A DNA stretch of 64,000 bases, taken from a virus. This document shows, one piece after another, positions 1 through 64,000 of this stretch. The stretch lies in the IMG/VR virus record IMGVR_UViG_3300042556_001828, positions 1 through 64,000 of that record; one strand, 5' to 3'. The stretch's first letter is position 1. Each line of letters starts with the position of its first letter. The position numbers were made by a program, and so were the translations under genes. The notes under the pieces were generated by a model that saw only the letters and a list, made by a program, of their open reading frames with translations, did no database searches and was not told where the DNA came from.

Positions 1-2295
1 GGTCATGGCTTCTTTGGCAGCCGCGGCAGGATTCGCGTGCCCTCGTTTCGTAAATACATCCGTGAGCGACGCTTCCATGTTCTTCTGGATATGTGTGATC
101 TGTTCGCCGCGCTCCATGTCTGACGTTGCAATAATTAAATCGGTAAGCGCGGCGCCCGCATCGTGCGACAGCTCGTTGCGGTCTTTTTTGCTCAGCTTTG
201 CGAATTCGCTGCCAGCGTTTTTGCTGGCATATGTTGCTATGTTGCTATGGATAGCATTTGACGTTTCAGCGTTATTGATATCCCGCGCAACTTCGTACTT
301 TTGTGTAGAAAACCCGAACCCAGCTTGCACATGCTGTTTTGTCGTCGGGTCATAGTACGTGGTAGAGAACTGCGACTGGGTGCCGCCAGCGCGTTCAAAC
401 ATTTCACCGGCTGCTTGGATGCCACCTTTGCCAATGACTTCTTTAATATTTTTCTTTTCGCCGGTTTTGGGGTCTTCATAAGTGCCGTCAGAGTTTGGAT
501 CGCTATAGGCTTTAATAGCGGCTTCCATTTCAGAACCGGCATACTTTCCGGGGCTGGCTTCGTACAGCGCTTTGAGCGTGGCCATACCCATCGCGTTGGT
601 CGACGCGTTACCGCGCATTTCCCGCTCCGCGACGTTCTGCATCGCTTCTTCTTGGCTCATCGCACCATAGACAGGCTTTGCAAACGCGCCGGTGTCTCGC
701 ATGACCTTCGTCGCGGCGAGTACGTGCGCTGTACTTTGCATGGTGGTGCCTTTGGCGACGCCCAGCATGTCGCCCATCGCGCCCATGTTGGCAGACAACC
801 CCGCCAGCTGCTCAAAACCAACGCCGCTTTCTTTTGCCAGCGTTTGCATCTGCCGCAACGCCGTCTCGACTTTGCCGCCGCTAACTTGGCTGCCCGCGCC
901 CTGTGTTAACTGATCCAGTGCCGCAAGCAGTGCCGGCATCGGAGCGTTGGGATTGCCGTTGTCTCCAAAGATCTCGCGCACGGCGGCTACGGCGCCGGTC
1001 ATTTCTTTAATAGCGCCGGCTGAGCGTTTGGCGTCAACGTTGCCGGCCATTAGGTCCATGCCAGCAAGCTGCTCAAGCTTATCTACAGATTTTGCGCCCG
1101 TGTCACCGCGCTGCGCTTTGTCTAATTCTTTAAACGTTTCGCCCAGTGTGTCTTTGAATGTGCCCAGCTTCGACTCAAGCTCTTTTTTCTGGCCTTCGGC
1201 TGTCTTGCCGCGGTACTCGGTGTCTTTCATCAGCTCGCGGTGGCCATAGTCGCGCGCCAGCTTGTCCATAGTTTCTTCGTCACGGCCAGAACTCTGGATG
1301 AGCTTCACGCGATCAGCCGCCGACATAGACCCGAGCGCCTGCGGTAACTTACCGCGTTGAAACATGTCTTCCGCAAGCTGGCCAATCTGCCCGGCCATAA
1401 ACCCGTGCATGTCGTTCGTGGCCATCTTGTCGGCACGTTTCTTCAAGCCGCCGACTGTAATTTCGGTGTCTGACAGGACGCCGGCTTCATTCAACGCGCG
1501 GTCGAACTTTGTTAGTTCTTTTGCCTGTTCTTTAAGATCCGTCGCTTTGCCGCCGGAAACGTACTTCTTATACAGCTGGTCAACGCGGGTTTTAGAGTCG
1601 TCTAGCTCCATTAGCCGTGTGCTGGCCATATCATCAGACACGATCTCTTTTTCTTCCGCGCGGGCGGCTTTTTTAAGCCGGCGCGCGCTGTCTGCGTTAC
1701 CCTTGCGCGTTTCGTCGGCGAGCTGTTCGGTGTTGCCGTGCGGCTCGTACAGCTCGTTGTAAATGCCAGTGCTGTAGCTTTGCAGCCCCTGCGCGCTCAT
1801 GCGCCCGCCGCCAGTAGGGTCTTGGCGAAAATAGCCGATTTTATTAACACTCTGCGCTAGCGCACCCACGTCGCCCTTGCTGCCGTGGAAGGCGGCCTCA
1901 AGGTTCTCTGGCCCAACAGCTGCGCCAAGTAAGGCTTTGGTCACGGGATTGTTTAACATCCCGGCCATGTTTTGCGCTTGTTCGTGATTGAGCTGTGTCG
2001 CCGGCGCGTTTGTGACAGCAGCCCGCATACCCAGCAGGCGCGTGGCAAGATTGTCGTTGCCCGCGGCATTGGTGTTAAACGTGGCCACCCGCGTATCGTT
2101 CTGGTATGCCCGCATGGCGTGCTGGTCCATGACAGCCTGCGTCGGCATCAGGTGGGGCACGAAATTGCCCGGGCCCGCCATTGCGCCCATTAATGGCCCA
2201 GCAAACATGGCCATCAGCTGGCCCAGATCGCCGCTGCCGGGCCCCATATTACCCGGATTATACGGCGTCGGGTGTAAAAATGGGTACTGCGGCAT
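1..2295 (-). CDS. Tail tape-measure-like protein (C-terminus beyond window)
   Basis: An uninterrupted minus-strand frame starts at ATG 2293-2295 (MPQYPFLHPTPYNPG...) and runs off the left edge, giving at least 765 residues with no stop. The N-terminus is Gly/Met/Ala-rich (GQLMAMFAGPLMGAMAG), followed by long Lys/Glu/Ala-rich helical stretches. I infer a tape-measure or similarly long tail protein from its length, its helical composition, and its place just after two overlapping chaperone-like genes and downstream of sheath and tube. No sequence motif proves the call; another large internal tail or virion protein is possible. The start lies 13 nt after the preceding stop. Confidence 0.6.
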   Translation of the reverse strand, partial: MPQYPFLHPTPYNPGNMGPGSGDLGQLMAMFAGPLMGAMAGPGNFVPHLMPTQAVMDQHAMRAYQNDTRVATFNTNAAGNDNLATRLLGMRAAVTNAPATQLNHEQAQNMAGMLNNPVTKALLGAAVGPENLEAAFHGSKGDVGALAQSVNKIGYFRQDPTGGGRMSAQGLQSYSTGIYNELYEPHGNTEQLADETRKGNADSARRLKKAARAEEKEIVSDDMASTRLMELDDSKTRVDQLYKKYVSGGKATDLKEQAKELTKFDRALNEAGVLSDTEITVGGLKKRADKMATNDMHGFMAGQIGQLAEDMFQRGKLPQALGSMSAADRVKLIQSSGRDEETMDKLARDYGHRELMKDTEYRGKTAEGQKKELESKLGTFKDTLGETFKELDKAQRGDTGAKSVDKLEQLAGMDLMAGNVDAKRSAGAIKEMTGAVAAVREIFGDNGNPNAPMPALLAALDQLTQGAGSQVSGGKVETALRQMQTLAKESGVGFEQLAGLSANMGAMGDMLGVAKGTTMQSTAHVLAATKVMRDTGAFAKPVYGAMSQEEAMQNVAEREMRGNASTNAMGMATLKALYEASPGKYAGSEMEAAIKAYSDPNSDGTYEDPKTGEKKNIKEVIGKGGIQAAGEMFERAGGTQSQFSTTYYDPTTKQHVQAGFGFSTQKYEVARDINNAETSNAIHSNIATYASKNAGSEFAKLSKKDRNELSHDAGAALTDLIIATSDMERGEQITHIQKNMEASLTDVFTKRGHANPAAAAKEAMT

Positions 2296-2307
2296 TGGGC
2301 GACTCTG

Positions 2308-2694
2308 CTATTTATCGGCTGGTTTTTCGGCGCGCCAAACTTTGTACTTATTAACTAGGCGCTGCGTCTCGTCATCTATTGTACCTTTTTCGTCTTTATT
2401 CTCGGTTTTTACAGCCCACGGGAAAACAAGGGCCTGTAATTCAGTCAAAGTGTCTGTCGCAGAGCCTTTGATATTTTTAAAACTGTCCTCGGTAAGCGAC
2501 CCGTGAGCGACATAGGCGCACCAATGCCGGTGCAGGTGTTCTGTCAGGGATTGTTCTTCTCGGCGCTGTAGCTCGGTCAGCAGTAATCTGTGTTTTATCC
2601 GCCAGTTTATGTCTGTGGGATCGGCACGGGAGTAGTCAACCGCTCCCGACGCGGCAGCGCGCACCATATACGCTGCTATTCGATCCCGTTCCAA
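2308..2694 (-). CDS. Tail assembly chaperone candidate, second (shifted) frame
   Basis: A 128-aa frame overlaps the end of the preceding 336-aa gene by 19 nt in the -1 frame. The only start near its 5' end is TTG; the next is an ATG eight codons in (MVRAAASGAV). A stop lies three codons upstream of the TTG, so a slip could only enter this frame in the short U-rich stretch AGTTTTTGG. The product is hydrophilic and helical, with no recognised domain. Overlapping genes joined by a -1 shift directly before a tape-measure gene are the classic layout of tail assembly chaperones (lambda G/GT type). The role is inferred from layout alone. Confidence 0.55.
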   Translation of the reverse strand: MERDRIAAYMVRAAASGAVDYSRADPTDINWRIKHRLLLTELQRREEQSLTEHLHRHWCAYVAHGSLTEDSFKNIKGSATDTLTELQALVFPWAVKTENKDEKGTIDDETQRLVNKYKVWRAEKPADK

Positions 2695-3686
2695 AAACTT
2701 GGTTCAAGCGCCATGGCTTCAAGAGCTTCAACCAGCCTTTGGAACTGCCGCAGGTGCGTTGCGACAAGGCGTCGTGTTACTTCTTGGGCCAAAATCTTCG
2801 TACTTACAAACTCTAACTGTTTTACAAGTGCTGTTTCCAGCGGCTGCTCTGGATTTCGCGTAAACGGCATCTCGCTCAGCTCTGGTACCACCGCGATAAC
2901 CTTGCCCGCCTTGTCTTTGATATCTTCTAGCGAGCACGCCAGCCGATAATCCATCATCTGGACGAACCACTCAGCTTCTGTTGCAACTTTATTCTCTTGC
3001 TGGTCTAGGACAAGCTGCCGATAGATCAGTTTGTTCTCGTCGGCCAGCAAACCCCTGAATGTCACGATAATTTTGCCGCCAAACAGCTCGTAGCTCTTCT
3101 TGAAGCGCGTACCACCAAGCAACGTGGCCAAAAAGTCTTCTTTATCGCGGTCTGTCGGCTGCACCTCGAACTTTTGTCGCATGTCCCAGCCGCAGCGCGG
3201 GCAAAAAGGCAGAATTACCGACTGTTCCGCCGGCGGATTGGCGATAACGGCAGGTTCTTGCGGTACGTCAACCTCGATAGTCGGTTTTTCCATCTCGGGC
3301 GCAGGCTCTTTGCTGATTTCAGCGCGATCATCGACGATCTGCGGCGCTTCTGGTGGCTGCGCCTCACCTTTTACGATTTGCTCGTATACCGCACGGGCGC
3401 TGGCAGACAGGCCAGCTGTTTTTTGGTCAATTTCTGCTTGCTGTGTCTTATCCGCCGCGTACTTTTTGGCGGCTACCAGTAAGTTTTTAACTTCTTCAAC
3501 GCTTTCGGGCGTCATTACAGCCAAATCGACTAAAACATCCGTACGTTGAGACGGCGGCAACGTTTCTTTAATGCGCAATAACGTGTCGCTGAGCGCTGTC
3601 GGCAGAGGATCGCCTTCGACCCAGCCAAACTGCGCCAGTGTTTTCTTTGTAAAGTCAGAAAAATACGGATTTTCTACCAATTCCAC
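2676..3686 (-). CDS. Tail-associated protein with Cys pair, chaperone first-frame candidate
   Basis: This is a 336-aa protein. The N-terminal 115 residues are helical, followed by a Pro/Glu/Ala-rich linker (about 115-165). A CPRCGWDM motif near residue 170 could be half a zinc-binding site. The remaining C-terminal half is mixed and ends LEPSFWNGIE just where the next frame begins. It is preceded 17 nt upstream by the baseplate spike gene. The motif arrangement recalls T4-type baseplate or tail chaperone proteins carrying a zinc knuckle, but I cannot assign a family. ATG with GGAG-like SD (rc AAAGGAGTGCGCTGTGG). Confidence 0.6.
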   Translation of the reverse strand: MELVENPYFSDFTKKTLAQFGWVEGDPLPTALSDTLLRIKETLPPSQRTDVLVDLAVMTPESVEEVKNLLVAAKKYAADKTQQAEIDQKTAGLSASARAVYEQIVKGEAQPPEAPQIVDDRAEISKEPAPEMEKPTIEVDVPQEPAVIANPPAEQSVILPFCPRCGWDMRQKFEVQPTDRDKEDFLATLLGGTRFKKSYELFGGKIIVTFRGLLADENKLIYRQLVLDQQENKVATEAEWFVQMMDYRLACSLEDIKDKAGKVIAVVPELSEMPFTRNPEQPLETALVKQLEFVSTKILAQEVTRRLVATHLRQFQRLVEALEAMALEPSFWNGIE

Positions 3687-3703
3687 AGCGCACTCCTTTG
3701 CGG

Positions 3704-6592
3704 TTACTTTCTCGGGATAATCGGGTACGTACCGTCCAGTGTTTGCTTATTGTTATCTTTGAACTCGGGGTTTTTGTACTCGCCGGACAGGCTTGGCGCT
3801 GTACCACGAGCCTTATCAATGTACCCGCCGTTTTGCTGCACGATATTAAAGTCTTGCTCGACGTACGTCTGCTCGTCTTTCGTCCACTTTTTACCCGGGA
3901 ACGGAAACGAGTCGGGCCCCGTTTTGACTTTCACAGGCTTTTCTGTCCATTTTTCCGGGCTACCAGAGCCCAAGCGCGCCATCTGCTGCCAACGGTCTTC
4001 GTACAGCACAAAATCAGGGATGTTGTAGTCGGCGTCGGTGCGGAACGAAAACTCAGCGATATCCATAACGCGCGCATTGCCAGCTTTTTTATCTGCGTAC
4101 CACAGCTGTTCTAGCAATTGGTTATCAATCTGCGCGCCGATTTGCGGTATTTCGTCGTCAATAAGCTTGCGGATCTCGTCAATGGCTTTGTTAACCTGCG
4201 TTTGGCAGTCGCCGTCACAGGGCGCCACGAAAATAGCGCCTTTTGCCGCGGCCTCTGTAACAATGTGGCCCTTTGCGACCAAGACGCTGGCTTTTGATAA
4301 CAATCCACCGCCCGCAATGATGTGGCTTTCAGTGCCTAGCGGCCCAGTCAACAGCGTAAAGTTCTCTGAGAACATGTTCGCCTTCTGGTAGTCGTTCATG
4401 CCGAAGAACTGATAATGCCGACCTCCGCGCTGCAAGAACTCATAGAAGTTATTCGACTTAGTAACGATCTCTTTTTCACCCTTGCCGGCGTCGATGGTGA
4501 TGTTGCCCGGCTTGATTGAACTGCCGCCGCCACCCGTGCGCAGGTAAATCTGGTGTGCCAAACTGACAACATTGGCGTTCGGCGCGCGCAGCACAATGCC
4601 GGCAAATTTAACGTTATCACCGCTTTGCTCGAAATCGTAGTTCGGCGTTTTCATGCGGCTTTCAAGCAAAATCCCGCCTTCTTTTTCGGACGAGTCGTTG
4701 CCGGCGAGCACCATCACGTTGGCCTCGGCCTTAATGCGCACATTCTTTTTCGTCGCAGAAATGTCGACCGACTTGTACGCTTTCTGGATTACATCGTTGC
4801 CCGCCCATGTTTGCACGTCACGGCCGCCCTTGAGCCATACGTCGCCGGGCGCGGAGATGAACACGCACCCGCCGGACATGCGAATCTCAGCGCCGTAACC
4901 GTCTCCGATAACTACACCCCCGTCTTCCAGCAACGACACGAACGATTCTGTCTCATAGAACTTCTGTTCGCCGGCCTTTTCATACCGATGGTCAATTTTG
5001 AATGTCTTCGGCTCTTCTTCCTTGAGGTACATCTTTGACGCAGCAAGGTCTTGAAATTTTGGAATCTTTTGATTGACCTGCGCGTACTCTAGCTCTTGCT
5101 GCTCCCACGTCTTGTAGTCTTTCGCGTGCCAGTAAAAAGGATGCAGCCCCGCGTAATTAAACAGATAGCCGTGCAAGTCGAGAACGGCAGCAGCGCGCTG
5201 TAAATTAGGGTAATCAGTGTCGGTAGCCTTGATCGTACCGGTAATCGAATGTTCTGGTCCTTCGCCGTATTTGCTCGCTGCCTTGTAGTTTTTTTCAGCG
5301 TCGTCGCCTTCCTTTTGATCTTCCGGGCGCTTAATCCGTTGCGGCATGGGCAACAGGATCCGCTTGGACAGCACAATACCTTTGGCCGACGCAAAGAATA
5401 AACGCCCGTCTTGCGCTGTGTTTTCTTCGCGCAAACCGTAAGCGGGTTTCGGGTTGTGATCTGTCAGTTTGTCGCCGCCGCCGCCGCAATCAGGCGCGCC
5501 ACCCCCTTCAGTCTCAACGCGAGAGTCGTAAGGCGTTTCGCCGGGGCTGCCCTTTTTGCCGTCATACGTCCAGCGCTCTAGTCCGGGCGGCGGCGCATGA
5601 ATAACATTACGGCTGCCTTGTCCTAAATAGCCAAAGAACTGCTGGGTGCGATGGTACGGCTGCTGAAACTCGTGTTTATTTTCCCAGTGCGCATAATAGG
5701 GCTTTGCCGACGAGCACTGGTAATCTGCGGGCTGATACTCTTCAATCATTTCGCCCGGGATTAGCATGCCCATGGCTTCCCACGGATACGGCGAATAACC
5801 CTGCGTATCGTTGCACTCGGCTTGATCCATGAACGCCTCGCGCTCACTGCCGGCCGTCCACACCTGCATGTTATAACCGGCCACCCGCAAGAGGGAGTCG
5901 TGGTAGAAGCCGTACACGCCGCAAAACTCGTTCATCGACACGCGGAACATGAAATCGTCCAGCGTGACGCCCGCGCCCGTACTGGTGATGGCGCCCCATT
6001 CACTGGCGAGCGTGGCGTCCCACGCCCGCCACGCGCTGTAATCGACCATTTGCCCGCTTTGGGGCTGCTTCAGGTACTTCTTGTGTACGTCGTCTACGCG
6101 CTTCCTAGAGGCCTGTGAGATATAGTCGTGGTAAGCGCGTTTACCGATATCCAATACGTTTGGCACGGCGCCAAGGATAAACCCTTTAAACTGCTTATCG
6201 TGCGCCATGACGATAACGCAGGTGCCGGGAGTGTATGTATTGATCTCCGTGGCGCCAAAAGCCACGCCACTGGTCCCAGAACAGGCCGTGGCAATAATGG
6301 GCGTAAAACCCTTTTCTAGATGCACGCGGTAGCAGTTCGCTATCGACGTGCCGTCCATGATCCAGCCCAAACATAGCCGGCCAGTATCTTGGAACCCCGT
6401 TTTAAAGCCCGTAAGATTGCAGTTAGGGTCGGCAACCGGGGTAGTGTGGGCACCATACGCTGTCGTCGTAGTCCGCCCGCCGTACTGCGTCTGGTTTTGC
6501 AGCCGGCGCGTGGCTAACGTCGGATCATTGGCGTACGGCGGGCTCGACGCGGGCGTAGTGCCCACCCGATGAGCCGGGGGGTCGATGCTCAT
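3704..6592 (-). CDS. Baseplate hub / spike protein (gp5/VgrG-like)
   Basis: A 962-aa protein. An N-terminal half with an OB-fold-like strand pattern (around TPGTCVIVMAHDKQFKGFILGAVP) resembles the gp5/gpV module that threads the tail tube. The C-terminal part (about 560-740) is a run of short Gly/Asp/Ile/Val strands such as GGVVIGDGYGAEIRMSGG and GNDVIQKAYKSVDISATKK. This is typical of the triple-stranded beta-helix of central spikes. The order sheath, tube, this gene, then chaperone and tape measure fits a tail module. I see no lysozyme domain of the T4 gp5 type. The start is preceded by GGTGGAT, part of a small hairpin (CACC/GGTG). Confidence 0.7.
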   Translation of the reverse strand: MSIDPPAHRVGTTPASSPPYANDPTLATRRLQNQTQYGGRTTTTAYGAHTTPVADPNCNLTGFKTGFQDTGRLCLGWIMDGTSIANCYRVHLEKGFTPIIATACSGTSGVAFGATEINTYTPGTCVIVMAHDKQFKGFILGAVPNVLDIGKRAYHDYISQASRKRVDDVHKKYLKQPQSGQMVDYSAWRAWDATLASEWGAITSTGAGVTLDDFMFRVSMNEFCGVYGFYHDSLLRVAGYNMQVWTAGSEREAFMDQAECNDTQGYSPYPWEAMGMLIPGEMIEEYQPADYQCSSAKPYYAHWENKHEFQQPYHRTQQFFGYLGQGSRNVIHAPPPGLERWTYDGKKGSPGETPYDSRVETEGGGAPDCGGGGDKLTDHNPKPAYGLREENTAQDGRLFFASAKGIVLSKRILLPMPQRIKRPEDQKEGDDAEKNYKAASKYGEGPEHSITGTIKATDTDYPNLQRAAAVLDLHGYLFNYAGLHPFYWHAKDYKTWEQQELEYAQVNQKIPKFQDLAASKMYLKEEEPKTFKIDHRYEKAGEQKFYETESFVSLLEDGGVVIGDGYGAEIRMSGGCVFISAPGDVWLKGGRDVQTWAGNDVIQKAYKSVDISATKKNVRIKAEANVMVLAGNDSSEKEGGILLESRMKTPNYDFEQSGDNVKFAGIVLRAPNANVVSLAHQIYLRTGGGGSSIKPGNITIDAGKGEKEIVTKSNNFYEFLQRGGRHYQFFGMNDYQKANMFSENFTLLTGPLGTESHIIAGGGLLSKASVLVAKGHIVTEAAAKGAIFVAPCDGDCQTQVNKAIDEIRKLIDDEIPQIGAQIDNQLLEQLWYADKKAGNARVMDIAEFSFRTDADYNIPDFVLYEDRWQQMARLGSGSPEKWTEKPVKVKTGPDSFPFPGKKWTKDEQTYVEQDFNIVQQNGGYIDKARGTAPSLSGEYKNPEFKDNNKQTLDGTYPIIPRK

Positions 6593-6655
6593 TGATTATC
6601 CACCAAAAATGGTGTGGTTACGGGTATAAAACCCAAGGCGTTACCGCCTAATACC

Positions 6656-6692
6656 TTAAACGGCGGTTGCGTAAAACGCAACCGCCGTTTAA
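6656..6692. terminator. Perfect 16-bp inverted repeat, probable (bidirectional) terminator
   Basis: Arms TTAAACGGCGGTTGCG and CGCAACCGCCGTTTAA flank a 5-nt loop. The hairpin lies in the 128-nt gap between the tail tube gene and the spike gene, and the sequence is the same on both strands with short T/A tails. It most likely ends or attenuates the very abundant sheath-tube transcript, adjusting stoichiometry with the spike made in a few copies. Confidence 0.75.
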
Positions 6693-6720
6693 TTACCGAC
6701 ATAAATAGCAAAACCGCAAA

Positions 6721-7164
6721 TCAGGCATAGTCAATGTCTAAAAACATGAAACCAAGGTTTTCCGTGATCACGACATCTTGCGCCGTGACGCTGGCGCCCA
6801 GTTGCGTGAGCGTTGCCTTTTTCAGCGTATACGTTACGGAACCGCTAGTCCCGCCGCAGCCGCCGGCGGCTGTCAGTACGACGTCCTTGGGCGTGCACAT
6901 ATCGCCGTAGTCATTGACCAGAGTCTTAAAGTTAGCAGTGCCGCCCACAATGCGACTCAGCTGCGCTTGACCCTGACGCCGATTACCGACGTAATACACG
7001 TTTGACGAACCGATTTCATACAGCGTGTTAATCTGCCGCGTCAGCGTGAAATTAACTTGCTGTACGAGCGCACCCGGGCCGCCTGCTCCGCCAAATGTCA
7101 TTGTCAGATCTTCAGCGCGAAACGAGCCATTGTGCGTTTGTTCTTTACCGAAAGGAGATGCCAT
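6721..7164 (-). CDS. Tail tube protein
   Basis: A 147-aa protein directly after the sheath gene, the standard place for a contractile-tail tube. The sequence has the beta-rich, Gly/Asn-rich character of the gp19/gpFII/Hcp fold. It starts MASPFGKEQTHNGSFRAEDLTMTFGG, continues with an alternating strand ALVQQVNFTLTRQINTLYEIGS and ends LGFMFLDIDYA. The repeat RRQGQAQLSRIVGG fits tube proteins of large myoviruses. An AGGTGAA ribosome site precedes the ATG. The following inverted repeat probably ends the transcript. The family call rests on length, composition and position. Confidence 0.75.
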   Translation of the reverse strand: MASPFGKEQTHNGSFRAEDLTMTFGGAGGPGALVQQVNFTLTRQINTLYEIGSSNVYYVGNRRQGQAQLSRIVGGTANFKTLVNDYGDMCTPKDVVLTAAGGCGGTSGSVTYTLKKATLTQLGASVTAQDVVITENLGFMFLDIDYA

Positions 7165-7209
7165 AGTTCACCTAAGTGTTGTGAAGTTGACTGCTTAACT
7201 AATTTGAGA

Positions 7210-10200
7210 TCAGACCACCAAGTGCAGCTCAATGTTGTTGAGCGGCGCCGGGACAACAAGGTCAAGAACGATTTCAATACGATCCTTCAGCAGCGGATGA
7301 ATCTGCAGCTTGCGGATACTACCGCTGATGAGCTGCGACCCAAGCTCTTCTGTGTAACCGTTACTCGACAGGAAATCGATCACGGCTGTGACTTCGTATT
7401 TCAGCCGTGCGACCATGCCCGGTTGCGCGTTGGTGCGGCCGATAAACGGACGCAGGCGGCGCAGGAACAGGTACGACATGCTATCCACGTTGCGGCGGAT
7501 CATCTCTTCCCGACGATTCAGGTCGAGGTTGTCCGTCGTCAGCGCATGCCGCGTGAACGGCGTGCCGTCCTTGTCTTCAGTCACGATCCACGTTCCCGCC
7601 TCGGCAAGCCGATTAAGCTGCGTTTCGTTGAAGTACTTGTACGACCGGCTGTAGTCGTCAAAACCGGCGACTTCCACGTTCGTCAGCGGCTGGTGGGGCA
7701 CAACACCCGACACCAAACCAGCCAGCGCGGCCGACAGGTAATAGCCGGGCTGAACTGTGCCAGCCTCGCCAACCTGATCGGGCCACACTGCGCACACGCG
7801 ACGATTCGACAGCGAACCAGCCTGTTGCACAATGTCGTCAACGACTTCGTTGCGAGTACGGTTGTGATAGATCTCAACGCGCTGCGGCACGGTCACGGCG
7901 ACGTCGCCGCCCGAGTACAACAGCAGTGTCGATTCCGAAACAACCGCGTCTACAACGTATTCTTCGTATTGCTCTTCACCGAAACCGTCAACAGTGTAGT
8001 TATACCGAACGACGTCGCCCGGACGCACGTCGTTGGTGATGAAATAACCGTTGCCCGACGTGACCGTAAGCCGCGTGTACTGCGTGTTGGTCGCATTCGG
8101 ATCATCCGACAATGTCGCCAGCACGGGGTCGACTACTTCTTCGCCAAGCACGCCTGCGATCAGCGCGCCCTGACCAGCAACCTTCGCTACCGGGTGCGCC
8201 TTCACGGCGAAGAACCCAGCCTTCCAGTTGTTGGCGATCTCGTTCGACTCGCCGCCGATGTGCGCCGCCCACAGGTTCTGCACCCTGCGGTCGAACGTCA
8301 TCGGGACAAGGTTGTACATGTCGTCGCGACCCTTGATGCGCTCAAGCACTTGCGCCCATTTGGCGAGGTCCGGTCCGAGCGAGCGGCCTTCCTCGTCAAA
8401 CAGTTCGGGATCGGCAACCGCGGTGTACTTCACAACTGTACCATTGCTGTTAGAGAGCGCCTTGTACACGCCCCATTTCAGCGGGTTATCGGGGTCAAGC
8501 TGGCCCTTGATCTGGTCGAGGTTAGCCACGTCGCTGATCGAGTTGACCTCGTCGGCCAGCTCAGCCAGCCACTCGCGGTACTCGACGTACACCTTGCCAG
8601 CCATGACGTTCAGCGGCTGCTCAGCGCCGGCGCTTGTCCACTCAGGGTGGTAAGCGACGATGCCTTCTTGCACGCAGATCTGGGTATCCTCGTACCAGAA
8701 GTTCGTCATCGGCGCGAAGCCAATGCGGTTCTTCGAGATCTGGATATCGTCCTTGATGAACAGCTTGAGGTCCATGTCCTCACCGCTGATCAACTGGCAG
8801 GTTGCCGTAGCTGTTACCGACCCGCCGCCGGCGGGCGGCGCCGCAATCGTAATAGTCGGGGCAACGGTGTAACCGGCGCCACGATTTGTTACGGTGATGC
8901 CAACAACCTTACCGGCGTTGTCGCCAGTACCGAGCACAGCCGTGCCAGTAGCTGTCGCAGCGCCAACAACACCTTCACCCGGAGCCGAGAACGTTACCGC
9001 GGGCACAGTGCCGTATCCGCCGCCGACATTCGTGATGCTGATCGGGCCCACCTTGTCGACCGGCACGTTGTCCTGCGTCAGCAGTGCAACCGGCAGGTCG
9101 TCGCGGAGGATAAGCTTGCGCACCGGGCCAGCCTGACTGGAATTCACGGTGATGTACCACTTGTCGCCCTTGCGCAGACCGGGCACAGCGTAATCGTCTT
9201 CTTGACCGTCGGTGAACGACTTAAACTTCACCTTCACGCCGTTCGTGCCGATGTTTACGCTGACCGCGTTGCCACCGACGCCGTCGCCAGCCACTTCAGT
9301 CGGGCCGGAGAAATCGAGGCCCTTGACGGTGCGCACGGTGATCTCGGGGAGATCAGCCCACACGCCGCCCTTGGTGCACTCGATGACGTAAGTGTCGTTC
9401 TTGGCACCAGCGTAGGCACCCAGAATATCAAGGTCGCCCATCACGCCGTTCACGGACTCACCAGTCGCGTTAACGCCGTCGGCGTCCGACACCGCTTTGA
9501 CCTTTTCGTAGGTCTGCTTAACGTCAAACTTCCACTTCTGGCCGACCACGAACTGGTCGAGGTTGACTGTCGTGAAACGTACCGACAGGCCGCGGGTGCC
9601 GATAAAGGTCACGCCATCAGCATCGTCGAAATCATTCGGCTGAATTTCAGCCACGTCGTCGGTGCCACTGGCAGACGTGACGCGCAGACGCGCGGCAGCG
9701 CAACCAGCCACCGAACTCTTAACAACTTCGACAACGTACTCTTCCTCGACGTAACCGGCGGCAAGGCCGTCATAATCGTTGGCGCCTTCGTCCTCAGCAT
9801 CCAGCACGGTCACTGCCACGCTGTTGTCAACGCCATCAATTTGCGAAACTGTAACGTCAACGCCGTTAACGCTTAAGGCTGTATAACTGTCTTGGTTGTT
9901 TACGTCAGCCGTCGCCGGCAGAATGCGCGACGGCACGAGGTCGCTGGCAAAGCCAGTGACGTACGTGCTAAGCACAGTCTCTTCGCAGTCGTTGTCGGCG
10001 CTTACGCTCCGAAGCTGAACGACGTCGCCGAGCTGTACGTCACGATCAAAAAACACACCGGATCGCGGGTAGGCCGCGCCGTTCGACTTGAACGACAGCG
10101 TGCTGGACTGAATCCAGTTCATCTTGCCCGGGACGGCAGTGATAGTTGTATCACTCTCGCCGAGATTGTGCACGTAATATTGCAGCATGGCGTCGTCGAT

Positions 10201-10443
10201 GTGAACCTTCACATACGGAAGGTCAACAACCGAACCCGGCTGGCGCTGCGGCCACGGATAGCATGTGTCGTTCAGCCGGTCGTACGTGCCGAGCAGCGTG
10301 TGCTTCTTTTCATCCGTGTTGCTGTAACGATGGAGAACGGCGTGAGGGCCGGCGATGTGAGCGCGCAGCGGCTCCGTGATCTCGGTCGGGACGATCTTGA
10401 ATTCTTGGAAAACGAGAACTTGGGGTTTTACGTAGCTCGACAT
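7210..10443 (-). CDS. Tail sheath protein, oversized
   Basis: A 1077-aa protein with a strong SD (GGAGG) before the ATG. The C-terminal 250 residues look like the conserved sheath domain: an AGTWIVTEDKDGTPFTRHALTTD segment, then RREEMIRRNVDSMSYLFLRRLRPFIGR, and a terminal strand DRIEIVLDLVVPAPLNNIELHLVV. Typical sheaths are about 400-700 aa. The excess here lies in the middle and includes Gly-rich Ig-like blocks (ITNVGGGYGTVPAVTFSAPG and VTNRGAGYTVAPTITIAAPP, about residues 465-540). These would probably project outward from the sheath surface. Contractile tail is therefore certain in type. Confidence 0.9.
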   Translation of the reverse strand: MSSYVKPQVLVFQEFKIVPTEITEPLRAHIAGPHAVLHRYSNTDEKKHTLLGTYDRLNDTCYPWPQRQPGSVVDLPYVKVHIDDAMLQYYVHNLGESDTTITAVPGKMNWIQSSTLSFKSNGAAYPRSGVFFDRDVQLGDVVQLRSVSADNDCEETVLSTYVTGFASDLVPSRILPATADVNNQDSYTALSVNGVDVTVSQIDGVDNSVAVTVLDAEDEGANDYDGLAAGYVEEEYVVEVVKSSVAGCAAARLRVTSASGTDDVAEIQPNDFDDADGVTFIGTRGLSVRFTTVNLDQFVVGQKWKFDVKQTYEKVKAVSDADGVNATGESVNGVMGDLDILGAYAGAKNDTYVIECTKGGVWADLPEITVRTVKGLDFSGPTEVAGDGVGGNAVSVNIGTNGVKVKFKSFTDGQEDDYAVPGLRKGDKWYITVNSSQAGPVRKLILRDDLPVALLTQDNVPVDKVGPISITNVGGGYGTVPAVTFSAPGEGVVGAATATGTAVLGTGDNAGKVVGITVTNRGAGYTVAPTITIAAPPAGGGSVTATATCQLISGEDMDLKLFIKDDIQISKNRIGFAPMTNFWYEDTQICVQEGIVAYHPEWTSAGAEQPLNVMAGKVYVEYREWLAELADEVNSISDVANLDQIKGQLDPDNPLKWGVYKALSNSNGTVVKYTAVADPELFDEEGRSLGPDLAKWAQVLERIKGRDDMYNLVPMTFDRRVQNLWAAHIGGESNEIANNWKAGFFAVKAHPVAKVAGQGALIAGVLGEEVVDPVLATLSDDPNATNTQYTRLTVTSGNGYFITNDVRPGDVVRYNYTVDGFGEEQYEEYVVDAVVSESTLLLYSGGDVAVTVPQRVEIYHNRTRNEVVDDIVQQAGSLSNRRVCAVWPDQVGEAGTVQPGYYLSAALAGLVSGVVPHQPLTNVEVAGFDDYSRSYKYFNETQLNRLAEAGTWIVTEDKDGTPFTRHALTTDNLDLNRREEMIRRNVDSMSYLFLRRLRPFIGRTNAQPGMVARLKYEVTAVIDFLSSNGYTEELGSQLISGSIRKLQIHPLLKDRIEIVLDLVVPAPLNNIELHLVV

Positions 10444-10491
10444 GCGTCAGCCTCCGTGCCTAAATTTGTGTGCGGTATGGTGCTCAGCAGT

Positions 10492-10497
10492 AGTATA
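10492..10497 (-). promoter_or_regulatory. Candidate promoter -10-like element (TATACT) before the sheath gene
   Basis: TATACT lies about 50 nt upstream of the sheath start in a 97-nt AT-rich gap. The same hexamer occurs in the gaps before the genes starting at 13692 and 59081. No convincing -35 box is at the right distance, so it could be a phage-polymerase promoter or chance. Confidence 0.3.
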
Positions 10498-10540
10498 CAC
10501 AACCACGCGTTTCAAAAAAAAATACACGACCGCAAAATTC

Positions 10541-11251
10541 TTAATAGGACAGTAAATCTGATGCCTTAAAGACAATCCGCTTTAAACGCGGTACGTACGG
10601 CTGGAGCGTCCAAGCTTCCTCGGCGACATACGAAACAGTGACAGGTACGGCATAACCCTGTACAACTTCTTGAATCTCTCCTATCCCACCAACCTCGGCC
10701 ACAATAAACCGGTGAAGGTTCATTTGGTCGCGGATGAGGGGCGAAAAATTGATTAAAAACTTAACGACTTCCGTCGTTAAAAATTCGGTTTCAGCGCCGT
10801 TTGGAGACAGGCAATACAGTGTGTGACTGCCCTCCCACACTCCGGCGTACGCATCAGCACCAGTATACTCATTTTTACTTGCCAAATCACCAATACCCTG
10901 CCGCAACCATTTCCAGCCGTTGCGTTTAATTAACACAGCCGGGCGTTTATCGGCAGTTTGGGGCAGCCAACGAGTAATACTTTCTATCAAAATGCCGCCG
11001 GCGTTCAAACCGTTATCTACCGGCTGCCACGCGCCAAGGTTCTGGATGTGCTTCCGTACGCGCGGCTCGTCAATATTGCTCGGGTCAGAGAAGTGCCCGA
11101 TTAACAATTGCCGTAAAAGCCCGGTCATAACGTGCGGGCGCATACCATAAGAACATAGCGTGCTGACCTTATCAACACGGTTCTCCGGCTCGCTGCCCGG
11201 CGGGAACTGGGCTTCAACCTCTGGCGGATTTGAGTCGTCGTAGGTACTCAC
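10541..11251 (-). CDS. Neck / tail-terminator-like protein
   Basis: A 236-aa protein between the connector genes and the sheath. It has no clear motif. The middle (IESITRWLPQTADKRPAVLIKRNGWKW) and the C-terminal strand-rich part (YAVPVTVSYVAEEAWTLQPYVPRLKRIVF) resemble tail-terminator or tail-completion proteins, which occupy this position in many myoviruses. The function is inferred from position. Its first 38 nt overlap the end of the small gene upstream. Confidence 0.55.
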   Translation of the reverse strand: MSTYDDSNPPEVEAQFPPGSEPENRVDKVSTLCSYGMRPHVMTGLLRQLLIGHFSDPSNIDEPRVRKHIQNLGAWQPVDNGLNAGGILIESITRWLPQTADKRPAVLIKRNGWKWLRQGIGDLASKNEYTGADAYAGVWEGSHTLYCLSPNGAETEFLTTEVVKFLINFSPLIRDQMNLHRFIVAEVGGIGEIQEVVQGYAVPVTVSYVAEEAWTLQPYVPRLKRIVFKASDLLSY

Positions 11252-11405
11252 GCAACGGGTCCTTTTTTGGCTGTTCCAACATCTTTACGGGCGGCAACAT
11301 TTTCGGCAGTTTTGACCCAAGCTTGATTTTGGCTAGTTGCGGCACGTGCTTGGCCGCTTCTTTGGCAGCATTGGCTTCGGCTGTTTCGTCCGCATTTTCG
11401 CGCAT
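11214..11405 (-). CDS. Small basic hypothetical protein
   Basis: 63 aa, Lys/Pro/Glu-rich (SKLPKMLPPVKMLEQPKKDPLREYLRRLKSARG). It starts 2 nt after the stop of the 420-aa neck gene and overlaps the next gene by 38 nt. The tight coupling suggests a real morphogenesis gene. No family recognised. Confidence 0.55.
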   Translation of the reverse strand: MRENADETAEANAAKEAAKHVPQLAKIKLGSKLPKMLPPVKMLEQPKKDPLREYLRRLKSARG

Positions 11406-11407
11406 AC

Positions 11408-12670
11408 TTAAATCGCCCAGAAGTCATTTTTGTCCGCTTCTTTGGCCGGTTTTGTCTGCACAGGTATGTTACGCGACGCACTTGGCTTTAATACAGGTGC
11501 GACGTCGGCCGCGTTGCTCATAATAGCGGCCGGGGCTGTCACTGTGAGCGCCTGCACGTCTGGGCCGTAATCGCCGACACGTTCAAATAACAAAACGTAA
11601 TTACCGGGATTGAGCTTTAAACCTGTGTCCCAACGCCCGCTTCCTGCCGTGTTTGCCCGCGCAATCGCGACATCACGGGCTGGAAAACTGGGTTGCGCCG
11701 CGGCATAGACGGCCGCTGGAAACACGTATACTGTCGCCCCTTCAATTGGGCAGCCGGCGCCATTGTAATAAGCTAACGTATCGGGCCCGCCGTAGTTATG
11801 GTCTACAAGCACGCTCCCGGCGCCTACAATTGGTCGCCTGTATACCGGTGTTTCTGCTGGCGCGCCGGTAACGTCTAACGCGTAAATTGGGTTGCTAAAC
11901 GGCATTAAACCCAGCTGCACGTTATACACAATGGGTACGTTACGTAGCGCCGCAATGATCTGAATTGATTCCACCAGCCAGCGCTCATCACTGGCGGCGT
12001 TAACCCAGACGTCATTTTTATTTAGCGCCGGAAATCCGATTACGCGGGCTGTGATATATGGATTGTCGCGTGTTGTGCCTTTAAGCTGCTCGTCAACTTG
12101 TTCCGTAATCGTCGGCAGCGACAGGTCCCAGCACTGCAGTTCCAGCGGCGGATGATAGCCAACCCTAAACCCGGTACCTTGGCAGACGGGGCAGTCCGAG
12201 TCTGTGATTTCTTGAGTTAGCTGGTCACGGCAGCGCGGACACGGCTCACCAAAACGCATTGGTTTGACTAAATAGCCGGGCGTCGCAACGAGCCTATTGC
12301 GCACTTGTTCTTTGCGAATAATCTCACGCGACAGCGCCCAGTCGTGCTCGTTTAGTTCGCCGAAACAGCTGGCCGGTTGCGAGACGTATGTTTCCGCCGG
12401 TGTTGTGAGCGTGACGCGGTAATGGCTGAGTAAATCGTAGCCAGAGTCGTGCCAAGCCGGGTCATAGGCTACAAAGCCGTTGGTAACAGGCGGGCCAATG
12501 TTTACCCAGTCGTTGGCGTTGCGCAGCCCTGTTTTGCCGAACTGCAGCTGGAATACATACGGTCCCGGCTGCTTAAAATCTGTTTCAAGCTGCCACCAGA
12601 CACGGGTAACGCCGCGGACCATATGATCCACAGATACGCGGCGAAAAGGGAATATGCGCTGTTGCGACAT
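11408..12670 (-). CDS. Virion/neck protein with zinc-finger-like Cys motif
   Basis: A 420-aa protein. Residues near 140-165 hold CPRC...CPVCQGTGF, a DnaJ-like four-Cys zinc site, flanked by strand-rich segments (TRVWWQLETDFKQPGPYVFQ near the N-terminus). The C-terminal 140 residues form a beta-rich, Ala-rich domain. It lies between two connector genes and overlaps neither. A structural connector with a zinc site fits; no named family is certain. Confidence 0.55.
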   Translation of the reverse strand: MSQQRIFPFRRVSVDHMVRGVTRVWWQLETDFKQPGPYVFQLQFGKTGLRNANDWVNIGPPVTNGFVAYDPAWHDSGYDLLSHYRVTLTTPAETYVSQPASCFGELNEHDWALSREIIRKEQVRNRLVATPGYLVKPMRFGEPCPRCRDQLTQEITDSDCPVCQGTGFRVGYHPPLELQCWDLSLPTITEQVDEQLKGTTRDNPYITARVIGFPALNKNDVWVNAASDERWLVESIQIIAALRNVPIVYNVQLGLMPFSNPIYALDVTGAPAETPVYRRPIVGAGSVLVDHNYGGPDTLAYYNGAGCPIEGATVYVFPAAVYAAAQPSFPARDVAIARANTAGSGRWDTGLKLNPGNYVLLFERVGDYGPDVQALTVTAPAAIMSNAADVAPVLKPSASRNIPVQTKPAKEADKNDFWAI

Positions 12671-12672
12671 GT

Positions 12673-13692
12673 CTAGTACCGAATACGAATAGCGTCACTG
12701 TAAGAGCTGTACTTGTACGTTGACGAAACCTCGCTGTAACACCCCTCAAGATTAATGCTGGCTTTTGTCGCCCGCACCCAGTCTTTGTACGCCTGCCAGC
12801 GCGCTTGTGCCGCGCGTTCGTAATTCGCTTCTTTGTTCTGGTCGTCGACAGACATGCCGCCGGCTGTATAGCCCAGTTGATTGCGGCGAAATTGCTCCGC
12901 GACCATCATGAACAAGTTGGCGCAAATCCCTTCGAGCCAATGATATCTAAACGGAAAATTCTGCGTTGTGTACACAGCGTCAATTGGCGGCGGGATCTCG
13001 TTCCAGTACATCACAGGGCGCGTAATAGCCAGCGCAATCTCGGCGTCGTCGAACATGAAGTTATCCAGCAAAAAGCTTTCGCTGGGGCTTGAGTCGCGCA
13101 AATGTAGCCGGATCTCAGCAATACTGGGCGGGCCGCCGTAGCCAGCTTGCTCGTTGCCAAACGTGCTGCGCGCAATAACCACAGAGAATGTGTTGGAAAA
13201 AATGACGCAGCGGGCTGTGCCGGCGTCGGCCGGCGCCGTAACAAGGGCCATTTCGCCGTAATAGATGCCCGGAATACCAACCATGTTGGCGCCAAGCTGT
13301 GCCGTTACTTGGCCCGTGGCGGCGTCTGTAACGGTCGCGGGCACTTCAACCGGCGCGTTTCCAACCCCCAGAGACAGCTGCTCCTTGATGCGAAATACGA
13401 CGGCGTAGGGATTATTTGGCGGCGTACTCGGACCAAAACCGGCGCCTGTCAGGTCAACCGGTGCGCCGGCATTGTCGTGCAGCTGCCACGTAATCGTCGC
13501 GCACTGCCCCTGCGTCAACGACACAGATCGCATGCGCGACAGGTTTGGCTTGCCGTTGACCGTCGACACATTTGAGCTGATGACGTTCTGCCCGATTGCA
13601 GCAACCGGTGGCTGCGGCTCTTGCCCGGTGGTGTCTGTGTTATTGCAACATGTCACAATTGGGTGCGGCGCAGGCGTGGCAATAACTACCAT
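12673..13692 (-). CDS. Head-tail connector / neck protein with N-terminal beta domain
   Basis: A 339-aa protein. Residues 50-170 form a beta-sandwich-like domain (GQCATITWQLHDNAGAPVDLTGA, then VEVPATVTDAATGQVTAQL), resembling BppU-type N-terminal domains. The C-terminal 150 residues are helical (EIRLHLRDSSPSESFLLDNFMFDDAEIA...), with the Asp/Asn pattern of connector proteins that bind the portal. SD CCGGAG precedes ATG by about 11 nt. Neck placement is inferred from position between capsid and sheath. Confidence 0.55.
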   Translation of the reverse strand: MVVIATPAPHPIVTCCNNTDTTGQEPQPPVAAIGQNVISSNVSTVNGKPNLSRMRSVSLTQGQCATITWQLHDNAGAPVDLTGAGFGPSTPPNNPYAVVFRIKEQLSLGVGNAPVEVPATVTDAATGQVTAQLGANMVGIPGIYYGEMALVTAPADAGTARCVIFSNTFSVVIARSTFGNEQAGYGGPPSIAEIRLHLRDSSPSESFLLDNFMFDDAEIALAITRPVMYWNEIPPPIDAVYTTQNFPFRYHWLEGICANLFMMVAEQFRRNQLGYTAGGMSVDDQNKEANYERAAQARWQAYKDWVRATKASINLEGCYSEVSSTYKYSSYSDAIRIRY

Positions 13693-13717
13693 AGTGCTGT
13701 TCTCCGGTTATCTCATC

Positions 13718-13723
13718 AGTATA
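13718..13723 (-). promoter_or_regulatory. Candidate promoter -10-like element (TATACT)
   Basis: TATACT immediately follows the terminator hairpin at 13725-13760 and precedes the connector gene by about 25 nt. The pairing of a terminator with a TATACT element suggests a transcription-unit boundary. No -35 box is evident. Confidence 0.3.
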
Positions 13724-13724
13724 C

Positions 13725-13760
13725 AAATAGAAAGGGCTGGCCAGTAACGGCCAGCCCTTC
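13725..13760 (-). terminator. Rho-independent-type terminator after the 117-aa gene
   Basis: An 11-bp GC-rich stem (AAGGGCTGGCC / GGCCAGCCCTT) with a 6-nt loop is followed on the minus strand by TCTATTTG. It lies 27 nt after the stop of the gene at 13787-14140 and likely ends the capsid transcription unit. Confidence 0.75.
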
Positions 13761-13786
13761 CGTGAAACGATTGCGCTTGCGTGAGA

Positions 13787-14140
13787 TCAGTCGTCGTTCT
13801 GGACGAAGTTCGGGTCTGCGCCTTGCGAGTACGACGGGTCAGTCGTACCAAGAACGCGGCCGGCCATCGCCAGTTCAGCCGTACCGACACCATCCTCGTC
13901 GAGGATGTACACAGACGGGGACTTAATGATCTCAAGGTCGCCGTTCAGCAGGGCGCGTTCCAGCGCCTGAAAATTCCTCTGGCTACGCTGGGCGCCCAGC
14001 GCGCCGACAAGGTCACCGGGGACCGTGAACGTCGCATTGTTAGCCAGCCGCTTGCCGTGCTTGCTCAGAAAGCCGAACACCCGGTCCGCGCCGGACGTGT
14101 TCTTCACTGTTGTATACAGGTCAGTTGTCGTGTTGGGCAT
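13787..14140 (-). CDS. Small structural protein, capsid cluster
   Basis: 117 aa, beta-rich at the start (TTTDLYTTVKNTSGADRVFGFLSKHGKRLANNATFTVPGDL) with an acidic tail. It sits between the major capsid gene and the neck genes and ends at a strong terminator. It could be a head-completion or decoration protein. No family recognised. A clear CGGAG SD precedes the ATG. Confidence 0.55.
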   Translation of the reverse strand: MPNTTTDLYTTVKNTSGADRVFGFLSKHGKRLANNATFTVPGDLVGALGAQRSQRNFQALERALLNGDLEIIKSPSVYILDEDGVGTAELAMAGRVLGTTDPSYSQGADPNFVQNDD

Positions 14141-14158
14141 TGTTCACTCCGTTATTCT

Positions 14159-14542
14159 TTAGGCGTTCTGCATGGCCGCAGCCGCGGCGGCTTGCAACGT
14201 TAAAACAGCCTGCGCAATTGCAGGCGTCGCGGCCGCTACGTCGGCAGCGCCGGCGTAAGCAGACGACTTCTCAGCGCGGCCGCCAAGGCCCGCGGCGGCA
14301 AGTACCTCGTCAAGCTGCTTGTTAGCAGCACTGAGCGAGGATACTTGCGCAGCCGCGGCCTTTTCCTGTTCAGCCGTGTAGAGCACATGCAGTTTGGACG
14401 CCGCCGACCACATTTCTGCGGCCTCGCTTTCCGAGCGCGGGGCAATCCCGTGCGCGGCAAGCTTTTCGAAGAAATGCGGCGCAGCAAGTTCCGTCACGAT
14501 TGTGGCGTATGCCTGCTCAGCCGCTACCTTAACATTGTCCAT
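14159..14542 (-). CDS. Small Ala-rich capsid-cluster protein
   Basis: 127 aa, strongly Ala-rich and helical (AAAAAMQNA end; LSAANKQLDEVLAAAGLGG in the middle). It follows the major capsid gene. A good AAGGAG SD precedes ATG. The composition suits a coiled-coil structural or assembly protein; function unknown. Confidence 0.5.
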   Translation of the reverse strand: MDNVKVAAEQAYATIVTELAAPHFFEKLAAHGIAPRSESEAAEMWSAASKLHVLYTAEQEKAAAAQVSSLSAANKQLDEVLAAAGLGGRAEKSSAYAGAADVAAATPAIAQAVLTLQAAAAAAMQNA

Positions 14543-14577
14543 AACTAGTGCTCCTTGTAATTAAAACGTACGCAATA

Positions 14578-15504
14578 TCACTTGAAGTCAACGCGAGCCA
14601 GACCGTTCGTGTGACCGAACGAGCCGCCTTGCGTCTGGTAGGCAAAGTACTCCAGCATGAACGCCTCACGACGGATGTACATCGTGGTGGGCTCAAGCTC
14701 GTAGTTCTTGCCGATGAACTTCGGCGACGCGAACATGAACAACGAGTCGTCAGGCACAAGATCGCGCTTGATCGTAACAATCCAGCGAGTGTTGAGGAAG
14801 TTAGTCTCCGCCCAACCGTTCTTGATGATGTCCTGCGAGAAGTCGCCGCCCATTTCGTCGCGGCCGAACTTCAGCAGTTCCTTGATGGTGATGTTGTTCA
14901 CCAAGCAAGTCTCCACTTCGAAGTGCGACGGCGTGCGGGGCATAACCTTCAGGGCGTCAACAAGCGTCTCACGGGTGATGCCGCCGCTGATCTCCTCGTA
15001 CTGCACAACGCCGCTAGCGACGTTAGCAACACCAGCAGTCGGCAGCACGGCGTTGAAGGCGGCAATAAACTTGCCGTCTTCCTCAGCGAGCATGTCCTTG
15101 ATCATGTTGTCGCTGAGCACCTGACGAATGTCGATGACATACGTACGGAGTTCGTCGACGTCCTTCACAGCGCGGGGCGACACGATCCGGTCAAACATGA
15201 CGCGGTAACGCGGGCCACGGATGTAGAAGTTGATCGGGAGTGTCGCAAACGGGAGCGACACAGCCGCCGGGGAATCGGGCTCCTTGTCCACAACCTTGAC
15301 GGGCTTGTCAGTGTCAACCTGACGGTCCAGCTCGTCGTTGGTGATGGTCAGCGGGGGCATAATCCGACGGTAGAAACCGTCTTCACGCATCTTGGTGCGC
15401 GTGAAGTCGTTAACTGCGTCGATGGCCTGCTTCTGCATGCCGGGGGTATCGAGCTGCTCAAACAGTGTTTCGTTGAGCAGTTGTACTTCTTGCTGAGTGG
15501 GCAT
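14578..15504 (-). CDS. Major capsid protein (HK97-like)
   Basis: 308 aa from the ATG at 15504; an in-frame ATG at 15519 would add five residues. I prefer 15504 because GGAGG lies 8 nt upstream of it. The sequence has HK97-fold traits: an N-terminal helical arm, PLTITNDELDRQVDTDKPV, a central strand/helix region and a C-terminal ...PTTMYIRREAFMLEYFAYQTQGGSFGHTNGLARVDFK typical of the P-domain ending. It lies with protease and scaffold genes in the expected order. The leader folds into a hairpin that shows the SD in its loop (15509-15524). Confidence 0.8.
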   Translation of the reverse strand: MPTQQEVQLLNETLFEQLDTPGMQKQAIDAVNDFTRTKMREDGFYRRIMPPLTITNDELDRQVDTDKPVKVVDKEPDSPAAVSLPFATLPINFYIRGPRYRVMFDRIVSPRAVKDVDELRTYVIDIRQVLSDNMIKDMLAEEDGKFIAAFNAVLPTAGVANVASGVVQYEEISGGITRETLVDALKVMPRTPSHFEVETCLVNNITIKELLKFGRDEMGGDFSQDIIKNGWAETNFLNTRWIVTIKRDLVPDDSLFMFASPKFIGKNYELEPTTMYIRREAFMLEYFAYQTQGGSFGHTNGLARVDFK

Positions 15505-15508
15505 TGTG

Positions 15509-15524
15509 GGAACCTCCATGTTCC
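15509..15524 (-). promoter_or_regulatory. SD-presenting leader hairpin, major capsid gene
   Basis: GGAAC-ATGGAG-GTTCC forms a 5-bp stem whose 6-nt loop contains the Shine-Dalgarno core GGAG, 4 nt before the ATG at 15504. The same loop sits on different stems at 16116-16131 and 26067-26082. The stem bases differ but still pair, evidence for an RNA structure controlling translation. Confidence 0.65.
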
Positions 15525-15542
15525 GAGTAGTTAAAAGTTAGG

Positions 15543-16112
15543 TCAGTCGATAGTGGCAGCAGTGCCGGCGGGCAGATAAACGCTCCAGAACGAAAGTGTC
15601 TGGACGCCGTTATGGTTATTCGACGCGCCGCTGGAAACAACACCGCAGACCGCGTTGACGTACTGAACAGCGCTTTGGTTCGTCAGCACGCCGCCCGTGG
15701 AGGCAACGCTAGTCGAAGTACCGGCTGTGAGCAGGTCGCCGGGGTTATAAGTCTGCGAGGTGTCGAATTCAGTCGAAGCAATCTCGTAACCGCCGGTGGC
15801 AACAAGACCCGACAGCTTGCCCGAAGGCGAAACGGCCTGATGCATGAACTTGCCGCCAGCTGTCGTGCCGGGGTTGCTGACGTCGGCATCGCCGGCGCCG
15901 TTCAGCAGGAAGATCGCCATGTGCGAACCGCTAACACCGGGAAGGAATACTTCCTTGCCGGCAGCCAGTTCAAGATGCACAACGCGACCGCGCGGAACAT
16001 CGAACGACACAGAACTCGACAGCTTGGCCGAGTAGTCAAGGGACGCCATATCGAACCAGCCCTTTTTAACGTCAAGGCCGTGTTCGAACATCAGATCGGG
16101 AGCGTAAGCCAT
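15543..16112 (-). CDS. Head decoration / stabilisation-like protein
   Basis: 189 aa, beta-rich, Gly/Ser/Thr-rich, with no signal peptide or membrane segment. The sequence SSSVSFDVPRGRVVHLELAAGKEVFLPGVSGSHMAIFLLNGAGDADVS is characteristic of capsid-decorating beta domains. It is the gene directly upstream of the major capsid gene in transcription order, the usual place for such a protein. The start has an SD inside a hairpin loop (16116-16131). Function inferred from position and composition. Confidence 0.6.
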   Translation of the reverse strand: MAYAPDLMFEHGLDVKKGWFDMASLDYSAKLSSSVSFDVPRGRVVHLELAAGKEVFLPGVSGSHMAIFLLNGAGDADVSNPGTTAGGKFMHQAVSPSGKLSGLVATGGYEIASTEFDTSQTYNPGDLLTAGTSTSVASTGGVLTNQSAVQYVNAVCGVVSSGASNNHNGVQTLSFWSVYLPAGTAATID

Positions 16113-16115
16113 TGT

Positions 16116-16131
16116 AAGACCTCCATGTCTT
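16116..16131 (-). promoter_or_regulatory. SD-presenting leader hairpin, decoration-like gene
   Basis: AAGAC-ATGGAG-GTCTT: the same loop as the capsid-gene hairpin on a wholly different stem that still pairs. A start ATG follows after ACA. The loop ATG itself is out of frame with the gene, so the hairpin is not the start site. Confidence 0.65.
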
Positions 16132-16139
16132 TGTCAATT

Positions 16140-16165
16140 GTGGGAACATCATGTTCCCGGGTAGT
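16140..16165 (-). repeat. Decayed copy of the major-capsid leader
   Basis: On the minus strand TTTAACTACCCGGGAACATG is followed by ATGTTCCCACAATTG, closely matching the capsid leader (TTTTAACTACTCGGAACATG, then GAGGTTCCCACAATG). Here the start is ATT rather than ATG and the SD is lost. A 6-bp hairpin GGGAAC/GTTCCC remains. It suggests local leader duplication. Confidence 0.55.
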
Positions 16166-16174
16166 TAAACGAAT

Positions 16175-16603
16175 TCAGGCAGTGGGCGGATTCAGACCAA
16201 GGCCGGTGAACAACTTCACGTCAGAAGCCTTGAGGCGACCATCGCGGGCACCCACATACCCGCTCGTCAAACTAGCCGACGGATCATACCCAGCTGTCTT
16301 CGTTGTCGAAGACAGCGGAGCACCAATGCGAGACAACTCAGCCGCGTTTTTATGCGAGGCCAATTTGATCACAAGTTCCATCGCGCGGACCGGATCCCGA
16401 AGGGCAGCGTCAAGCGCCTCCTTCTGGTGGGCTTCAATGCGCTCATTCTCAACGCAAGCCTTCACAGCTTCGGGGATAAGCCGAGCCAGCTTTTCTTGCG
16501 TTTCTTCTTGAGCTTTGATTACGGACGCGGCCTTAGTCATCGCGGCATCGGAAAACCCGATGTAGTCGACGATCTTCTGTACGAGAGCGTTGTTTGTAGA
16601 CAT
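16175..16603 (-). CDS. Capsid-cluster hypothetical protein
   Basis: 142 aa from ATG 16603 (MSTNNALVQKIVDYIGFSDAAM), which has CCGGAGG upstream; an upstream in-frame start would lack an SD. The protein is helical in its first 100 residues, then Gly/Ser-rich. It lies between the scaffold-like and decoration-like genes. No family recognised; a head-assembly role is inferred from position. Confidence 0.5.
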   Translation of the reverse strand: MSTNNALVQKIVDYIGFSDAAMTKAASVIKAQEETQEKLARLIPEAVKACVENERIEAHQKEALDAALRDPVRAMELVIKLASHKNAAELSRIGAPLSSTTKTAGYDPSASLTSGYVGARDGRLKASDVKLFTGLGLNPPTA

Positions 16604-16619
16604 TAAAACCTCCGGGATA

Positions 16620-17984
16620 TCAACGGTTGACAAGTTCAATAACGTGCTGCTTCATCATATCGCGGAGTTCACGCGACCGCTTGGTGCGCGCTTCCTTGAT
16701 CTGAAACTTGCCAGCTCGTTTAAAATTCACAACAGCGCGGCCAATGGTGTCCAGCTCACCAGCCGGTGTAGCAGCCGCCAGCTTTGGCGCGCCGCCCATC
16801 GCAGCCGGGTCAACCGGAGCCTCACCACCCATGCCGCCCATAGCGTCAGCCTCGCCGCCGGCAGGAGCGCCGCCGTGAGAAATAGCCTGAATCAGTGCTT
16901 CCGGCGGAATACCAAGCTCTTGCAGAGCCATAGCAAGTTCCTGCACGGCGTCGTCTTCCGACGGCGCGCCGCCCATTTCGCCGCCCATTTCGCCGCCCAT
17001 TTCGCCGCCCATTTCGCCGCCCATTTCAGGGGCAACGCCGCCAGCAGCTTCTTCAGCCGCAACCGGAGGAGCGTCACTGGCACCAGAGGCTGCATCGGCC
17101 GGAGCCGAGTGATCTTCGCCCTCAGCAGCTTCTTCAGTCGGATCAGCGGCTGCAGCCTTGGAGCTAGCAAACCCGATAAACAGGTCAGCCATTTCGTCGG
17201 CTTCACGAATCGTGTTAGCGCAAACTTCGCGCACGGAAGCTTCAGCAGCAGCCTTGTCCATGCCGAGCTGCGCAGCCAGCTCGTAACCAGCGTTAAACGC
17301 GGCTTCTTTGCCATCGCGCAGCGACTTAAGATCCGAGCCTTCAATCTTTCCGTCTTTATCGACGTCAAGCTTCTTTTGGCCGCCCTTTAATTCGCCGGTC
17401 GGCGCATTACCGGCTTCCTCTTTTTTTTCTTCGATCTTCTCCTTCAGAAAAGCCGGCATCTCAGCCTGCTTATCAAGGTTCGCGGTACCGAAGTTAATGA
17501 GGTTGGCCAGAATGTCGTTGCCGAGGTTGCTGCAATGCGCACGGGCTTCCTTGAAGTTTACCGAGCTATACTTCTCGCCATCATTGGTCTTGGCGGGATG
17601 CGTGGTGCCCGGGTCATCCTTGGTGCCCTTGTAATCGCGCTCAGCGGCGGGATCTTCGCCGGTCGCAGCAACATTCGTGTTGATGTTGAGCTGCACGTCG
17701 TCTTGACGACCTTCTTGCGACATCTCTGGTGTGTTGTCAACGGCAAGAGCGCCTTGCTGCTTCTTGATGTCAGCTTCGTACTCGCTCGCGCGGGCGCCGG
17801 TGTTGGCGGTTTGCACGTCGTTGTCGACGCTGGTGCTGGGGTGAGTCGAGGCGCCCTGATAGCCACCCGGATCGGACGGCGTGGGGCCAGCGACCTTCTC
17901 GGCGGCAGACTTCACAGAGCTTTGCGAAATCTCTTCAGCCAGAGCGTTAAGTTGAGCGAACAGTGAACGTTGCATCCGTGCCAT
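16620..17984 (-). CDS. Scaffold-like / prohead core protein
   Basis: 454 aa from ATG 17984, with AAAGGAG 6 nt upstream; an ATG two codons earlier abuts the SD. The protein is very acidic and Ala/Gly/Glu-rich, low in complexity, and contains a five-fold GGEM repeat (about residues 319-339). The C-terminus is basic (ARTKRSRELRDMMKQHVIELV). Position between protease and capsid protein, together with charge and low complexity, matches capsid scaffold or core proteins. Also possible: a virion internal protein. Confidence 0.55.
   Translation of the reverse strand: MARMQRSLFAQLNALAEEISQSSVKSAAEKVAGPTPSDPGGYQGASTHPSTSVDNDVQTANTGARASEYEADIKKQQGALAVDNTPEMSQEGRQDDVQLNINTNVAATGEDPAAERDYKGTKDDPGTTHPAKTNDGEKYSSVNFKEARAHCSNLGNDILANLINFGTANLDKQAEMPAFLKEKIEEKKEEAGNAPTGELKGGQKKLDVDKDGKIEGSDLKSLRDGKEAAFNAGYELAAQLGMDKAAAEASVREVCANTIREADEMADLFIGFASSKAAAADPTEEAAEGEDHSAPADAASGASDAPPVAAEEAAGGVAPEMGGEMGGEMGGEMGGEMGGAPSEDDAVQELAMALQELGIPPEALIQAISHGGAPAGGEADAMGGMGGEAPVDPAAMGGAPKLAAATPAGELDTIGRAVVNFKRAGKFQIKEARTKRSRELRDMMKQHVIELVNR
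16968..17027 (-). repeat. Five 12-bp direct repeats encoding (EMGG)5
   Basis: Forward unit GCCGCCCATTTC occurs five times in perfect tandem, inside the scaffold-like gene. Such identical repeats change copy number by slippage, so strain-to-strain length variation is expected here. Confidence 0.9.
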
Positions 17985-18030
17985 GGTCATCTCCTTTGGG
18001 TTCTAATCGTTTTAAACGACTAGCTTCCGT

Positions 18031-19488
18031 TCATGTAACATAATTTTGCAGTACACAGTGGTTTGCTGTCAACCAAGTATTTCCATATTTTTCGCAGACC
18101 AGAGCGCAGGCAGCAATCTTATACAAGGCGTAATGTTGCGCAAGAGCTGTTTCTGCTGTTCCGCTTGCTTGTTTCTCAGATGGAAATTCAACCGGTTGAA
18201 CGTTACGAATTGCGGCTAAATAAGCTCGTTTCTCGACGTTAGTCGGTAATACGCTATGAGTGCGCGCTACTTTTTCTGCCCATACGCGCACTGCTGGTGC
18301 CGCGCTTTCTGAAGGCAAATATACGTTATTTTCTAGTAACGACACAACTTCTGGATCGTTAGCCACCTTTGAAAAGATGTTGGGCAGCGCAGTTGCTACA
18401 GCGCCAACAAGCTGGTCGTTTGATGCCTTAACGGTGAGCTGCAAAAAGTCGCGCAGCGGAAGGATAACACCCGCGTCAGCCAAACCGCTTAACACCCCAG
18501 CTATTTTAACAGCCGGACAGGTATTCATATCAATAGGCGGCTGTACGGTCGGCGCCGCTGCCAGCGCAACTTGCATCCAGCCTGAAGCGTTGGCTCCGGC
18601 CAACTTTTCAGCCTGCACAAGTTGTGTTAACGCTTCTAGCTGTAACTGCGCGCGTTTTGACAGGCCGCCGGCGTCAAAGCCAATAGGCGCTGTTACGCCC
18701 AGCTGCTCAGCCAGTTCCGAACCAGACAGAACGCCCACACCAGCAGCTTTTTCAAGCTTTCCAGAAACATACGCAATGCGATCAGCCGGGCGGAAAACAT
18801 GAGAAATGTCAAAAAAGCTAGGGTTGGGATTGTCAGCGTGTAAGACGTGCCCGTCTTCCATAACACGACCGATATTGTGCTTAAGTCCGCCAGCTTTGCA
18901 ATGGCCACCGTTTTCAATAGCGTCGCAATACTCAGCCCGCGTCTTGGCCGAGTTACCGCAGGACGAACACTTATCAAACGGGATCTTGCAGGCCATCGAG
19001 ACGGCAATGTCTTTATCGTTAGCCAGCTTCTCAATCTCTTTGTCAGCGATTAAACCGCCGTTACGCTCAGCGGCTTCTTTCGAGCCGTTCAGCGCGCAGA
19101 CAAGTTCAATTCGGCGCATCGGCTCGTGGTAGGCGCTGGCTTTAACAATACCAAAGCTCTTGGCCGGGTTTTTATTGGCGTGGTCCCGATAGAACCGCGC
19201 AAACTTCTCAAACGTCGGGTGGTACTTCTCGCAGCACTCGCGGGAAAAGCCGTCACCGTTACGATTGGGGCCGTAGTCTTCCGTGGCGCCGATGGCGATC
19301 AGGTGCACAGGAACTTCATCTTTTGCGAATTTAATGTGCTCCAGCTTGTGCGCAAATTCGGCGCCAGCGCGTTTCACAAAATCTTGCTTGTCGGCGCCAA
19401 TCAGGCCGCGGCTGGAGATTTTAATCAACGACGCCACCGGCTCGCTGAAGTCTTGCGCGTGCGGCTGAATAACTTTGATCATGCTCAT
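18031..19488 (-). CDS. Prohead protease-like protein
   Basis: 485 aa. The N-terminal domain holds EVPVHLIAIGATEDYGPNRN, GDGFSRECCEKYHPTFEKFARFYRDHANK and then KSFGIVKASAYHEP. A Ser/His-bearing segment pattern (FYRDHANKN, AMRRIEL-type strands) matches the fold of phage prohead proteases, and the gene lies just before the scaffold-like gene. A Cys-rich insert CSSCGNSAKTRAEYC (about 176-190) may bind zinc, unusual for this group. The C-terminal 250 residues are helical and of unknown role; a fused core part is possible. Residues for catalysis are not confirmed. Confidence 0.6.
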   Translation of the reverse strand: MSMIKVIQPHAQDFSEPVASLIKISSRGLIGADKQDFVKRAGAEFAHKLEHIKFAKDEVPVHLIAIGATEDYGPNRNGDGFSRECCEKYHPTFEKFARFYRDHANKNPAKSFGIVKASAYHEPMRRIELVCALNGSKEAAERNGGLIADKEIEKLANDKDIAVSMACKIPFDKCSSCGNSAKTRAEYCDAIENGGHCKAGGLKHNIGRVMEDGHVLHADNPNPSFFDISHVFRPADRIAYVSGKLEKAAGVGVLSGSELAEQLGVTAPIGFDAGGLSKRAQLQLEALTQLVQAEKLAGANASGWMQVALAAAPTVQPPIDMNTCPAVKIAGVLSGLADAGVILPLRDFLQLTVKASNDQLVGAVATALPNIFSKVANDPEVVSLLENNVYLPSESAAPAVRVWAEKVARTHSVLPTNVEKRAYLAAIRNVQPVEFPSEKQASGTAETALAQHYALYKIAACALVCEKYGNTWLTANHCVLQNYVT

Positions 19489-19505
19489 GGCGTGTTCCTA
19501 GCGAG

Positions 19506-20906
19506 TTACGACAGGAGATCTTGTTCTGTTTGACGATTACGTAGTAGCGACGAATCGCGGTCAGCGCGCAGCTTGTCCATTTCGAGCAGCTGCTTTACGT
19601 CAAAGTCGCCCATTTCGCCGGCCTGCAGGCGCTTGCGCATCATGGCCTGCATAACAGCTGGAGAATCACCAAGACTGGGCGCCGTGTCAGAGATCTCGTT
19701 GTACGCCATCGCCACATCGTGCGGGTCGTAACCGGAGATCACGGGGTCGTTCAGCATCAAGTCATGAATAGTACCTTGCGATCTGATATCGCGCAGCGCC
19801 AGCTCGTGCTCGGGGTCGGTAAGTTTGCCGTACTGATCTTTTACAACATCTTTGTTTGTTTGCGGCGCGTCAAACATAAGTCCAGACAAACCTGATGGTT
19901 TTTGCGGTGCGCCAGCCATCCGTTTAGCCACGTTAACAGCCGGCGCTTTGAAAAAATCTTTTAAAGTCATTGTCGGTTCCGGCGCTGGTGCATGCGGCGG
20001 TCTGGGTGCGGCTTCTTTCAGCGTCAGGGGCGCTTCGACCGGGCTGTACAGGATCGACCCTGTAAGAAACTCTGGTACTTCTTTCTTAGTCGGCGCCGAA
20101 GCTGTTTTGATATTATTAGCCGCTTTTTGAGCCGTGTTGTAGTCTTCTACAGCGTTTAACACGTTCTCGACAAGCTGGCACGGGACTGGGTTGCCAATAT
20201 ACATTTCTCGCGTGGCCGCTTGCTTGGTCACATGCGGATACACGGCAGCTACTTTGTTCAACACCATTTCGCCGTCGTTGCCGAGCCGCATGCTCACTTC
20301 GCGCACAGCGTCGCCGAACGACATGTTGCCGGGAACGCGGAAATACTCGCAAAGCTTTTCCATCTCGGCGGCAGCTTTCTGGTACGCCGCGCTAGCGACT
20401 CGCCGTACTTCTTCAGCCGCCCGCTTTTCAGCGACCTTCTGGCTGTAAGCTCGCTCAACAGCAGCTTGTTCGTCACGCGGAGCTGGCACCCATGTTTTGG
20501 CCGGCAGGACTGCTTGCGCGGCAGCAGCCTTGTCCATCTCAGCCTTGCGCCGGCCAAGAAAACCCATCGGCGATACGGCATACTCGGTCGACACAACGCT
20601 GGACTGCTCAATCGCGCTGGATGTCTTTACCTGCTTGGGGTACAGCGCTTCCATGACCGCATCGGCGTTCGCCAGCTGGAAATCCGCCGACTTGTCGAAT
20701 GTGTTCTCGCCCTGTTCGCGCTGCTTGGTGGTGCGGCCAGTGTTGTAGGCGTGCACCATGAGATTGATGTGCCCGGCCGGGATATTGGCGTCAGACGCGC
20801 TCTTGATAATGGCGTCGTTCGGCGTCGAGCCCGCGTTGACAAGGCTTGCGGCGCGCTCGATAGCACTGATCAGTTTCTGCTCAGCTTCTTTATTTAGTGC
20901 CCGCAT
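19506..20906 (-). CDS. Helical virion/morphogenesis protein
   Basis: 466 aa, Ala/Glu/Lys-rich, mostly helical, with a central Pro-rich linker (PRPPHAPAPEPTM near residue 320). N-terminus MRALNKEAEQKLISAIERAASLVNAG. It overlaps the upstream gene by 17 nt and precedes the protease. No named family recognised; a head-assembly role is likely from position. Confidence 0.5.
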   Translation of the reverse strand: MRALNKEAEQKLISAIERAASLVNAGSTPNDAIIKSASDANIPAGHINLMVHAYNTGRTTKQREQGENTFDKSADFQLANADAVMEALYPKQVKTSSAIEQSSVVSTEYAVSPMGFLGRRKAEMDKAAAAQAVLPAKTWVPAPRDEQAAVERAYSQKVAEKRAAEEVRRVASAAYQKAAAEMEKLCEYFRVPGNMSFGDAVREVSMRLGNDGEMVLNKVAAVYPHVTKQAATREMYIGNPVPCQLVENVLNAVEDYNTAQKAANNIKTASAPTKKEVPEFLTGSILYSPVEAPLTLKEAAPRPPHAPAPEPTMTLKDFFKAPAVNVAKRMAGAPQKPSGLSGLMFDAPQTNKDVVKDQYGKLTDPEHELALRDIRSQGTIHDLMLNDPVISGYDPHDVAMAYNEISDTAPSLGDSPAVMQAMMRKRLQAGEMGDFDVKQLLEMDKLRADRDSSLLRNRQTEQDLLS

Positions 20907-21837
20907 TGTTTGTCTCCGGGAAGTGCAGTCCTTGAATTTCGGTCTTGTTCGTTAGCGCGCCGCCAGTAGCAAGCGTCATTAACTCGTCGTTGCGTAACTC
21001 CGCTGCGCCATCATCAAAAGGTAACATTTTTATAGCTGCGGAATCCAGTTTTGTCGCTACTTTGAACGGTAGGGACGCCAGCATGGCGCCGATATTTTCG
21101 ACAATTGTACCGTGCGCTTTACTGGCGCTTTCCGTCGTACGCTCGATTTCAACGTATTTTACAAACGAGTCAATAAGCGCCAATTGCGTGTGGGTATTGA
21201 TCTGGACCGTCAATGTAGCCAGCGCCGCCTTGTATTTCATTGTATTGATCGCGAAGTCTTGGAAGAAACCGGAGACTTCGTCTGGCGTGTCCGGGCGCTT
21301 GGTTGCGGTAAATTTGTTAATTACCGCATTTAGAACGTGCGAGCCGCCGTGATATCCAAGTAATTTCCAGAGTAGGTCGTAGTGCCGTTCTTGCAGCCCG
21401 CGGGTGACGGCGTCGGCCATTACCACGTTAACCATGTAGTCTGTGTGGTTAACTTTGTCGCGAATATCGAAAAAGACGTTAGCGTAGGCTGAAATAACAG
21501 CCGGGCTAACGCCGACTTTCTCCGCGATTTCATCGTCTGTCTCGCCGGCAATAATCCGGGCTTCGATACCCCAGCGGGTCGGCGCCTTATCCTCGGCCCA
21601 CATCGAGTGCGCCCAGAATAAATCGCTGTCGCGCTCTAACAGGGCGTAAATTGCGTCAGGGCGGTTGTTTGCCTGCTCAAACCGCCGTTTCAGCCGCACG
21701 GCCCGGCGAATCCACTCAAAACCGTCCGGCCCGTCAACCGCGCGCGAAGCTCGTTTGCCGCCGCCGTCAATTTGTACAGCCCGCAGCCAGCGCCAGTTTG
21801 GCGCACGCCGGGGGCTATTTTTAAATGCGTTCAGCAT
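20890..21837 (-). CDS. Helix-turn-helix protein of morphogenesis cluster
   Basis: 315 aa. Residues near 105-135 read ETDDEIAEKVGVSPAVISAYANVFFDIRDKV, a typical helix-turn-helix. The rest is helical (LLWKLLGYHGGSHVLNAVINKFT and onwards) with no catalytic motif. An HTH protein near the head genes could be a small terminase or a transcription factor working with the phage polymerase; neither is proven. The N-terminus is basic. It ends by overlapping the 466-aa gene, which suggests translational coupling. Confidence 0.55.
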   Translation of the reverse strand: MLNAFKNSPRRAPNWRWLRAVQIDGGGKRASRAVDGPDGFEWIRRAVRLKRRFEQANNRPDAIYALLERDSDLFWAHSMWAEDKAPTRWGIEARIIAGETDDEIAEKVGVSPAVISAYANVFFDIRDKVNHTDYMVNVVMADAVTRGLQERHYDLLWKLLGYHGGSHVLNAVINKFTATKRPDTPDEVSGFFQDFAINTMKYKAALATLTVQINTHTQLALIDSFVKYVEIERTTESASKAHGTIVENIGAMLASLPFKVATKLDSAAIKMLPFDDGAAELRNDELMTLATGGALTNKTEIQGLHFPETNNAGTK

Positions 21838-21861
21838 ACGTTACGCGATTTTGTAATGCCA

Positions 21862-22917
21862 TCACGGCACGTTCTGGTCAACAAACCCGAAACAGACTGT
21901 GCAGTAATATTCACTGACTGTGTAGTTAAACGTCACACTACTCATTGTGCCGTCGATTCGAATAATGTTAAACCCTTCTGCGCCAGTAAATTGTGTGTAC
22001 TGCGTAGCGCCTACGGGATTTTGATATGTTGTTTCGCTGCCTGACTCCCATACCGGCGTAAACGGTTTTGGCGCGCCATTCGCATCGCGTACCTGCACTG
22101 GAACTGCCGTACCGCCATTACCGACGCTCGCAAACGCGACTAAGGCATCTGTGACGGGCGAACTAAACGTCGCAGTAAATACCCCGGTCTGCGTGTTTCC
22201 AATTTGCTTGCCGCTGCTTGGTACGCCGTATTCTGCCGGAAAAGTGCTGGGGTTGTACATGCCGCTGTGTTCAAACATCCCGCCACCACTTTGGGTAATT
22301 GCGACTGTGATGTTGTTCTGCCCAATTCCAGACGCCGTGGTGGAAGCTACGCTATTCATTCTCATCCACTTAAAACCGGAATCGCCAGTACACGAAAAGT
22401 CATCGCAAGTTGCTAACGGGTTGTAATTGTCGGCGGCTGGATTCATGCAACCATAGACGCATGGAATACACGAGCCGTCGTCGCACGTTGCGTTAGGGTT
22501 GTAGTTAGTGGCCGTGTTATCCGTGCATCCATTAACGCACGGAGGGCAAACCTGTTCAGCCGTAAACGGGGCCGGCCAATTGACTAACCACGGGCGGGCC
22601 GCATAACTGTATGCCCGCGCAAGTTCTCCGTACGTCGCATTTGTGTAAAGCCATACGCCCGTCTCGTAGCGAACAACTTCATCCCCGTATTGATAAGTCT
22701 CACGCCCATAAGGCGCGTAATTAATAGGAGAAAGCGTACGCTCGCCGGCAACCCAGCCAGTCATTTTGACCGGAGCCGTTGCTTCAGAACAACACGAGTC
22801 GCCGCGGCAAAACACCAAAGTATCGCCTACAAACACGCGTTCAACGTCGTCATCGCCTATTTTGATAGCCGTGATATTGCCGCTGCCTATGTATGTGTCG
22901 CTGTCTACTCTTGGCAT
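21862..22917 (-). CDS. Fibre-like protein with Cys-rich Asn-repeat module
   Basis: 351 aa. Two copies of the NYNP-type Cys motif occur at about residues 130-178: NGCTDNTATNYNPNATCDDG, then YGCMNPAADNYNPLATCDDF. This repeat is common in surface proteins of Bacteroidetes and in phage fibres, where the disulphide-bonded loop repeats. The C-terminal 160 residues are beta-rich. A receptor-binding or fibre role is likely. ATG MPRVDSDTYIGSGN matches fibre N-termini that attach to the virion. Confidence 0.6.
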   Translation of the reverse strand: MPRVDSDTYIGSGNITAIKIGDDDVERVFVGDTLVFCRGDSCCSEATAPVKMTGWVAGERTLSPINYAPYGRETYQYGDEVVRYETGVWLYTNATYGELARAYSYAARPWLVNWPAPFTAEQVCPPCVNGCTDNTATNYNPNATCDDGSCIPCVYGCMNPAADNYNPLATCDDFSCTGDSGFKWMRMNSVASTTASGIGQNNITVAITQSGGGMFEHSGMYNPSTFPAEYGVPSSGKQIGNTQTGVFTATFSSPVTDALVAFASVGNGGTAVPVQVRDANGAPKPFTPVWESGSETTYQNPVGATQYTQFTGAEGFNIIRIDGTMSSVTFNYTVSEYYCTVCFGFVDQNVP

Positions 22918-22922
22918 AGCAA

Positions 22923-23240
22923 TTACCCGGAAACAATGTAGTACACAGTTGCCGGATCTTTAGTCGTCAGCGCGTTATACCCGGTTTGAGTAATTTTAAC
23001 GATGTTTGTAATCACCGTTGCGCTCTGAATCCCGGTGGCGTCACTCTCTACATAGTTGTTATCCGCGCCACCAATCTGCACAGCCGTTGTGTCTTCAAGG
23101 CCGGCATACAGTTTGTTTGCTGCCTCATCGTACAACATCTCGCCGGGTTGGACGTTGGTCGGCGTTGGGTTTGCGTTGCTTACAACTTCACGGCGGCGGT
23201 GTGGAAAATGCAGCGCGCGAAATACACGTGTATCAGGCAT
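22923..23240 (-). CDS. Small fibre/attachment protein
   Basis: 105 aa from ATG 23240, preceded by CGGAG; the longer upstream frame lacks an SD. Segment NPTPTNVQPGEMLYDEAANKLYAGLED is the adaptor-type sequence that tail-fibre proteins use at their N-terminus, and the end TGYNALTTKDPATVYYIVSG recurs in fibre proteins. It lies between two other surface-type genes. Confidence 0.6.
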   Translation of the reverse strand: MPDTRVFRALHFPHRRREVVSNANPTPTNVQPGEMLYDEAANKLYAGLEDTTAVQIGGADNNYVESDATGIQSATVITNIVKITQTGYNALTTKDPATVYYIVSG

Positions 23241-23259
23241 GATATTGCTCCGTAAATAT

Positions 23260-23679
23260 TTAGCGCAGCATCGGTGTTTCAACAGTGACGGTCAGCACGA
23301 AATTCTTCGAGCCGCTGCCGTTCGGTTTGATTCGCAGATACAAAAACCGTTGCGGGTTTGACGGCGAACCGTCGCGATTAAGGTACGCCACGTTTACGTT
23401 GCTATTTTCGGCAATCGCTACGACGTCTTGATCTGATACAACGTCAGCAAAATCAGCCAAACTAAGAACGTGAAAAGCCTCAGCCGGCAACGCGCTATTC
23501 GGCGTGGTGTCCTGCTTGCTGGAATAAAGGTCAGCCTCAAACTTGTTGTCAGCGCCGGTTAGCTGAACGAGCGCGTATCCGCGCAGAATTGCGCGGTGCG
23601 GCATCTTTACCGGCACAACTGTTTCAGAGCCGCTGGGCGCTGTAAATGTAGTAGTGCCCGACCAAATCGTGCTAGCCAT
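23260..23679 (-). CDS. Beta-rich virion surface protein
   Basis: 139 aa, beta-strand-rich (TTFTAPSGSETVVPVKMPHRAILRGYALVQLTGADNKFEADLYSSKQ). The pattern resembles head-decorating or fibre-adaptor domains. It follows the 795-aa gene by 11 nt. Function inferred from composition and neighbours. Confidence 0.5.
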   Translation of the reverse strand: MASTIWSGTTTFTAPSGSETVVPVKMPHRAILRGYALVQLTGADNKFEADLYSSKQDTTPNSALPAEAFHVLSLADFADVVSDQDVVAIAENSNVNVAYLNRDGSPSNPQRFLYLRIKPNGSGSKNFVLTVTVETPMLR

Positions 23680-23689
23680 TTTTCACCTA

Positions 23690-26077
23690 TTAGGAGTTTG
23701 CAGTAGCGCCGAGATCTACGTCCGCGCCGGCCTCTTCGGGATACGGCTCAATCGTCTTTTGCTTGAGGAACAGGATTACGTCGCCAAGCATTTCAAACGC
23801 GTTGCGCAGCGAGTCTTCGAGTTCTGGCATATCCGACTTGCCATACCGCTCAGCGAACCGGTCGCCGTGCCAGTAGAACATGAACAGAATCCGGCCTAGC
23901 TTATCGAGGCCCTTGGTCAGCTCGCCCATGTAACGATCCACCATGCTGTCGTCACGCACGGCCTTAAGCATCGACCCGATCATGGCGGTGTCGAATACTT
24001 CTCGCTGACCAGTCTGCGCGGCATCAGTCACCGCGCGGATATCTTTTTTGTCAAGCAGGGTGTTCGGGTTGTAAATACTGCGGTCGGTATTGCTCGCGCT
24101 CATGCCAGATACCGGCACACCAATATCAATGCCTAACTGCGTCGGCACGCTGGCGCCCATAATTGTCTCGCCGCCCATAACAGGGCCCGGATCACTCGGC
24201 GCGCCGGGCGCGCTGTTGACCATCATCGGGCCACCATACGGGTCGGCGTACTTAATGCGGCCTTCGTACTTGCGCTTGGCGGCGGCTGTCTTGAGAATTT
24301 CACGGGCGGCGTCTTCGCGCAGACCGTGATGCTCCACAAGCGTTACCAGCGCCTGCACAGGGCTGGCGGCAGCTTCTTTGTTAATCGTTACAGCCGTGCC
24401 GTTGTGATACACAGTCAGGCTGGCGGTTTTGCTCATCAGCGCCAACTGGGCGTCAGCGAGATTGCCCGGCATCAGCGGCGGATCCTCACTGCCGCCGCAG
24501 CCACAGCTTTCTTGGCCCTCTGGCTTGTCTGTGTCGTCTTCACCCTTGCTGGTCGGCAGGAGCTTGAAGCCTTCCGGCACGAAGATATCGCCCATGCTAG
24601 AGCGCAGCTTAGAACCCTTCTTGGCGTTCAAGTGGAGCCGTACGCCGTCACGATACTTGTCGTAGTTCAGCGGGTCGGTATAGGCGCAGCCCATGATGCT
24701 GCCGCGGGGCGGGTGCTTGGAATAATCTTCCAAATGCACTTCGTACGACGTGGTGTCATACTCGCTGGTGCCGTACTCGCGCAGGACGCGGGCTGGCACA
24801 GTGGCGTCGCCGTTCTTGCCGATCAGCATGACACGGCTACCGGCAGGAAGGCTATTTGCGTCCGTCAGGCCGTTGAACCACGTGTCGAAGTCTTCGCCTT
24901 CGATGCGAACCAGTGCAAACACTTGGTCGGCCCGCGTGTTCACCCAGTCCGGCGTGCCTTCCGTGCGCACGACTGTTACGAAATCAGCCCGCTTGGCGGC
25001 ACCTTGCGGATGCACAGCCACGTAGCAACGCTCAATGTCACCACCCTTGACAAGAATGTCATACAGTCCCGACTCAGACGGCGTAAACAGCTTCTTTTCG
25101 ACTTGGATGTTATACGGCACCGAAACGCTGTCGTCGCCGCGCTCGTCCTTGATCAGCACGCCGTCGCGGAGCAGCTTCTCTTGGTCTTCTTCGCTGTAGC
25201 CGGCCGGGAGCTTGGTTTGCACCGTAACATCAAACGAAATAACTTTAAGACCCGCCTGCGCTTCTGGTTTCTTGGGCGCGTCAGACAGCACGCTGGCGAT
25301 CTTGGGCTGGTTGGCCCGCGCCTTCGCCAAGTCGATGGCTTCCTTAATGATATTTAAACCGTGAAACTCGTCGATGGCCTGCGCGACAGCGGGGGCTGCC
25401 TGACATGTCTTCACAAGCATGTTCAGCGTCTCAAGCCGAGCTTCCTTGAGGAACTTCTTCAAGTCCATCAGCTGGCCAATCTCGACAAACGCGGCAGCGG
25501 TGTTCTGCGTAGCAGTCTTGGCAAACGTCGCCATGACCGCCGTAATCATCTCTTTCAGCGTAGGCTGCGCCGAGCCAAACTTCGACGGCGACCGCGAAAG
25601 CTGCGTAAAGTCAGGGTTGCGCTGGCCAAAACCCGCAAGGTTTCGGTCGATGCCGCTGCCTAGAATGTTGGGTTTGCGGTTAAGCAGGTAGTTAATCCAG
25701 TTTTCCTTGAGCGGCACGAACATGTCCTGATTCTTGATGTACAGGAGTTCGTGCCCCTTCAAGTCGCCGTTCAGAAAGAACACGGGCGCGTACAGCCACA
25801 TCGAACCGAGCTTGAACGCGAACACACCGATAGCTTTGGTGTTTTCGCGGTTACGGTCGAGCAGCTGGAAACCGATTTCGTGATCCAACAGCTTGGGGGC
25901 TGAATCGCGGAGGTAGGCGTGGGCTAAGTTACTAAAAGACTGCTCGAAGGACGTGTCGTCGCCCTTGCCGCCAAGATCAGCTTGCTTGGTCTGGCTGCGG
26001 TCGTGCGACCTGACAACATTCAGCCAGTGCTTCCACGACGCTTCTTTAGTCTTTTTGTTATACACGGCCACCTCCAT
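23690..26077 (-). CDS. Large conserved morphogenesis protein (portal candidate)
   Basis: 795 aa from ATG 26077. A GTG at 26065 is an alternative start and fits better by analogy, since GGAGG lies 5 nt before it. Distinctive segments: EIGFQLLDRNRENTKAIGVFAFKLGSMWLYAPVFFLNGDLKGHELLYIKNQDMFVPLKENWINYLLNRKPN near the N-terminus, a Cys pair cluster SCGCGGSED near residue 520, and a C-terminal helical block. No canonical portal motif, but length and placement at the head of the morphogenesis operon make it the best portal candidate; a large virion protein is equally possible. Confidence 0.4.
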   Translation of the reverse strand: MEVAVYNKKTKEASWKHWLNVVRSHDRSQTKQADLGGKGDDTSFEQSFSNLAHAYLRDSAPKLLDHEIGFQLLDRNRENTKAIGVFAFKLGSMWLYAPVFFLNGDLKGHELLYIKNQDMFVPLKENWINYLLNRKPNILGSGIDRNLAGFGQRNPDFTQLSRSPSKFGSAQPTLKEMITAVMATFAKTATQNTAAAFVEIGQLMDLKKFLKEARLETLNMLVKTCQAAPAVAQAIDEFHGLNIIKEAIDLAKARANQPKIASVLSDAPKKPEAQAGLKVISFDVTVQTKLPAGYSEEDQEKLLRDGVLIKDERGDDSVSVPYNIQVEKKLFTPSESGLYDILVKGGDIERCYVAVHPQGAAKRADFVTVVRTEGTPDWVNTRADQVFALVRIEGEDFDTWFNGLTDANSLPAGSRVMLIGKNGDATVPARVLREYGTSEYDTTSYEVHLEDYSKHPPRGSIMGCAYTDPLNYDKYRDGVRLHLNAKKGSKLRSSMGDIFVPEGFKLLPTSKGEDDTDKPEGQESCGCGGSEDPPLMPGNLADAQLALMSKTASLTVYHNGTAVTINKEAAASPVQALVTLVEHHGLREDAAREILKTAAAKRKYEGRIKYADPYGGPMMVNSAPGAPSDPGPVMGGETIMGASVPTQLGIDIGVPVSGMSASNTDRSIYNPNTLLDKKDIRAVTDAAQTGQREVFDTAMIGSMLKAVRDDSMVDRYMGELTKGLDKLGRILFMFYWHGDRFAERYGKSDMPELEDSLRNAFEMLGDVILFLKQKTIEPYPEEAGADVDLGATANS

Positions 26078-26082
26078 GCGGC
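26067..26082 (-). promoter_or_regulatory. SD-presenting leader hairpin, 795-aa gene
   Basis: GCCGC-ATGGAG-GTGGC, a 5-bp stem with one G-U pair and the same loop as at 15509 and 16116. The annotated ATG lies inside the loop; a GTG one nucleotide past the stem is the analogous start. Confidence 0.6.
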
Positions 26083-26148
26083 ACTATTGACACTGGGCAC
26101 TGAATAATAATTTACAGTGCTTCGCCCCTATATCCTACATAAATACGC

Positions 26149-28023
26149 TCAGGGCTTCCACCCACTTGTCGTTCCGGTCACGCCAAAGTTTTCGCCTTGT
26201 GCCAGCGCCGGAACATAACTGCTACCGGCGGTATTGCTCGTTAAACCGCGGTGTACGCTGTTCAGCAGGCCTTTTTCTTGGTACGACCCGAGCATGCGGG
26301 TCATCCAGTCAGGATCGTTGGAGATGTTCGACATGCCGCGTACCATTTCGGGCTGAAACGGCGGCGGCTCTCTGTGCGCTTGAATATTTGTAATGCCGTG
26401 CTGGCCCAAGGTTTTAACAACGTTTTTTGTGATTGGCGTGCCGACGGAATAATGCAGCGCGGGCTGTTCCAGATAGTGCCCAGAAAGCGTACTCGGCGCG
26501 CCGGCTACGCTCCCGTCGCGCGGCGTCCAGTTTCGCTCCAACATCGAATACGGCACGATATCGTCAGGGGAGTAGTCGCCGTGCTCGTCCGTCATGCGCA
26601 CGTGGTTAATCAAGCCGCGCGAAAGCAACTCAATGTTTCTGCGGTGGGCTGTAATACCGCTATTTTGCATCACCTGCCGCATCGCTTGGACAAAATAGCG
26701 GCGGCCTTCACCCACGCCTTTATGGCGGACAATTTCAGCTGGGTTCGGCATACCCTCCGAAATTGTGTCACCAGCTTCGATCTCGTCACCCTTTTTAACC
26801 GTAACGCCGCGGTCCGTTGGGACATAATGGTCTTGACCGTTAATTTGCACATAAAAGCCGCCCTGTGGCGCAGGACGCACTTCTTGGACATGCCCATCTG
26901 CCTGAGCGTGTGTTGCCCCGCCGGGAAACTTCTTCGGCACCTGTACAAGCGCGTTGAGCGCTTTAAAACCAGAAATCCCGCCTGCGCCACCGACGCCGCC
27001 AGAGTGCTTGGAGCTAATCTGACTTTGTGTGACAGGCTCTGAAAGCGCCTGCGCGGCTGCAATACCCACATAGTCTCCGACAGGCGGCAGATGGCCTTTT
27101 TCGCGATAGCCGACGTCATTTGCATAGACACCGCCGTCTTCTGGGCCGCCGACAATTGGGCTGCGCACTAAGATATCTTTAACGCCCATCTCTTTGATGT
27201 CGCGCATGATTTTGGGCGTCAGCACAGTATTGCGCTTGTACGGCCCTACGGGTCGCGACAGCATTGCGCCCTCGTTGTCGGGGTCGTCTATGTCCGTGGG
27301 AAAACCGCGCTCGTGGGCGTTGGCTAGGCGCTCTTGGTCTTGCTCGTCTTGGTCCGTGACAAGCAGTCTGTGCGCCATCTGCGTAAGCTGCTTGCCGTAG
27401 AACCCGGCGTCAGCTGTGGCGGTCTTCAGGTCAATTACACCCTTGCGGGTGCCGAACGCGCCGGCAAAGTACTCCACGGGCGTTAAGCCTTGGGCGTATC
27501 CGCGCATAACAGGAATTGGAATAGGCTCGCCGCGGTGGTCGAGATACTGCATGTCGGCGCCAAGGATCGAGTTCAGCTGGAACTTGTTGCCCACGCCGGA
27601 TCCAGCAATCTGGTGCGCTAACGGATTATCGTGCCCGTGGGCCTCGTTATACACATCATCCACAAGCTGCCGCTGCGCTTCCGACGCCAGCTTGAGTATT
27701 TTCGCATTGCGCTGCTCGTCGTTGAGGCCCCTATCCGCCAGAATCTGCCGCAACTGCTGTTTTACTTTCAGCTGCGTGTGCTGCGCCGCCAAACTCGGCC
27801 GCACGTCTTTCAGGCCGAACGATAAGCCGTTTGTTGTGTACGCGGAATCAAGCGCCACGTCATGAAGCTTTTTCATGACTTCGCGGTATTTTTCCGGGTA
27901 TTTCTTGGCTAATTCTGTCGCCAGCGCGCCCGTGTTTTTCTTGTTCAAAACGCGCGTATAGTCCCGCATGTCTTCCGGCAGCGCGTCATTAACCAGCAAC
28001 TGACCTAGCGTTGTTTTCAACAT
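26149..28023 (-). CDS. RNA polymerase beta-prime C-terminal subunit
   Basis: 624 aa. Conserved beta-prime blocks occur in order. AGSGVGNKFQLNSILG and GEPIPIPVMRGYAQGLTPVEYF (140-186) match the SGARGNxxQ region. FGTRKGVIDLKTATADAGF (190-208) is the bridge helix and start of the trigger loop. VGIAAAQALSEPVTQSQISS (319-338) matches the VGIIAAQSIGEPGTQLT block. It completes the active site begun in the 1814-aa protein, where beta-prime is cut after the Asp triad. Cellular beta-prime is one chain, while phiKZ-type phages split it. The subunit acts in transcription of phage genes. Confidence 0.9.
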   Translation of the reverse strand: MLKTTLGQLLVNDALPEDMRDYTRVLNKKNTGALATELAKKYPEKYREVMKKLHDVALDSAYTTNGLSFGLKDVRPSLAAQHTQLKVKQQLRQILADRGLNDEQRNAKILKLASEAQRQLVDDVYNEAHGHDNPLAHQIAGSGVGNKFQLNSILGADMQYLDHRGEPIPIPVMRGYAQGLTPVEYFAGAFGTRKGVIDLKTATADAGFYGKQLTQMAHRLLVTDQDEQDQERLANAHERGFPTDIDDPDNEGAMLSRPVGPYKRNTVLTPKIMRDIKEMGVKDILVRSPIVGGPEDGGVYANDVGYREKGHLPPVGDYVGIAAAQALSEPVTQSQISSKHSGGVGGAGGISGFKALNALVQVPKKFPGGATHAQADGHVQEVRPAPQGGFYVQINGQDHYVPTDRGVTVKKGDEIEAGDTISEGMPNPAEIVRHKGVGEGRRYFVQAMRQVMQNSGITAHRRNIELLSRGLINHVRMTDEHGDYSPDDIVPYSMLERNWTPRDGSVAGAPSTLSGHYLEQPALHYSVGTPITKNVVKTLGQHGITNIQAHREPPPFQPEMVRGMSNISNDPDWMTRMLGSYQEKGLLNSVHRGLTSNTAGSSYVPALAQGENFGVTGTTSGWKP

Positions 28024-28049
28024 AGAGCGTATCCGGCGCTAAGCAGTGT

Positions 28050-28256
28050 TCAGTCAATAAACGTAACCACAGGTACTGTTTCAATCCCCGCGAGTTTCAA
28101 AATACCCGGGAAATCTTTTTGGCTGGCGTCTGAATACACAATTCCCTCAGACATATGCAGCGCGACAAAGATTGGGTTTCCATTGTCATCTTCGATCACA
28201 ACGGTGTGTGCCAGTTGCTCTGCCGGCTGCAAGTTATGGTGGGTTTTAACCCGCAT
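28050..28256 (-). CDS. Small hypothetical protein between polymerase genes
   Basis: 68 aa, beta-rich (HTVVIEDDNGNPIFVALHMSEGIVYSDASQKDFPGILKLAGIETVPVVTF). It overlaps the end of the Pro-rich gene by 11 nt and stands 27 nt upstream of the beta-prime C-terminal gene. Unknown family. Placement inside the polymerase operon makes a role as an accessory factor possible. Confidence 0.5.
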   Translation of the reverse strand: MRVKTHHNLQPAEQLAHTVVIEDDNGNPIFVALHMSEGIVYSDASQKDFPGILKLAGIETVPVVTFID

Positions 28257-28890
28257 ACTTATTCAAGCTCCGCTGCAGGATAGCAACAGCGCTGGCCTTT
28301 ACATGCAGATCGTGCGCCGACGCGCCCTTCATCGCGGCAGGATCGGCAGGCGGTGCGCTAGGGTCCATTGGGCCGCCCGGAGGAAGCGGGCCGCCCGGCG
28401 CTTGAGGCGCATTGGGCGCGCCGGGGGCTTGCGGCGGCGGGGCCATTGGGCCACCCGGCAACGCAGACTCAGCCGGCGGTGCGCCCGGCGAACCCGGCGG
28501 CAGAACCAACGACTCGGGCGGCACTTGCACGCCCAGCGCGTTCATAATCGCCGTAAGCTGCTGCTGCATGTTATACAGCCTGTAGTCGAGCATATTCATC
28601 ATCTGCTCAGGCTTGAGCTTCTGCGGCGCCGCTTGGCCGGGCGCAGCAGGCGCTGCCGGCGCGGCCGGAGCGGCTGGGGCGGCGGGAGGAGCCATGCCCA
28701 TGGCCGCGGGGTCCATCGGCGCACCGCCCTGCATTGCGGCCGGATCTACAGGAGGCGCCGCGCCCATCGCCGCGGGGTCCATTGGAGGCGCGCCGCCACC
28801 CATCGAGGGGTCGCCGCCGGGCGGAACAACGGCACTTTTTTCGAGGCGCATCTGCGCCAGAGCAAGCAGTTCAGGGTTAATCGTGTACAT
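28246..28890 (-). CDS. Pro/Ala/Gly-rich protein between polymerase genes
   Basis: 214 aa, of which about half is Pro/Ala/Gly (repeats of PPMDPAAMG type near the start, GAPNAPQAPGGPLPPGG later). A short helical core, LKPEQMMNMLDYRLYNMQQQLTAIMNALGV (about 96-125), could be a coiled coil. It is a low-complexity linker-type virion protein. Function unknown. A good SD (GGAGG) precedes ATG. Confidence 0.5.
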   Translation of the reverse strand: MYTINPELLALAQMRLEKSAVVPPGGDPSMGGGAPPMDPAAMGAAPPVDPAAMQGGAPMDPAAMGMAPPAAPAAPAAPAAPAAPGQAAPQKLKPEQMMNMLDYRLYNMQQQLTAIMNALGVQVPPESLVLPPGSPGAPPAESALPGGPMAPPPQAPGAPNAPQAPGGPLPPGGPMDPSAPPADPAAMKGASAHDLHVKASAVAILQRSLNKYAG

Positions 28891-28911
28891 AAAACCTCCG
28901 TGTTATCCGAG

Positions 28912-31900
28912 CTACGTATTATCTTCCACAATATGCACTTGGGTGTCTACGCCTATTTCACCACGCTTGTACGCCGCCATAGCGTCGCGCTTGGTGCGAT
29001 ATACGTGGGGTTTAGATTTGTGATTTGTTCGGCTAGACGCCACATACAACCCAGTTTGATAGTCTTTGTTCGGCACGTAATGCGCTTTAAACGAAGCCGC
29101 CGAGAACAGATTTTTGCTGGGCAGCATCTTGTGAATAGCTTCTTTGGCAGCGTCGTCAGTGCTGGGCACGTGATACTGCATGGCGTCTCCGTCAAAGTCG
29201 GCGCCAAAACCCTTGGTAATCACAGGGTTTACTTCCATGACCTTGTTCTTGGTCAGGCGCGGATAAAACGCCATCAGGCCGTAACGGTGCAACACGGGCG
29301 CGCGATTAATCACAATCGGCCGGCTGTTCATCTGGGTGTGCAGCTCTTCAAACGCAGCTTTGTTTTTGCCCTCAACAGCGTCTAGCGCCTGCATTCTGGG
29401 CATTCCTCGTCGCACCAACCCGCGCACCACGAACGGCTTGTAAATATCCCATGCCTTCTCTTCGGGCAGTGCCACCTGATCCATGTCCAGATCCGGGTTG
29501 GGCGTAATCACCGCCCGACCCACCAAGTCCACGGTGGAACTCAGCAGCTTGCGCTGAACCGTGCCGTACTTGGGCGAACTACCGAAAATCTTAGACAAGA
29601 AACCCTTAACGTTCCGCTCAACGTTTTTGGGCTGCTGCGGGTCGCCCAAACCGCTGACGGCTTTCACGGCGTCATACAGGCCCAGCCGCTCGTCGCCATA
29701 GCTATCAAAGGCGCCGGATGTTTCGCGCAACACGTGGTTGGCGTCGAGTAACTCTTTGTAAAGATAGTTCGCGTCGTCTACCAGCGGGAGTTTCTTAGAA
29801 CCCATCGTCGTTACGGGCCTGAACAACGGCGGCAAGACAGCCACCTTACTCATCATCCAGTCTTTCGGGTGGACGCCGGTAGCTTCTGCGCTCTTCAGGA
29901 AACCCAGCTTGCGGACAGCGGCGTCACGAATGGTCTTGCGACCTGATTTGATATCTTGGCGGGTCTGCTCAATCGCTTTGGGAAGATTAATCTTGGCCAG
30001 CGCTGCTTGAATTGCCTCTGGGCCGGTCTTGTCGAACAGTGTGGCTTGGCCGGCAAGGACGCCACGGAATTGCTTCTCGGTAATACCCAACACACGGCGA
30101 ATGGGGTCTTCCATGACGGGGTTAGGCATCGGCTCGTGTAATGTTATCTTTGACCACCGATTCCCGCCGTGGCCGCCCGTCATTGTTTCGTCAAACAGCC
30201 CGCCGGCTTTGGGCTTCATCAAGCCTTTCCAGTCGACCGTCTCGCTGTTCTTGATTTCACGATCACCGGCCAGCGAGTCCACATCCTTGTCCGTCATCGC
30301 CATAATGTGGGTCTTCGTGCCCTCGCGCACAGTGTTGATACCCGCGGCTTTAAGCTGATTGACGAACTTGTTGTACACGTGCGGCACCTTGGGCAGCGGT
30401 GGCGAATAGCCCGCCATGAACTGCGACCAGTATTCGGGGTTGGCTTGGCCGCGCACCATCTTGGCGTCGCGAATGACTTGGCCGGCGCCGTGAGATAAGA
30501 GCGCACCCAGATCCAACATGCCGATGCGCTTGGCGCCTTCGCTACCGCCCTTGGCCGGCGTGCCTTCAGCGGTATAGCCACCGGTCGAGCGGCCTTGGCC
30601 CTTGGACTCAGCGGTGTGGTGCAGCTTCATGAAGAACCGATTGCCGGTCAGCACACCCGGAATATTCCGGCCCGTCTCAGGGTCCGTGACGTGCTCAGTG
30701 TCTGACAAACCGTGCTTCTCAAGTTCTTTCTGCGCAAAATCAATCAGGTCTTTGCTGTTATCAAAGTCGGGGATCTTGTACGGCTGACCAGTTTTGGCCG
30801 CCACTTTGCCCAAGGCCGCCTCGACAACTTGAGCTGGATTCACGCGGCTAATCAAACCCAGCGGACTGACCAGCGCCTCGTAAGGATTCCCGTCTTTGTC
30901 GTGCGGCATCTGGTGGTCTGGGACGACTTCAGCAATCACGCCCTTGTCACCAAACCGGCCTGTGAGCTTGTCGCCCACTTCCATTTGAGACTTGTTCTTC
31001 ACAACAACGCTGACGCCCTTGTCCGTGTGCTCGACGTCAGTCACGATGCCGGGCGAATGGTGGTCCCACGTTACTGTCTCGTTGGCAAAGTTACCGCCGC
31101 GGCCACGATGGACTTTGCCATAGACAGCGTCGCGCTTCTTGGCCACGAGCACTAACGGATCGCCGTAGTTAACTTCCATGCCCTTCTTGATGGCGCCCTT
31201 GTCGTCGAAGTTATCCAGCAGCTTTTTGTCATACTCGCCCGGGAACAGACTCACGAACGCCTTTTTGCCGACGTGCGTGTTAGCGTCCCACTCGGCTTCG
31301 TGCTGATACATGTGCTCGCTGGTCAAGCGCTTGGCGGCAGACTGTGAGATCACAATAGCGTCTTCGTAGTTCTTGCCTCTAAACGGCAGATACGCCGTAC
31401 GCAAGTTCATGCCCAGCGCCGCGGTGCCCTGCTTGTCTGTAAAGTTAGAGTGCGCCAGCAGCTGCCCCGGCTTGATAAAGTCTCCGGCCTGCACAGCGGG
31501 CGTCTGCGTCCAGAACGTTTTCCGGTTGAACGGCATGTCGTTATACAGATCTGTCACTTGCTTATTGCCGTCTTTGTCGCGCCACACAATACTGTCGGGC
31601 GTCACGGACTCGACACGGCCGGCCGACTGCGCCCTGACAGCGCCCAGCTTTTCTCCCATGACATCTTCATAAGAACTGCTTGGATTATGCGCCTGCCCAG
31701 ACTGCACAAGCGGCGCCTCGGCATTCACGAGGGGCAGCGCCTGCGTAAACATGCGCGAACCCATGATCACACGATGGCCCTTGATCATGGTCTTCATCGG
31801 CACCATGTTCGACAGGGCCGAGAACGTGTTATCCATGTTGGGCAGGCTGTATTGGGCCTGATCGCGCGGCACGTACTTAATCTTGCCGCCGACTAGTGCC

Positions 31901-34356
31901 GACACCATCGGCAGGTCATGCTTGTCCTCGCCGGGAAACACCAGCGGAATGTCAGCCAGCTCCTGCGGGGTTTTATACGTGGTCTGGCCTGTCTTGGTGT
32001 CGACCACGGGCGTATAAATCTTGCCGTCTTGGCCCTTCATTGCGCCGCCGGCAAAGCGCATGTCAACACCGACCTTGCCGCTGTTACCGCACCAAAAACC
32101 GCAATTGCCGTGCCGCCGAACGTACAACAAACCGCCCGGTACCGTGGCGCAGTACACCATGCCGGAATACTGCTGTGTGAAATAGTGACAACGCCCGTCT
32201 CGTGCCGCCCGCGGTAAAACCTGATGGCTATTTTGTTTATGCACATGCACAATCCAGCAGCCACCTGTCGATGAGTGCGGCCGACTGTCTTTTTCAAACA
32301 CAGTGCGCGACGAATACCCGAGCCCAAACGCTAACCGCTCAAAATCGCGAGCAAGTTGCTGACTTGATGTGCAAAAACATGTGCGCTCGCCCTGTTTGTT
32401 TTTGCGGCCCTCGCTTTTCATCAGCGCGTCAAACAACCGAAAACGGGCATTACTGGGCGCGCGAAAAAAAACGTCGGGAATCCAGCGCTTGGGGCTGCCG
32501 TTAAATTGCTTGAAATACGCAGCAACTTGTTTTGTGGCAATAGTAAACGCTTTGCCGTGATAACCCCACTTAAACGGCAATTTGTTTAAAAGCGCCCGAA
32601 TTTGATCGCAATTTTCTGGGTTGTGTTTCTGGCACTGCGTTATTTTTACGTGATATTGCGCCGTATCCGGCCGATATACGCAATTGCCTTCACCTAAATA
32701 CCAACCTAGTAATTCAGCCCAATCGGCAATATCGACTGCGTCAACTACGGCCCGATTATTGCTGGTGTACTCTGGTTGCGGCACAGCAAATGTAGTTACT
32801 GCGTCGCCTTCGTACGCATCAAAGCCGCCGGATAGAACGCCACGAAACTTTAAATGCATATGCGGCGCAAGCTCTATTCGATACGCGGCGCCGGCGTACA
32901 ACGGTCGCGTATACATGCGATGATTTGGCGTAACCAGATAATTTATTTTACCTGTGTTGCCGCCGTACATTATTCCGGCGTAATGCGCGGCGTGTAGTTT
33001 TTCTGCGACGTGGAATGACAACACACCGGCGGCGTTTAAGCAAGCAAACTCGTCAGCGTCTGTTACATCTGGCCATTTTTTCCACCCGCTACGCGTCATC
33101 ACTTCAGTTTCAGCGTCATAACACTCCGGCGTGCGCAAGTAGTCAATAAAGCCCAGATGGCTTGGCTGGACGCTACGCGACTCAGCCGGTACCGAATCCA
33201 AGCTACCAATGCCGCCTTCGCCCAGTCGTGTCACGCGCGTTTGGTGATCAAAAATCTCAGCCGGGTTAATTTCTTCCAGACTTGAACCCAGCCCAGACCC
33301 GATCAGCGCGGCACTGATAGCTTTGTTAAATACGCCGCTGGGAATATGGTCTAGTGACTTCTTGGCCGTGGCTTTCCAGAGGAGCTGCCGCAGGTTCTTC
33401 TTGTCTTTCGTGAAGCGCTCGGCCAGCAGATCTTCAGGACCATGTACTGATTGAAAAGCCATGCTATCACGGTCGTCTGATTCGGCTTCTTTGCGATTGA
33501 CCGCGATGAGCTTCTTGGTGATCGCCAGAATCGTGTCGGGCGTCATGTGCTTGTGCGACGTGCCAAGTGTGCGTCGGGTAACGTCTTCGTCTAGTTCGGT
33601 CTTGGCGAACTCCTCGTTAATAGCTTTGGCTTTTTCTTCAGCTGTGGCGCCCGCGATTGGTTTATTCACAAGCCGTTGATACAGCTTATCCAGCGTGCCC
33701 GCGTCGCCCTTCTCCATGTTGACAGCCGTGATCTCGTTGCCCCACGCCTGCCGCATGGCTTGCTCGGGCACGCCCATGTGGCGCAACAGGGGCATAAGCG
33801 GAATCTGCGCTTGGCCAATCTGGATCTTGAACACACCTGTTTGCGGGTCGAGATAATACCTATGTGAACGACCTTTACCGGGAAGCGTATTGACGTGCGC
33901 TTCCAGCTCGCCGTTCTCTTTCTCGCGGGTAAACACGCCCGGGCGTAGGCGCATCTGGTGGGCCAACGTGTACTCAACGCCCTTGTTCACAAACGTGCCG
34001 GAGTCTGTAAGATACGGCACATTGGCAATCGTGGCCCGGCGCTGCGCAACAGGCTGATTGGTTTTGTTATCAATGAGCGTCCACGTGCCCTGCATCTTGC
34101 GCGCTAGCGAGCCGCGCGTCAGCACAGCTTTCTTCTGGTCAGCCTTCGCATACATCTCAGGGCCGGCGTAGCCCACATCTTGCAGGTGCAACGTGTACAG
34201 ATCATTCTTGATCGGCTCGATACCCTGCGCGCTGGACAATGCCCGCTCAAAGATATTTTTACGCATCCCAGCCACGTCGCCGAATGCACGCGGCTGTAAG
34301 GGTTGCGGCGGCTGCGTAAGGGCAGGCAGGGGTGGTGCGGAAAAAGGCTCGGCCAT
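28912..34356 (-). CDS. RNA polymerase beta/beta-prime fusion (beta with intein + beta-prime N-terminal half)
   Basis: 1814 aa before splicing, 1467 after removing a 347-aa intein at residues 412-758. Beta blocks: FVNKGVEYTLAHQMRLRPGV (122-141), RSVQPSHLGFIDYLRTPE|SGKVGVDMRF around the intein, FRGKNYEDAIVISQ (GYNFEDSI-like), and GDKLTGRFGDKGVI (GDKxAxRHGxKGV). Beta-prime blocks: GGLFDETMTGG, VDLVGRAVITPNPDLDMDQVALP, INRAPVLHRYGLMAFYP, and the catalytic GFGADFDGDAMQYH with Asp 1720, 1722, 1724. The chain ends 90 residues past this triad; the 26149-28023 gene supplies the rest. Alpha, omega and sigma were not found. SD is weak (CCGGGGCAC). Confidence 0.93.
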   Translation of the reverse strand: MAEPFSAPPLPALTQPPQPLQPRAFGDVAGMRKNIFERALSSAQGIEPIKNDLYTLHLQDVGYAGPEMYAKADQKKAVLTRGSLARKMQGTWTLIDNKTNQPVAQRRATIANVPYLTDSGTFVNKGVEYTLAHQMRLRPGVFTREKENGELEAHVNTLPGKGRSHRYYLDPQTGVFKIQIGQAQIPLMPLLRHMGVPEQAMRQAWGNEITAVNMEKGDAGTLDKLYQRLVNKPIAGATAEEKAKAINEEFAKTELDEDVTRRTLGTSHKHMTPDTILAITKKLIAVNRKEAESDDRDSMAFQSVHGPEDLLAERFTKDKKNLRQLLWKATAKKSLDHIPSGVFNKAISAALIGSGLGSSLEEINPAEIFDHQTRVTRLGEGGIGSLDSVPAESRSVQPSHLGFIDYLRTPECYDAETEVMTRSGWKKWPDVTDADEFACLNAAGVLSFHVAEKLHAAHYAGIMYGGNTGKINYLVTPNHRMYTRPLYAGAAYRIELAPHMHLKFRGVLSGGFDAYEGDAVTTFAVPQPEYTSNNRAVVDAVDIADWAELLGWYLGEGNCVYRPDTAQYHVKITQCQKHNPENCDQIRALLNKLPFKWGYHGKAFTIATKQVAAYFKQFNGSPKRWIPDVFFRAPSNARFRLFDALMKSEGRKNKQGERTCFCTSSQQLARDFERLAFGLGYSSRTVFEKDSRPHSSTGGCWIVHVHKQNSHQVLPRAARDGRCHYFTQQYSGMVYCATVPGGLLYVRRHGNCGFWCGNSGKVGVDMRFAGGAMKGQDGKIYTPVVDTKTGQTTYKTPQELADIPLVFPGEDKHDLPMVSALVGGKIKYVPRDQAQYSLPNMDNTFSALSNMVPMKTMIKGHRVIMGSRMFTQALPLVNAEAPLVQSGQAHNPSSSYEDVMGEKLGAVRAQSAGRVESVTPDSIVWRDKDGNKQVTDLYNDMPFNRKTFWTQTPAVQAGDFIKPGQLLAHSNFTDKQGTAALGMNLRTAYLPFRGKNYEDAIVISQSAAKRLTSEHMYQHEAEWDANTHVGKKAFVSLFPGEYDKKLLDNFDDKGAIKKGMEVNYGDPLVLVAKKRDAVYGKVHRGRGGNFANETVTWDHHSPGIVTDVEHTDKGVSVVVKNKSQMEVGDKLTGRFGDKGVIAEVVPDHQMPHDKDGNPYEALVSPLGLISRVNPAQVVEAALGKVAAKTGQPYKIPDFDNSKDLIDFAQKELEKHGLSDTEHVTDPETGRNIPGVLTGNRFFMKLHHTAESKGQGRSTGGYTAEGTPAKGGSEGAKRIGMLDLGALLSHGAGQVIRDAKMVRGQANPEYWSQFMAGYSPPLPKVPHVYNKFVNQLKAAGINTVREGTKTHIMAMTDKDVDSLAGDREIKNSETVDWKGLMKPKAGGLFDETMTGGHGGNRWSKITLHEPMPNPVMEDPIRRVLGITEKQFRGVLAGQATLFDKTGPEAIQAALAKINLPKAIEQTRQDIKSGRKTIRDAAVRKLGFLKSAEATGVHPKDWMMSKVAVLPPLFRPVTTMGSKKLPLVDDANYLYKELLDANHVLRETSGAFDSYGDERLGLYDAVKAVSGLGDPQQPKNVERNVKGFLSKIFGSSPKYGTVQRKLLSSTVDLVGRAVITPNPDLDMDQVALPEEKAWDIYKPFVVRGLVRRGMPRMQALDAVEGKNKAAFEELHTQMNSRPIVINRAPVLHRYGLMAFYPRLTKNKVMEVNPVITKGFGADFDGDAMQYHVPSTDDAAKEAIHKMLPSKNLFSAASFKAHYVPNKDYQTGLYVASSRTNHKSKPHVYRTKRDAMAAYKRGEIGVDTQVHIVEDNT
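32083..33123 (-). mobile_element. LAGLIDADG intein inside the RNA polymerase beta segment
   Basis: 347 codons inserted between TPE and SGKVGVDMRF. Block A begins CYDAETEVMTRSGW (Cys1), block B reads LVTPNHRMYTR (TxxH), the two LAGLIDADG helices are LLGWYLGEG (138-146) and LFDALMKSEG (230-239), and the C-terminus is GGLLYVRR...CGFWCGN followed by Ser+1. The penultimate residue is Gly rather than the usual His. Removing it restores a continuous beta sequence RTPESGKVGVD. The homing endonuclease appears intact, so it could be mobile. Confidence 0.92.
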
Positions 34357-34370
34357 GACTGTGCCCCGGT

Positions 34371-35639
34371 TTACGTGGCTGCAGCGTTGTTAGCCAGAGC
34401 CATTTGTTTAACCTTTACCAGCTCTTCAGGGTCGATCCACGTACCGGGAAGCGACCGCATCCGCGCCTTCAGTGCTTGCGCCTTGAGCGCATTGGCGCTC
34501 AGCGAGTTATTACGCGTCTTGTTGTACATGTACGTCCCGCCAAGGGCTGCGCCAGTAAGTCCAGACAGCGCCGCTAACGCGCCGTAGTCTTCTCCAACGG
34601 TCTGAAGACGTCCCGGTAACTTCTGGCCGAAATCGGCGGCACCCTGCCCAAAATTCTTTATACCCTGCACAATGTCAGCTAGCGACGCGTATTTTTCGTA
34701 CGCTTCGTCAAGCGCCGCGGCTTTGACGCCGGTTAACGCGGCCAAATATTCGTTGCGCGCGTTTTCGATATCGTCTTTTTCGCTTTGGCGCTTTTGCCGT
34801 TTCGCCAGATATTGCGCAAGTAAATATGTGCCGCCCAAACCAGCGGCTACGCCGCCAATACCCATAGTTTTTTGCGCCACGCCTGCCCTCAGCCCGTCTG
34901 GATGCGGGGATGTCCAGTCGCCGAGATTTATAGCGCCCAAACCGGCGTTGACTTTGTCGCCGACATAATCGGTCGCTTTGCCGGCCGCGTCTTGAATAGT
35001 GCCCATAATGTCGCCCGCAGACGCAAACTTTGGCGGCCCGTATACGCTTTGGTGTTGCTGCCGCTTGCGCCGACCAGACAGCAATTTATTTAACAGGTAG
35101 TATGTGCCTACGGCGCCCAGCCCAAGCCCGCCGGTTAACAGCAAGTTCTTGCCAAACGTGCTACCGGGCGACGCTGCCGCGCCAGCAAATGGCGCACTGG
35201 CCGACGAAGCCGTAGTAGGCGGCGCTGCAACAGGCGGCGCCGAATCTGTTACGGCATTTATAGTTCCAGCGATAGCTTTCACAGGCCCCGAGTTGGCGAC
35301 AGCCTGTTGCGCTTCTGGAGATACCAGCCCTTTCGCAAACGCTGTGGCTTGATCGACCACAGCGCCAGTACGCGTTGTATCTACTGGTGGTTTGTATCCG
35401 GCTGGCGCCGTCGCGCTATCCAGCCGATTGCCGAGATACTTGCCGGCATCTAATGCAGCATTAGCCACAGCTTTAAACGGCGTTTCTGGGCGGAAGCCGT
35501 ACATATTTTTGAAGCTGTTGCTGTACTCGCCCAGCATGCTCGGCTGGCCCAGCCTTTGCGCCTTAGCCACTGCGGGGAACACACCGCCGGCGTCGTCGCT
35601 GAAATCGTCCATTGCTGCTTTAGTCGTTTGTTCAGCCAT
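34371..35639 (-). CDS. Gly/Ala-rich membrane-associated virion-type protein
   Basis: 422 aa from ATG 35639 (MAEQTTKAAMDDFSDDAGG); a longer frame would run into the neighbour. It has at least three Gly-rich hydrophobic helices: NLLLTGGLGLGAVGTYYLLNKLLSG, TMGIGGVAAGLGGTYLLAQYLAK and DYGALAALSGLTGAALGGTYMY. Gly-zipper patterns resemble phage internal or pore-type proteins. It is upstream of the polymerase gene, 14 nt away. Seven proteins of this style are spread over the window; an ejection or virion-internal role is my inference. Confidence 0.5.
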   Translation of the reverse strand: MAEQTTKAAMDDFSDDAGGVFPAVAKAQRLGQPSMLGEYSNSFKNMYGFRPETPFKAVANAALDAGKYLGNRLDSATAPAGYKPPVDTTRTGAVVDQATAFAKGLVSPEAQQAVANSGPVKAIAGTINAVTDSAPPVAAPPTTASSASAPFAGAAASPGSTFGKNLLLTGGLGLGAVGTYYLLNKLLSGRRKRQQHQSVYGPPKFASAGDIMGTIQDAAGKATDYVGDKVNAGLGAINLGDWTSPHPDGLRAGVAQKTMGIGGVAAGLGGTYLLAQYLAKRQKRQSEKDDIENARNEYLAALTGVKAAALDEAYEKYASLADIVQGIKNFGQGAADFGQKLPGRLQTVGEDYGALAALSGLTGAALGGTYMYNKTRNNSLSANALKAQALKARMRSLPGTWIDPEELVKVKQMALANNAAAT

Positions 35640-35643
35640 GATT

Positions 35644-35994
35644 TTACACCTTCGGCGGGAGCATGCCGTACACCTGCGCCCATTCAAGCCATACGATAAA
35701 ATGTTTGTGCTCTTCGTCCCAGTGGTTGTCGCGCTTTAACAGGCGGTACCAACCGTTCACTATCTTATCATTTACATCGTCAAAATCCGCCTTGTGCGCC
35801 GGATCCCACAATTCGAACATGCGCGACTTAAAGTCGTAACGCAGGTCGATATTGTCCAGTTCGTCCTGCTTTAAATCCTGTTTGGCAAACGGATTATTTA
35901 AAACAGGAAAACCGTCTGGGGTGCCGGGCCACTGAAGACGCGCATCTCCGTGCTGGGCTCCGCCCAGCTCGTCATGGTATTTACGCAGACTCAC
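35644..35994 (-). CDS. Hypothetical acidic protein
   Basis: 116 aa, Asp/Trp-rich (ELWDPAHKADFDDVNDKIVNGWYRLLKRDNHWDEEHKHFIVWLEWAQVYGML). It sits 4 nt upstream of the 422-aa gene. Strongly acidic and aromatic, so probably soluble. No family recognised; tight packing suggests coupling with its neighbours. Confidence 0.55.
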   Translation of the reverse strand: MSLRKYHDELGGAQHGDARLQWPGTPDGFPVLNNPFAKQDLKQDELDNIDLRYDFKSRMFELWDPAHKADFDDVNDKIVNGWYRLLKRDNHWDEEHKHFIVWLEWAQVYGMLPPKV

Positions 35995-35996
35995 AA

Positions 35997-36362
35997 TTAC
36001 CTCGCGGGACGATACTGCAGTGCTTTCTTCCGTGAACGCAACCGATTCGCATAAGCGCGATATGTATTAGCCAATTCTTGCGCTTTGATCGTCTCGTCGT
36101 CGATTTTTGGGTCTGTAAGGTGCGCGGCGCCCGTGCCGATCAACCCGCCACCAATCAGCCCGGCTGCCACCGGCAAACCGAGCGCGAAGCCGGCACTTCC
36201 ACCAGCTAAATTCGTGGCGCCGTTCCAGAGACTGGCAAGATCAGCCTGCTTAATTGACTCAATACGGCTGTCGAGGTCATCGCCGGTCAGCCCCTCTTCA
36301 GAGCAACGCGCCAAAAAGCCCATCTTGAACGCTGTTTTTTCGTCAACGTTGTTGAAATCCAT
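35997..36362 (-). CDS. Small Gly-rich hydrophobic protein
   Basis: 121 aa from ATG 36362, with GGAG 10 nt upstream. A Gly-rich hydrophobic helix (GGSAGFALGLPVAAGLIGGGLIGTGAA) lies at about 48-74, with charged flanks. The ATG is 2 nt past the previous stop at 36364. Similar in style to the other Gly-rich proteins here; function unknown. Confidence 0.55.
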   Translation of the reverse strand: MDFNNVDEKTAFKMGFLARCSEEGLTGDDLDSRIESIKQADLASLWNGATNLAGGSAGFALGLPVAAGLIGGGLIGTGAAHLTDPKIDDETIKAQELANTYRAYANRLRSRKKALQYRPAR

Positions 36363-36363
36363 T

Positions 36364-36858
36364 TCAATAATCTCCGGGCAGAATAAGTTTCTTGGGTGGC
36401 GCGCCAACGGTAAAGTCAGGCGTGGCGTACCTGCCGGTGTCCTTACCAAGTGGTAAAGCGCCCGGCATTGCCGACTTAAAGTTAGCAGCGCTGGCCAAAG
36501 ATATCTTACTCTTTCGACCCGGGCGATGTCTCATAAACCACGCGTCTACAGCGGGGTCATCCCGGTCGCCCTGCTCTTTGGCTTCCTTGGTGCAGGCGAT
36601 CATGTTATCAATCGCGTTTTGTAAATCAGCGCGATCCGCCGCAAGCCATGCGGCTTTACTCGGGTTTTCCGCGGCAATATACCGCATCCGCTTGGCTTCT
36701 TCGCCAATAGCCTGCGCGCGCTGCAGAAACTCTTTCCGGGTCAGGACGAAAAATTCACCAGTCTCTTCGTCGTGCAGGCAAATAAACCCGTTTTTGGCAT
36801 AAAACTTCAGACCCCGATAACTGTAGCACTTGCCGGAATTGTCTTGAATATCAGACAC
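36364..36858 (-). CDS. Hypothetical protein
   Basis: 164 aa. The N-terminus (GKCYSYRGLKFYAKNGFICLHDEETGEFFVLTRKEFL) is beta-rich with two Cys; the middle is helical and the end Gly/Pro-rich. No recognised family. It is packed within a run of small genes (next start 2 nt beyond its stop), so probably co-transcribed with the virion proteins around it. Confidence 0.5.
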   Translation of the reverse strand: MSDIQDNSGKCYSYRGLKFYAKNGFICLHDEETGEFFVLTRKEFLQRAQAIGEEAKRMRYIAAENPSKAAWLAADRADLQNAIDNMIACTKEAKEQGDRDDPAVDAWFMRHRPGRKSKISLASAANFKSAMPGALPLGKDTGRYATPDFTVGAPPKKLILPGDY

Positions 36859-36867
36859 AAAACACCC

Positions 36868-37236
36868 TTATGTACGGGAAAGCGGACACTGGCCTGTCGG
36901 ACAATTGCTGCTGCTTTTTACCGCCGGCAGCGGCTGCACCTGTAACTTCATTTTGGGCGATGTCCCGGGCGGCAGCGATTGCATTTGCTGCGTTTCCGCT
37001 TGGCACTTCGGGCACTTGGTCCAGCTAATTCCGTCGCCCGTCTTGACCTTGCCCGTGCCGTGGCATGTCGGGCAGTTTGGGTCAATCGGCTTTGCCGGCG
37101 CAGGCTTTACCGGCGTCGTGCCAGAAAGTAAAGCAGAGTAAGCAGCCTCTGCAGCGACCACACCGATATAGTCTTTTTGGGGCGGTGTGGCATTGGGCAC
37201 CCACGGAGTCAAAAGAAGCATAAGCCATTCAAACAT
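36868..37236 (-). CDS. Small protein with zinc-knuckle and signal-like N-terminus
   Basis: 122 aa. An N-terminal hydrophobic stretch (MFEWLMLLLTPWVPN) is followed by CPTCHGTGKVKTGDGISWTKCPKC, a DnaJ-type CxxCxGxG zinc site, and a C-terminal CPTGQCP. It could be a membrane-anchored zinc protein. Neighbour of the papain-like protease gene, with a gap of 36 nt. Confidence 0.55.
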   Translation of the reverse strand: MFEWLMLLLTPWVPNATPPQKDYIGVVAAEAAYSALLSGTTPVKPAPAKPIDPNCPTCHGTGKVKTGDGISWTKCPKCQAETQQMQSLPPGTSPKMKLQVQPLPAVKSSSNCPTGQCPLSRT

Positions 37237-37272
37237 GTGTTGTCCTTTTACGCTTTTTGCACCACGTTGCGC

Positions 37273-38298
37273 TCAGATGTTACCCTGCGCGCCATAATTC
37301 TTAAGCTTCTTCGGCGGCCAGCCGTTCACGCCAGAGATGGCAATCATATAACGGTTTTTGATATCTGCCCAGCGAGCCCAGAACGAACCCACCGGAATAT
37401 CTACTGTCGTGCCAAAGATGCGCCGACTTCCGTCATTCCACGAACCCCAGCTGTTTTGGACCATCACGAGCGGGCCGTTATACAGCTTTTTAATTTCGTC
37501 GCGGTCGTCCACGGCCAGATAAGCGAGGGCGTGGGCCCACCCGCCCTGCCTATTACTCACGCCGTTTAAGTCACGTGTCGACGAGAAGCCTTCTCCGCCG
37601 CAGCTGCTCACGCAGTACCCGTTAGCTAACAGATCACGCAGCGCTTCGTATTCTTCGACTTCTGTAACAGTTTGCACAAGATGGTTCTTACCAATCTCGC
37701 GCCACGACTCCGGGGGCGTTTTACCGCCATAAATCCCGGCATTGCGCGAGCTGTACTGCGTGAAGTCGACGTCGATTTCATCGTACTTTTTGCGCAACCA
37801 CAGGCCGGAATCATTCAGCACTACTTGGGCGGCTTCAGCGCAGCTCCAGCCGTCCCCGCCGTGCCGGCGCCAATTGTAAATCGCTTCCGTGCTGAGGACG
37901 CCGTTGAGTCGCGCAGTATCAGAAACTTCCGGGGCGCCTTCTAACTTATTGCTGTTCGGATCGGGCACGCCGCTGGTAATTTCGCAGCACATGGTGCCCA
38001 AGCAGGCGTTCCGCGTCGACCATGAAACACAATCGCCACGGCCCTGCGCGCCACCCGGCAACGACTCTGGATAGAGCTTCAGGATCTCAAGAAACGGAAG
38101 GCTTAATTTGCCTTTGCCGGTTTCCTCAAGTTTATATGCCGAGCATGCCATGGCGCCGTCGGGGATACCACCAGCGGCTTGGATCTGATCGCGCAACGCT
38201 TCTGCAGCTTCGGGGCTGCTATATGCGCCCACGAAGCCCGTTTGATACGCTGCCACAACGTCATAGACGTTCTCAAAAAAATGCTCGTTGGCGGCCAT
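37273..38298 (-). CDS. Papain-like cysteine protease
   Basis: 341 aa with the C1-type catalytic order: Cys in GRGDCVSWST (Cys 90), His in GGWAHALAYL (His 256) and Asn in VQNSWGSWNDG (Asn 282). The NSWG motif is diagnostic of papain-type enzymes. No signal peptide is visible, so action inside the virion or the host cell is likely. It could process virion proteins or degrade host material; substrate unknown. SD GGAG precedes ATG. Spacing of Cys to His (166) and to Asn (192) is normal for the fold. Confidence 0.85.
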   Translation of the reverse strand: MAANEHFFENVYDVVAAYQTGFVGAYSSPEAAEALRDQIQAAGGIPDGAMACSAYKLEETGKGKLSLPFLEILKLYPESLPGGAQGRGDCVSWSTRNACLGTMCCEITSGVPDPNSNKLEGAPEVSDTARLNGVLSTEAIYNWRRHGGDGWSCAEAAQVVLNDSGLWLRKKYDEIDVDFTQYSSRNAGIYGGKTPPESWREIGKNHLVQTVTEVEEYEALRDLLANGYCVSSCGGEGFSSTRDLNGVSNRQGGWAHALAYLAVDDRDEIKKLYNGPLVMVQNSWGSWNDGSRRIFGTTVDIPVGSFWARWADIKNRYMIAISGVNGWPPKKLKNYGAQGNI

Positions 38299-38319
38299 GG
38301 CATGTCTCCGGCATGTAGA

Positions 38320-38847
38320 TCAACCGTTCGTGGTATCAGTCTCAGGTGTGACGTCCTCAACAACCGGCGCGTCATCCACCACCTTCTCGCTAACCAGTGT
38401 CACGTTGAAACCACCGGGCTGCGCAGGGGCAAGCGTGTCGAGCGCAACGAACTCAACCGTCGCCGGCGCCGACTTGTTACCGGAATCATCAACGTCGACC
38501 AAAGAAAGCACAACGAGCGAATCTTGCGGCACGTCCACAGAACCAAGGTCAGTTGCATTCCCGGCAGCCGTCACCACCGATGACTCAACGCCGTTCACCG
38601 TCACGGTCAACTCACGCGACACGACGTCGCCGTCAACCGGGGCATTCACAGAAACACGATATGTCAGAACATTCGCCATAGTCTCACCTCTTTGTAAAAC
38701 GACTCTCAAACCTACCGGCACACTTACAAATATGTTTAAGCCGCGATAGAGCGCGGCGTACACGGCAAGCGCGATGTACACCAAATACCACAACAAAACC
38801 AGCGTATAACCTACTTTTGCTGCAAGAAGAATCACTGTATCAGCCAT
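38320..38847 (-). CDS. Membrane protein with in-frame second start (dual-start gene)
   Basis: 175 aa from ATG 38847. Residues 1-57 hold a hydrophobic helix (VILLAAKVGYTLVLLWYLVYIALAVYAAL). An internal ATG at 38679 (MANVLTYRVSVNAPVDGD) is preceded by the strong SD AGAGGTGAG, while the outer start has AGGA. The downstream 119 residues are an Ig-like beta domain with Ala/Thr/Val-rich strands. So a membrane-anchored form and a soluble form are both likely made. Role unknown. Confidence 0.6.
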   Translation of the reverse strand: MADTVILLAAKVGYTLVLLWYLVYIALAVYAALYRGLNIFVSVPVGLRVVLQRGETMANVLTYRVSVNAPVDGDVVSRELTVTVNGVESSVVTAAGNATDLGSVDVPQDSLVVLSLVDVDDSGNKSAPATVEFVALDTLAPAQPGGFNVTLVSEKVVDDAPVVEDVTPETDTTNG

Positions 38848-38857
38848 CTCAAAATTC

Positions 38858-39313
38858 CTATCGCGCGGACGCCGCAATGGTGTCGCACGCGTCGATTAAC
38901 TTGGCCTGTGTTTCCGGCGTACCGGGCACCACGTCATCCGTGCCTACCTTGGCCAGAAACACAGCCTCAATCGCCCGATCCAGTCCCGGATACTTGCCGG
39001 GCTGGTCAATCGCAAGCCGCAACGTATTAGCTTGTAGATCAGCCCACTGCTCCGTAGTTGTGACCCGCGTACCAGCGTCGCGCTTCAAAATCACGCTCAG
39101 CGCCGAGTACACGTCGCGAATACGCAGCTTGTCGGCCGCGTCGGCTTCGGCGAGAAGCTTTACAATCTCCGAATCAGTAGCCTGCGGAGTTACCGGCGCA
39201 GACGGCGACACAGTTGGCCGCACAACGGTCGGTCCGTTGGGGAACAGCAGCGACACCGCCAGTAAAATACCGGCCAGAACAACTAACACACCGCCAGAAT
39301 TTTTTGTGGTCAT
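38858..39313 (-). CDS. Small membrane-anchored protein
   Basis: 151 aa from ATG 39313 (MTTKNSGGVLVVLAGILLAVSLLFPNG), overlapping the stop of the upstream gene as ATGA. It has one N-terminal transmembrane helix, then a Ser/Thr/Pro linker and a helical domain (SEIVKLLAEADAADKLRIRDVYSALSVILK). Could be a spanin or a holin-type factor; no family recognised. Confidence 0.55.
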   Translation of the reverse strand: MTTKNSGGVLVVLAGILLAVSLLFPNGPTVVRPTVSPSAPVTPQATDSEIVKLLAEADAADKLRIRDVYSALSVILKRDAGTRVTTTEQWADLQANTLRLAIDQPGKYPGLDRAIEAVFLAKVGTDDVVPGTPETQAKLIDACDTIAASAR

Positions 39314-39591
39314 ACAACACCCTTTGACGGTTGCTGGTACTCGACAATCACGCGCAGCAACACAGTGCACGCGTCAACACCTTCAGTGCAGCCCTCGGCG
39401 GCCAAGCGGTCGCGCAAGTTAGTCACCGACACAATATCGTTCACCAGATTCACGGCGATCGACGGCTGCACTGCGGGCACGTCGGACTTCTTGCGAAACA
39501 AGCCACGGACAACCGCCGCAAGCTGTGCCCGATACACAACCAACACCGCCAGTACAAACAACGCAGCGCAGAGCAATTGAAAAGATGTCAT
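39310..39591 (-). CDS. Small membrane protein
   Basis: 93 aa with an N-terminal transmembrane helix (FQLLCAALFVLAVLVVYRAQLAAVV) and a charged C-terminal tail (DIVSVTNLRDRLAAEGCTEGVDACTVLLRVIVEYQQ). ATGA overlap with its downstream neighbour means translational coupling. A lysis or membrane role is possible. Confidence 0.6.
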   Translation of the reverse strand: MTSFQLLCAALFVLAVLVVYRAQLAAVVRGLFRKKSDVPAVQPSIAVNLVNDIVSVTNLRDRLAAEGCTEGVDACTVLLRVIVEYQQPSKGVV

Positions 39592-39628
39592 AAAAACTCC
39601 AGTCGTAAACAGTGGTTACTTGAGTGTA

Positions 39629-40459
39629 TCACGTCTTGGGAACTAACACGTACGGTCGGCCATTGATAACAATAGTGCCGCCGACGCGCAATGAGGCGTC
39701 TTGGGTAATCGCGTACGGCTTGGTCCGCTTGCCGTACAGTTTTACGATCTCCTCAACGTCGCCCTTCTGCGGCGCAGTAACGTTCGGATCGTAGTACGGC
39801 GCCATCAGGTTGCCGTTGCTCAAATGCGGCAAACCCAGCGCGTGGCCCAATTCGTGGCAGATCACCGCCACGGCCATGTTGAAGCTCCATGCCTCGGCCT
39901 CGTCAAACATCTGATCCAGCTGCACGTTCTCCGCCACGCCGCACGGCAGCTCGCTCCACGCCAGTGTGCCGCCGCGGTCATCTAACCCGTTTGCTCGACC
40001 CACACCCGACTTGGCGTAAATGTTTGCTTTATTCGGCGTGTCCACGCGAGTGGGGTCGATGTCGCACACCTTGGCCCACTGCGAGAACGCAATGTCATAG
40101 GCCTCTTTCACCTGCTCGTCTGTCATGCCCGGCAGGGTAATCTCGTGGTGGTACGTGATCTTCGCCATCGGCCACTTGCACGGCGCACTGTTCGCCGCCG
40201 TGATGTTGAAGTCCGGCAGGCCGCACCGACGCTTATTGATATTATTGGCGGTCTTCGGCCCCACCACGCCCGTGGGATTCAGCCCGTGAAACGACTGAAA
40301 AGCCTTGATGGCCTTGGTCAGCTGCGTGCCCTTGAGCTTCTGCACGTCAGCCCACGACTTCGAGCCGAAATAGCCCAGATCGTAGAGTTTCTTCAGGATC
40401 TCTTGCGTGGGCAGCACATTCGCCGCCGGAATTGCGCGCTTTTTTGCTTTCTTGGCCAT
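39629..40459 (-). CDS. Matrixin-like metalloprotease with peptidoglycan-binding domain and cysteine switch
   Basis: 276 aa from ATG 40459. Residues 15-75 form a peptidoglycan-binding-type domain (ILKKLYDLGYFG...AIKAFQSFHGLNPTGVVGPKT). RRCGLPDFN at 77-85 (Cys 79) matches the PRCGxPD cysteine switch of vertebrate MMP propeptides. The zinc site HELGHALGLPH (202-212) is complete, with a Met-turn at NGNLMAP (Met 219). The order PG-binding domain, switch, catalytic domain is that of a latent MMP. In a phage it could be a virion or lysis-stage enzyme. No signal peptide is visible. Confidence 0.88.
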   Translation of the reverse strand: MAKKAKKRAIPAANVLPTQEILKKLYDLGYFGSKSWADVQKLKGTQLTKAIKAFQSFHGLNPTGVVGPKTANNINKRRCGLPDFNITAANSAPCKWPMAKITYHHEITLPGMTDEQVKEAYDIAFSQWAKVCDIDPTRVDTPNKANIYAKSGVGRANGLDDRGGTLAWSELPCGVAENVQLDQMFDEAEAWSFNMAVAVICHELGHALGLPHLSNGNLMAPYYDPNVTAPQKGDVEEIVKLYGKRTKPYAITQDASLRVGGTIVINGRPYVLVPKT

Positions 40460-40490
40460 GCGTTGCGTCCTTGCAAGCGAAAAGAAAAGA

Positions 40491-40895
40491 TTAGTCCGGT
40501 ACGTTCGCGAGGGCCAGCAGCTCATTGAGCGCCGCGTCCTCGGCAGTTTCTCCCAATTCATACATAACCGTCAGCATGGGATTCGGATCCCTTGGATTCA
40601 CCGGGTAATCAGGAAATTCTTCGCGCCACAGCTTGTTCACCCGGCGCCGCAAGCGCATCAGCTTCCGCGGCGGCAAGGTCCGAATGTTCCGCATGTCCTG
40701 CAGCAGTTCAGCTTTATTTTTGTTCTTGCAGTACGTGGCGATTTGAATGGCCAAAGAGATCATGCTGAGAATCAAAATAATGCCAAACTGCGCAGAGTTG
40801 TCCACGCGAAAAGACATCTCTGTCATGCACTTATCGCGCAGCTCGCGCAGGGCGGGCGACGCGTTCACTTTGGCTTCCAGCTCTTCCAGTTGCAT
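40491..40895 (-). CDS. Small membrane protein
   Basis: 134 aa. A transmembrane helix (FGIILILSMISLAIQIATYC, about 38-57) lies between an acidic coiled N-terminus and a basic C-terminal part (RTLPPRKLMRLRRRVNKLW). The next gene begins 2 nt upstream of its start. It may be a lysis or membrane factor; no family recognised. Confidence 0.5.
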   Translation of the reverse strand: MQLEELEAKVNASPALRELRDKCMTEMSFRVDNSAQFGIILILSMISLAIQIATYCKNKNKAELLQDMRNIRTLPPRKLMRLRRRVNKLWREEFPDYPVNPRDPNPMLTVMYELGETAEDAALNELLALANVPD

Positions 40896-40897
40896 GC

Positions 40898-41275
40898 TTA
40901 GAAACTCCCGTCTGACCGCAGTTTTTCAACTGCAATCGCTTCCATGTATCGGAATCGGGCGTCGATCATCTTGGCCCGGATCTGCGTGCGGCCGGAGATG
41001 TACTTCCAAATCAGCGCGCTGTTGAGTACCACGACCTGTGTTGCGCCAAGGAGCGCCGTCAGGGCCTTAGTGATTGTTTCAGCGTCAGACGTGTTGATCC
41101 AGCCGATCATCACCGCAACCATTACCAAATTCGACACGGCGCCCGCGGCCATCGTCCAGAATTCGGGGGTCAGCCAGCTGTTTGTGTCGTCTGCGGCCGG
41201 CGTGACATCATTGACGGAATCATTCAGCACACGCAGCTCTTCGCGTACCGTTGTAACACTTTTCTTTGTGGCCAT
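40898..41275 (-). CDS. Two-helix membrane protein, holin-like candidate
   Basis: 125 aa with two hydrophobic helices: WTMAAGAVSNLVMVAVMIGWI and ITKALTALLGATQVVVLNSALIW. Charged N- and C-termini suit an inner-membrane holin with two helices. SD GGAG before ATG. It precedes the small membrane gene with 2 nt between. I cannot tell it from other small membrane proteins by sequence alone. Confidence 0.5.
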   Translation of the reverse strand: MATKKSVTTVREELRVLNDSVNDVTPAADDTNSWLTPEFWTMAAGAVSNLVMVAVMIGWINTSDAETITKALTALLGATQVVVLNSALIWKYISGRTQIRAKMIDARFRYMEAIAVEKLRSDGSF

Positions 41276-41348
41276 GTGTATATCTCCTGTGAGTAGGTTT
41301 CTCTATTGTGCCAGAGAACCCCGGAGACAGCAACAGCCGTTACTGTAA

Positions 41349-42380
41349 TTAACGTGACCCAAAGAGTTGCGGCACAATGGCGTGCATCATGCCGCCCCAC
41401 AAACCCATGTCCTGTAACTTATTCTGCCCTTCGGGCGTTAACCCGGCCAACGCAGACAAGGTACGGCCCGCGAGATTTGCCGTCGCCAGCCCAACGCCCG
41501 CGGACGCAATCCCGTGAATGACGTCAATCGGCCGGATAATCGGCGATCGGTTTTGCGTGCTGAGCCCGGCCATAAGTCCTGTCGTCGCCGCGGCATACTG
41601 GGGCGGCGTGTGATTTTGATATCCGTAGGCCATGCCGCGCTGCACGTCATTCCACGCGGCGCTATTAAACTGCGGCACCGACACCGTGGGCGAATACAGC
41701 CCAGAGTCGCCGGGCACCATCGGATTCGGCCCCGGATGGAAATCAAACGCGAGCTTTTCGGCGGCGCTGTATTTCACTGGTGTGTCATTACGCGTGAGCA
41801 AGCCCTGAAACAGATTTGTTTTCATCGCCCGCGAGTTGGCATAGGCGTTATTGAGCCCAATGCCGGCGCCAAACAGTAGCCCCGCATTACCCAGTGTGCG
41901 CCGTAATTTGCCCCGCTGGATATACCGCTCGGGGAACAAGTGCTCGGCAAGTGCGCCAGCGCCGTACCCCAGTCCGCCGGCGACCAACCCGCTGACAATA
42001 CCGTTGGACAGCGGCGTCGGTCCACCCAGTAATTTATTGGCCGTGTCCCATGCACCGGCCGTCCAGTTCGAGAGGGCGCCGCGCTTCACAATCAGCTCGT
42101 AGTCCCAGTCCGGCTGCGGGCCACTGACGATAGCCAACGGGCGGGCACTATCAACCATTTCGCGTTCGTAGATATCGACAGCCTGCTTGGTAGCCCGTTC
42201 TGGCAAATACAGCGTCACGGCATTGGTATCAGGTGCCCATGTCGCCACGCCAACACTTAACAAACCAGCCTTGTCCGCGGCGATTTCGTGCGCGACTTTG
42301 ACGGCGATAGCGCAGGGCATCAGCTCGGCGATTCGGGCCGGGACGCGCTGCCACTCAGTTGCTGTAAGCTTTTCAAACAT
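41349..42380 (-). CDS. Gly-rich virion-type protein
   Basis: 343 aa. The N-terminal 120 residues are soluble and include ATEWQRVPARIAELMPCAIAVKVAHE. Then Gly-rich hydrophobic helices follow (NGIVSGLVAGGLGYGAGALAEHLF and LGNAGLLFGAGIGLNNAYAN) with a C-terminal helix (PIDVIHGIASAGVGLATANLAGRTLSALAG). The style matches the other Gly-zipper proteins. It overlaps no neighbour. Role in the virion is inferred. Confidence 0.45.
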   Translation of the reverse strand: MFEKLTATEWQRVPARIAELMPCAIAVKVAHEIAADKAGLLSVGVATWAPDTNAVTLYLPERATKQAVDIYEREMVDSARPLAIVSGPQPDWDYELIVKRGALSNWTAGAWDTANKLLGGPTPLSNGIVSGLVAGGLGYGAGALAEHLFPERYIQRGKLRRTLGNAGLLFGAGIGLNNAYANSRAMKTNLFQGLLTRNDTPVKYSAAEKLAFDFHPGPNPMVPGDSGLYSPTVSVPQFNSAAWNDVQRGMAYGYQNHTPPQYAAATTGLMAGLSTQNRSPIIRPIDVIHGIASAGVGLATANLAGRTLSALAGLTPEGQNKLQDMGLWGGMMHAIVPQLFGSR

Positions 42381-42384
42381 GATA

Positions 42385-42648
42385 TTACCGATTAAACATG
42401 AATATGATGTCGAGCATAAAGCGCAGGAGCACCGCCGCCCACGCGAGTACGCCGCTGATAGCTAAAAAAAGCACAAACCCGCTCGACAGCACAACGGGGG
42501 CTAATTTATGCACCGGAATATTTTTGAGCACCCGCCACGCCTTGACGTAGTCCAGCGCGGAGAGCGGCTCAGGCTGCGGCACCGGGGTTGGTGTCGGCTT
42601 CGGCTTCGGCCAAATCTTGTTGCGCAACGTGTCGAACACATTCGGCAT
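42385..42648 (-). CDS. Small membrane protein with Pro-rich head
   Basis: 87 aa: a Pro/Lys-rich start (RNKIWPKPKPTPTPVPQPEPLSAL) and a transmembrane region (APVVLSSGFVLFLAISGVLAWAAVLLRFMLDIIF). Its DNA at 42453-42475 shares a 22-base stretch with the two terminators at 61 kb. Function unknown. Confidence 0.55.
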   Translation of the reverse strand: MPNVFDTLRNKIWPKPKPTPTPVPQPEPLSALDYVKAWRVLKNIPVHKLAPVVLSSGFVLFLAISGVLAWAAVLLRFMLDIIFMFNR

Positions 42649-42649
42649 G

Positions 42650-43816
42650 TTATTTCGGCCCTCCGGCCCAGCTGGAAATCTGGTTCAGCGCGCCAGAACC
42701 ATACTGCGAGATCAACTGGTCCTGCCACGATGGTCCGGGCATGTTGCCGCGAAACGCCTGCAGGGCCAATTGATATCTATATTTGGGGTCCAGCGCCGCC
42801 CGGTAGCGCTGCTGATTTTGCTGGGCCTGCAGGATGAAGTCCCCGCGCTGCTTGACTGTCTGCAAGTGATTCTGGACGTTCTCAAACACAGGCTTGTTGT
42901 AGTCGTACTTCAGCGGCCGCTGCAGCAACGACTGCGCGAGCTGCTGGGCGTACACGCTTTCGCTCATCTTCTCTACGAGCGTTTCTTTTTCGTAGTAGCG
43001 CGGGTCTTGGGACAGGTGATCCTTGGCAATTTCTTTGGCGACTTGATCATTGTCTGTGTGTTCGCGCTCATCTGCTTGTCCTTCTTGAAGGGCTTTGGTG
43101 GCAAATTCCCGGTCGGGCATATTATCGGCTTTTCCGCCATGTAACAGGTCTTTTTGTCCCGAGCGGGAAAGTTGGCTAGCCGCCTTCAACTCGCCGCGGC
43201 TCGATGCTTGAACAGGCATGGTGTTCTCGTCCGCGTTGCCCTTGCTCACGCTGTTGTGGCGCAGCACGTTCTTGCGGCGCACAGCCACGGTAATGTGAAA
43301 CGGCTCGTCGTCCTTGGGCATCGGAGATAAGCCGTAGCTCTTGCGCAGCGCAGACAGCGCGGGGCTTGTGACTTGCAGCGCCCAGACTTTGCTCACGCCG
43401 TCGACGTTGCGCACGTCGATTTCTTTCAGGGCGCCCAGCGCGTAGCCGAACATGTGGCCGCGCTCATTGATTTTGTTCGCGCCGATGGATGCGACCTCAT
43501 CGCCTGTCATGACCGATATATGCGCGTTTAACAGCTCGTTCGCCACGTTGGGCACGTTCATAACGCCCGCGGTGGGAAGTTCAGCGCCCGGGGCGGTCAA
43601 GGCGTCGAAGACACCCCGTACAAGGGCGTTGGGCACCGAGAGTAAAAGCCAGCCGGACTTAGAGACATACAGCCGGCCCGAAAGCGGCTGATTGGTGCTG
43701 GCCTGCTTGTCGCCCCGATAGAGCCAGCCCAGCGCATTGCCGGCAGCATACGCCGGATGTTCTTGCAGAAACTCAGGATCCCATGCCAGCGGATCAAGCG
43801 CTGATAAGCTGTCCAT
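42650..43816 (-). CDS. 2H phosphoesterase-like protein
   Basis: 388 aa. Two H-x-[ST] motifs, AHISVMT (His 99) and FHITVAV (His 174), in a beta-rich context (GWLLLSVPNALVRGVFDAL before; VWALQVTSPALSALRKSYGLSP between) mark the 2H superfamily. That group includes LigT-type RNA phosphodiesterases and the anti-CBASS protein Acb1 of T4. The C-terminal 190 residues are an acidic helical extension not known from those enzymes. Substrate unknown: cyclic nucleotide, tRNA 2',3' ends or ADP-ribose products are possible. It could counter a host defence. Confidence 0.7.
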   Translation of the reverse strand: MDSLSALDPLAWDPEFLQEHPAYAAGNALGWLYRGDKQASTNQPLSGRLYVSKSGWLLLSVPNALVRGVFDALTAPGAELPTAGVMNVPNVANELLNAHISVMTGDEVASIGANKINERGHMFGYALGALKEIDVRNVDGVSKVWALQVTSPALSALRKSYGLSPMPKDDEPFHITVAVRRKNVLRHNSVSKGNADENTMPVQASSRGELKAASQLSRSGQKDLLHGGKADNMPDREFATKALQEGQADEREHTDNDQVAKEIAKDHLSQDPRYYEKETLVEKMSESVYAQQLAQSLLQRPLKYDYNKPVFENVQNHLQTVKQRGDFILQAQQNQQRYRAALDPKYRYQLALQAFRGNMPGPSWQDQLISQYGSGALNQISSWAGGPK

Positions 43817-43835
43817 AGCTGGCCTTCAGGATGTC

Positions 43836-44045
43836 TTACGAAATAATGCCGCGTTCGATTAATGTCGAGAAAATATCCCACACCTTCTGGCAGCGCAGTT
43901 CGTGAAGCTCTTGGATTCCAATCAGCGTGTTGGCCAGCATGTCCGGTGTGGTCTCGCCGTCTAACACACGGCCCGTGATTAACTTCAGGTCTTCTGTTGT
44001 ATTAAAACAAGCCGTGATCGCTTCTTCCAACTCGAACCGGTCCAT
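43836..44045 (-). CDS. Small helical protein
   Basis: 69 aa, acidic and helical (MDRFELEEAITACFNTTEDLKLITGRVLDGETTPDMLANTLIGIQELHEL). Just downstream of the tRNA. No family recognised. The clean ATG and size make it a plausible real gene. Confidence 0.5.
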   Translation of the reverse strand: MDRFELEEAITACFNTTEDLKLITGRVLDGETTPDMLANTLIGIQELHELRCQKVWDIFSTLIERGIIS

Positions 44046-44062
44046 GGTTTTCTCCGTGTGTG

Positions 44063-44134
44063 CTGCCTGACTAGGATTTGAACCTAGAACCTAGCGGTTA
44101 ACAGCCGCGCGCTCTACCGTTGAGCTATCAGGCA
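44063..44134 (-). tRNA. tRNA-Asn (GTT)
   Basis: 72 nt on the minus strand. Acceptor TGCCTGA/TCAGGCA pairs fully; D stem GCTC/GAGC; anticodon stem GCGG/CCGC around loop CTGTTAA (anticodon GTT); T stem CTAGG/CCTAG with loop TTCAAAT. The 3' end is G followed by CAC, so the CCA is added after transcription. Only tRNA found in the window. Confidence 0.93.
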
Positions 44135-44140
44135 CTAGTG

Positions 44141-44302
44141 TCAGGGTTGAGCTTGAATCGTCGTCGTCGCCTCGATCGGTGGGCTGGCGTCAGCGGTTTT
44201 ATGCGCCGCGGCAGCGTAGGCTGAAAAGAGCAACAGGCCGCAGAACAAGAGCGACGCGCCCCACGACACAACGCTCAGACATTTACGGGTGGTCATGCTC
44301 AT
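44141..44302 (-). CDS. Small signal-anchored protein
   Basis: 53 aa from ATG 44302 (MSMTTRKCLSVVSWGASLLFCGLLLFSAYAAAAHKTADASPP); AGGAG lies upstream and an outer start in the same frame is weaker. One hydrophobic helix and a short Ala/Thr/Pro tail. It overlaps the holin-like gene by 20 nt. Might be a spanin or signal-anchored lysis partner; the lipobox is not convincing. Confidence 0.5.
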   Translation of the reverse strand: MSMTTRKCLSVVSWGASLLFCGLLLFSAYAAAAHKTADASPPIEATTTIQAQP

Positions 44303-44663
44303 CGGCGGGATCTCCTGCGTGATCGCGTTCATGGACGATGGTGACTTTAATACCAGCCCCGGACAACAGCGAAATAGCCAAATCGGTCAACGTGGAGCCG
44401 CCCATGCCGGCCAGCACGCAAATTCCGATCAAGCCGTATACATTCTCAGCTTTGCGGTAGTTTTGATACCAGATCAGCGCAATCGCTAACCCCAGAAACC
44501 CGGCGTTAAGCATCGCGCTGACCACTGCTAGTTTAGACAGTTTCCGCGCAAACCGCAAAAGGGTTGCCAGCCCAGCAAAAGCCGCCGCCCCAAAGGCGCT
44601 GCTAAACACTGATAACGCGTGTAAGTAATCATGGTCCATAGCGCGTAACTGCTTTGTTGCCAA
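44283..44663 (-). CDS. Holin-like membrane protein
   Basis: 126 aa from TTG 44663, or 118 aa from ATG 44639 (MDHDYLHALSVFSSAFGAAAFAGL). Hydrophobic helices: FSSAFGAAAFAGLATLLRFA, LAVVSAMLNAGFLGLAIALIWY and ENVYGLIGICVLAGMGGSTLTDLAI. Three helices with a short His/Asp-rich charged tail match holin class I. It overlaps the signal-anchored gene, as lysis genes often do. No strong SD for either start. Confidence 0.6.
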   Translation of the reverse strand: MATKQLRAMDHDYLHALSVFSSAFGAAAFAGLATLLRFARKLSKLAVVSAMLNAGFLGLAIALIWYQNYRKAENVYGLIGICVLAGMGGSTLTDLAISLLSGAGIKVTIVHERDHAGDPADEHDHP

Positions 44664-45006
44664 CGACTTTCGCGTTTCGCGAATCCCGGAATAACTAATG
44701 TGTCAAAAGCCCTCGCGATCCCCTTCCGCGAGTCCGGTTCCAGCCGAAGCCGGAATTCTGTAGCGACTTACAAGGTTAATAAATTAACCAGTGTGGCATT
44801 CGCTACTCCTCCACCCGTGAGCCCGACAAAATCTGACCACGGAACCTGTAACCCCCTTCGCATCCCTGCTCCAGAAGAAACGCCTAACCAGCCGGCCACC
44901 ACGACTAACTTTTGACACACCTTCAGTTTAACAGCTCGTATTACCCTCAGCATAAGGGATACGCAGCTCAACCCTGAGTTGTCAAAGAACAGAGAGAAAC
45001 AAACGG
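44664..45006 (-). other. 343-nt gap with several hairpins; structured RNA or regulatory region
   Basis: No convincing gene; the one 80-aa frame begins at TTG without SD. Minus-strand hairpins: palindrome GGTTAATTTATTAACC, TTCCGGC/GCTGGAA-type arm (TCCGGTTC..GAAGCCGGA on plus), CTCGCG/CGCGAG and TTCGCG/CGCGAA. A TTGACA at about 44983 on the minus strand might be a promoter -35. A small RNA or leader is likely; function unknown. Confidence 0.45.
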
Positions 45007-45465
45007 TCAAATGTAGCTTGACGGTTCGTTGCTGCAGATCCCGGCCGGCTCATAGTTGTCCAGCCAGTCTGCGGCGGCCAGTTCGGGGTACACGGCAATC
45101 GAACGCGGCGCCAGCTCTCGCGGCGGTAATGTCCAGATGAATTGGTGGCTGGTCATCGTTAAATCCGCCGCCGTGGCAATAAACGCGTGGGCGCCGATGT
45201 TGCACAGCGCGTCGAGCGTGTCGGCGTCGTGGCAGCGGGCCCACACGCGCTGTTTTGAGAAAAATGCCGGCGGCGCGTACTGCATGCCCTTGGCCGTCGG
45301 CAACAGAAACGCCCCGTTGCTGAAAACAACCTCGGCGCAGATGTGATACCCAGCATCCAGAGCCGCCTGTAAGTATTTCAGCTGATTTTCTTTGTCTGGT
45401 TGCCGGCCGGAGATGTTGCCAAGATGCGCAATAATAATTCCGTCAAATCCTCGCCGGCCGCCCAT
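45007..45465 (-). CDS. GDPD-like TIM-barrel protein, probably divergent
   Basis: 152 aa. The beginning (DGIIIAHLGNISGRQPDKENQLKYLQAALDAGYHICAEVVFSNGAFLL) resembles the glycerophosphodiester phosphodiesterase pattern H...EN...A...G. The Arg after His is replaced, and the expected E-x-D metal motif reads EVV. At 152 aa it is only about half the usual length. So catalysis is doubtful and it may bind a sugar phosphate or glycolipid. SD AAGGA. Next gene follows 88 nt upstream. Confidence 0.45.
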   Translation of the reverse strand: MGGRRGFDGIIIAHLGNISGRQPDKENQLKYLQAALDAGYHICAEVVFSNGAFLLPTAKGMQYAPPAFFSKQRVWARCHDADTLDALCNIGAHAFIATAADLTMTSHQFIWTLPPRELAPRSIAVYPELAAADWLDNYEPAGICSNEPSSYI

Positions 45466-45553
45466 ATTAACATCCTTGTTAACGACTCTACATCCGCCAC
45501 GCTCGGGCGAGCTGCCTATCGTACTGGGCGACCGGAAAGCTGTCCAGAAAGAC

Positions 45554-46588
45554 TCAAAGAATCTTGGCGGCGATCAAGCAGCCACGCGCCACAGCATGCA
45601 ACGGATCATTGGCGTGGCGCACTTCTTTGATAGGCAGCGGAAAATTATTCTCGGCGAGTTTCTTTTCAAACGTCTCCAGAAAGCCCTTGGCCCGCGTTGT
45701 CCCGCCTGCAAATGCTATCAATAACGGCTCTTTGAACTTGGGCAGCGCTTTGTGGCCCAGTAATGCCGCCGCCAGCTGCTTCGTGGTGTAGTCGATCAGG
45801 CGCTCGTAGTAGGCGCCCACCGCGGCTAATACGGGGTTCTCGTTCGCCTCGCCAATAGTGAAGTCCCCCTGCTCTTTCTCAGCCTGCACGACAGAGTCTT
45901 CTTCGCCAGTTGCCACAGCGGCCATTCTGTCGATCCAGTCGCCAGACTTGGTGGTCGAGAACAGCACCGTGGGCTCGCCGTTGAGCATGACACAGACGTT
46001 CACCATGCCAGCGCCCCACGAAAGCCCAATCCCCGTATAGTCGTCGTTGGCCAGCTCAGAGTAGCACAGCGCCTCGGCTTCGTTGATGGCCCGCGCAGCG
46101 TAGCCCTGCTCGGCGAGTACAGCTTTGACGACGTCTTCGTGATAGCCGACGTCAAAGTCTTCGTCGTCTTGGTCCACGGGCTGCGCTGGGACGCAGAACA
46201 CCAGCTTTTCGCCCTCTTCGGTGGCTTTGCCAGCCACTTCCTTGAGAATGAACGCCAGTACGCGCTTGGCTTCTTTCTCTTTCGGGGAGACAACGCCGCG
46301 GTACATGGGGCGCTTGGCAGATTCGTTGCGCTCGATGGCTTTATCAATGGCGTCTTGGCCGATGAGAATGAAACTCCCGTCAGTGTCTTTGACAAACACC
46401 TTGCCCTGCAGGCCCTTCTCAATCATCTTCGTGGCCACAGGCGTCGTGGGCTTGATGACGTAGAACGCGTCCCGGAAATCTTTGTAGCTGATAAATTCAG
46501 CCTTATCGTCGCTGGTGTAGCTGATCGGCTCCAAGCTGTCAGAGGCGAGGACGATAAAAGAAGTTCCGACGTCTAAACCCTTGGCCAT
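45554..46588 (-). CDS. Actin/Hsp70-fold ATPase (ParM/MreB-like)
   Basis: 344 aa. Phosphate-1 motif GLDVGTSF (4-11) and a phosphate-2-like segment GIGLSWGAGMVNVCV (about 196-210) are followed by an adenosine motif LLIAFAGGTTRAKGFLETF. These are the ATP-binding motifs of the actin/Hsp70/sugar-kinase superfamily. Total length fits ParM-type filaments. The phosphate-2 motif is altered (SWGAG rather than DxGxGT). Possible roles are phage DNA segregation or positioning in the cell. The preceding gene encodes a membrane-anchored protein, perhaps its partner. Confidence 0.75.
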   Translation of the reverse strand: MAKGLDVGTSFIVLASDSLEPISYTSDDKAEFISYKDFRDAFYVIKPTTPVATKMIEKGLQGKVFVKDTDGSFILIGQDAIDKAIERNESAKRPMYRGVVSPKEKEAKRVLAFILKEVAGKATEEGEKLVFCVPAQPVDQDDEDFDVGYHEDVVKAVLAEQGYAARAINEAEALCYSELANDDYTGIGLSWGAGMVNVCVMLNGEPTVLFSTTKSGDWIDRMAAVATGEEDSVVQAEKEQGDFTIGEANENPVLAAVGAYYERLIDYTTKQLAAALLGHKALPKFKEPLLIAFAGGTTRAKGFLETFEKKLAENNFPLPIKEVRHANDPLHAVARGCLIAAKIL

Positions 46589-46590
46589 GA

Positions 46591-46971
46591 TTATTTCCCT
46601 TTAAGCTGCGCTAACTTGGACACAGACGAGCCAATATCATCCTGTACCGCCGTGGTTTTGCCAAGCTCGCCTGACCCGGCGCGTTCCATGCCGGCAGTGT
46701 TCACAGCGGTCACAAACGTGCTGGTATTGATATCTATGGGCGCCAGCGTGGACTTTGGCGCAGGCTCGGTGGCGCTGAACGTACGGGATTTCTGCGTGGT
46801 GCGCTCGACCGGGCTCGGAGCGCCTGCTGGTTCGGCGCCAAACGCCACCCGTTTCAGGGCGCGCAGCGTGTTGTAAATAATGTCCAGCCGCCCCACGACG
46901 TACCCAGCGACATAGCCGGCAAATATGAGGAACAGGGCTGTAATATACGCCGTCGTGATCTGGTCTAGCAT
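46591..46971 (-). CDS. Membrane-anchored protein next to the actin-like gene
   Basis: 126 aa, N-terminal transmembrane helix (ITALFLIFAGYVAGYVVGRLDIIYN), then a Pro/Ser/Thr-rich cytoplasmic tail. It stops 2 nt before the actin-like gene begins, so the two are translated together. A membrane anchor for filaments is possible; sequence does not prove it. Confidence 0.5.
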   Translation of the reverse strand: MLDQITTAYITALFLIFAGYVAGYVVGRLDIIYNTLRALKRVAFGAEPAGAPSPVERTTQKSRTFSATEPAPKSTLAPIDINTSTFVTAVNTAGMERAGSGELGKTTAVQDDIGSSVSKLAQLKGK

Positions 46972-46972
46972 G

Positions 46973-47407
46973 TTACAACTCGGCGGGCGGGAAAGCGGGC
47001 GGAAACCATATAGTATCGGGGTTGACGCCCCTGTTTACAAATATGGGCAGGCTTTCACACACGTCGAACTGGTCTTCTAGCTTTTTAAACTCTTTCGGGT
47101 CCGTGGCGCCAATTCCCTCGGGCATGTCGTCGATCCAGATATCGATTTTATAGCCCAGCTGCTGCGTCATCGCGCGCTTGGGCGAATGGTTGCAGAATAT
47201 GCAGCGCGTGAGGCGTTTAAATATCTCTTCGCCAAACACCTGCGCCAGCTGCAGCCTGTTCTGGGGCGTGTCGTACCGGCCCGTGACGCACAGCACTCGG
47301 TGCCCACGCTGCACAGCCTGCCGAATAAACAGGCGCCAAAATTCCACGTCGCTCGTGAACGTCCGGTCGAAATCAATGGCGATGACCGTCGGCCGATACG
47401 GCGTCAT
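46973..47407 (-). CDS. HAD-superfamily phosphatase-like protein
   Basis: 144 aa from ATG 47407. The DxD motif [11 protein letters not shown] (Asp 12, Asp 14) and a following [10 protein letters not shown] (motif II Thr) place it in the HAD superfamily, and [11 protein letters not shown] is the acidic motif IV. It resembles short HAD proteins such as phage polynucleotide phosphatases. Substrate unknown. ATG overlaps the previous stop (ATGA). Confidence 0.7.
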
Positions 47408-47664
47408 CCGTGCCCGCCCCCCATGTATTTCACGGCTACATAGGTGCCAACGAACGCGCCGCAGGCCAACGGCAGCAGATACCACATGTTGTGCGTGTAG
47501 CTCATGACACCGTACGCGCCAAGACTGTAAAGCACTGCGCTCACTCCCGCCGCGGCCAACGCTTGCTTACGGCTCACGCACAGCACGTAGAGCGTGTACA
47601 AAATATCAAAAACAACGTAGACACAGAATACCAGCGCCGCCGTGAACCAGCTGAAGTCTTCCAT
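47404..47664 (-). CDS. Three-helix membrane protein
   Basis: 86 aa from ATG 47664 ([33 protein letters not shown]). Three hydrophobic helices: [42 protein letters not shown] and [19 protein letters not shown]. Its stop overlaps the HAD gene start. Function unknown; may be a membrane or holin-like factor. Confidence 0.55.
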
Positions 47665-47684
47665 ACACCCGTGCGGCCTCTTTC

Positions 47685-48203
47685 TTACGGTTGCTTTAAC
47701 ACATCCCACGCGGACGCCCACCGGCTGTCGGGCCGAAAGGTGATCTTGTGGCGGGCCAAGTTAATCTCCCGCGCCGGCACCACGTAAAACAACTGCAGAA
47801 TGTTGTGCACAAACACAAAGACATCGACGTCGTCATGCGTGTACGCGCGGTGCGGGGTTTTCGTGTACACGCCGTTACGCTGATGGCCGGTTTTATGGCG
47901 CGCCAGACAAAACGAGGCGGCGCTGCGCGTCTGGCGCGTCGATTCAGTGGCTTTGACCTGAATGCGCTTGAGCGTGTTGCCGTACACCGACACCAGATCA
48001 AAGCCGATGTCGATGTTGGGAAAACACGGCACGATTTCCTGCCCGAGTAATTCCGCGCACGTGAGCGCGACCCCGCGCGCCCCGATAGCCACAGCCCGCG
48101 GCCAGCTTTTACACAGCACACAGTCCGGGTGCCGCGCCGTGGCGTTTGTAATAATCGGGCTGCCGGCACTTTTTTTAACAGGCATCGCCCGTCGCGCTTC
48201 CAT
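47685..48203 (-). CDS. PD-(D/E)XK-like nuclease
   Basis: 172 aa from ATG 48203 with GGAG about 10 nt upstream; a TTG lies 9 nt further up. The pattern IDIGFDLVSVYGNTLKRIQVKATESTRQ, then DVDVFVFVHNILQLFYVVPA, is the D...QVK arrangement of small PD-(D/E)XK nucleases (Holliday-type or repair endonucleases). Four Cys near the start suggest an N-terminal zinc site (HPDCVLCKSW). The longer frame on the same strand is a shadow. Confidence 0.6.
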   Translation of the reverse strand: MEARRAMPVKKSAGSPIITNATARHPDCVLCKSWPRAVAIGARGVALTCAELLGQEIVPCFPNIDIGFDLVSVYGNTLKRIQVKATESTRQTRSAASFCLARHKTGHQRNGVYTKTPHRAYTHDDVDVFVFVHNILQLFYVVPAREINLARHKITFRPDSRWASAWDVLKQP

Positions 48204-48257
48204 GCGCTGCAAGCTCCGTGGAGAAAAGGACCCTGCGCTATCCGTAGCGCAAGCGCT

Positions 48258-48689
48258 TTAACCCAAGCCGGCGAGAATACGCCGCATGCGTTCCGCGTCT
48301 TCATAGCTGTCTTGCAGCTGGTCTTCATAAAAGATTGACAGATAGTTCGACTCCGGCTCACCCCACGCCTGCACTTGGGCAATGCGGGTAGCGTAGTTCG
48401 CCACGACCTGCTGCTCAATCTTGTGGGCGTGCGCCAGAATGTGCTCGACAAACGTAAACGTCGGAAAGGCGTTGCTATCTAGCGTCGGCTCGCCGCCCAG
48501 TCCCCAAATACGATCCTGAAACTGCTGCACGTGCTCCAGCTCGCCTTTGGCGGCATCCGTGAGGAACTCCCGATATTCAGCCGCGTGTAGTCCGGTTACA
48601 GCACTGGCGTGATACAGGTAGAACTGCAGATGCATCCGTTCGTTCTTCAGGTCTTCGTTCAGCAGTTTCAGGATCTCGTGGCGTGCCAT
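48258..48689 (-). CDS. Ferritin-like diiron protein
   Basis: 143 aa from ATG 48689 with SD GAGAGGTG. The four-helix pattern has ferritin-type ligands: NEDLKNERMHLQFYLYHAS (Glu 18), AAKGELEHVQQFQDRI (Glu 50, His 53), EHILAHAHKIEQQ and a final YEDQLQDSYEDAERMR. Bacterioferritin-like proteins bind and oxidise iron; in phages such proteins are uncommon. A role against oxidative stress or in iron piracy is only an inference. Confidence 0.75.
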   Translation of the reverse strand: MARHEILKLLNEDLKNERMHLQFYLYHASAVTGLHAAEYREFLTDAAKGELEHVQQFQDRIWGLGGEPTLDSNAFPTFTFVEHILAHAHKIEQQVVANYATRIAQVQAWGEPESNYLSIFYEDQLQDSYEDAERMRRILAGLG

Positions 48690-48715
48690 CCGTGCACCTC
48701 TCAAAAAGAAGAAAA

Positions 48716-49264
48716 CTATTTCTGGAATGTGTGCGTGAGATACTCGGCTAAACGAACAGCCTGTGGTGTCTCTTCCGCCACGATCTGGGCGTAGTACATG
48801 GCGCCGTAGGTGCGGAACACCATGACGTTATTCACAAGCCAGCCCATATGGTACCCCTGTTTCATAAAAGCAACAAGCTGGTCTGTGGCGGCTGTGTCCA
48901 AGATATAGTTGCATTCTGCAAACTTTTGTGCCCAGTATTCCCGCGGCTGGCAGTTAATGTGCCCAAACCCGCCTTGGCCCGGCTGCGCAGCGCTAAAGAT
49001 CACCGTGGGCGCCACTTTAGTGAGCCGGTCAACAAAGTAGTCAGCTTTGCCCTCAGCCAAGTGCTCGGCCACTTCTAGGCACAAGCACACGTCGTACTGG
49101 TTAAAGTACGTCTCAAACTCTGGCGAAAAGACATCGCATTTGTCGTACGGGCAATTGTTATCTAAATCCACGCCCGATGCTTGTGCGCCGGCCTCGTGCA
49201 GCGCTTTGACATAGATCCCCGGGCCGCAACCGACGTCGAGAATACGTAGCGAGTTAGCCACCAT
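48716..49264 (-). CDS. SAM-dependent methyltransferase
   Basis: 182 aa of class I fold. Motif I ILDVGCGPGIYVKAL (8-22) binds SAM, motif II follows with ASGVDLD, and VCLCLEVAEHLAE is motif IV. The substrate cannot be read from sequence. It could modify DNA, RNA or a small molecule. Likely same operon as the ferritin-like gene. Confidence 0.8.
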   Translation of the reverse strand: MVANSLRILDVGCGPGIYVKALHEAGAQASGVDLDNNCPYDKCDVFSPEFETYFNQYDVCLCLEVAEHLAEGKADYFVDRLTKVAPTVIFSAAQPGQGGFGHINCQPREYWAQKFAECNYILDTAATDQLVAFMKQGYHMGWLVNNVMVFRTYGAMYYAQIVAEETPQAVRLAEYLTHTFQK

Positions 49265-49308
49265 AAACCCCTTTTGTGAAATAACTGTACGCCAACTAAA
49301 AAATTTGC

Positions 49309-49806
49309 CTATTCCTGTGCCGCCGTCGGATCGTTTGGGGGCACATAAAAAGCGTGTTGCGGTTTACAGAATCGCACATACTTTTTGTCAATGACATAAA
49401 AATCGCCGTAACGGCCGGCTTTTGAATCCCACAGGCGCTCAATCTTCCAGTGCGGTCGTGTCCAGCCATACACAACAGCCGCGCATGTCCCGGCCGTGTT
49501 TTCAATGATGTACGCCAGCGGTGCATCTTCTTTGTTGTCGATTTTATATTTCTCGTCAATGATTACAGTGTTAAACGGATAATCGTCTTTACCCGTGAAG
49601 CGGAGTTTTCTTTTTTTGTGCTCTACGCGAGCACACAACATAAAATCGCCGGAGTCGCCGTACTGCATGCGCACAGAACTATCGGGCCTGTCGACGTGCG
49701 GTGTTGTTTCCGCGTAGAAGCCCATATCACAAAGCTCTTGCACGCGCTGAGCTACAATTGTCCGGCTTGCGTTGAGGTCGGCGAAAAAGGGTGCGTCAGC
49801 TTTCAT
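49309..49806 (-). CDS. PD-(D/E)XK-like hypothetical protein
   Basis: 165 aa from ATG 49806. GDFMLCARVEHKKRKLRFTG matches the pattern of the PD-(D/E)XK fold (Asp, then E-x-K in VEHKKR), followed by strand YPFNTVIIDEKYKID. So a nuclease-type fold is likely. A role in DNA processing or host degradation is possible; unconfirmed. Confidence 0.5.
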   Translation of the reverse strand: MKADAPFFADLNASRTIVAQRVQELCDMGFYAETTPHVDRPDSSVRMQYGDSGDFMLCARVEHKKRKLRFTGKDDYPFNTVIIDEKYKIDNKEDAPLAYIIENTAGTCAAVVYGWTRPHWKIERLWDSKAGRYGDFYVIDKKYVRFCKPQHAFYVPPNDPTAAQE

Positions 49807-49886
49807 AGCGCGTGGAATCCTTTCGCGTGAGGTGTGGCGCAGTCTACAAACTGGCGACACCCCACGCAAGAGGAGCGCGGGCGCTA

Positions 49887-50597
49887 TCAGAGCTTTTTCA
49901 GCACAGCCGCTACGATGGGATGCCGTACAACGTCATTGTGCGAAAACTGTATGACATCAATGTTCTGGGTGCCCTTGAGCTTCTCTACGACTTCTTTCAG
50001 CGGCGGCGGCGAAAACGGCAAATCACTCTGGTGTAAGTCGCCTGTAATTACCATCTTCGTATTTTGCCCAAACCGGCTCAACAGCAGCTTCAACTGCATG
50101 TACGTGGCGTTCTGGGCTTCGTCGAAGATACACACGGCGTCGTTGAATGTTCTGCCGCGCATGTAGCATAGGGGTGCTAGCACGATAGCTTTGTTGACGA
50201 ACTCGCGTTTGGCATTGTATTTGCCCAGCAGCGTGTCCATCGTGTCGTACAGCGGCTGCATGTACGGGTTGACTTTCTCGCCGAATGAGCCCGGGAGAAA
50301 CCCAAGCTTTTCACCGGCGTCTACGATGGGCCGGGTAAGAATGATCTGGCTTCTACGCTTCGACAAGATCTCATTGATAGCATAGGCCATCGCCAAGAAC
50401 GTCTTGCCAGAACCGGCCGAGCCCAAGAGAAAACTAATGTCGTTCTTTTGCAGCGTATTCCACGCGTGTTTCTGACTTTCCGTGCGCCACTCGATGTCAC
50501 AGGGCTGCAGGGCTGCTTTCTCTTTCTCTAGTTGGTCTTGTTTTCGCTTGGCTTTCTTTTCGGCACTTCGGGACACTCTCACGGGCTTTTTGCGCAT
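49887..50597 (-). CDS. phoH: PhoH-like ATPase
   Basis: 236 aa. Walker A LLGSAGSGKTF (GSAGSGKT 59-66) and Walker B AVCIFDEAQN (154-163) are in a PhoH context with ILTRPIVDAGEKLGFLPGSFGEKVNPYMQPLYD and VITGDLHQSDLP. PhoH proteins are widespread in phages; they are RNA-linked ATPases of uncertain role. The first 40 residues are a basic helical extension. About the right length for phage PhoH (about 250). Confidence 0.9.
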   Translation of the reverse strand: MRKKPVRVSRSAEKKAKRKQDQLEKEKAALQPCDIEWRTESQKHAWNTLQKNDISFLLGSAGSGKTFLAMAYAINEILSKRRSQIILTRPIVDAGEKLGFLPGSFGEKVNPYMQPLYDTMDTLLGKYNAKREFVNKAIVLAPLCYMRGRTFNDAVCIFDEAQNATYMQLKLLLSRFGQNTKMVITGDLHQSDLPFSPPPLKEVVEKLKGTQNIDVIQFSHNDVVRHPIVAAVLKKL

Positions 50598-50650
50598 AGA
50601 CGTAACCGCCTTCCTTGGCTTGATGTAAGTCGCGTGGCGTGAGCAGAGAT

Positions 50651-52108
50651 TTAGTTATTTGTATTCGTCTGCGTCGCTCCTGCGTCCTCGGGCTTCGGGC
50701 TGTTTGTGCTCTTCTGCTTGTCGTCCACCACCTTCGTCTCGCCGCGGCTCGACGCTGTCTCGGTCATCGTGGTCTGGCCACAGCTGGCCTTGGCGGCCTT
50801 CTCCGCCTCTTTCTTTTTTTTCTTATCGCCTCCAGCCGGCCGGCACGAGTCGTTGCTGTACGGCTTCTTGCCCGGCACCGGCTCATAGCCAGCCCAGCAG
50901 CGCGCGGACTTTGTGATCAGCTGCTGCATAGCGAACTTGTGAAGTAAATTCTGAATCACAGAACCGGCTTTATTTTGCATGGGGAATTCTCCGTAAGCGT
51001 TATGTAACATGTTTGCGGATAAGTCTTCGAACGAGTTTCCACCCGGCAGCATTAGTTCGCCGTTCGGGCCTTTCTTGAGATACTGCTGCAGCGCCGGATC
51101 TTTTTGCATCGTGGCTAGAATCTGGTTTTCGCGATATTTGTTTGCCCACGTACCGCCCTGCTGCCGGGCTTTGAACATGGCGCTCAAAACGCCGCTGTGT
51201 TCTTTGTCTTTTTCCTGCAGTGTTTTGATAGCAGCTTGTTGGGCCTGATTACGCAGATAGGCCGGGTCGCTGATCTCTTGGTGTTTTGCAGCCAGCTGGT
51301 CGTACATCTGGCCAGCAGCTTCAGCTGTCTGTGGCGCGCCTTCGCCCGGTAAGCCCATGAGCATCGTCGTGCCCACATCGCGGCCCATGCCCGTCAGCGT
51401 GCCAAGCTGGCCTTTGTATTTGTCGATCTCCGCTTGACCAGCCGCCCAGCCGCCTGCTTGGCCCTGTTCGTTCTTGGCGTCCATGAGCGACTGCACTGCT
51501 GAGCCGCCGCCCCCATTTAAAGCGCCTGTAACGCTCTGCGCTGTGGGTACGTCTTGGCCAAAGAAACCAGCCACGTTCATCGCGCCTTGGCCGACCATAC
51601 GGCGCGCGTCGTCGCCAAATAAGCCCATACCGGCGCCAGCCAAGCCAGCGGCGCCCAAGCCCAGTGCGCCCACGCCAGTACCCAAGCCGCCGCCCTGCAT
51701 CATGCCGAGCGCGCCAAGGCCCAAACCACCACCCACGGTCCATTTGGCGGCGTTGGGCATGTTGTTCCAGTTCTGCGCGACACCACTAAATGCGTCGCCC
51801 ACTTGTTTGCCGAAGTTTTGCGCTTGGCTGTAAATGCCGTTGTTATTGGGCGGCACTTGTAAACCACCGGGCTGCCCAATCGTCGGCGCTGGCTTTAGGC
51901 CGCCGGGCGCACCAGCATTTGGAGCGGGTTGTGCGCCGCCGAGCTGACCTGCGTTGCCGGGCCTGATGGCGAGCTTATCGGCAGCGAGTGGCGCAGCTGT
52001 CGCGCCCGCAGCAGGCGCTGGCGCTGTTCCGGGCTGTGCCGGGTTAATATCGGCGTACTTCATGTACGCCAGCTGCAACGCGCTATTTACGGCTGCCGGT
52101 GTCGTCAT
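50651..52108 (-). CDS. Gly-rich, Gln/Ala-rich virion-type protein
   Basis: 485 aa. Pro/Gly/Asn-rich start (IRPGNAGQLGGAQPAPNAGAPGGLKPAP), then Gly-rich hydrophobic helices (GGGLGLGALGMMQGGGLGTGVGALGLGAAGLAGAGMGLFG), and a helical middle. The tail is charged with a KKKKKEAEKAAK run and a Cys pair. Not a known enzyme. Style matches the other Gly-zipper proteins in the window. Confidence 0.5.
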   Translation of the reverse strand: MTTPAAVNSALQLAYMKYADINPAQPGTAPAPAAGATAAPLAADKLAIRPGNAGQLGGAQPAPNAGAPGGLKPAPTIGQPGGLQVPPNNNGIYSQAQNFGKQVGDAFSGVAQNWNNMPNAAKWTVGGGLGLGALGMMQGGGLGTGVGALGLGAAGLAGAGMGLFGDDARRMVGQGAMNVAGFFGQDVPTAQSVTGALNGGGGSAVQSLMDAKNEQGQAGGWAAGQAEIDKYKGQLGTLTGMGRDVGTTMLMGLPGEGAPQTAEAAGQMYDQLAAKHQEISDPAYLRNQAQQAAIKTLQEKDKEHSGVLSAMFKARQQGGTWANKYRENQILATMQKDPALQQYLKKGPNGELMLPGGNSFEDLSANMLHNAYGEFPMQNKAGSVIQNLLHKFAMQQLITKSARCWAGYEPVPGKKPYSNDSCRPAGGDKKKKKEAEKAAKASCGQTTMTETASSRGETKVVDDKQKSTNSPKPEDAGATQTNTNN

Positions 52109-52502
52109 CGTCTACATCCTCTGGCTCCGGCTGGCCGGCACCTACGACGTCTTTTTCGTTGTGGTGCGTGCTCAGCTCCAGTACGCGCGACTCTTCGAGG
52201 CCCTGAAACTTATGCTGCATACCGGGAGGAATATGAAACGCCATGTCGGCTGTCATGGTCAAAGTAGCCGCATGGGACTCATCGTCGTCCCACCCATATG
52301 TTAGCAAAACCTTGCCGCTCTCTACGTATAGCACTTTGTCTTTTACGCGATGATGCACCCACTCACTGGTTTTGCCGCGCTTAATAACAAGCTTTTTGCC
52401 GCAATATCTGCCGTTCCAGAGCCAGTCTTCGCTGCCCCAGTCTTTTTCGACGTACACTCGTTGCTCAGCATTCAAGACAAACTTGCGCGACGCTTCAGCC
52501 AT
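52083..52502 (-). CDS. Cupin protein
   Basis: 139 aa from ATG 52502, preceded by GAAGGAAC. The cupin barrel is seen in KDWGSEDWLWNGRYCGKKLVIKRGKTSEWVHHRVKDKVLYVESGKVLLTYG and, later, FHIPPGMQHKFQGLEESRVLELSTHH. Two His in SEWVHHRV and one in GMQHKF are metal ligands. It resembles phosphomannose isomerase type II cupins. Substrate unknown; sugar or nucleotide-sugar handling for virion or cell-surface work is possible. Confidence 0.75.
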   Translation of the reverse strand: MAEASRKFVLNAEQRVYVEKDWGSEDWLWNGRYCGKKLVIKRGKTSEWVHHRVKDKVLYVESGKVLLTYGWDDDESHAATLTMTADMAFHIPPGMQHKFQGLEESRVLELSTHHNEKDVVGAGQPEPEDVDDDDTGSRK

Positions 52503-52632
52503 GGGTATCTGTTCCTTCGTCGGGATATATACACCGCCCGCCTTCACAACATGTCTCTAGGATCATGTGGCAGCGGGGACAGATAAGTTTACCGCGGATT
52601 TCAATCGCGGCTACAGCACACAGCGGGCACAT
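52495..52632 (-). CDS. Small zinc-ribbon protein
   Basis: 45 aa. MCPLCAVAAIEIRGKLICPRCHMILETCCEGGRC has two CxxC pairs 13 residues apart plus a further CC and C, a classic zinc-ribbon. It overlaps the cupin start by 8 nt. Such tiny ribbons occur in phage genomes as regulators or nucleic-acid-binding factors. SD is weak. Confidence 0.6.
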   Translation of the reverse strand: MCPLCAVAAIEIRGKLICPRCHMILETCCEGGRCIYPDEGTDTHG

Positions 52633-52648
52633 ACGCGGCTAGTTTCAA

Positions 52649-53344
52649 TCACTGCGGCGTTGCCATGCCGCTGCCGATAAGCTTGGCGGCAGACGCGGCA
52701 TTGTTGGTCGTGCCGTAGGCTTTTTGCGCTGTATTGGCCGCGTTCATTACGGGCTTGAGCGTTGTTGGCACACGGGCCGCAGCCCCGGCTGCCGCCTGTG
52801 TCGCCTGCAACGGCTTCAGTACTTGACCCACGCCGCCAATCGCTGCCGCCGGGGCAATCGTGGCCGCGGTATCGACAATGTTGAATGCCCGGTCAGAAAA
52901 GTCCCGGGCCCCTTGAGAGACGCCCGGCTGCTGCTCTACGGTTTTCCACGCGGCATCGCCTGCACTGCCAGCCTGATGCGTGCCGGCTAAACCCTGCGCG
53001 CCCAGCCCCAGCGAGTTTGCAAGATCTTGGCCATACCCACGCGCAACATTCGCGTAATTCCCCGCGGTGCCCGCCACGGTATTAACAGCCTCGTTCGAAA
53101 AAGGCTGTTGCCCCACGAGTGACCCGGCCGCGTTGCCAATCAGCATGCCACCCGCGCCAATACCAGCGCCAGCAGCACCCAGCCCTGCGCCTACGGCACC
53201 AGTCATGCCCTTGAACGTCCGCGCGCCGTTGTTCCACATCTGGCTGCCCAGCGTTGATGCGTTGTCCAGCACGCCTGCGGATTTCATACGGCCGCCCAAC
53301 TGCTGTCCAAATTCATATGGCGTCATGGTCATGATTTCAGGCAC
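52649..53344 (-). CDS. Gly/Ala-rich membrane-type virion protein
   Basis: 231 aa; nearly all Gly/Ala/Val-rich helices, e.g. GAVGAGLGAAGAGIGAGGMLIGNAAGSLVG. ATG start MPEIMTMTPYEFGQQLGG. Similar in style to the 485-aa and 468-aa proteins. Likely a virion-internal protein. Overlaps the HNH gene end by 16 nt. Confidence 0.5.
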   Translation of the reverse strand: MPEIMTMTPYEFGQQLGGRMKSAGVLDNASTLGSQMWNNGARTFKGMTGAVGAGLGAAGAGIGAGGMLIGNAAGSLVGQQPFSNEAVNTVAGTAGNYANVARGYGQDLANSLGLGAQGLAGTHQAGSAGDAAWKTVEQQPGVSQGARDFSDRAFNIVDTAATIAPAAAIGGVGQVLKPLQATQAAAGAAARVPTTLKPVMNAANTAQKAYGTTNNAASAAKLIGSGMATPQ

Positions 53345-53688
53345 TTTCGTTTCTGGCAGGCTTTTCTATAGTCCGCAACCATTTTGCGGACGTCCTTATT
53401 GTAGCACTTGAAGTTCATAAAGTGCCCGAACACGATATGGCACGGCTGGGCGCATAATGTTATCAAATTCGTTTCGCTGAGTTCTTTATCCGCGTCGAAA
53501 CTTACTGGAATGATGTGGTGCACGATTAAATTCTCGCGCCGGCCGCAGGCCATGCACTGGGGCTCTAGTTCTAGGTGCTTGGCCCGGATTGCGTGCCATT
53601 GGCTGGCGCGCTGGCGCATCGCTAAGAGCTTGCGGGGACGCCACGAGACAGGCAGCAAGTTGAGTAAGAATTCAAGCATGGTGATCAT
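53329..53688 (-). CDS. HNH endonuclease
   Basis: 119 aa from ATG 53688, or 116 from 53679. Zinc-type HNH core: QCMACGRRENLIVHHIIPVSFDADKELSETNLITLCAQPCHIVFGH, with His-His at 57-58, Asn 74 and His 84 or 89. Could be a homing endonuclease or a packaging-linked HNH nicking enzyme, but no terminase is nearby. Overlaps the AlkB-like gene by 17 nt. Confidence 0.85.
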   Translation of the reverse strand: MITMLEFLLNLLPVSWRPRKLLAMRQRASQWHAIRAKHLELEPQCMACGRRENLIVHHIIPVSFDADKELSETNLITLCAQPCHIVFGHFMNFKCYNKDVRKMVADYRKACQKRKCLKS

Positions 53689-54220
53689 CGTCCCAGCCAC
53701 GAAACACCACGGAATACCGCTGCGCTTGTACGGGCAAAATTTCGTGCGTCCATGTGAACCGAATGTCGTCGCGTATTTGGACGACACTGCGCGGCGGCAA
53801 CACGACAGCGTGCGATTCAGCTGGATCTTTGCGTTTAAATACCATTGTGGCGGGCGAGCCCAGACTGAGTACGGTGATGACTTTGCCGGCGCTGGGCGCG
53901 TCAATGTGGGCCCGAATGACATCCCCGGGCCTGTATTCGTTGACTGTGATGCTCAGCGGCGGCGTAGAGAGTAATTCCAGCGCGCACAGCCGGGCGCCCA
54001 GCGCAACAAAGTGCTCAGGAATAGTGGCGGAAACAAGGTGGTTGCTGTACACCCGCGGATCGCCGTAGCGCTGAATCGTGCTGCGCCCCGCTGTGTCTTT
54101 GTAGCCAAACTGGACGGGCGCCAGTAGTTTGGGCACGAGCGCCAGCTCTTCGCTCGCTGTAATAAACTCGCCGTAGAGAGACAAGCCAATGTGCTCAAGC
54201 CCTGTCGCGATTTGTTCCAT
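53672..54220 (-). CDS. AlkB-like 2OG-Fe(II) dioxygenase
   Basis: 182 aa. The iron-binding H-x-D...H is HID (His 105, Asp 107) with His 159 (THEILPVQ), and Arg 168/174 (QRYSVVFR) binds 2-oxoglutarate. The N-terminal part is shorter than E. coli AlkB. It repairs alkylated nucleic acids or modifies them; a role in protecting phage DNA is an inference. Overlaps neighbouring genes on both sides. Confidence 0.85.
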   Translation of the reverse strand: MEQIATGLEHIGLSLYGEFITASEELALVPKLLAPVQFGYKDTAGRSTIQRYGDPRVYSNHLVSATIPEHFVALGARLCALELLSTPPLSITVNEYRPGDVIRAHIDAPSAGKVITVLSLGSPATMVFKRKDPAESHAVVLPPRSVVQIRDDIRFTWTHEILPVQAQRYSVVFRGWDDDHHA

Positions 54221-54329
54221 GCTGCGCGCCTATTTCCTTGCTGCCCGCTTTGTGCTTGGGCACATACGGGCAGTTTTTGCATTTGTTTCCGCAACACCTG
54301 CCGTATTGAAGAAGAACATCCCGGGACAT
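54195..54329 (-). CDS. Small DUF5522-like Cys protein
   Basis: 44 aa from ATG 54329 (a GTG at 54353 would overlap the SprT-like stop). YGRCCGNKCKNCPYVPKHKAG carries the CCGNxCxNCPY motif of DUF5522, a family that probably binds a metal cluster. It overlaps the AlkB-like gene start. Function unknown. Confidence 0.6.
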   Translation of the reverse strand: MSRDVLLQYGRCCGNKCKNCPYVPKHKAGSKEIGAQHGTNRDRA

Positions 54330-54349
54330 GGGCTGTGGCTTCGGCTGGC

Positions 54350-54700
54350 TCACAGCACGGTCATGTTGGTAAACGCGCGCTCATACGCGGCATAGATCTC
54401 CGCATAGGCGACGCCCCACGCCGCGTCATGGGCGAGCTTATTAAATGCCGCGTCGTCGGCGGCGCTGTCGAGCATGTGGTTCCATGCCCGCGCGTGCGCC
54501 CACTCGTGGATGAGCACGTCCATGGCGCGGGATTCACACAGGGCGCTGTCGATCTGGATATGGAACTTCTTGCCCTGTTTCCAGCACCGACCCTCTAGCT
54601 TAGAGAGCTGTATACGCCGCACGCTCACAGGAAATGCCACGGGGCAGTCCTTTTTGAGCATCCGCAAAAGCGCCTGATACATCTTGAATCTAGCCGCCAT
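54350..54700 (-). CDS. SprT-like zinc metalloprotease
   Basis: 116 aa from ATG 54700 with AGGAG. VLIHEWAHARAW (HEWAH 65-69) is a HExxH zinc motif. The domain is short and follows the pattern of SprT/Spartan-type or gluzincin-like phage proteins. A role in cleaving DNA-bound proteins is possible from homology. Third zinc ligand is not obvious. Confidence 0.7.
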   Translation of the reverse strand: MAARFKMYQALLRMLKKDCPVAFPVSVRRIQLSKLEGRCWKQGKKFHIQIDSALCESRAMDVLIHEWAHARAWNHMLDSAADDAAFNKLAHDAAWGVAYAEIYAAYERAFTNMTVL

Positions 54701-54742
54701 GCTCAAGCTCCTGTGTAGGCGTCCATGCCACAACAGGCTTGA

Positions 54743-56722
54743 TTATAACGCAGGCGCAGAATATTCGCCGCAGGTAAAACTGGCGCTAACTTTCTCGGCT
54801 AATTGGGCGGGATTTTCTTTATGCCGGCTGCCGATTTCACGCAATAAGTTCCTGAACTCTTCGTTGAGTTTCTCTTTCTCGGCGGTAAGTCTTTCTAGGA
54901 CTTCGTCGCCCGTACGCTCGCGCTTGTAGCCCATGAGCTTGCCCAACAGACTGGGTTCTTCAGAGCTAGAGATATACCGCTGCACCGCTACGTTTTTGAG
55001 TTCCTCTGGTAAGCCAGCGTGGGAGTCAAAGCGCAGGCCTCTACCACGCGCCTGCTGCGTCCGGGCTTCGTTCCAGTGCGGGTCCATGAGCTGAATTAAG
55101 CTCGTGCCCTTGGTGGAAATACCCTCGGCGCCGGCAGGGCCAATGAGTAACGCCCTGAGCTTGCCGGCGTTGTAGGCATCGACGGCTGCTTGGCGCACCT
55201 TGGGAGAAACACCGCCGTGGAAGAACGCATGGGGCACGCCAGCCTGTGTTAAGCCAGCAGCGTAGGGGCCCAAGCCAGAATCCACAAAGTTGGAATAGAT
55301 AATAGCTTTCTTGCGCTCATCTGAGTCCAGCGTGCTCTTGAGGTTCTTGAACGCCTCCTGCATCTTGGCTGACTGCTGGAACGCTTTGAGGGGATCTCTA
55401 TCGGCCCGAAATGGCTGCGTGGATAAACCCACTTGGCGTAGGCCCGTCATAAAGCTATTTAATTTAGCTAGTTCCTGCCGAGATAGCGGGAACTCTTTAT
55501 CTAGCTTCCACAAAAACCCCGGCGGAACTTTCGTGCGCACAGCTTTCTGGATGCGCTGCTGCTCTGCAGAAAGTGGTACCCGTATAGTCTGCTCGTTGAT
55601 ATTCACGCCCTCGGGAGTCTTGCTGGGCTGATAATCTACTTTGCCCTCCAGCAAACTCCTGAGCTTGGGGCCATTTCTAATAATGGGCTTCATGCCCGGT
55701 GTCGCGCCATGCAGCCAGCCCCAGAGTCCCGGCCAGACTTTCTTGTAGCCCACGTACTCTTTCTCAAACTGGTCAGGCGTGATCTCCTGCTTGTTGAGCA
55801 TCGAGACAATGCTGGCCAGATCTTTGGGCTCATTGGTAATGGGCGTGCCAGTTAATAACATTAACCGGTCCGCGTTTTGGGCGGCCTGAAAAGCAGCGCG
55901 CGTACTGGCCGCGTCTGGATTGCGCAATCTGGCTGCTTCGTCCATGACCAGTGTCTCGGGCTGGTCTTTGAACTGCTTGCCCATGCCCAGCCCCGTGTAG
56001 CTCATGATCTCGGGCTGGCTGTCGGTGAATTTCTTCACTTCTTTCTGGAAGTTCCCCCTAAGACTAGCCGGGGCCACAATGCCGTAGCTCCCGCCGTGCT
56101 GCCTCTGGGCCGCTTCAGCCGCTGCAAGGGCTGAGAGACTCTTCCCAGAGCCCAGCCCGTGATAGACGAGCATACGGGGGTTCTCGCCAGTCACGCGGTC
56201 TGAGATGCGCTGCTGGTGGTCTTGCAGCTGGATGCCGGGAAGTAAGTCAGCTTGTTTACCCAAGCCTTGCACGTATTTCTGCATGGCTTTGCGCTGATAC
56301 GCGTCGAGCATCTCAGCCGTGGCGCCCGATTGCTCTGCCGGTACGAGCTTGCTGGGGTCGATTCCCCAGTTGCGCAGCGCCCAGCCACGTCGTGGCGTGG
56401 GATTATTAACAAAGGGGCCGCCGTGCCGCGCTTTGAAGCTTGCCCAGCGCTTGATCTGGCGTTCGTCTTCGTCTGGGATACGCCGGCCGCCTGAGTAGCG
56501 CTTGTACCACTGCGCCCAGCCCTTGGGATCGTGCTCTGACACCCATTCGGGCTTCCATGCGCCCAAGCTAGCGAGTCTGGGGCCTTGATTACGGTATAGC
56601 GCGTCGTACACGCCCAAGTTCTCAAGCTGCTCTGGTGTGTAGTCAGGGGTAAAGTCTACAGCGTGCTTTGCCCACGCCTTGCCCGCGGCGCTCGCAATGA
56701 TATCTGTATCGAGGTCGGGCAT
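54743..56722 (-). CDS. Snf2-type helicase
   Basis: 659 aa. Helicase motifs: I MLVYHGLGSGKS (184-195), II LVMDEAARLRN (about 257-267), III LLTGTPITNEPKDL, IV-V VDAYNAGKLRALLIGPAGAEGISTKGTSLIQLMD, VI ARTQQARGRGLRFDS. The N-terminal 180 residues have a WAQWYKRYSGGRRIPDEDERQIKRW motif known from other phage and eukaryotic-virus-type proteins. SF2 ATPases of this class remodel DNA-protein complexes or help transcription and repair. Long stem-loop in its leader. Confidence 0.85.
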   Translation of the reverse strand: MPDLDTDIIASAAGKAWAKHAVDFTPDYTPEQLENLGVYDALYRNQGPRLASLGAWKPEWVSEHDPKGWAQWYKRYSGGRRIPDEDERQIKRWASFKARHGGPFVNNPTPRRGWALRNWGIDPSKLVPAEQSGATAEMLDAYQRKAMQKYVQGLGKQADLLPGIQLQDHQQRISDRVTGENPRMLVYHGLGSGKSLSALAAAEAAQRQHGGSYGIVAPASLRGNFQKEVKKFTDSQPEIMSYTGLGMGKQFKDQPETLVMDEAARLRNPDAASTRAAFQAAQNADRLMLLTGTPITNEPKDLASIVSMLNKQEITPDQFEKEYVGYKKVWPGLWGWLHGATPGMKPIIRNGPKLRSLLEGKVDYQPSKTPEGVNINEQTIRVPLSAEQQRIQKAVRTKVPPGFLWKLDKEFPLSRQELAKLNSFMTGLRQVGLSTQPFRADRDPLKAFQQSAKMQEAFKNLKSTLDSDERKKAIIYSNFVDSGLGPYAAGLTQAGVPHAFFHGGVSPKVRQAAVDAYNAGKLRALLIGPAGAEGISTKGTSLIQLMDPHWNEARTQQARGRGLRFDSHAGLPEELKNVAVQRYISSSEEPSLLGKLMGYKRERTGDEVLERLTAEKEKLNEEFRNLLREIGSRHKENPAQLAEKVSASFTCGEYSAPAL

Positions 56723-56788
56723 GGCTACTTTTCCACACTACACGCAGGTTGCACCCTACACCGGCGCAGTGTAGTGGGCAAAACTAGT

Positions 56789-57631
56789 TTACTGCACGGC
56801 ATCGAGGATAGGCGTCTGGCCCTCTGTGGCCCGTGCGCGTTGGGCTCGTTCGTACTGCTCGATCTGTGATTCTACCCAATCGGCGTATAAACTCACACGG
56901 GTATGGGCCGACTCGTCTGTGTACGTCCCGTTGGGCTTGCCGTCGACAGCCATAAGAAACGAGTGGATTCCTGCGAGTTTGTTCTCGATGAATAAGCCGC
57001 CGCCAGAATCCCCCGGGGTAATTAAGAACTCCAGCGCTGTTTTGTTATCTTTGCTCGGGTCGCACACTAACACAGAGCGCTCTAGGCTTGAAATCTTGTT
57101 ACTTCCAGCCCTGCGCTTGCCGTCTTGCTCGGTCATGCCTGTATGAAAAGTCCCGAAAAAGCCAAACCCAGCCAGCGTAACAGGCTTGCCCAGCTCATCG
57201 GTGTCGGTGTTTAGCTCTGGGTAAAAGTCCAACCCTAGGTCTTTCTCGGAGTAGCCCAGCGCGATGTCGTAATAGCCGTTTTTGCCGTGATCAAACAGCG
57301 GGTGCGAGATCGTATGCACAAGCGGGTATTCGACGGGCTTTTCTTCGTCGCCCAAGATCGTGGGCTTTTCGACGCCCTCCAGCACATGCGCTGCGGTGAG
57401 AACCCAGTGCGGCCTGATCAAGACAGCCGACGCGTACCAGTGCACCACAGAATCAGGCGTGGGCTTCTCTAGGCCCTGCGCCCGAATTCGCTTCACAAAC
57501 GGAAACTTCTTGCCGAACGCGACGTACTTGCTGTCGGGCGTGTCAGGATCCCGTGTGCCGGCAAGAGTTGCTGCGTCAGACAGCACTAAAACAAACCACA
57601 GGAGGAAGATGAACCATTGGCGTGCGTCCAT
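56789..57631 (-). CDS. Secreted trypsin-like serine protease
   Basis: 280 aa. N-terminal signal peptide (WFIFLLWFVLVLSDAATLA). Catalytic triad: His 82 (LTAAHVLEG), Asp 121 (GYYDIALGYS) and Ser 208 (TPGDSGGGLFIENKLAGIHSF). GDSGGG is the S1 family signature. Secreted S1 proteases are rare in phage genomes. It might act on the cell surface or outside the cell. Strong SD GGAGG. Confidence 0.88.
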   Translation of the reverse strand: MDARQWFIFLLWFVLVLSDAATLAGTRDPDTPDSKYVAFGKKFPFVKRIRAQGLEKPTPDSVVHWYASAVLIRPHWVLTAAHVLEGVEKPTILGDEEKPVEYPLVHTISHPLFDHGKNGYYDIALGYSEKDLGLDFYPELNTDTDELGKPVTLAGFGFFGTFHTGMTEQDGKRRAGSNKISSLERSVLVCDPSKDNKTALEFLITPGDSGGGLFIENKLAGIHSFLMAVDGKPNGTYTDESAHTRVSLYADWVESQIEQYERAQRARATEGQTPILDAVQ

Positions 57632-57674
57632 GCTCGCCTCCGTGGTTAATGTTTTAGTTGGCTACATAAAACGC

Positions 57675-59081
57675 TTAGCGAATACCCAACTGCTTTTGCG
57701 CGTTAATTACAGCTGATTCTTGTCCAAGCTGTTGCTGCAGCCGACCTTCAGCAGCAGTTGGGGCTGGCGCTGGCGTATTGGGCTCCAAACCCTGCGGGCT
57801 ATTACCCTGTACTCGCGCGGCCTCTAACGATCCGGGTGTTTCACCACGCGCAAAAGCTTCCCGTAGCCGTGTATTCTCGCGATAACCCGGAGAATTTGTT
57901 GCGCCGCGTTGAATACCAGCGTGGCCACTATGAATGCGACCGCCAAGCCCGGCATCTACCATATTGGCATCGGGATCGCTGTAGTCTTCACCCAAAAATT
58001 TTAAGTGCGCGCCCGGAACTGCTTTTGCGCGCTCAAGCTCTTTTGCGTAACTTGTTTCTGGTTTTTGTTTGCCCTTGTACATGCTCTTCAGCCAGTCCTG
58101 CGCCTGCCCCATCGTGCCCGGCCGGAAGTGCTCCAGCGCGCCACCAGCCAGACCACCAGCGGCCCCACCCCCCAAAGCGCCACGCAGCGCGGCCCCAAAC
58201 CGCCCACGTCGCTGCCGACCCACCACGTTACCCTCGTCATCATAGATATCTTCATGGCCCGGCGCGATAAGCCCGTGCAGGCCACCCAGCGCAGCACCAC
58301 CCAGAGCGCCAGCGCCAGCAGCCGGCATGACTTTCTGCAATCCAGCCGGAATGTTCTTGGCAAAATCGCCGATATTAAACGCAGCAACCTTGGCGCCAAA
58401 GTTACGCAGACTGGCAGACTTAGCTTCTTCTTTCTTTTCTTCCTTCTTGGGCGGAAGCGGTGTTTTCTTACCAGTGAAAGATAAGCTACCGGGCGTGCCA
58501 GTGCGGAAAGAAAGCCGGCTATCGGTCGGTTGGCGCGCAGCTACCTTGGTATCGTCTTCAGCGGGCTTTTTCTTCTTACCCATCAAGCCCTTGGCCAGCG
58601 CAGCGCCAGCAATACCGCCACCCAGTAAACCAGTGTTCGCCCGCTCAGCCGCCAACTCCTCTGGCCGATCCATAATCATTCTGTTCACGTCGTCGCGCAG
58701 AAACCGCGCGTCCGGCGACGGGCCGGTTAACGTGTTTGCACCCGTCAGCTGATCAATCTTGTCGCTGAAATACTCGCGGCGCCGTTCGGCTTCGCCTACT
58801 TCACCAGCATCGCGCGAGCCCATTAACCCGTAACCAGCGCCCGCACCAGCGCCAATCAGGCCGCCGACTCCAGCGCCGTGCAGGGCACCACTCAGTCGCT
58901 TACCTTTGCCGCCCATGATCGCGCCGCCCAGACCACCCGCCGCAGCGCCAATGCCACCGCCCGCTAAACCGTGCGCGAGCATAGCGTTGAGAGCGCTATT
59001 AGATTGCTTTTCAAACGCACACATGGCCGCCTGATACAGCTGTCCGGCGCCAGAACCATTGTTGTTATTTACGTAACGCAT
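57675..59081 (-). CDS. Gly/Ala-rich membrane-type virion protein
   Basis: 468 aa. Hydrophobic Gly helices: HGLAGGGIGAAAGGLGGAIMGG, GAGVGGLIGAGAGAGYGLMGS, TGLLGGGIAGAALAKGLMG, PAAGAGALGGAALGGLHGLI, RGALGGGAAGGLAGGALEHF. A middle Lys/Glu segment (KKKKPAEDDTK, PPKKEEKKEEAKSA) joins them. Likely packed in the capsid or inserted in the membrane. SD CTGGAG. The leader holds a TATACT element. Confidence 0.55.
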   Translation of the reverse strand: MRYVNNNNGSGAGQLYQAAMCAFEKQSNSALNAMLAHGLAGGGIGAAAGGLGGAIMGGKGKRLSGALHGAGVGGLIGAGAGAGYGLMGSRDAGEVGEAERRREYFSDKIDQLTGANTLTGPSPDARFLRDDVNRMIMDRPEELAAERANTGLLGGGIAGAALAKGLMGKKKKPAEDDTKVAARQPTDSRLSFRTGTPGSLSFTGKKTPLPPKKEEKKEEAKSASLRNFGAKVAAFNIGDFAKNIPAGLQKVMPAAGAGALGGAALGGLHGLIAPGHEDIYDDEGNVVGRQRRGRFGAALRGALGGGAAGGLAGGALEHFRPGTMGQAQDWLKSMYKGKQKPETSYAKELERAKAVPGAHLKFLGEDYSDPDANMVDAGLGGRIHSGHAGIQRGATNSPGYRENTRLREAFARGETPGSLEAARVQGNSPQGLEPNTPAPAPTAAEGRLQQQLGQESAVINAQKQLGIR

Positions 59082-59124
59082 GCGTGTACTCTCCAGAAAT
59101 AAATACGAGGTGGTTTGTGGCTCT

Positions 59125-59130
59125 AGTATA
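59125..59130 (-). promoter_or_regulatory. Candidate promoter -10-like element (TATACT) before the 468-aa gene
   Basis: TATACT lies in the 52-nt gap upstream of the gene starting at 59081. Third occurrence of this hexamer in a leader. No -35 box seen. Confidence 0.3.
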
Positions 59131-59133
59131 ACA

Positions 59134-61065
59134 CTAATTCTTTCGGGCTACAGCTAACTCTGCCGCTTTACTTACAAATTCTTCTGCGCTAGCGAACTTA
59201 TGGTCGTCAGAAAGCAATGGATAAGCATGGGCCAGAGTCTTGGGCTTAAGTAACCCATACTCTTTCATGAGCTTGGCGGTGTTTAAGATATTTTTACGCT
59301 TGTTAGCTGCGTGCATATAAGCGGCAGCTACGCCAGCACCCGTCCCAGCTAGGCCCACACCAGCGCCGTCCATGCCGCCCAGATACCCCAAGCCGGCCGT
59401 GCCCAGTAAACCAAGGGCACCAGCACCAGCAGCGTACATCTTGGGATCCGGCGCCATATCGCTGAGGTTATATTTGTCTTGGCCCTGTGAATTTCTCACG
59501 ATGTGGCGCAGGGATGACTGAAAGCCATCGCGATTCAGGCCCCGAGCGCGCAATGTGTTGTCATCGGGCCGGACAAGGGCTTTGAGCTGGCCATATTGCT
59601 GCACAGCGTGTTGAATCTGGTCAGGGCCTGCAAAACTGGAATAGTTATCTAAACCCAAGGGGCGGGCAGCTTTGTATAGCTGGCTGGCGGCGCCGTATTT
59701 TTGCTGCATCGCTTTAATCGCGGCTGGGCTTAGTTGCGCGCCAATTTGAAACGCGTCGGCTTTTTCGCCTTTTTCGTTTACAAAATCAGCTACTTGCCTC
59801 GCATGCAAACCGTCATCAAATTCTTCTTCTCGTTCATTTTGTCGATAAATTTTTGTGCCGTCAGGCAGCGTGGCGTAATGCATGCGATCTTTTGGATATT
59901 GTCGGCCCTTACGCGAATTTGGTCCGCCGCCAAACATATAAGCTGCGCCAAGCCCGCCAGCAGTAAGTAAACCGCCACCCGCAATTGCCGCGCCGAGCGT
60001 TGGATCAAATGCTGTTTTGGCCAGCATCAGCGCCGAGCACTTGCAGTTCCACTTGCGCAGGGACTTGTTAATACGCGAGTCTGGGTCTTTGGCTGTCGCG
60101 GCGCCAGTATTTACGCTCTTCATGCCGCACATACGCGAGCAGAAAGAGTTCTGTCGCTTAGCCCGGTCGCCGCTGGGATTAGACTCAGTGACAGGCGCTT
60201 TGAGATTCCCGCCGTGTTCGCGCTCGTAGCTCTTGCGGCCCTTCTCGTTCAGGCCGCCTTCGTCGTTCTTACCAGCACTGCGTTGCCATGCGGGAGAACT
60301 GGCAGCCGTTTTGGAACTATCTGGTGAGTTCTTTGTGCCAAACGCCGCATTGCCGTTGATGTTGCCAGACGCAGACAAAGCACCAAACGAGTTGATCGGG
60401 TTGGCAGAAGGCGAGTTCATGCCTGCGCCCTGTGCTTGTGCCGGCTGGGCAGCTTGGGGCTGTTGCGGCTGCGCTGGTTGGGCCGGCTGCTGCATACCCA
60501 TCGGCATAGGGGTGGTATTAACGGGCATGGCGTATCGCTTGATTCCGACGTTTTGCGGCATTTTTGCGGCCATTCGGGCCTGCTGCTCAGCTTTTTCGTT
60601 CTCAATCGCCTGCATAATCGGCTGCGAAAGAACGACGGCAAGCTTCTTCAAAAGTGAATTAACATCACTGTTAACAGTTTCACCCGCCAATTCCTCGCTA
60701 CTCTGGTTGACTTCGTCCTCATTCCGCGTCTGGATCGGCGAAGCCTTATCTTCCCCCGCGTTCTCTGCCGTAACGTGTTCATCGCCGGCAGCTACGGGCT
60801 TGTCTGAGTGCGGAATATCTACCTTGAGCAGCCCAGAGTTCGCTTTTTTAACACATTCGTTGTAAATCGTTAGCCCAATAGTGTTTACGGCAAAAGCCTT
60901 GTTAATGTTATCCATAGCTGCGGCCTTTTCCTTGTCATCGGGTTTCTTTTTATGCGCATACAGGGGCAAGTCTTTCTGCCCCGGGTATTCTTTTGCCCAA
61001 CGTTTCGCGATATCTGGATGCTGCGACCAGAGGAAACGCCGCTGCTTCTCGGACTTAAATGGCAT
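59134..61065 (-). CDS. Large virion-type protein with MPFKSEKQRRF start
   Basis: 643 aa from ATG 61065. It starts MPFKSEKQRRFLWSQHPDIAKRWAKEYP, a helical N-terminal motif often seen in phage proteins. A Pro/Gln-rich linker (GMQQPAQPAQPQQPQAAQPAQAQ) lies around 200-220. A Cys-rich SFCSRMCGMKSVNTGAA, DPDSRINKSLRKWNCKC segment follows (about 305-345). Gly-rich hydrophobic helices come next (LGAAIAGGGLLTAGGLGAAYMFGG; GAGALGLLGTAGLGYLGGMDGAGVGLAGTGAGVAAAY). An ejection-type role is inferred. Confidence 0.55.
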   Translation of the reverse strand: MPFKSEKQRRFLWSQHPDIAKRWAKEYPGQKDLPLYAHKKKPDDKEKAAAMDNINKAFAVNTIGLTIYNECVKKANSGLLKVDIPHSDKPVAAGDEHVTAENAGEDKASPIQTRNEDEVNQSSEELAGETVNSDVNSLLKKLAVVLSQPIMQAIENEKAEQQARMAAKMPQNVGIKRYAMPVNTTPMPMGMQQPAQPAQPQQPQAAQPAQAQGAGMNSPSANPINSFGALSASGNINGNAAFGTKNSPDSSKTAASSPAWQRSAGKNDEGGLNEKGRKSYEREHGGNLKAPVTESNPSGDRAKRQNSFCSRMCGMKSVNTGAATAKDPDSRINKSLRKWNCKCSALMLAKTAFDPTLGAAIAGGGLLTAGGLGAAYMFGGGPNSRKGRQYPKDRMHYATLPDGTKIYRQNEREEEFDDGLHARQVADFVNEKGEKADAFQIGAQLSPAAIKAMQQKYGAASQLYKAARPLGLDNYSSFAGPDQIQHAVQQYGQLKALVRPDDNTLRARGLNRDGFQSSLRHIVRNSQGQDKYNLSDMAPDPKMYAAGAGALGLLGTAGLGYLGGMDGAGVGLAGTGAGVAAAYMHAANKRKNILNTAKLMKEYGLLKPKTLAHAYPLLSDDHKFASAEEFVSKAAELAVARKN

Positions 61066-61140
61066 AGCTCTGATATTAGCTCCCAAGCTGGATAGAAGTA
61101 TTTTGGCACAAGGGGTGGGAAATGCAAAGCGCTGATAGCT

Positions 61141-61176
61141 AAAAAAAAGCGCAGAGGCCCTTGTGGGCGTGCGCTG
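61141..61176 (-). terminator. Rho-independent terminator
   Basis: On the minus strand AGCGCACGCCC-ACAA-GGGCctcTGCGCT is followed by eight Ts, just after the stop of the gene at 61185-61622. It shares its hairpin with a second terminator at 61992-62026, with paired base changes. Confidence 0.9.
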
Positions 61177-61184
61177 TTTATTAC

Positions 61185-61622
61185 TTACAGTCCGATCAAG
61201 AAGCCCTGCGCGAACGAGATGGCAGGATCGTGCGAGATCTGGTCGGCGTCTGTTAAGACAGCGACCTGAAGCTGCACCCCAAATTGCTTCAGGAAGCTTT
61301 TGCTGAAAGACGAACCCGGTGTGTACGCAGGCGTCGCATTCGCAAGGGCTTCAGCAAGCAACCCAGCGCTATAGGCCAAGACCATCCGCTGCCGTGCTTG
61401 CTTGGTATAGTCAATCACGGGCGCTTCAGCCGGCACAGTCACTTCCACAGGCGCAGCAGGAGCAGGAGTCTCGATCTCCAGCTTCTCGTAGTCTGGCGGC
61501 ACTACAAGCTCAACAGCAGCCTGCGCAGCATTCTCGGCAATCAGACTTCGGCACACCGTCAGGCCGTAGAAGACCGCGCCGACAACAACACCAACAATGA
61601 ACATCTTTACGAAATCACGCAT
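61185..61622 (-). CDS. Small membrane-anchored protein
   Basis: 145 aa: N-terminal membrane helix (MFIVGVVVGAVFYGLTVCRSLIA), a Pro/Val/Glu-rich linker and a helical C-terminal domain (RQRMVLAYSAGLLAEALANATPAY). Its gene is followed by a strong terminator, so it ends a transcription unit. No family recognised. Confidence 0.55.
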   Translation of the reverse strand: MRDFVKMFIVGVVVGAVFYGLTVCRSLIAENAAQAAVELVVPPDYEKLEIETPAPAAPVEVTVPAEAPVIDYTKQARQRMVLAYSAGLLAEALANATPAYTPGSSFSKSFLKQFGVQLQVAVLTDADQISHDPAISFAQGFLIGL

Positions 61623-61725
61623 GGCATAGATCTCCGCACCTGTGGGTTAGCTCAGCGGTTACGCAACAACTGAAAGCTATAGGTGGTTCACTATATATGC
61701 CCGGATTTCGACTTTTATTTAGATA

Positions 61726-61803
61726 TCAAGTCCCCCACGCATCAGTCGCGTCGTCTTCTTCAATCTCGCCGAACATGTGCATGAATACATCCTCTATGTC
61801 CAT
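61726..61803 (-). CDS. 25-aa acidic micro-ORF
   Basis: MDIEDVFMHMFGEIEEDDAT then DAWGT, with strong SD GGGAGGTG 5 nt upstream. Very acidic. Too short for family matching; the SD makes translation plausible. It sits in a 875-nt gene-poor stretch, so might be a leader peptide or regulator. Confidence 0.4.
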   Translation of the reverse strand: MDIEDVFMHMFGEIEEDDATDAWGT

Positions 61804-61991
61804 GACGCACCTCCCGGGATATTGATATCTAAGCCCACGACTATTTTACTTGAACAGGGTGCCGGAGCTGCCAGACCAACAACGGTTTGCCGTAACTAGT
61901 TGTGGCTGTTGGGTTTACGTCACACGGCTAATAGTTGCGTGCCGTAAGTCCATTATTCACAACACTTTACGACGATTGGCCGCTGATAGCT

Positions 61992-62026
61992 AAAAAAAAG
62001 CACAGAGGCCCGTGAGGGCATGTGCT
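61992..62026 (-). terminator. Rho-independent terminator of the structured-RNA region
   Basis: Minus strand AAGCACATGCCC-TCAC-GGGCctcTGTGCTT followed by eight Ts. It shares over 25 bases with the terminator at 61141-61176 including downstream AGCTATCAGC, and the stem changes are compensated. Confidence 0.88.
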
Positions 62027-62098
62027 TTGGTGTCCCATGTTCTACGGTGGCGGACAGACACCTTTAGATGCGGGCTTTCGAGACGCCACGCCGCATCT

Positions 62099-62140
62099 GC
62101 CAGACTTTCACTGGCTCCCATTTGTGTCGGTGGGTTACCC
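62099..62140 (-). repeat. RNA module copy 2 (of two)
   Basis: Minus strand AACCCACCGACACAAATGGG then AGCCAGTGAAAGTCTGGC. Stems CCCA/TGGG and GCCAG/CTGGC. Paired with copy 1 at 62260-62301; stem bases differ but pair in each. Confidence 0.6.
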
Positions 62141-62259
62141 AAATGCGCAGCGGTTTGATTTTACCGGCCTGCGTGCGCGCAACAGCCGGGGTTACGGGAC
62201 AAGTTTTACGCCATTACCGATTGGGCGAAAGGCTGCCGATTAACGCACGGCAGCACCAC

Positions 62260-62301
62260 GTCCAAGAGTTTCACTGGACCCCATTTAATCGGTGGGTTTC
62301 C
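62260..62301 (-). repeat. RNA module copy 1 (of two)
   Basis: Minus strand AACCCACCGATTAAATGGGG then TCCAGTGAAACTCTTGGAC. Stems CCCA/TGGG and GTCCA/TGGAC. Same sequence plan as the copy at 62099-62140, 120 nt apart. Confidence 0.6.
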
Positions 62302-62497
62302 ATCAAGGCTTTTTTTATACCCGCCTGAGCTTGTCCGACTGTTCCAGTGGTCGGGCACCTTATCCCCGTAGTTAACCGTACGGGTCGGTGTGTCAGCACA
62401 GGCAACACTTTTGGAAAAGCGCTGGCTGTGCTGACAGCTATAGTTCTACACCTAATATGCCGGCTTTTTGCCCGGTATTTAGGTGTGTTAGGCCTGC

Positions 62498-62845
62498 TCA
62501 TGCTTTGAGCCCGCCATGTTTCTCAATCACGGCTTCGACCACTTCGACGGGCACGTAGGCGTAGACCGTCTCTGTGGGGTCGTCGGAGTTCTCAGCGTAC
62601 GCCAGCAGCTCCTCCACGCGCTGAGACGGGTAACCGATCTCGACCTCCGTCCACGGCCCAATACTGTCGCGAGGAGCGCAGTAGTGGGTCTGGCTGGCCT
62701 GCACAGACAGCGACAAGCCATCCGCGCAGGTGATAGGCGCCACCTGCCGGAAGCCCCGCGCCTGCATGTAGGGAGTATTAAACTCGCCCTTCAGGTTCGC
62801 GGAATCGAGCAGGTAGGCATTCAGATCAAATTTAACAGCGGTCAT
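62498..62845 (-). CDS. Hypothetical protein
   Basis: 115 aa (MTAVKFDLNAYLLDSANLKGEFNTPYMQARGFRQVAPITCADGLSLSVQASQTHYCAPRD...). Beta-rich first half; C-terminal helix YVPVEVVEAVIEKHGG. No family recognised. Codon-like composition and an AGGACA start context support a real gene. Upstream of the structured-RNA region. Confidence 0.5.
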   Translation of the reverse strand: MTAVKFDLNAYLLDSANLKGEFNTPYMQARGFRQVAPITCADGLSLSVQASQTHYCAPRDSIGPWTEVEIGYPSQRVEELLAYAENSDDPTETVYAYVPVEVVEAVIEKHGGLKA

Positions 62846-62859
62846 ACTTGTCCTTTCAA

Positions 62860-63183
62860 TTAAATTGCGTCATTCTTAAACGTCCGCTCGTGATCGGCGG
62901 CCGCAAGCAGCGGAAACCGCGCAATCACCCCACGAATCGTCTTGATCCTATTGGGCCGCTCCGTCTCCGAAGAGAAAAAACGCACCTTGTCATCCACCAG
63001 ATCCCACATCATCTTCGCCAGCTCCGCGCGCCTGAACACACTCAGCCGCCGAATAGCGACCGTGTAGTACACAGCGTCCTCTTCCGCTTCCTTGTCCGGC
63101 AGCGTCTCATTCTCGGGCCAGAACTGCGCCATAGAGAACGCAAGCCGGCTGAGATACTCCTGCATGAACTCTTCCCTATCCAT
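62860..63183 (-). CDS. Hypothetical helical protein
   Basis: 107 aa from ATG 63183, which has GAGGAG only 3-4 nt upstream; an ATG at 63216 gives 118 aa but has no SD. The product is helical (FMQEYLSRLAFSMAQFWPENETLPDKEAEEDAVYYTVAIRRLSVFRRAELAKMMWDLVDD). Function unknown. Confidence 0.5.
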   Translation of the reverse strand: MDREEFMQEYLSRLAFSMAQFWPENETLPDKEAEEDAVYYTVAIRRLSVFRRAELAKMMWDLVDDKVRFFSSETERPNRIKTIRGVIARFPLLAAADHERTFKNDAI

Positions 63184-63223
63184 TTGCTCCTCTTTCTGTT
63201 TGAGCTGATTATCCATTTTGATA

Positions 63224-63826
63224 TTAATCCCAAAGGGCTTGGAAATACTTACCAAAGAGTACAAAACCACGAGTCTTACGCTCCTGCCACGTGACATGAC
63301 CAGCTTTGTCATACCCGCCGGCAAAGAATCCATCATCAGCGTCTGGGTCCATCTGCTCGAACGCCCAGATCATCTCATTTATGACCCAGTCCCACCGCGG
63401 CGCCCCGTTGTCGTCGGGGCAGGCGGTGTTGATCTGCTCTTGGGTCAACGCCGGCGCTGACGTGCTGCGCAGATGCTCAGGCACGTCTTCGTCATCCACC
63501 ATTGGATACCCATGCTTCTTCTCTTTGAGGAGCTTGAGCATGGGCAGGATGATATGCGAAAGCGTGTCATCCATGCTCCACACGTCGTAGTCATGGATCT
63601 TGACCTGAATCTTGCGCTCGACCCGGTTATCTATCCAGTTCTCGATATCCATGAGTTTGTCGTAGATCCAGCTGTCCTTGATCTTTTCGACAAGTGCGTC
63701 GTAAGCGTCTACGTCAAACGTATCCGCGGCGACACCGCGGCCAAAGCCGCGTGCCCACAAGATCAGGTCCTTGTACCACGTTCCCGGGCGGAACCAGTGG
63801 CTATAGGGCCCAATGTAAACTTTCAT
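63224..63826 (-). CDS. Conserved phage protein (MKVYIGPY family)
   Basis: 200 aa. MKVYIGPYSHWFRPGTWYKDLI and RKIQVKIHDYDVWSMDDTLSHIILPMLKLLKEKKHGYPMVDDEDVPEHLR match a protein widely found in unrelated phages, of unknown function. DDEDVPE and the WSMD motif are typical. The next gene's stop overlaps its start as ATGA. Likely a real early gene. Confidence 0.75.
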   Translation of the reverse strand: MKVYIGPYSHWFRPGTWYKDLILWARGFGRGVAADTFDVDAYDALVEKIKDSWIYDKLMDIENWIDNRVERKIQVKIHDYDVWSMDDTLSHIILPMLKLLKEKKHGYPMVDDEDVPEHLRSTSAPALTQEQINTACPDDNGAPRWDWVINEMIWAFEQMDPDADDGFFAGGYDKAGHVTWQERKTRGFVLFGKYFQALWD

Positions 63827-64000
63827 GCTGTAACCTCTTTTTTGGCGTCGAAGACTTCAAACGCATCCTTGTAAGGCATGAGCGCCAGCCCACGCCCGTT
63901 GTCCCACTTCACGCTGATTTGATGCCACTCGCGCGGGCCATCAAAGTTAACAGCATAAATCGTTCCCTCTAACCCGGCCGGCATGCCCGCTTCCACAGGC
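63823..64000 (-). CDS. DUF4314-like protein (partial)
   Basis: Open at the right edge; 58 codons and a stop visible. MPAGLEGTIYAVNFDGP then HQISVKWDNGRGLALMPYKDAFEVF is the GTxGTV...VKWDNGxxLxLIP pattern of DUF4314. Its stop overlaps the start of the 63224 gene (ATGA). The N-terminus lies outside the window. Confidence 0.7.
   Translation of the reverse strand, partial: PVEAGMPAGLEGTIYAVNFDGPREWHQISVKWDNGRGLALMPYKDAFEVFDAKKEVTA

Follow-up and report, generated by a model that had tools for sequence, protein, structure and literature searches.

Profile and pairwise sequence searches confirm that two genes in the window, the 64,000-nucleotide stretch of viral DNA analysed here, code for a bacterial-type RNA polymerase (RNAP) core in which one chain joins the whole of beta to the N-terminal half of beta-prime and a separate protein supplies the remainder of beta-prime (Table 1). 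The conclusion that this phage RNAP is built to a distinct plan is well supported. Public isolates already contain such an enzyme, and the sigma and promoter-like system that go with it had not previously been put together within the literature searched. The fusion, the family and the promoters found no account in that literature (titles and abstract openings, with preprint servers and most subscription papers outside coverage). Given an RNAP of its own, the sigma factor of its relatives and promoter-like signals, this phage probably injects a ready-made transcription machine.

The fused chain and the separate C-terminal part of beta-prime

Both open reading frames (ORFs) named in a preliminary description of this DNA were found in place, and HMM searches (Pfam; phmmer against PDB) identified both as RNAP. 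The 1814-aa chain consists of beta (residues ~1-1353, intein included) followed by the N-terminal half of beta-prime (~1354-1814). Its Pfam matches above curated cut-offs were RNA_pol_Rpb2_6 (E 2.6e-49) and Rpb1_2 (E 5e-23), with Rpb1_1 (E 7.7e-5), Rpb2_3 (E 0.0019) and Rpb2_2 (E 0.046) below them. In phmmer searches against PDB the same chain gave a best beta match to 7l7b_C (E 6.2e-68) and a best beta-prime match to 6wvj_D (B. subtilis), residues 142-540 (E 7.6e-47). The 624-aa protein carries Rpb1_5 above cut-off (E 2.6e-23) and resembles residues 663-1183 of beta-prime 5uh5_D (E 3.1e-37); its last 130 residues had no PDB match by sequence (phmmer). The division of material first described is borne out by these matches: all of beta and the N-terminal half of beta-prime up to DFDGD lie in the 1814-aa chain, with GADFDGD starting at residue 1718 and the aspartates at 1720, 1722 and 1724, and the 624-aa protein is the rest of beta-prime. 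Sequences of this family are near-bacterial (~30% identity).

The junction between the two subunits falls at MTDKDV (residue 1354 of the window's fused chain). An alignment with E. coli shows it to be tight in the relative G009, where MTDKDV..ELQNSET, the counterpart of LASPDMI..EVKKPET in beta-prime, comes 12 residues after the C-terminal motif of beta (SLGIN / ASGIN). The fused chain stops just past the second barrel domain (DPBB), near E. coli position 550, and the 624-aa protein starts at position 568 (MLKTTLGQ / LKDTTVGR), so that the two chains span beta-prime, zinc ribbon excepted, from near its start into the C-terminal blocks. This ribbon (E. coli C70, C72, C85, C88) is missing, and its place is taken by a short Gly-rich turn; the row of RHph_Y65 in the alignment has a CxC..CxxC pattern there.

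The intein originally proposed in the fused chain is likewise upheld, as exactly this block is missing from G009, which reads RTPESGKVG at the site. It lies in the ETPEG motif of beta, between TPE and SGK, begins with CYDAETEV and ends with WCGN followed by S; a weak match to LAGLIDADG_3 within it (E 0.17) is below the Pfam cut-off. Two further loci have an insert at the same site (L006, L040) and two more share the insert start TPECYD (L007, L008). Inserts with intein-like ends are found elsewhere in beta (L151, L143) and inside the trigger loop (L009); L144 has them at two places, one following the His of the trigger loop and one in the region of the bridge helix. The fused gene is also interrupted by an insert in Vibrio phages D148 and D181, in the latter by ~950 bases with a homing endonuclease ORF.

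Table 1. Positions of features in the window; the last row is an element of Salmonella phage Arash.
Feature	Position	Strand	Evidence
Candidate major capsid protein (MCP), phage context	14578..15519	-	30% identity to Arash gp226 (annotated MCP), E 2.3e-36
Beta-prime C-terminal part, 624 aa: bridge helix, trigger loop (..SEPVTQSQISSKH), C-terminal blocks	26149..28023	-	Pfam Rpb1_5, PDB phmmer, alignments
Trigger loop region AAQALSEPVTQSQISSKH	27004..27057	-	Alignment to E. coli
Pro/Ala-rich ORF between both RNAP genes, 214 aa	28246..28890	-	Homologue in G009, 61% identity
Fused beta/beta-prime chain, 1814 aa	28912..34356	-	Pfam, PHROGs, PDB phmmer, relatives aligned to E. coli
GADFDGD, motif of the active-site Mg (NADFDGD in E. 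coli)	29185..29205	-	Alignments
Intein, residues 412-758 (347 aa) of the fused chain	32083..33123	-	347-aa gap in inteinless relative G009
SNF2/Helicase_C helicase	54743..56722	-	Homologous to gp217, the helicase of Arash particles (33% identity over 477 aa, E 8.5e-73)
Candidate promoter CTAAAT-N17-CATAT	61695..61722	-	Exact motif match
Candidate promoter CTAAAT-N17-CATAT	62455..62482	-	Exact motif match
Arash promoter-like element, also written TGGTATAAG			

The features of a two-barrel multisubunit RNAP are present, namely the beta and beta-prime domains, the DxDGD triad and the two catalytic lysines. The beta residues R678, E813, D814, K1065, K1073 and R1106 (E. coli numbering) are kept in G009 and in the isolates Arash and D69 (see below), and the beta-prime residues R425, P427, D460/462/464, R780, Q929 and H936 are kept in these three and in the window. 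With the main catalytic residues kept, the triad and the two lysines among them, activity in RNA synthesis is predicted. Against the reading preferred below, several beta-prime residues conserved in bacteria are changed (R339, R346, N458, T786, K789, R933, F935), the last two because the trigger loop reads ISSKH where E. coli has MRTFH. The position of N458, a residue of NTP selection, is Gly in the window and Ala in Arash and D69. Loss of this Asn was considered as a mark of the family and rejected, since 24 of 104 family rows (duplicates included) keep NADFDGD. In beta of G009, Arash and D69, other residues stand at the rifampicin-pocket positions Q513, F514, S531 and L533, from which resistance of the phage RNAP to rifampicin would be predicted.

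An AlphaFold2 model of residues 759-1814 of the window's chain, made with 21 relatives, reached pLDDT 72 and pTM 0.46, and had 1045 Foldseek matches in PDB at E <= 0.001. The best was a Thermus RNAP (E 9.8e-41, probability 1.00); with TM 0.39 by query length and rmsd 13.8, it is a match at the domain level. The fold was not accepted as stand-alone proof of the beta-prime part, given that the best 50 of the 1045 matches look like beta chains only.

Occurrence in phages and relation to other polymerases

The preliminary description knew of no phage with this arrangement. It is in fact already present in isolates, namely Salmonella phage Arash (OQ632216; gp206 of 1525 aa and gp216 of 606 aa) and Vibrio phage D69, and in dozens of IMG/VR contigs. 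What stands is that the fusion itself went uncommented: gp206 is named 'beta' and gp216 'beta-prime' in the Arash paper, with no mention of a fusion in the portion of its text covered here (PMC10585845). With the sequences and the Arash particle proteome public and the fusion uncommented in that text, the arrangement can be called half reported.

With the window protein as sole query 43 loci were found. A second search used alignment A2, built from five chains of the family; it confirmed 303 stretches, and the top 80 were retained. The collected loci together with the window, Arash, D69 and D181 made up 126 loci, 76 of them distinct when compared over the final 300 aa of the fused portion. A closed fusion with a separate beta-prime C ORF was found in 61 of these 76; in two the fusion is closed but beta-prime C lies outside the locus. 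In five, the C-terminal part of beta is fused to the N-terminal part of beta-prime, with beta-prime C also encoded; the N-terminal part of beta is in another ORF in L148, L164 and L165 and beyond the contig end in L108 and L161. Four more loci are fused but cut at the contig end, and four are too short to judge. Neither complete separate beta and beta-prime genes nor a single chain with all of beta-prime was seen among the 76 distinct loci (0/76 for each), which is no measure of the rarity of other plans, since the loci came from fused queries and the best 80 of 303 stretches. Among bacterial genomes, four stretches matching a pattern were found and none was confirmed as a close relative, so that no hint of a host was obtained. 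Several records of phage collections with plain rpoBC do look like host contamination, and the window could by the same token be an assembly artefact or misannotated cellular rpoBC; the chance of this is negligible, however, as the isolates, of which Arash is deposited as complete, already refute it, the same arrangement recurs across the contigs, and the family forms one clade apart from bacteria.

This clade was obtained in a tree of 15 family members, phage YerA41 and 28 bacteria (from 69 complete loci and E. coli), computed over 1961 columns with LG+F+G4. The fused-RNAP family formed one clade (UFBoot 100) and the bacteria another (95), with YerA41 apart, in an unrooted tree that included no archaea; long branches could be the cause of the separate family clade. 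As it branches outside the sampled bacteria, the core may be an early capture that was kept as an independent transcription system.

Arash has in common with the window the fusion, the split of beta-prime with a separate C-terminal part, a helicase, the capsid and some tail genes, and a sigma gene (gp10) homologous to that of the window's relatives. It differs in lacking an intein, in reading AADYDGD, in keeping the second pair of zinc-site cysteines, in its motif, and in having two sigma genes where the window's relatives have one. YerA41 resembles the window in the split of beta-prime into N and C parts and in encoding a sigma (as the window's relatives do), but its beta is separate, all four zinc ribbon cysteines are kept, and it falls outside the family in the tree.

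In the bacterial rpoB-rpoC fusions of Helicobacter and Wolbachia, beta and beta-prime are also in one chain, but all of beta-prime is included, whereas the window's chain breaks off after the DPBB. The single-chain RNAPs of crAss-like phages and P23-45 are not known to come with a sigma or with beta-prime C as a chain of its own. These hold two barrels in one chain that is highly divergent from the cellular subunits (PMC7481178), and in P23-45 one enzyme is used in the particle (PMC10770324). In phiKZ-type RNAPs both beta and beta-prime are split, beta-prime after the DPBB at the site also used in cyanobacteria, and phiKZ and AR9 have two sets of subunits, vRNAP and nvRNAP (PMC7598289). The window shares with them a multisubunit phage RNAP and the split of beta-prime after the DPBB, but differs, as first described, in that beta is whole and fused to half of beta-prime in one ORF, and moreover in having one place for beta-prime C per record (14/14 records) and a sigma in its relatives. 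The mReC Caudovirales, defined by NADxDGD and with those MCPs that were found matching PF07068, also have beta and beta-prime that can be aligned with the bacterial ones and branch apart from those of cells (Weinheimer and Aylward 2020, PMC7481178). By these published criteria the window differs in GADFDGD and in an MCP candidate without Pfam match at E 0.05; other members of the fused-RNAP family may overlap with mReC. The phiKZ-type enzymes, in many pieces and with no sigma, are hard to place beside bacterial ones; the fused-RNAP family combines near-bacterial sequence with a sigma-70-family protein and a strict two-part motif, and exists in isolates that can be grown.

Sigma factor and promoter-like motifs

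Neither alpha nor sigma had been seen originally. This stands for sigma within the window, and indeed its entire 73,372-base record has no match to PF04542 or PF04545, but a sigma gene is present in all 11 close relatives (194-205 kb), as one ORF of 267-284 aa each. Of 20 records from further away, 19 have it too, and the one without it is 85 kb long. The contig of the window simply stops before the place of this gene, which in G009 lies at 183119-183973, ~3 kb past the gene cut by the window's left end (G009 186931-191613). For alpha the observation holds throughout: searches for alpha (PF01000) and omega (PF01192) at E 0.1 came back empty in all 14 records, while those in the control genomes were positive in 13/14 and 14/14. 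The core, though bacterial-like, is for this reason not classed as a cellular bacterial core (alpha2-beta-beta'-omega).

First pointers to the sigma ORF were weak Pfam matches (region 4 in 11/11 close relatives, region 2 in 3/11). In an alignment (A1) of the ORFs of 10 of the 11 relatives with Arash gp10, Sigma70_r3 was matched by 11/11 rows, Sigma70_r4 by 10/11 and Sigma70_r2 by 1/11, this last figure counting against the reading preferred below. The sigma profile, which also located the gene in the more distant records, matched SigA chains in PDB over regions 2 to 4 (E 1.3e-10), and the best 60 of its 62 PDB matches at E 0.1 were all sigma factors except for 8vd6 and a designed protein. D69 encodes homologues of both Arash sigmas (gp10, 44% identity; gp196, 42%); another candidate in D69, a PF04545 match, was dropped because it is annotated as an HNH endonuclease. 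The predicted fold is poor (pLDDT 64, pTM 0.34; best Foldseek match SigA, E 1.1e-6, TM 0.33), so that the case for sigma rests on sequence. On testing, the ORF of the relatives thus qualifies as a predicted sigma-70-family protein encoded together with the fused core.

From this co-occurrence and from co-detection in Arash particles (see below) we infer that the sigma binds and directs this core. Phage sigma factors often redirect the host RNAP, and AR9 employs a different specificity factor, not sigma, with its core, so that the sigma-like protein might instead serve the host enzyme while the phage core uses another factor. The flap tip, which in E. coli holds sigma region 4, is indeed shorter in the window's clade, and group 1 jumbo phages are described, in the part of the source covered, as having an RNAP but no sigma, with an SNF2-type helicase often near beta-prime C (PMC7824862). 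We nevertheless think this quite unlikely, given that the sigma accompanies the fused RNAP in 11/11 and 19/20 records, distant ones included, that the beta-prime clamp helices are retained in the alignment, and that gp10 is found alongside the core in Arash particles (PMC10585845).

How the polymerase finds promoters had been left open, and a candidate answer is now provided by the sigma of the relatives together with a strict motif in two parts, of which the window too has copies. No 8-mer was enriched in the window alone, and the motif emerged only with three more genomes. In noncoding runs of these four records of the window's clade, GGCATAT is found 21 times on the gene strand and once on the other, and GCTAAAT 18 and 2 times; they are the halves of one element, CTAAAT-N17-CATAT. 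All of its 31 exact sites (7 in G009, 10 in G004, 11 in 180 kb of G010 and 3 in the window's record) are on the gene strand. Across the four records there were none at spacings of 15, 16, 18 or 19 or on the other strand, and none in three model shuffles of each; the window's 2 exact sites compare with 0 in 100 shuffles. That the motif was derived from the genomes in which it was counted is answered by these spacing, strand and shuffle controls. Tolerating one mismatch brings in 1 to 5 sites per record with another spacing or on the opposite strand, and a few in shuffles. The bacterial locus L212 also gave one match.

Of the copies of GGTATAA in Arash, 40 are on the minus strand and one is on the plus strand. 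Seventeen of the 40 are in examined upstream gaps, 14 of these at 29-68 bases before the next called start, and 5 copies are in gaps on the other strand. The fuller form of the element is TGGTATAAGTAANGTGTA. For D69, TGTTATAA (13 minus : 2 plus) and TATAAGTA (15 : 4) are biased, and GGTATAA has no strand bias (14 : 22). Another motif, CTAAAATA, is more frequent on the plus strand, the structural one, both in Arash (4 : 1) and in D69 (8 : 3), and one of its Arash copies is located 35 bases before gp216.

CTAAAT-N17-CATAT is regarded as a candidate phage promoter, with a putative link to the sigma or the core. It might instead be read by the host RNAP and say nothing of the phage enzyme. Seventeen bases is the usual spacing of sigma-70-type promoters, and the -10 halves are close to the bacterial consensus, with CATATT agreeing at 4/6 positions with TATAAT and the TATAAG of Arash at 5/6. 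The -35 half departs from it, as CTAAAT has only 2/6 positions of TTGACA, and the Arash element is long and strand-bound (40 : 1) beyond what a host -10 box needs. On balance a host promoter seems doubtful to us, if worth keeping in mind.

Particle proteins and the proposed role in infection

By mass spectrometry of purified Arash particles, the fused chain gp206 is the most detected protein (128 unique peptides/3516 spectra), ahead of the capsid protein gp226 (1333 spectra), and is accompanied by gp216 (40/1210), the DNA helicase gp217 (38/1148) and the sigma gp10 (24/467), with the second sigma, gp196, absent from the particle table (PMC10585845). RNAP subunits and sigma are also marked as particle proteins in YerA41 (PMC7354516). 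The window encodes counterparts of the Arash helicase and capsid protein (Table 1), and 13 of its 20 scanned proteins had no PHROGs match at E 0.01. By analogy, its phage would package RNAP, sigma and helicase too, a transfer limited by the 32% identity between the fused chains and ~24% between the beta-prime C parts.

We consider it likely that this is a virion-packaged, sigma-dependent, alpha-less RNAP that starts transcription of the injected genome. The fused chain and beta-prime C would assemble without alpha, the direct link between beta and beta-prime replacing part of the assembly platform, and the core would bind the phage sigma-70-family protein via the retained clamp helices. Core, sigma and helicase, as detected in Arash, would be packed into the virion of the window's phage as well and enter the host with the DNA, whereupon transcription would begin at phage promoters, in the window's clade CTAAAT-N17-CATAT. 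Early genes could in this proposal be expressed with no need for host RNAP. It is tempting to go further and to speculate that a widespread lineage of ~200 kb phages injects a self-sufficient three-chain holoenzyme (beta-beta-prime N, beta-prime C and sigma), free of alpha and omega, with its own -35/-10 code and a core possibly captured early, for and against which we see the chances as evenly poised. If the packaged-RNAP reading holds, the family would offer a three-chain enzyme for testing the need for alpha and zinc ribbon, whether the beta/beta-prime link substitutes for the alpha platform, and how an injected polymerase starts an infection.

The Arash authors themselves offer two readings of the RNAP in particles, early transcription or carry-over, and the 116 proteins called there include many enzymes of DNA metabolism, such as a reductase, a ligase and a primase, the last with 932 spectra but 2 unique peptides (PMC10585845). 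The enzyme could then be a non-virion RNAP for middle and late genes, early genes being read by host RNAP, and it fits with this that the window has no exact motif ahead of its RNAP genes; in its record the motif is found at 61.7, 62.5 and 70.4 kb. We hold this to be unlikely. Carry-over would have to account for a gp206 more abundant in spectra than the capsid and for the listing of gp10 but not gp196, and the single place for beta-prime C per record also argues for a packaged enzyme, as does the position of the Arash RNAP, helicase and gp10 genes among genes called structural.

Inserts and breaks in RNAP genes

Besides the intein site of the window, inserts bearing intein-like ends occupy several conserved places in the RNAP genes of relatives, namely the trigger loop, the bridge-helix region and the beta core (four loci listed in the table). 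In Vibrio phage D181, the gene for the fused RNAP chain is broken up by about 950 bases containing a homing endonuclease ORF (L004 5444-6392), perhaps a self-splicing intron, and judging by its layout the fused gene of Vibrio phage D148 carries the same interruption. In three other loci (L148, L164 and L165), two ORFs stand in place of the fused chain with the break lying inside beta, which could reflect a frame change, an intron or a true split.

Matches to rpoBC were also obtained in several phage-collection records labelled as Staphylococcus, Enterococcus or Listeria phages (e.g. OR844998, OR846602 and OR847295); these look like host contamination.

Candidate transcription signals

The motif TGTATACT, found on the gene strand in 12 of its 13 copies in the four records (the window's own record, G009, G004 and G010), is a possible late promoter -10 element. 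In the noncoding runs of these records, the terminator-like element, in the form TTTAGCTAT, occurs in 11 copies, some of which directly precede a candidate promoter.

Capsid gene and other genes of the window

The capsid protein candidate of the window shares 99% identity with that of relative G009, as against about 63-86% for the adjoining genes. This pattern suggests either that an exchange took place recently or that the G009 record has a chimeric end; the first 50 bases of that record are repeated near its end. The DUF6321 protein matched eight PHROG families, all of unknown function.

Features of the window and RNAP loci of relatives
Feature	Location	Remarks
TGTATACT	window 10499 and 13725	precedes two genes whose homologues in Salmonella phage Arash are called structural
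Capsid protein candidate	window 14578-15519	
tRNA-Asn (gtt)	window 44062-44134	one gene
650-aa protein	window 59134-61086	DUF6321 domain (E 4.9e-21)
Terminator-like element	window 61143 and 61994	hairpin-like stretch followed by a T-run and TTTAGCTATCAGC
RNAP locus with intein-like insert	L009 15317-18376	
RNAP locus with intein-like insert	L144 15876-18725	
RNAP locus with intein-like insert	L151 7977-13628	
RNAP locus with intein-like insert	L143 7923-13430

Follow-up and report, generated by a model that had tools for sequence, protein, structure and literature searches.

The window, which is the whole stretch of DNA analysed here (64,000 nucleotides), is part of a virus record of 73,372 bases from an uncultured giant phage, and its local genes lie on the minus strand. 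A 115-aa gene (62498-62845, minus strand) borders a noncoding gap that extends to the next transcription unit, as the initial annotation had indicated by placing a structured RNA of about 500 nt between two genes. Further along are a 25-residue acidic ORF with a good ribosome-binding site (MDIEDVFMHMFGEIEEDDATDAWGT; 61726-61803, minus strand), matched in relatives by small acidic ORFs in the same place, and a 650-aa gene (59134-61086) with homologues in 26/50 records. A tmRNA (record positions 66193-66534, equal to L004:6193-6534, minus strand) and genes for tRNA-Glu, Val, Leu and Lys lie just outside the window, all within ~12 kb of the RNA. The tmRNA encodes the tag peptide GTFNSVPALAA, which is common to the related record G006; tags differ in other relatives, and some of those were read by ARAGORN as long, unlikely peptides. 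The gap lies in a slot that has the tRNA/tmRNA island on one side and the 650-aa gene on the other.

On the minus strand, 26149-28023 encodes a beta'-type subunit of a multisubunit RNA polymerase (Rpb1 domain 5 in Pfam, E 2.6e-23). IMG/VR has 64 loci that match this protein, a large number of them on ~200-kb contigs, whereas the matches in named phages (such as Salmonella phage Arash and Vibrio phages D69/D181/D148) are only ~24% identical. The "moraphage" lineage was considered as a candidate for this clade, and is probably another one, given that its authors detected no genes for RNA polymerase (PMC12619734).

Promoter, terminator and coding potential

The gap contains a predicted noncoding RNA of ~457 nt on the minus strand (about 62448-61992), with the 5' end placed from a promoter and the 3' end from a terminator; none of the six frames shows a coding signal. 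The promoter (62447-62486, minus strand) is specific to this phage lineage, and consists of CTAAAT (62477-62482), 14 nt, and SGGCATAT (GGCATAT at 62455-62461). Sites of the form CTAAAT-N14-SGGCATAT were present in 12/12 relatives tested, on one strand only per genome, the gene strand; the spacing was fixed at 28 bases in all 12 though 9-16 variable bases were permitted, and a reversed-pattern control gave no sites. A promoter matrix from the relatives, applied to 21 slot loci, located sites on the gene strand and gave no match on the opposite one. On the minus strand of the 64-kb window, this matrix scored 44.3 at 61726 and 39.2 at 62486, values that are slightly flattered because both sites are among the ~70 of the training set; the next site scored -5.7, and the highest score in simulated genomes (n = 20) was 9.4. 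The higher-scoring site (61687-61726, minus strand) serves the next gene. An inverted repeat at 62451-62484, previously taken as the first hairpin of the RNA, is promoter DNA and not RNA, and the predicted transcript is therefore ~457 nt, so that a discrete unit of about the proposed size stands, at less than the 506 nt originally delimited.

The intrinsic terminator (61992-62028, minus strand) is strong and lies on the same strand as the genes, as annotated, with a GC-rich stem (GCACA...UGUGC) and a run of eight U; downstream of these comes the tail that the lineage has in common, AGCTATCAG. Paralogous terminators at 61130-61175 and 61981-62026 are 88-89% identical over 46 nt, and both run on (minus strand) into this tail, which is common among the lineage's terminators.

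ORFs in the RNA region scored -0.41 to +0.01 log-odds per codon, with all six frames negative, whereas ten of this phage's genes scored 0.105 to 0.259; the coding explanation was rejected on these scores, in agreement with the earlier judgement that no ORF is plausible. A 76-aa ORF at 62271-62501 has an in-frame 20-nt identity to G031/G037 that was taken as chance; the identity includes an A7 run, and the ORF scores -0.34 per codon. Judged at the sequence level, the promoter, the terminator and the absence of coding define a stand-alone noncoding unit.

Predicted fold and a duplicated hairpin plus T-loop module

Folding z was -4.4 for a 516-nt span including promoter and terminator, and -3.0 (460 nt) or -2.6 (exact transcript) for the transcript. 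A control of 63 other 460-nt segments from the same strand of the same genome gave z ≤ -3 in 9 cases, after which folding energy was dropped as evidence. The density of stems by itself, on which the initial annotation had leaned, is not above the genome background, whereas the promoter and two T-loop hairpins are above chance.

The hairpin quoted in that annotation for its 10-bp stem (GTCAGCACAG/CTGTGCTGAC), here called H1, does exist at 62391-62436 (minus strand), with two 22-nt arms (62391-62412 and 62415-62436) that are 86% complementary. The remaining helices are predictions, all on the minus strand. The centroid fold has a hairpin H2 (62356-62390; CACC/GGUG, inner CCCGUA/UACGGG) and a domain at 62197-62336, closed by pairing of 62328-62336 with 62197-62205 (a helix of the AGCUUGUCC/GGACAAGU type). 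Both the minimum-energy and the centroid folds predict a hairpin GCUGCCG-UGCGUUAAU-CGGCAGC (62232-62254) and a hairpin AGAUGCGG/CCGCAUCU (62066-62098).

The RNA carries two copies of a module in which AACCCACCGA-N-AAAUGGG precedes a T-loop hairpin G-UGAAANN-C, each identified as a direct repeat and by a T-loop descriptor. Copy 1 (62255-62301, minus strand) comprises the hairpin CCCA-CCGAUUAAA-UGGG (62280-62296) and the T-loop hairpin GUCCAG-UGAAACU-CUUGGAC (62260-62279), and copy 2 (62093-62139, minus strand) the hairpin CCCA-CCGACACAAA-UGGG (62117-62134) and the T-loop hairpin GCCAG-UGAAAGU-CUGGC (62099-62115). Reading of the sequence shows that the copies differ by one compensatory change, in the fifth T-loop stem pair, where copy 1 has U-A and copy 2 has G-C. 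On both strands of the 64 kb, the descriptor matched only these two hairpins, and of 20,000 simulated RNAs, 70 had one match and none had two, a comparison in which the two T-loops are not independent because they are copies of one module. The exact two-part module pattern had no match in IMG/VR; a looser pattern gave 6 matches there, lacking a T-loop after the hairpin, and these were treated as chance.

RNA-A and other noncoding units in related phages

Nine sequences from closely related phages carry RNA-A, a noncoding RNA of ~350 nt, in this slot. Its carriers are the large records G011, G007, G003, G018, G038 and G035 and the fragments L230, L231 and L235, of which L230 and L231 look identical at RNA-A; G043 has a diverged copy. 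RNA-A loci lie on the minus strand at L105:11439-11886, L104:12715-13160, L110:12159-12603, L103:10817-11261, L109:14355-14801, L210:12212-12657, L235:4821-5263 and L102:11088-11769, and on the plus strand at L230:5458-5904. The consensus fold has 119 pairs, including a closing helix of 24 bp. In 36 of these pairs, one or more sequences had changes on both sides; shuffles gave 15.4 ± 2.6 such pairs, and sliding the partners gave 3-9. Of the alignment cells, 96.3% were paired, against 37-43% with partners slid, a control that favours the structure to some degree because this alignment had also served to derive it. Helix 1 by itself had 12/24 pairs changed on both sides. No credible match to RNA-A was found in Rfam at E ≤ 1, in a DNA search of a phage collection, or in a pattern search of GTDB genomes, and the core model found none in 50 further wider-clade records, among which there was no positive control. 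By these comparisons of sequence, RNA-A is a new, uncatalogued large RNA with a covariation-supported fold, for which the proposed label of a new class is plausible; for the copy in the window, the refuting condition named by the initial annotation applies partly, since relatives lack most of its stems.

The RNA in the window shares with RNA-A the slot, the T-loop hairpin G-UGAAANN-C and the type of terminator tail, and has the closing-helix motif GTYRRCACA/TGTGYYRAC in the form of a short-loop hairpin. Among 2.2 Mb of fetched DNA, the two halves of the closing-helix motif occurred with an 18-40-nt gap only in the window and G006, and with a 41-420-nt gap only in the nine RNA-A copies. G006 (L106:8445-8620) retains the 3' part of RNA-A at 81-86% identity together with the closing helix, the core being gone, and H1 has the same form as its short-loop closing-helix hairpin; H1 is therefore best read as the collapsed closing helix of RNA-A, from which the core would have been deleted. 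Downstream of the terminator, a small acidic ORF is present together with a phage promoter in the window, in G006 and in several RNA-A genomes. H1 is the only helix in the window RNA with counterparts in relatives, namely helix 1 of RNA-A with its 12/24 doubly changed pairs; for the other stems, the comparison proposed by the initial annotation found no homologues.

RNA-A differs from the RNA in the window in having a ~300-nt core and, in most copies, a preceding sigma70-like promoter (TTGACG-N16-TAGAAT or a close variant), in place of which the window has the phage-type promoter. Searches of the window RNA for this core by nhmmer and by a covariance model of the 3' core returned nothing credible; lacking this core, the RNA falls short, at the level of sequence comparison, of a full RNA-A. 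For the ~360 nt after H1, pattern scans of IMG/VR and searches of 77 related records turned up no homologue, BLAST found no homology between this 3' domain and the other noncoding RNAs of relatives, and searching the phage collection at the DNA level with the region gave no match.

Distant relatives have other noncoding promoter-to-terminator units of 300-900 nt in or near the slot: ~610 nt in G043, ~690 nt in G044, ~330 nt in G015, >900 and ~670 nt in G033/G034, and ~377 nt in G025/G027 (87% identical); the second G033 unit has a homologue in G024 (77% over 138 nt). Large units were located on the plus strand at L108:4142-5080 and 8391-9060, L202:7200-7690 and L121:3173-3550, at reverse strand positions 2202-2576 of L212, 10049-10660 of L102 and 8949-9250 of L115, and at L120:10892-11579 (minus strand). 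By BLAST these are mostly unrelated to one another, and those scanned matched no Rfam family. Large noncoding units are thus abundant in the island and turn over fast. A motif UAAGUC-stem-CCCAMGG-stem-GC is common to otherwise unalignable noncoding RNAs (e.g. G007, G044, G033), with sites at L104 (reverse strand 8952), L107:4137, L108:4523 and L120 (reverse strand 8768).

Interpretation and comparison with known large RNAs

The region is probably a stand-alone structured noncoding RNA gene of ~457 nt. This reading is adopted because the RNA has its own promoter and terminator, no coding signal, no Rfam match and two T-loop modules; because its closing-helix motif is confined to the window, G006 and the covarying RNA-A; and because it adjoins a tRNA/tmRNA island in a slot where relatives have other large units. 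The claim of a large phage noncoding RNA is upheld to this extent. Counted against the gene are a folding energy within the range of the genome, a ~360-nt domain with no homologue, the absent RNA-A core and a promoter type that differs from that of RNA-A. The minus strand would be transcribed, probably by a multisubunit RNA polymerase that the phage itself encodes, from the phage-specific promoter as far as the intrinsic terminator. In this phage, RNA-A would have been reduced to H1, followed by a different domain of ~360 nt with the two modules, and the RNA may accumulate in infected cells and work as a folded RNA through the T-loop modules. The likeliest role, suggested tentatively and by analogy, would be a scaffold or decoy like GOLLD or ROOL, with the T-loop modules docking onto the RNA itself or onto a translation-related RNA or protein.

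The main rival is a decaying relic, in which RNA-A has been lost and a functionless spacer with background structure is left over between a surviving promoter and terminator. The missing core, the core-deleted state of G006, the folding energy near background and the 3' domain with no homologue all fit such decay, but the promoter is at full strength, the terminator is strong, H1 is well paired and two T-loop modules are not given by chance, so that a relic is considered unlikely. That the RNA is a divergent member of a known family (GOLLD, ROOL, HEARO, RNase P RNA, tmRNA, group I intron) is very improbable. It does adjoin a tmRNA and tRNAs, and T-loops are present in several large RNAs; however, a covariance model search of Rfam (GOLLD, ROOL and others), as the initial annotation had advised, brought no family to its gathering threshold, permissive cmscan filters at E ≤ 10 gave two spurious matches only (mir-3170 and sar), and the scanned RNAs of relatives were unmatched while true tmRNAs in the same loci scored 102-145 bits. 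An RNA acting in cis, as a leader or 3' UTR for the neighbouring genes and compatible with their shared direction, is scarcely credible given a promoter of its own downstream of the 115-aa gene, a terminator ahead of the next ORF and a separate promoter for the next gene at 61726.

Beyond the stand-alone RNA gene itself, it is conceivable, though doubtful, that this ~200-kb phage lineage maintains a hypervariable RNA island with several unrelated new RNA classes of 300-900 nt, one of them founded by the RNA in the window, which, built from two copies of its hairpin and T-loop module, would form an RNA-only assembly or serve as a decoy against the host in an arms race. To our knowledge, GOLLD and ROOL, for all their striking structures, are not known to have a function, and relatives that keep, gut or replace an RNA at one locus provide a natural experiment on the purpose of such RNAs. 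RNA-A, with its ~350 nt and covariation-supported fold, is ready for transcript mapping and structure work, and the lineage promoter offers a means of finding such RNA genes in these genomes by sequence alone.

Phage K has large noncoding RNAs near its tRNA genes, lnc001 and lnc002, whose transcripts are abundant and one of which has an early promoter of its own (PMC9241854); that phage is unrelated to the one studied here, and the region search of the phage collection gave no sequence match. GOLLD and ROOL form RNA-only cages, a closed 14-mer for GOLLD, the purpose of which is not known (PMC12286853). GOLLD resembles the RNA in the window as a large phage noncoding RNA often near tRNA islands, and ROOL as a phage or prophage noncoding RNA of several hundred nucleotides near tRNA islands (PMC12286853), but GOLLD is often >800 nt and ROOL 659 nt in the solved example, against ~457 nt. 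Neither the GOLLD nor the ROOL covariance model matched at gathering score or at E ≤ 10, and by covariance model the RNA belongs to neither family. The earlier comparison nonetheless remains apt in size, in independent transcription and in location at a phage tRNA island (a tmRNA and four tRNAs within ~12 kb), and in setting and scale the RNA appears GOLLD/ROOL-like.
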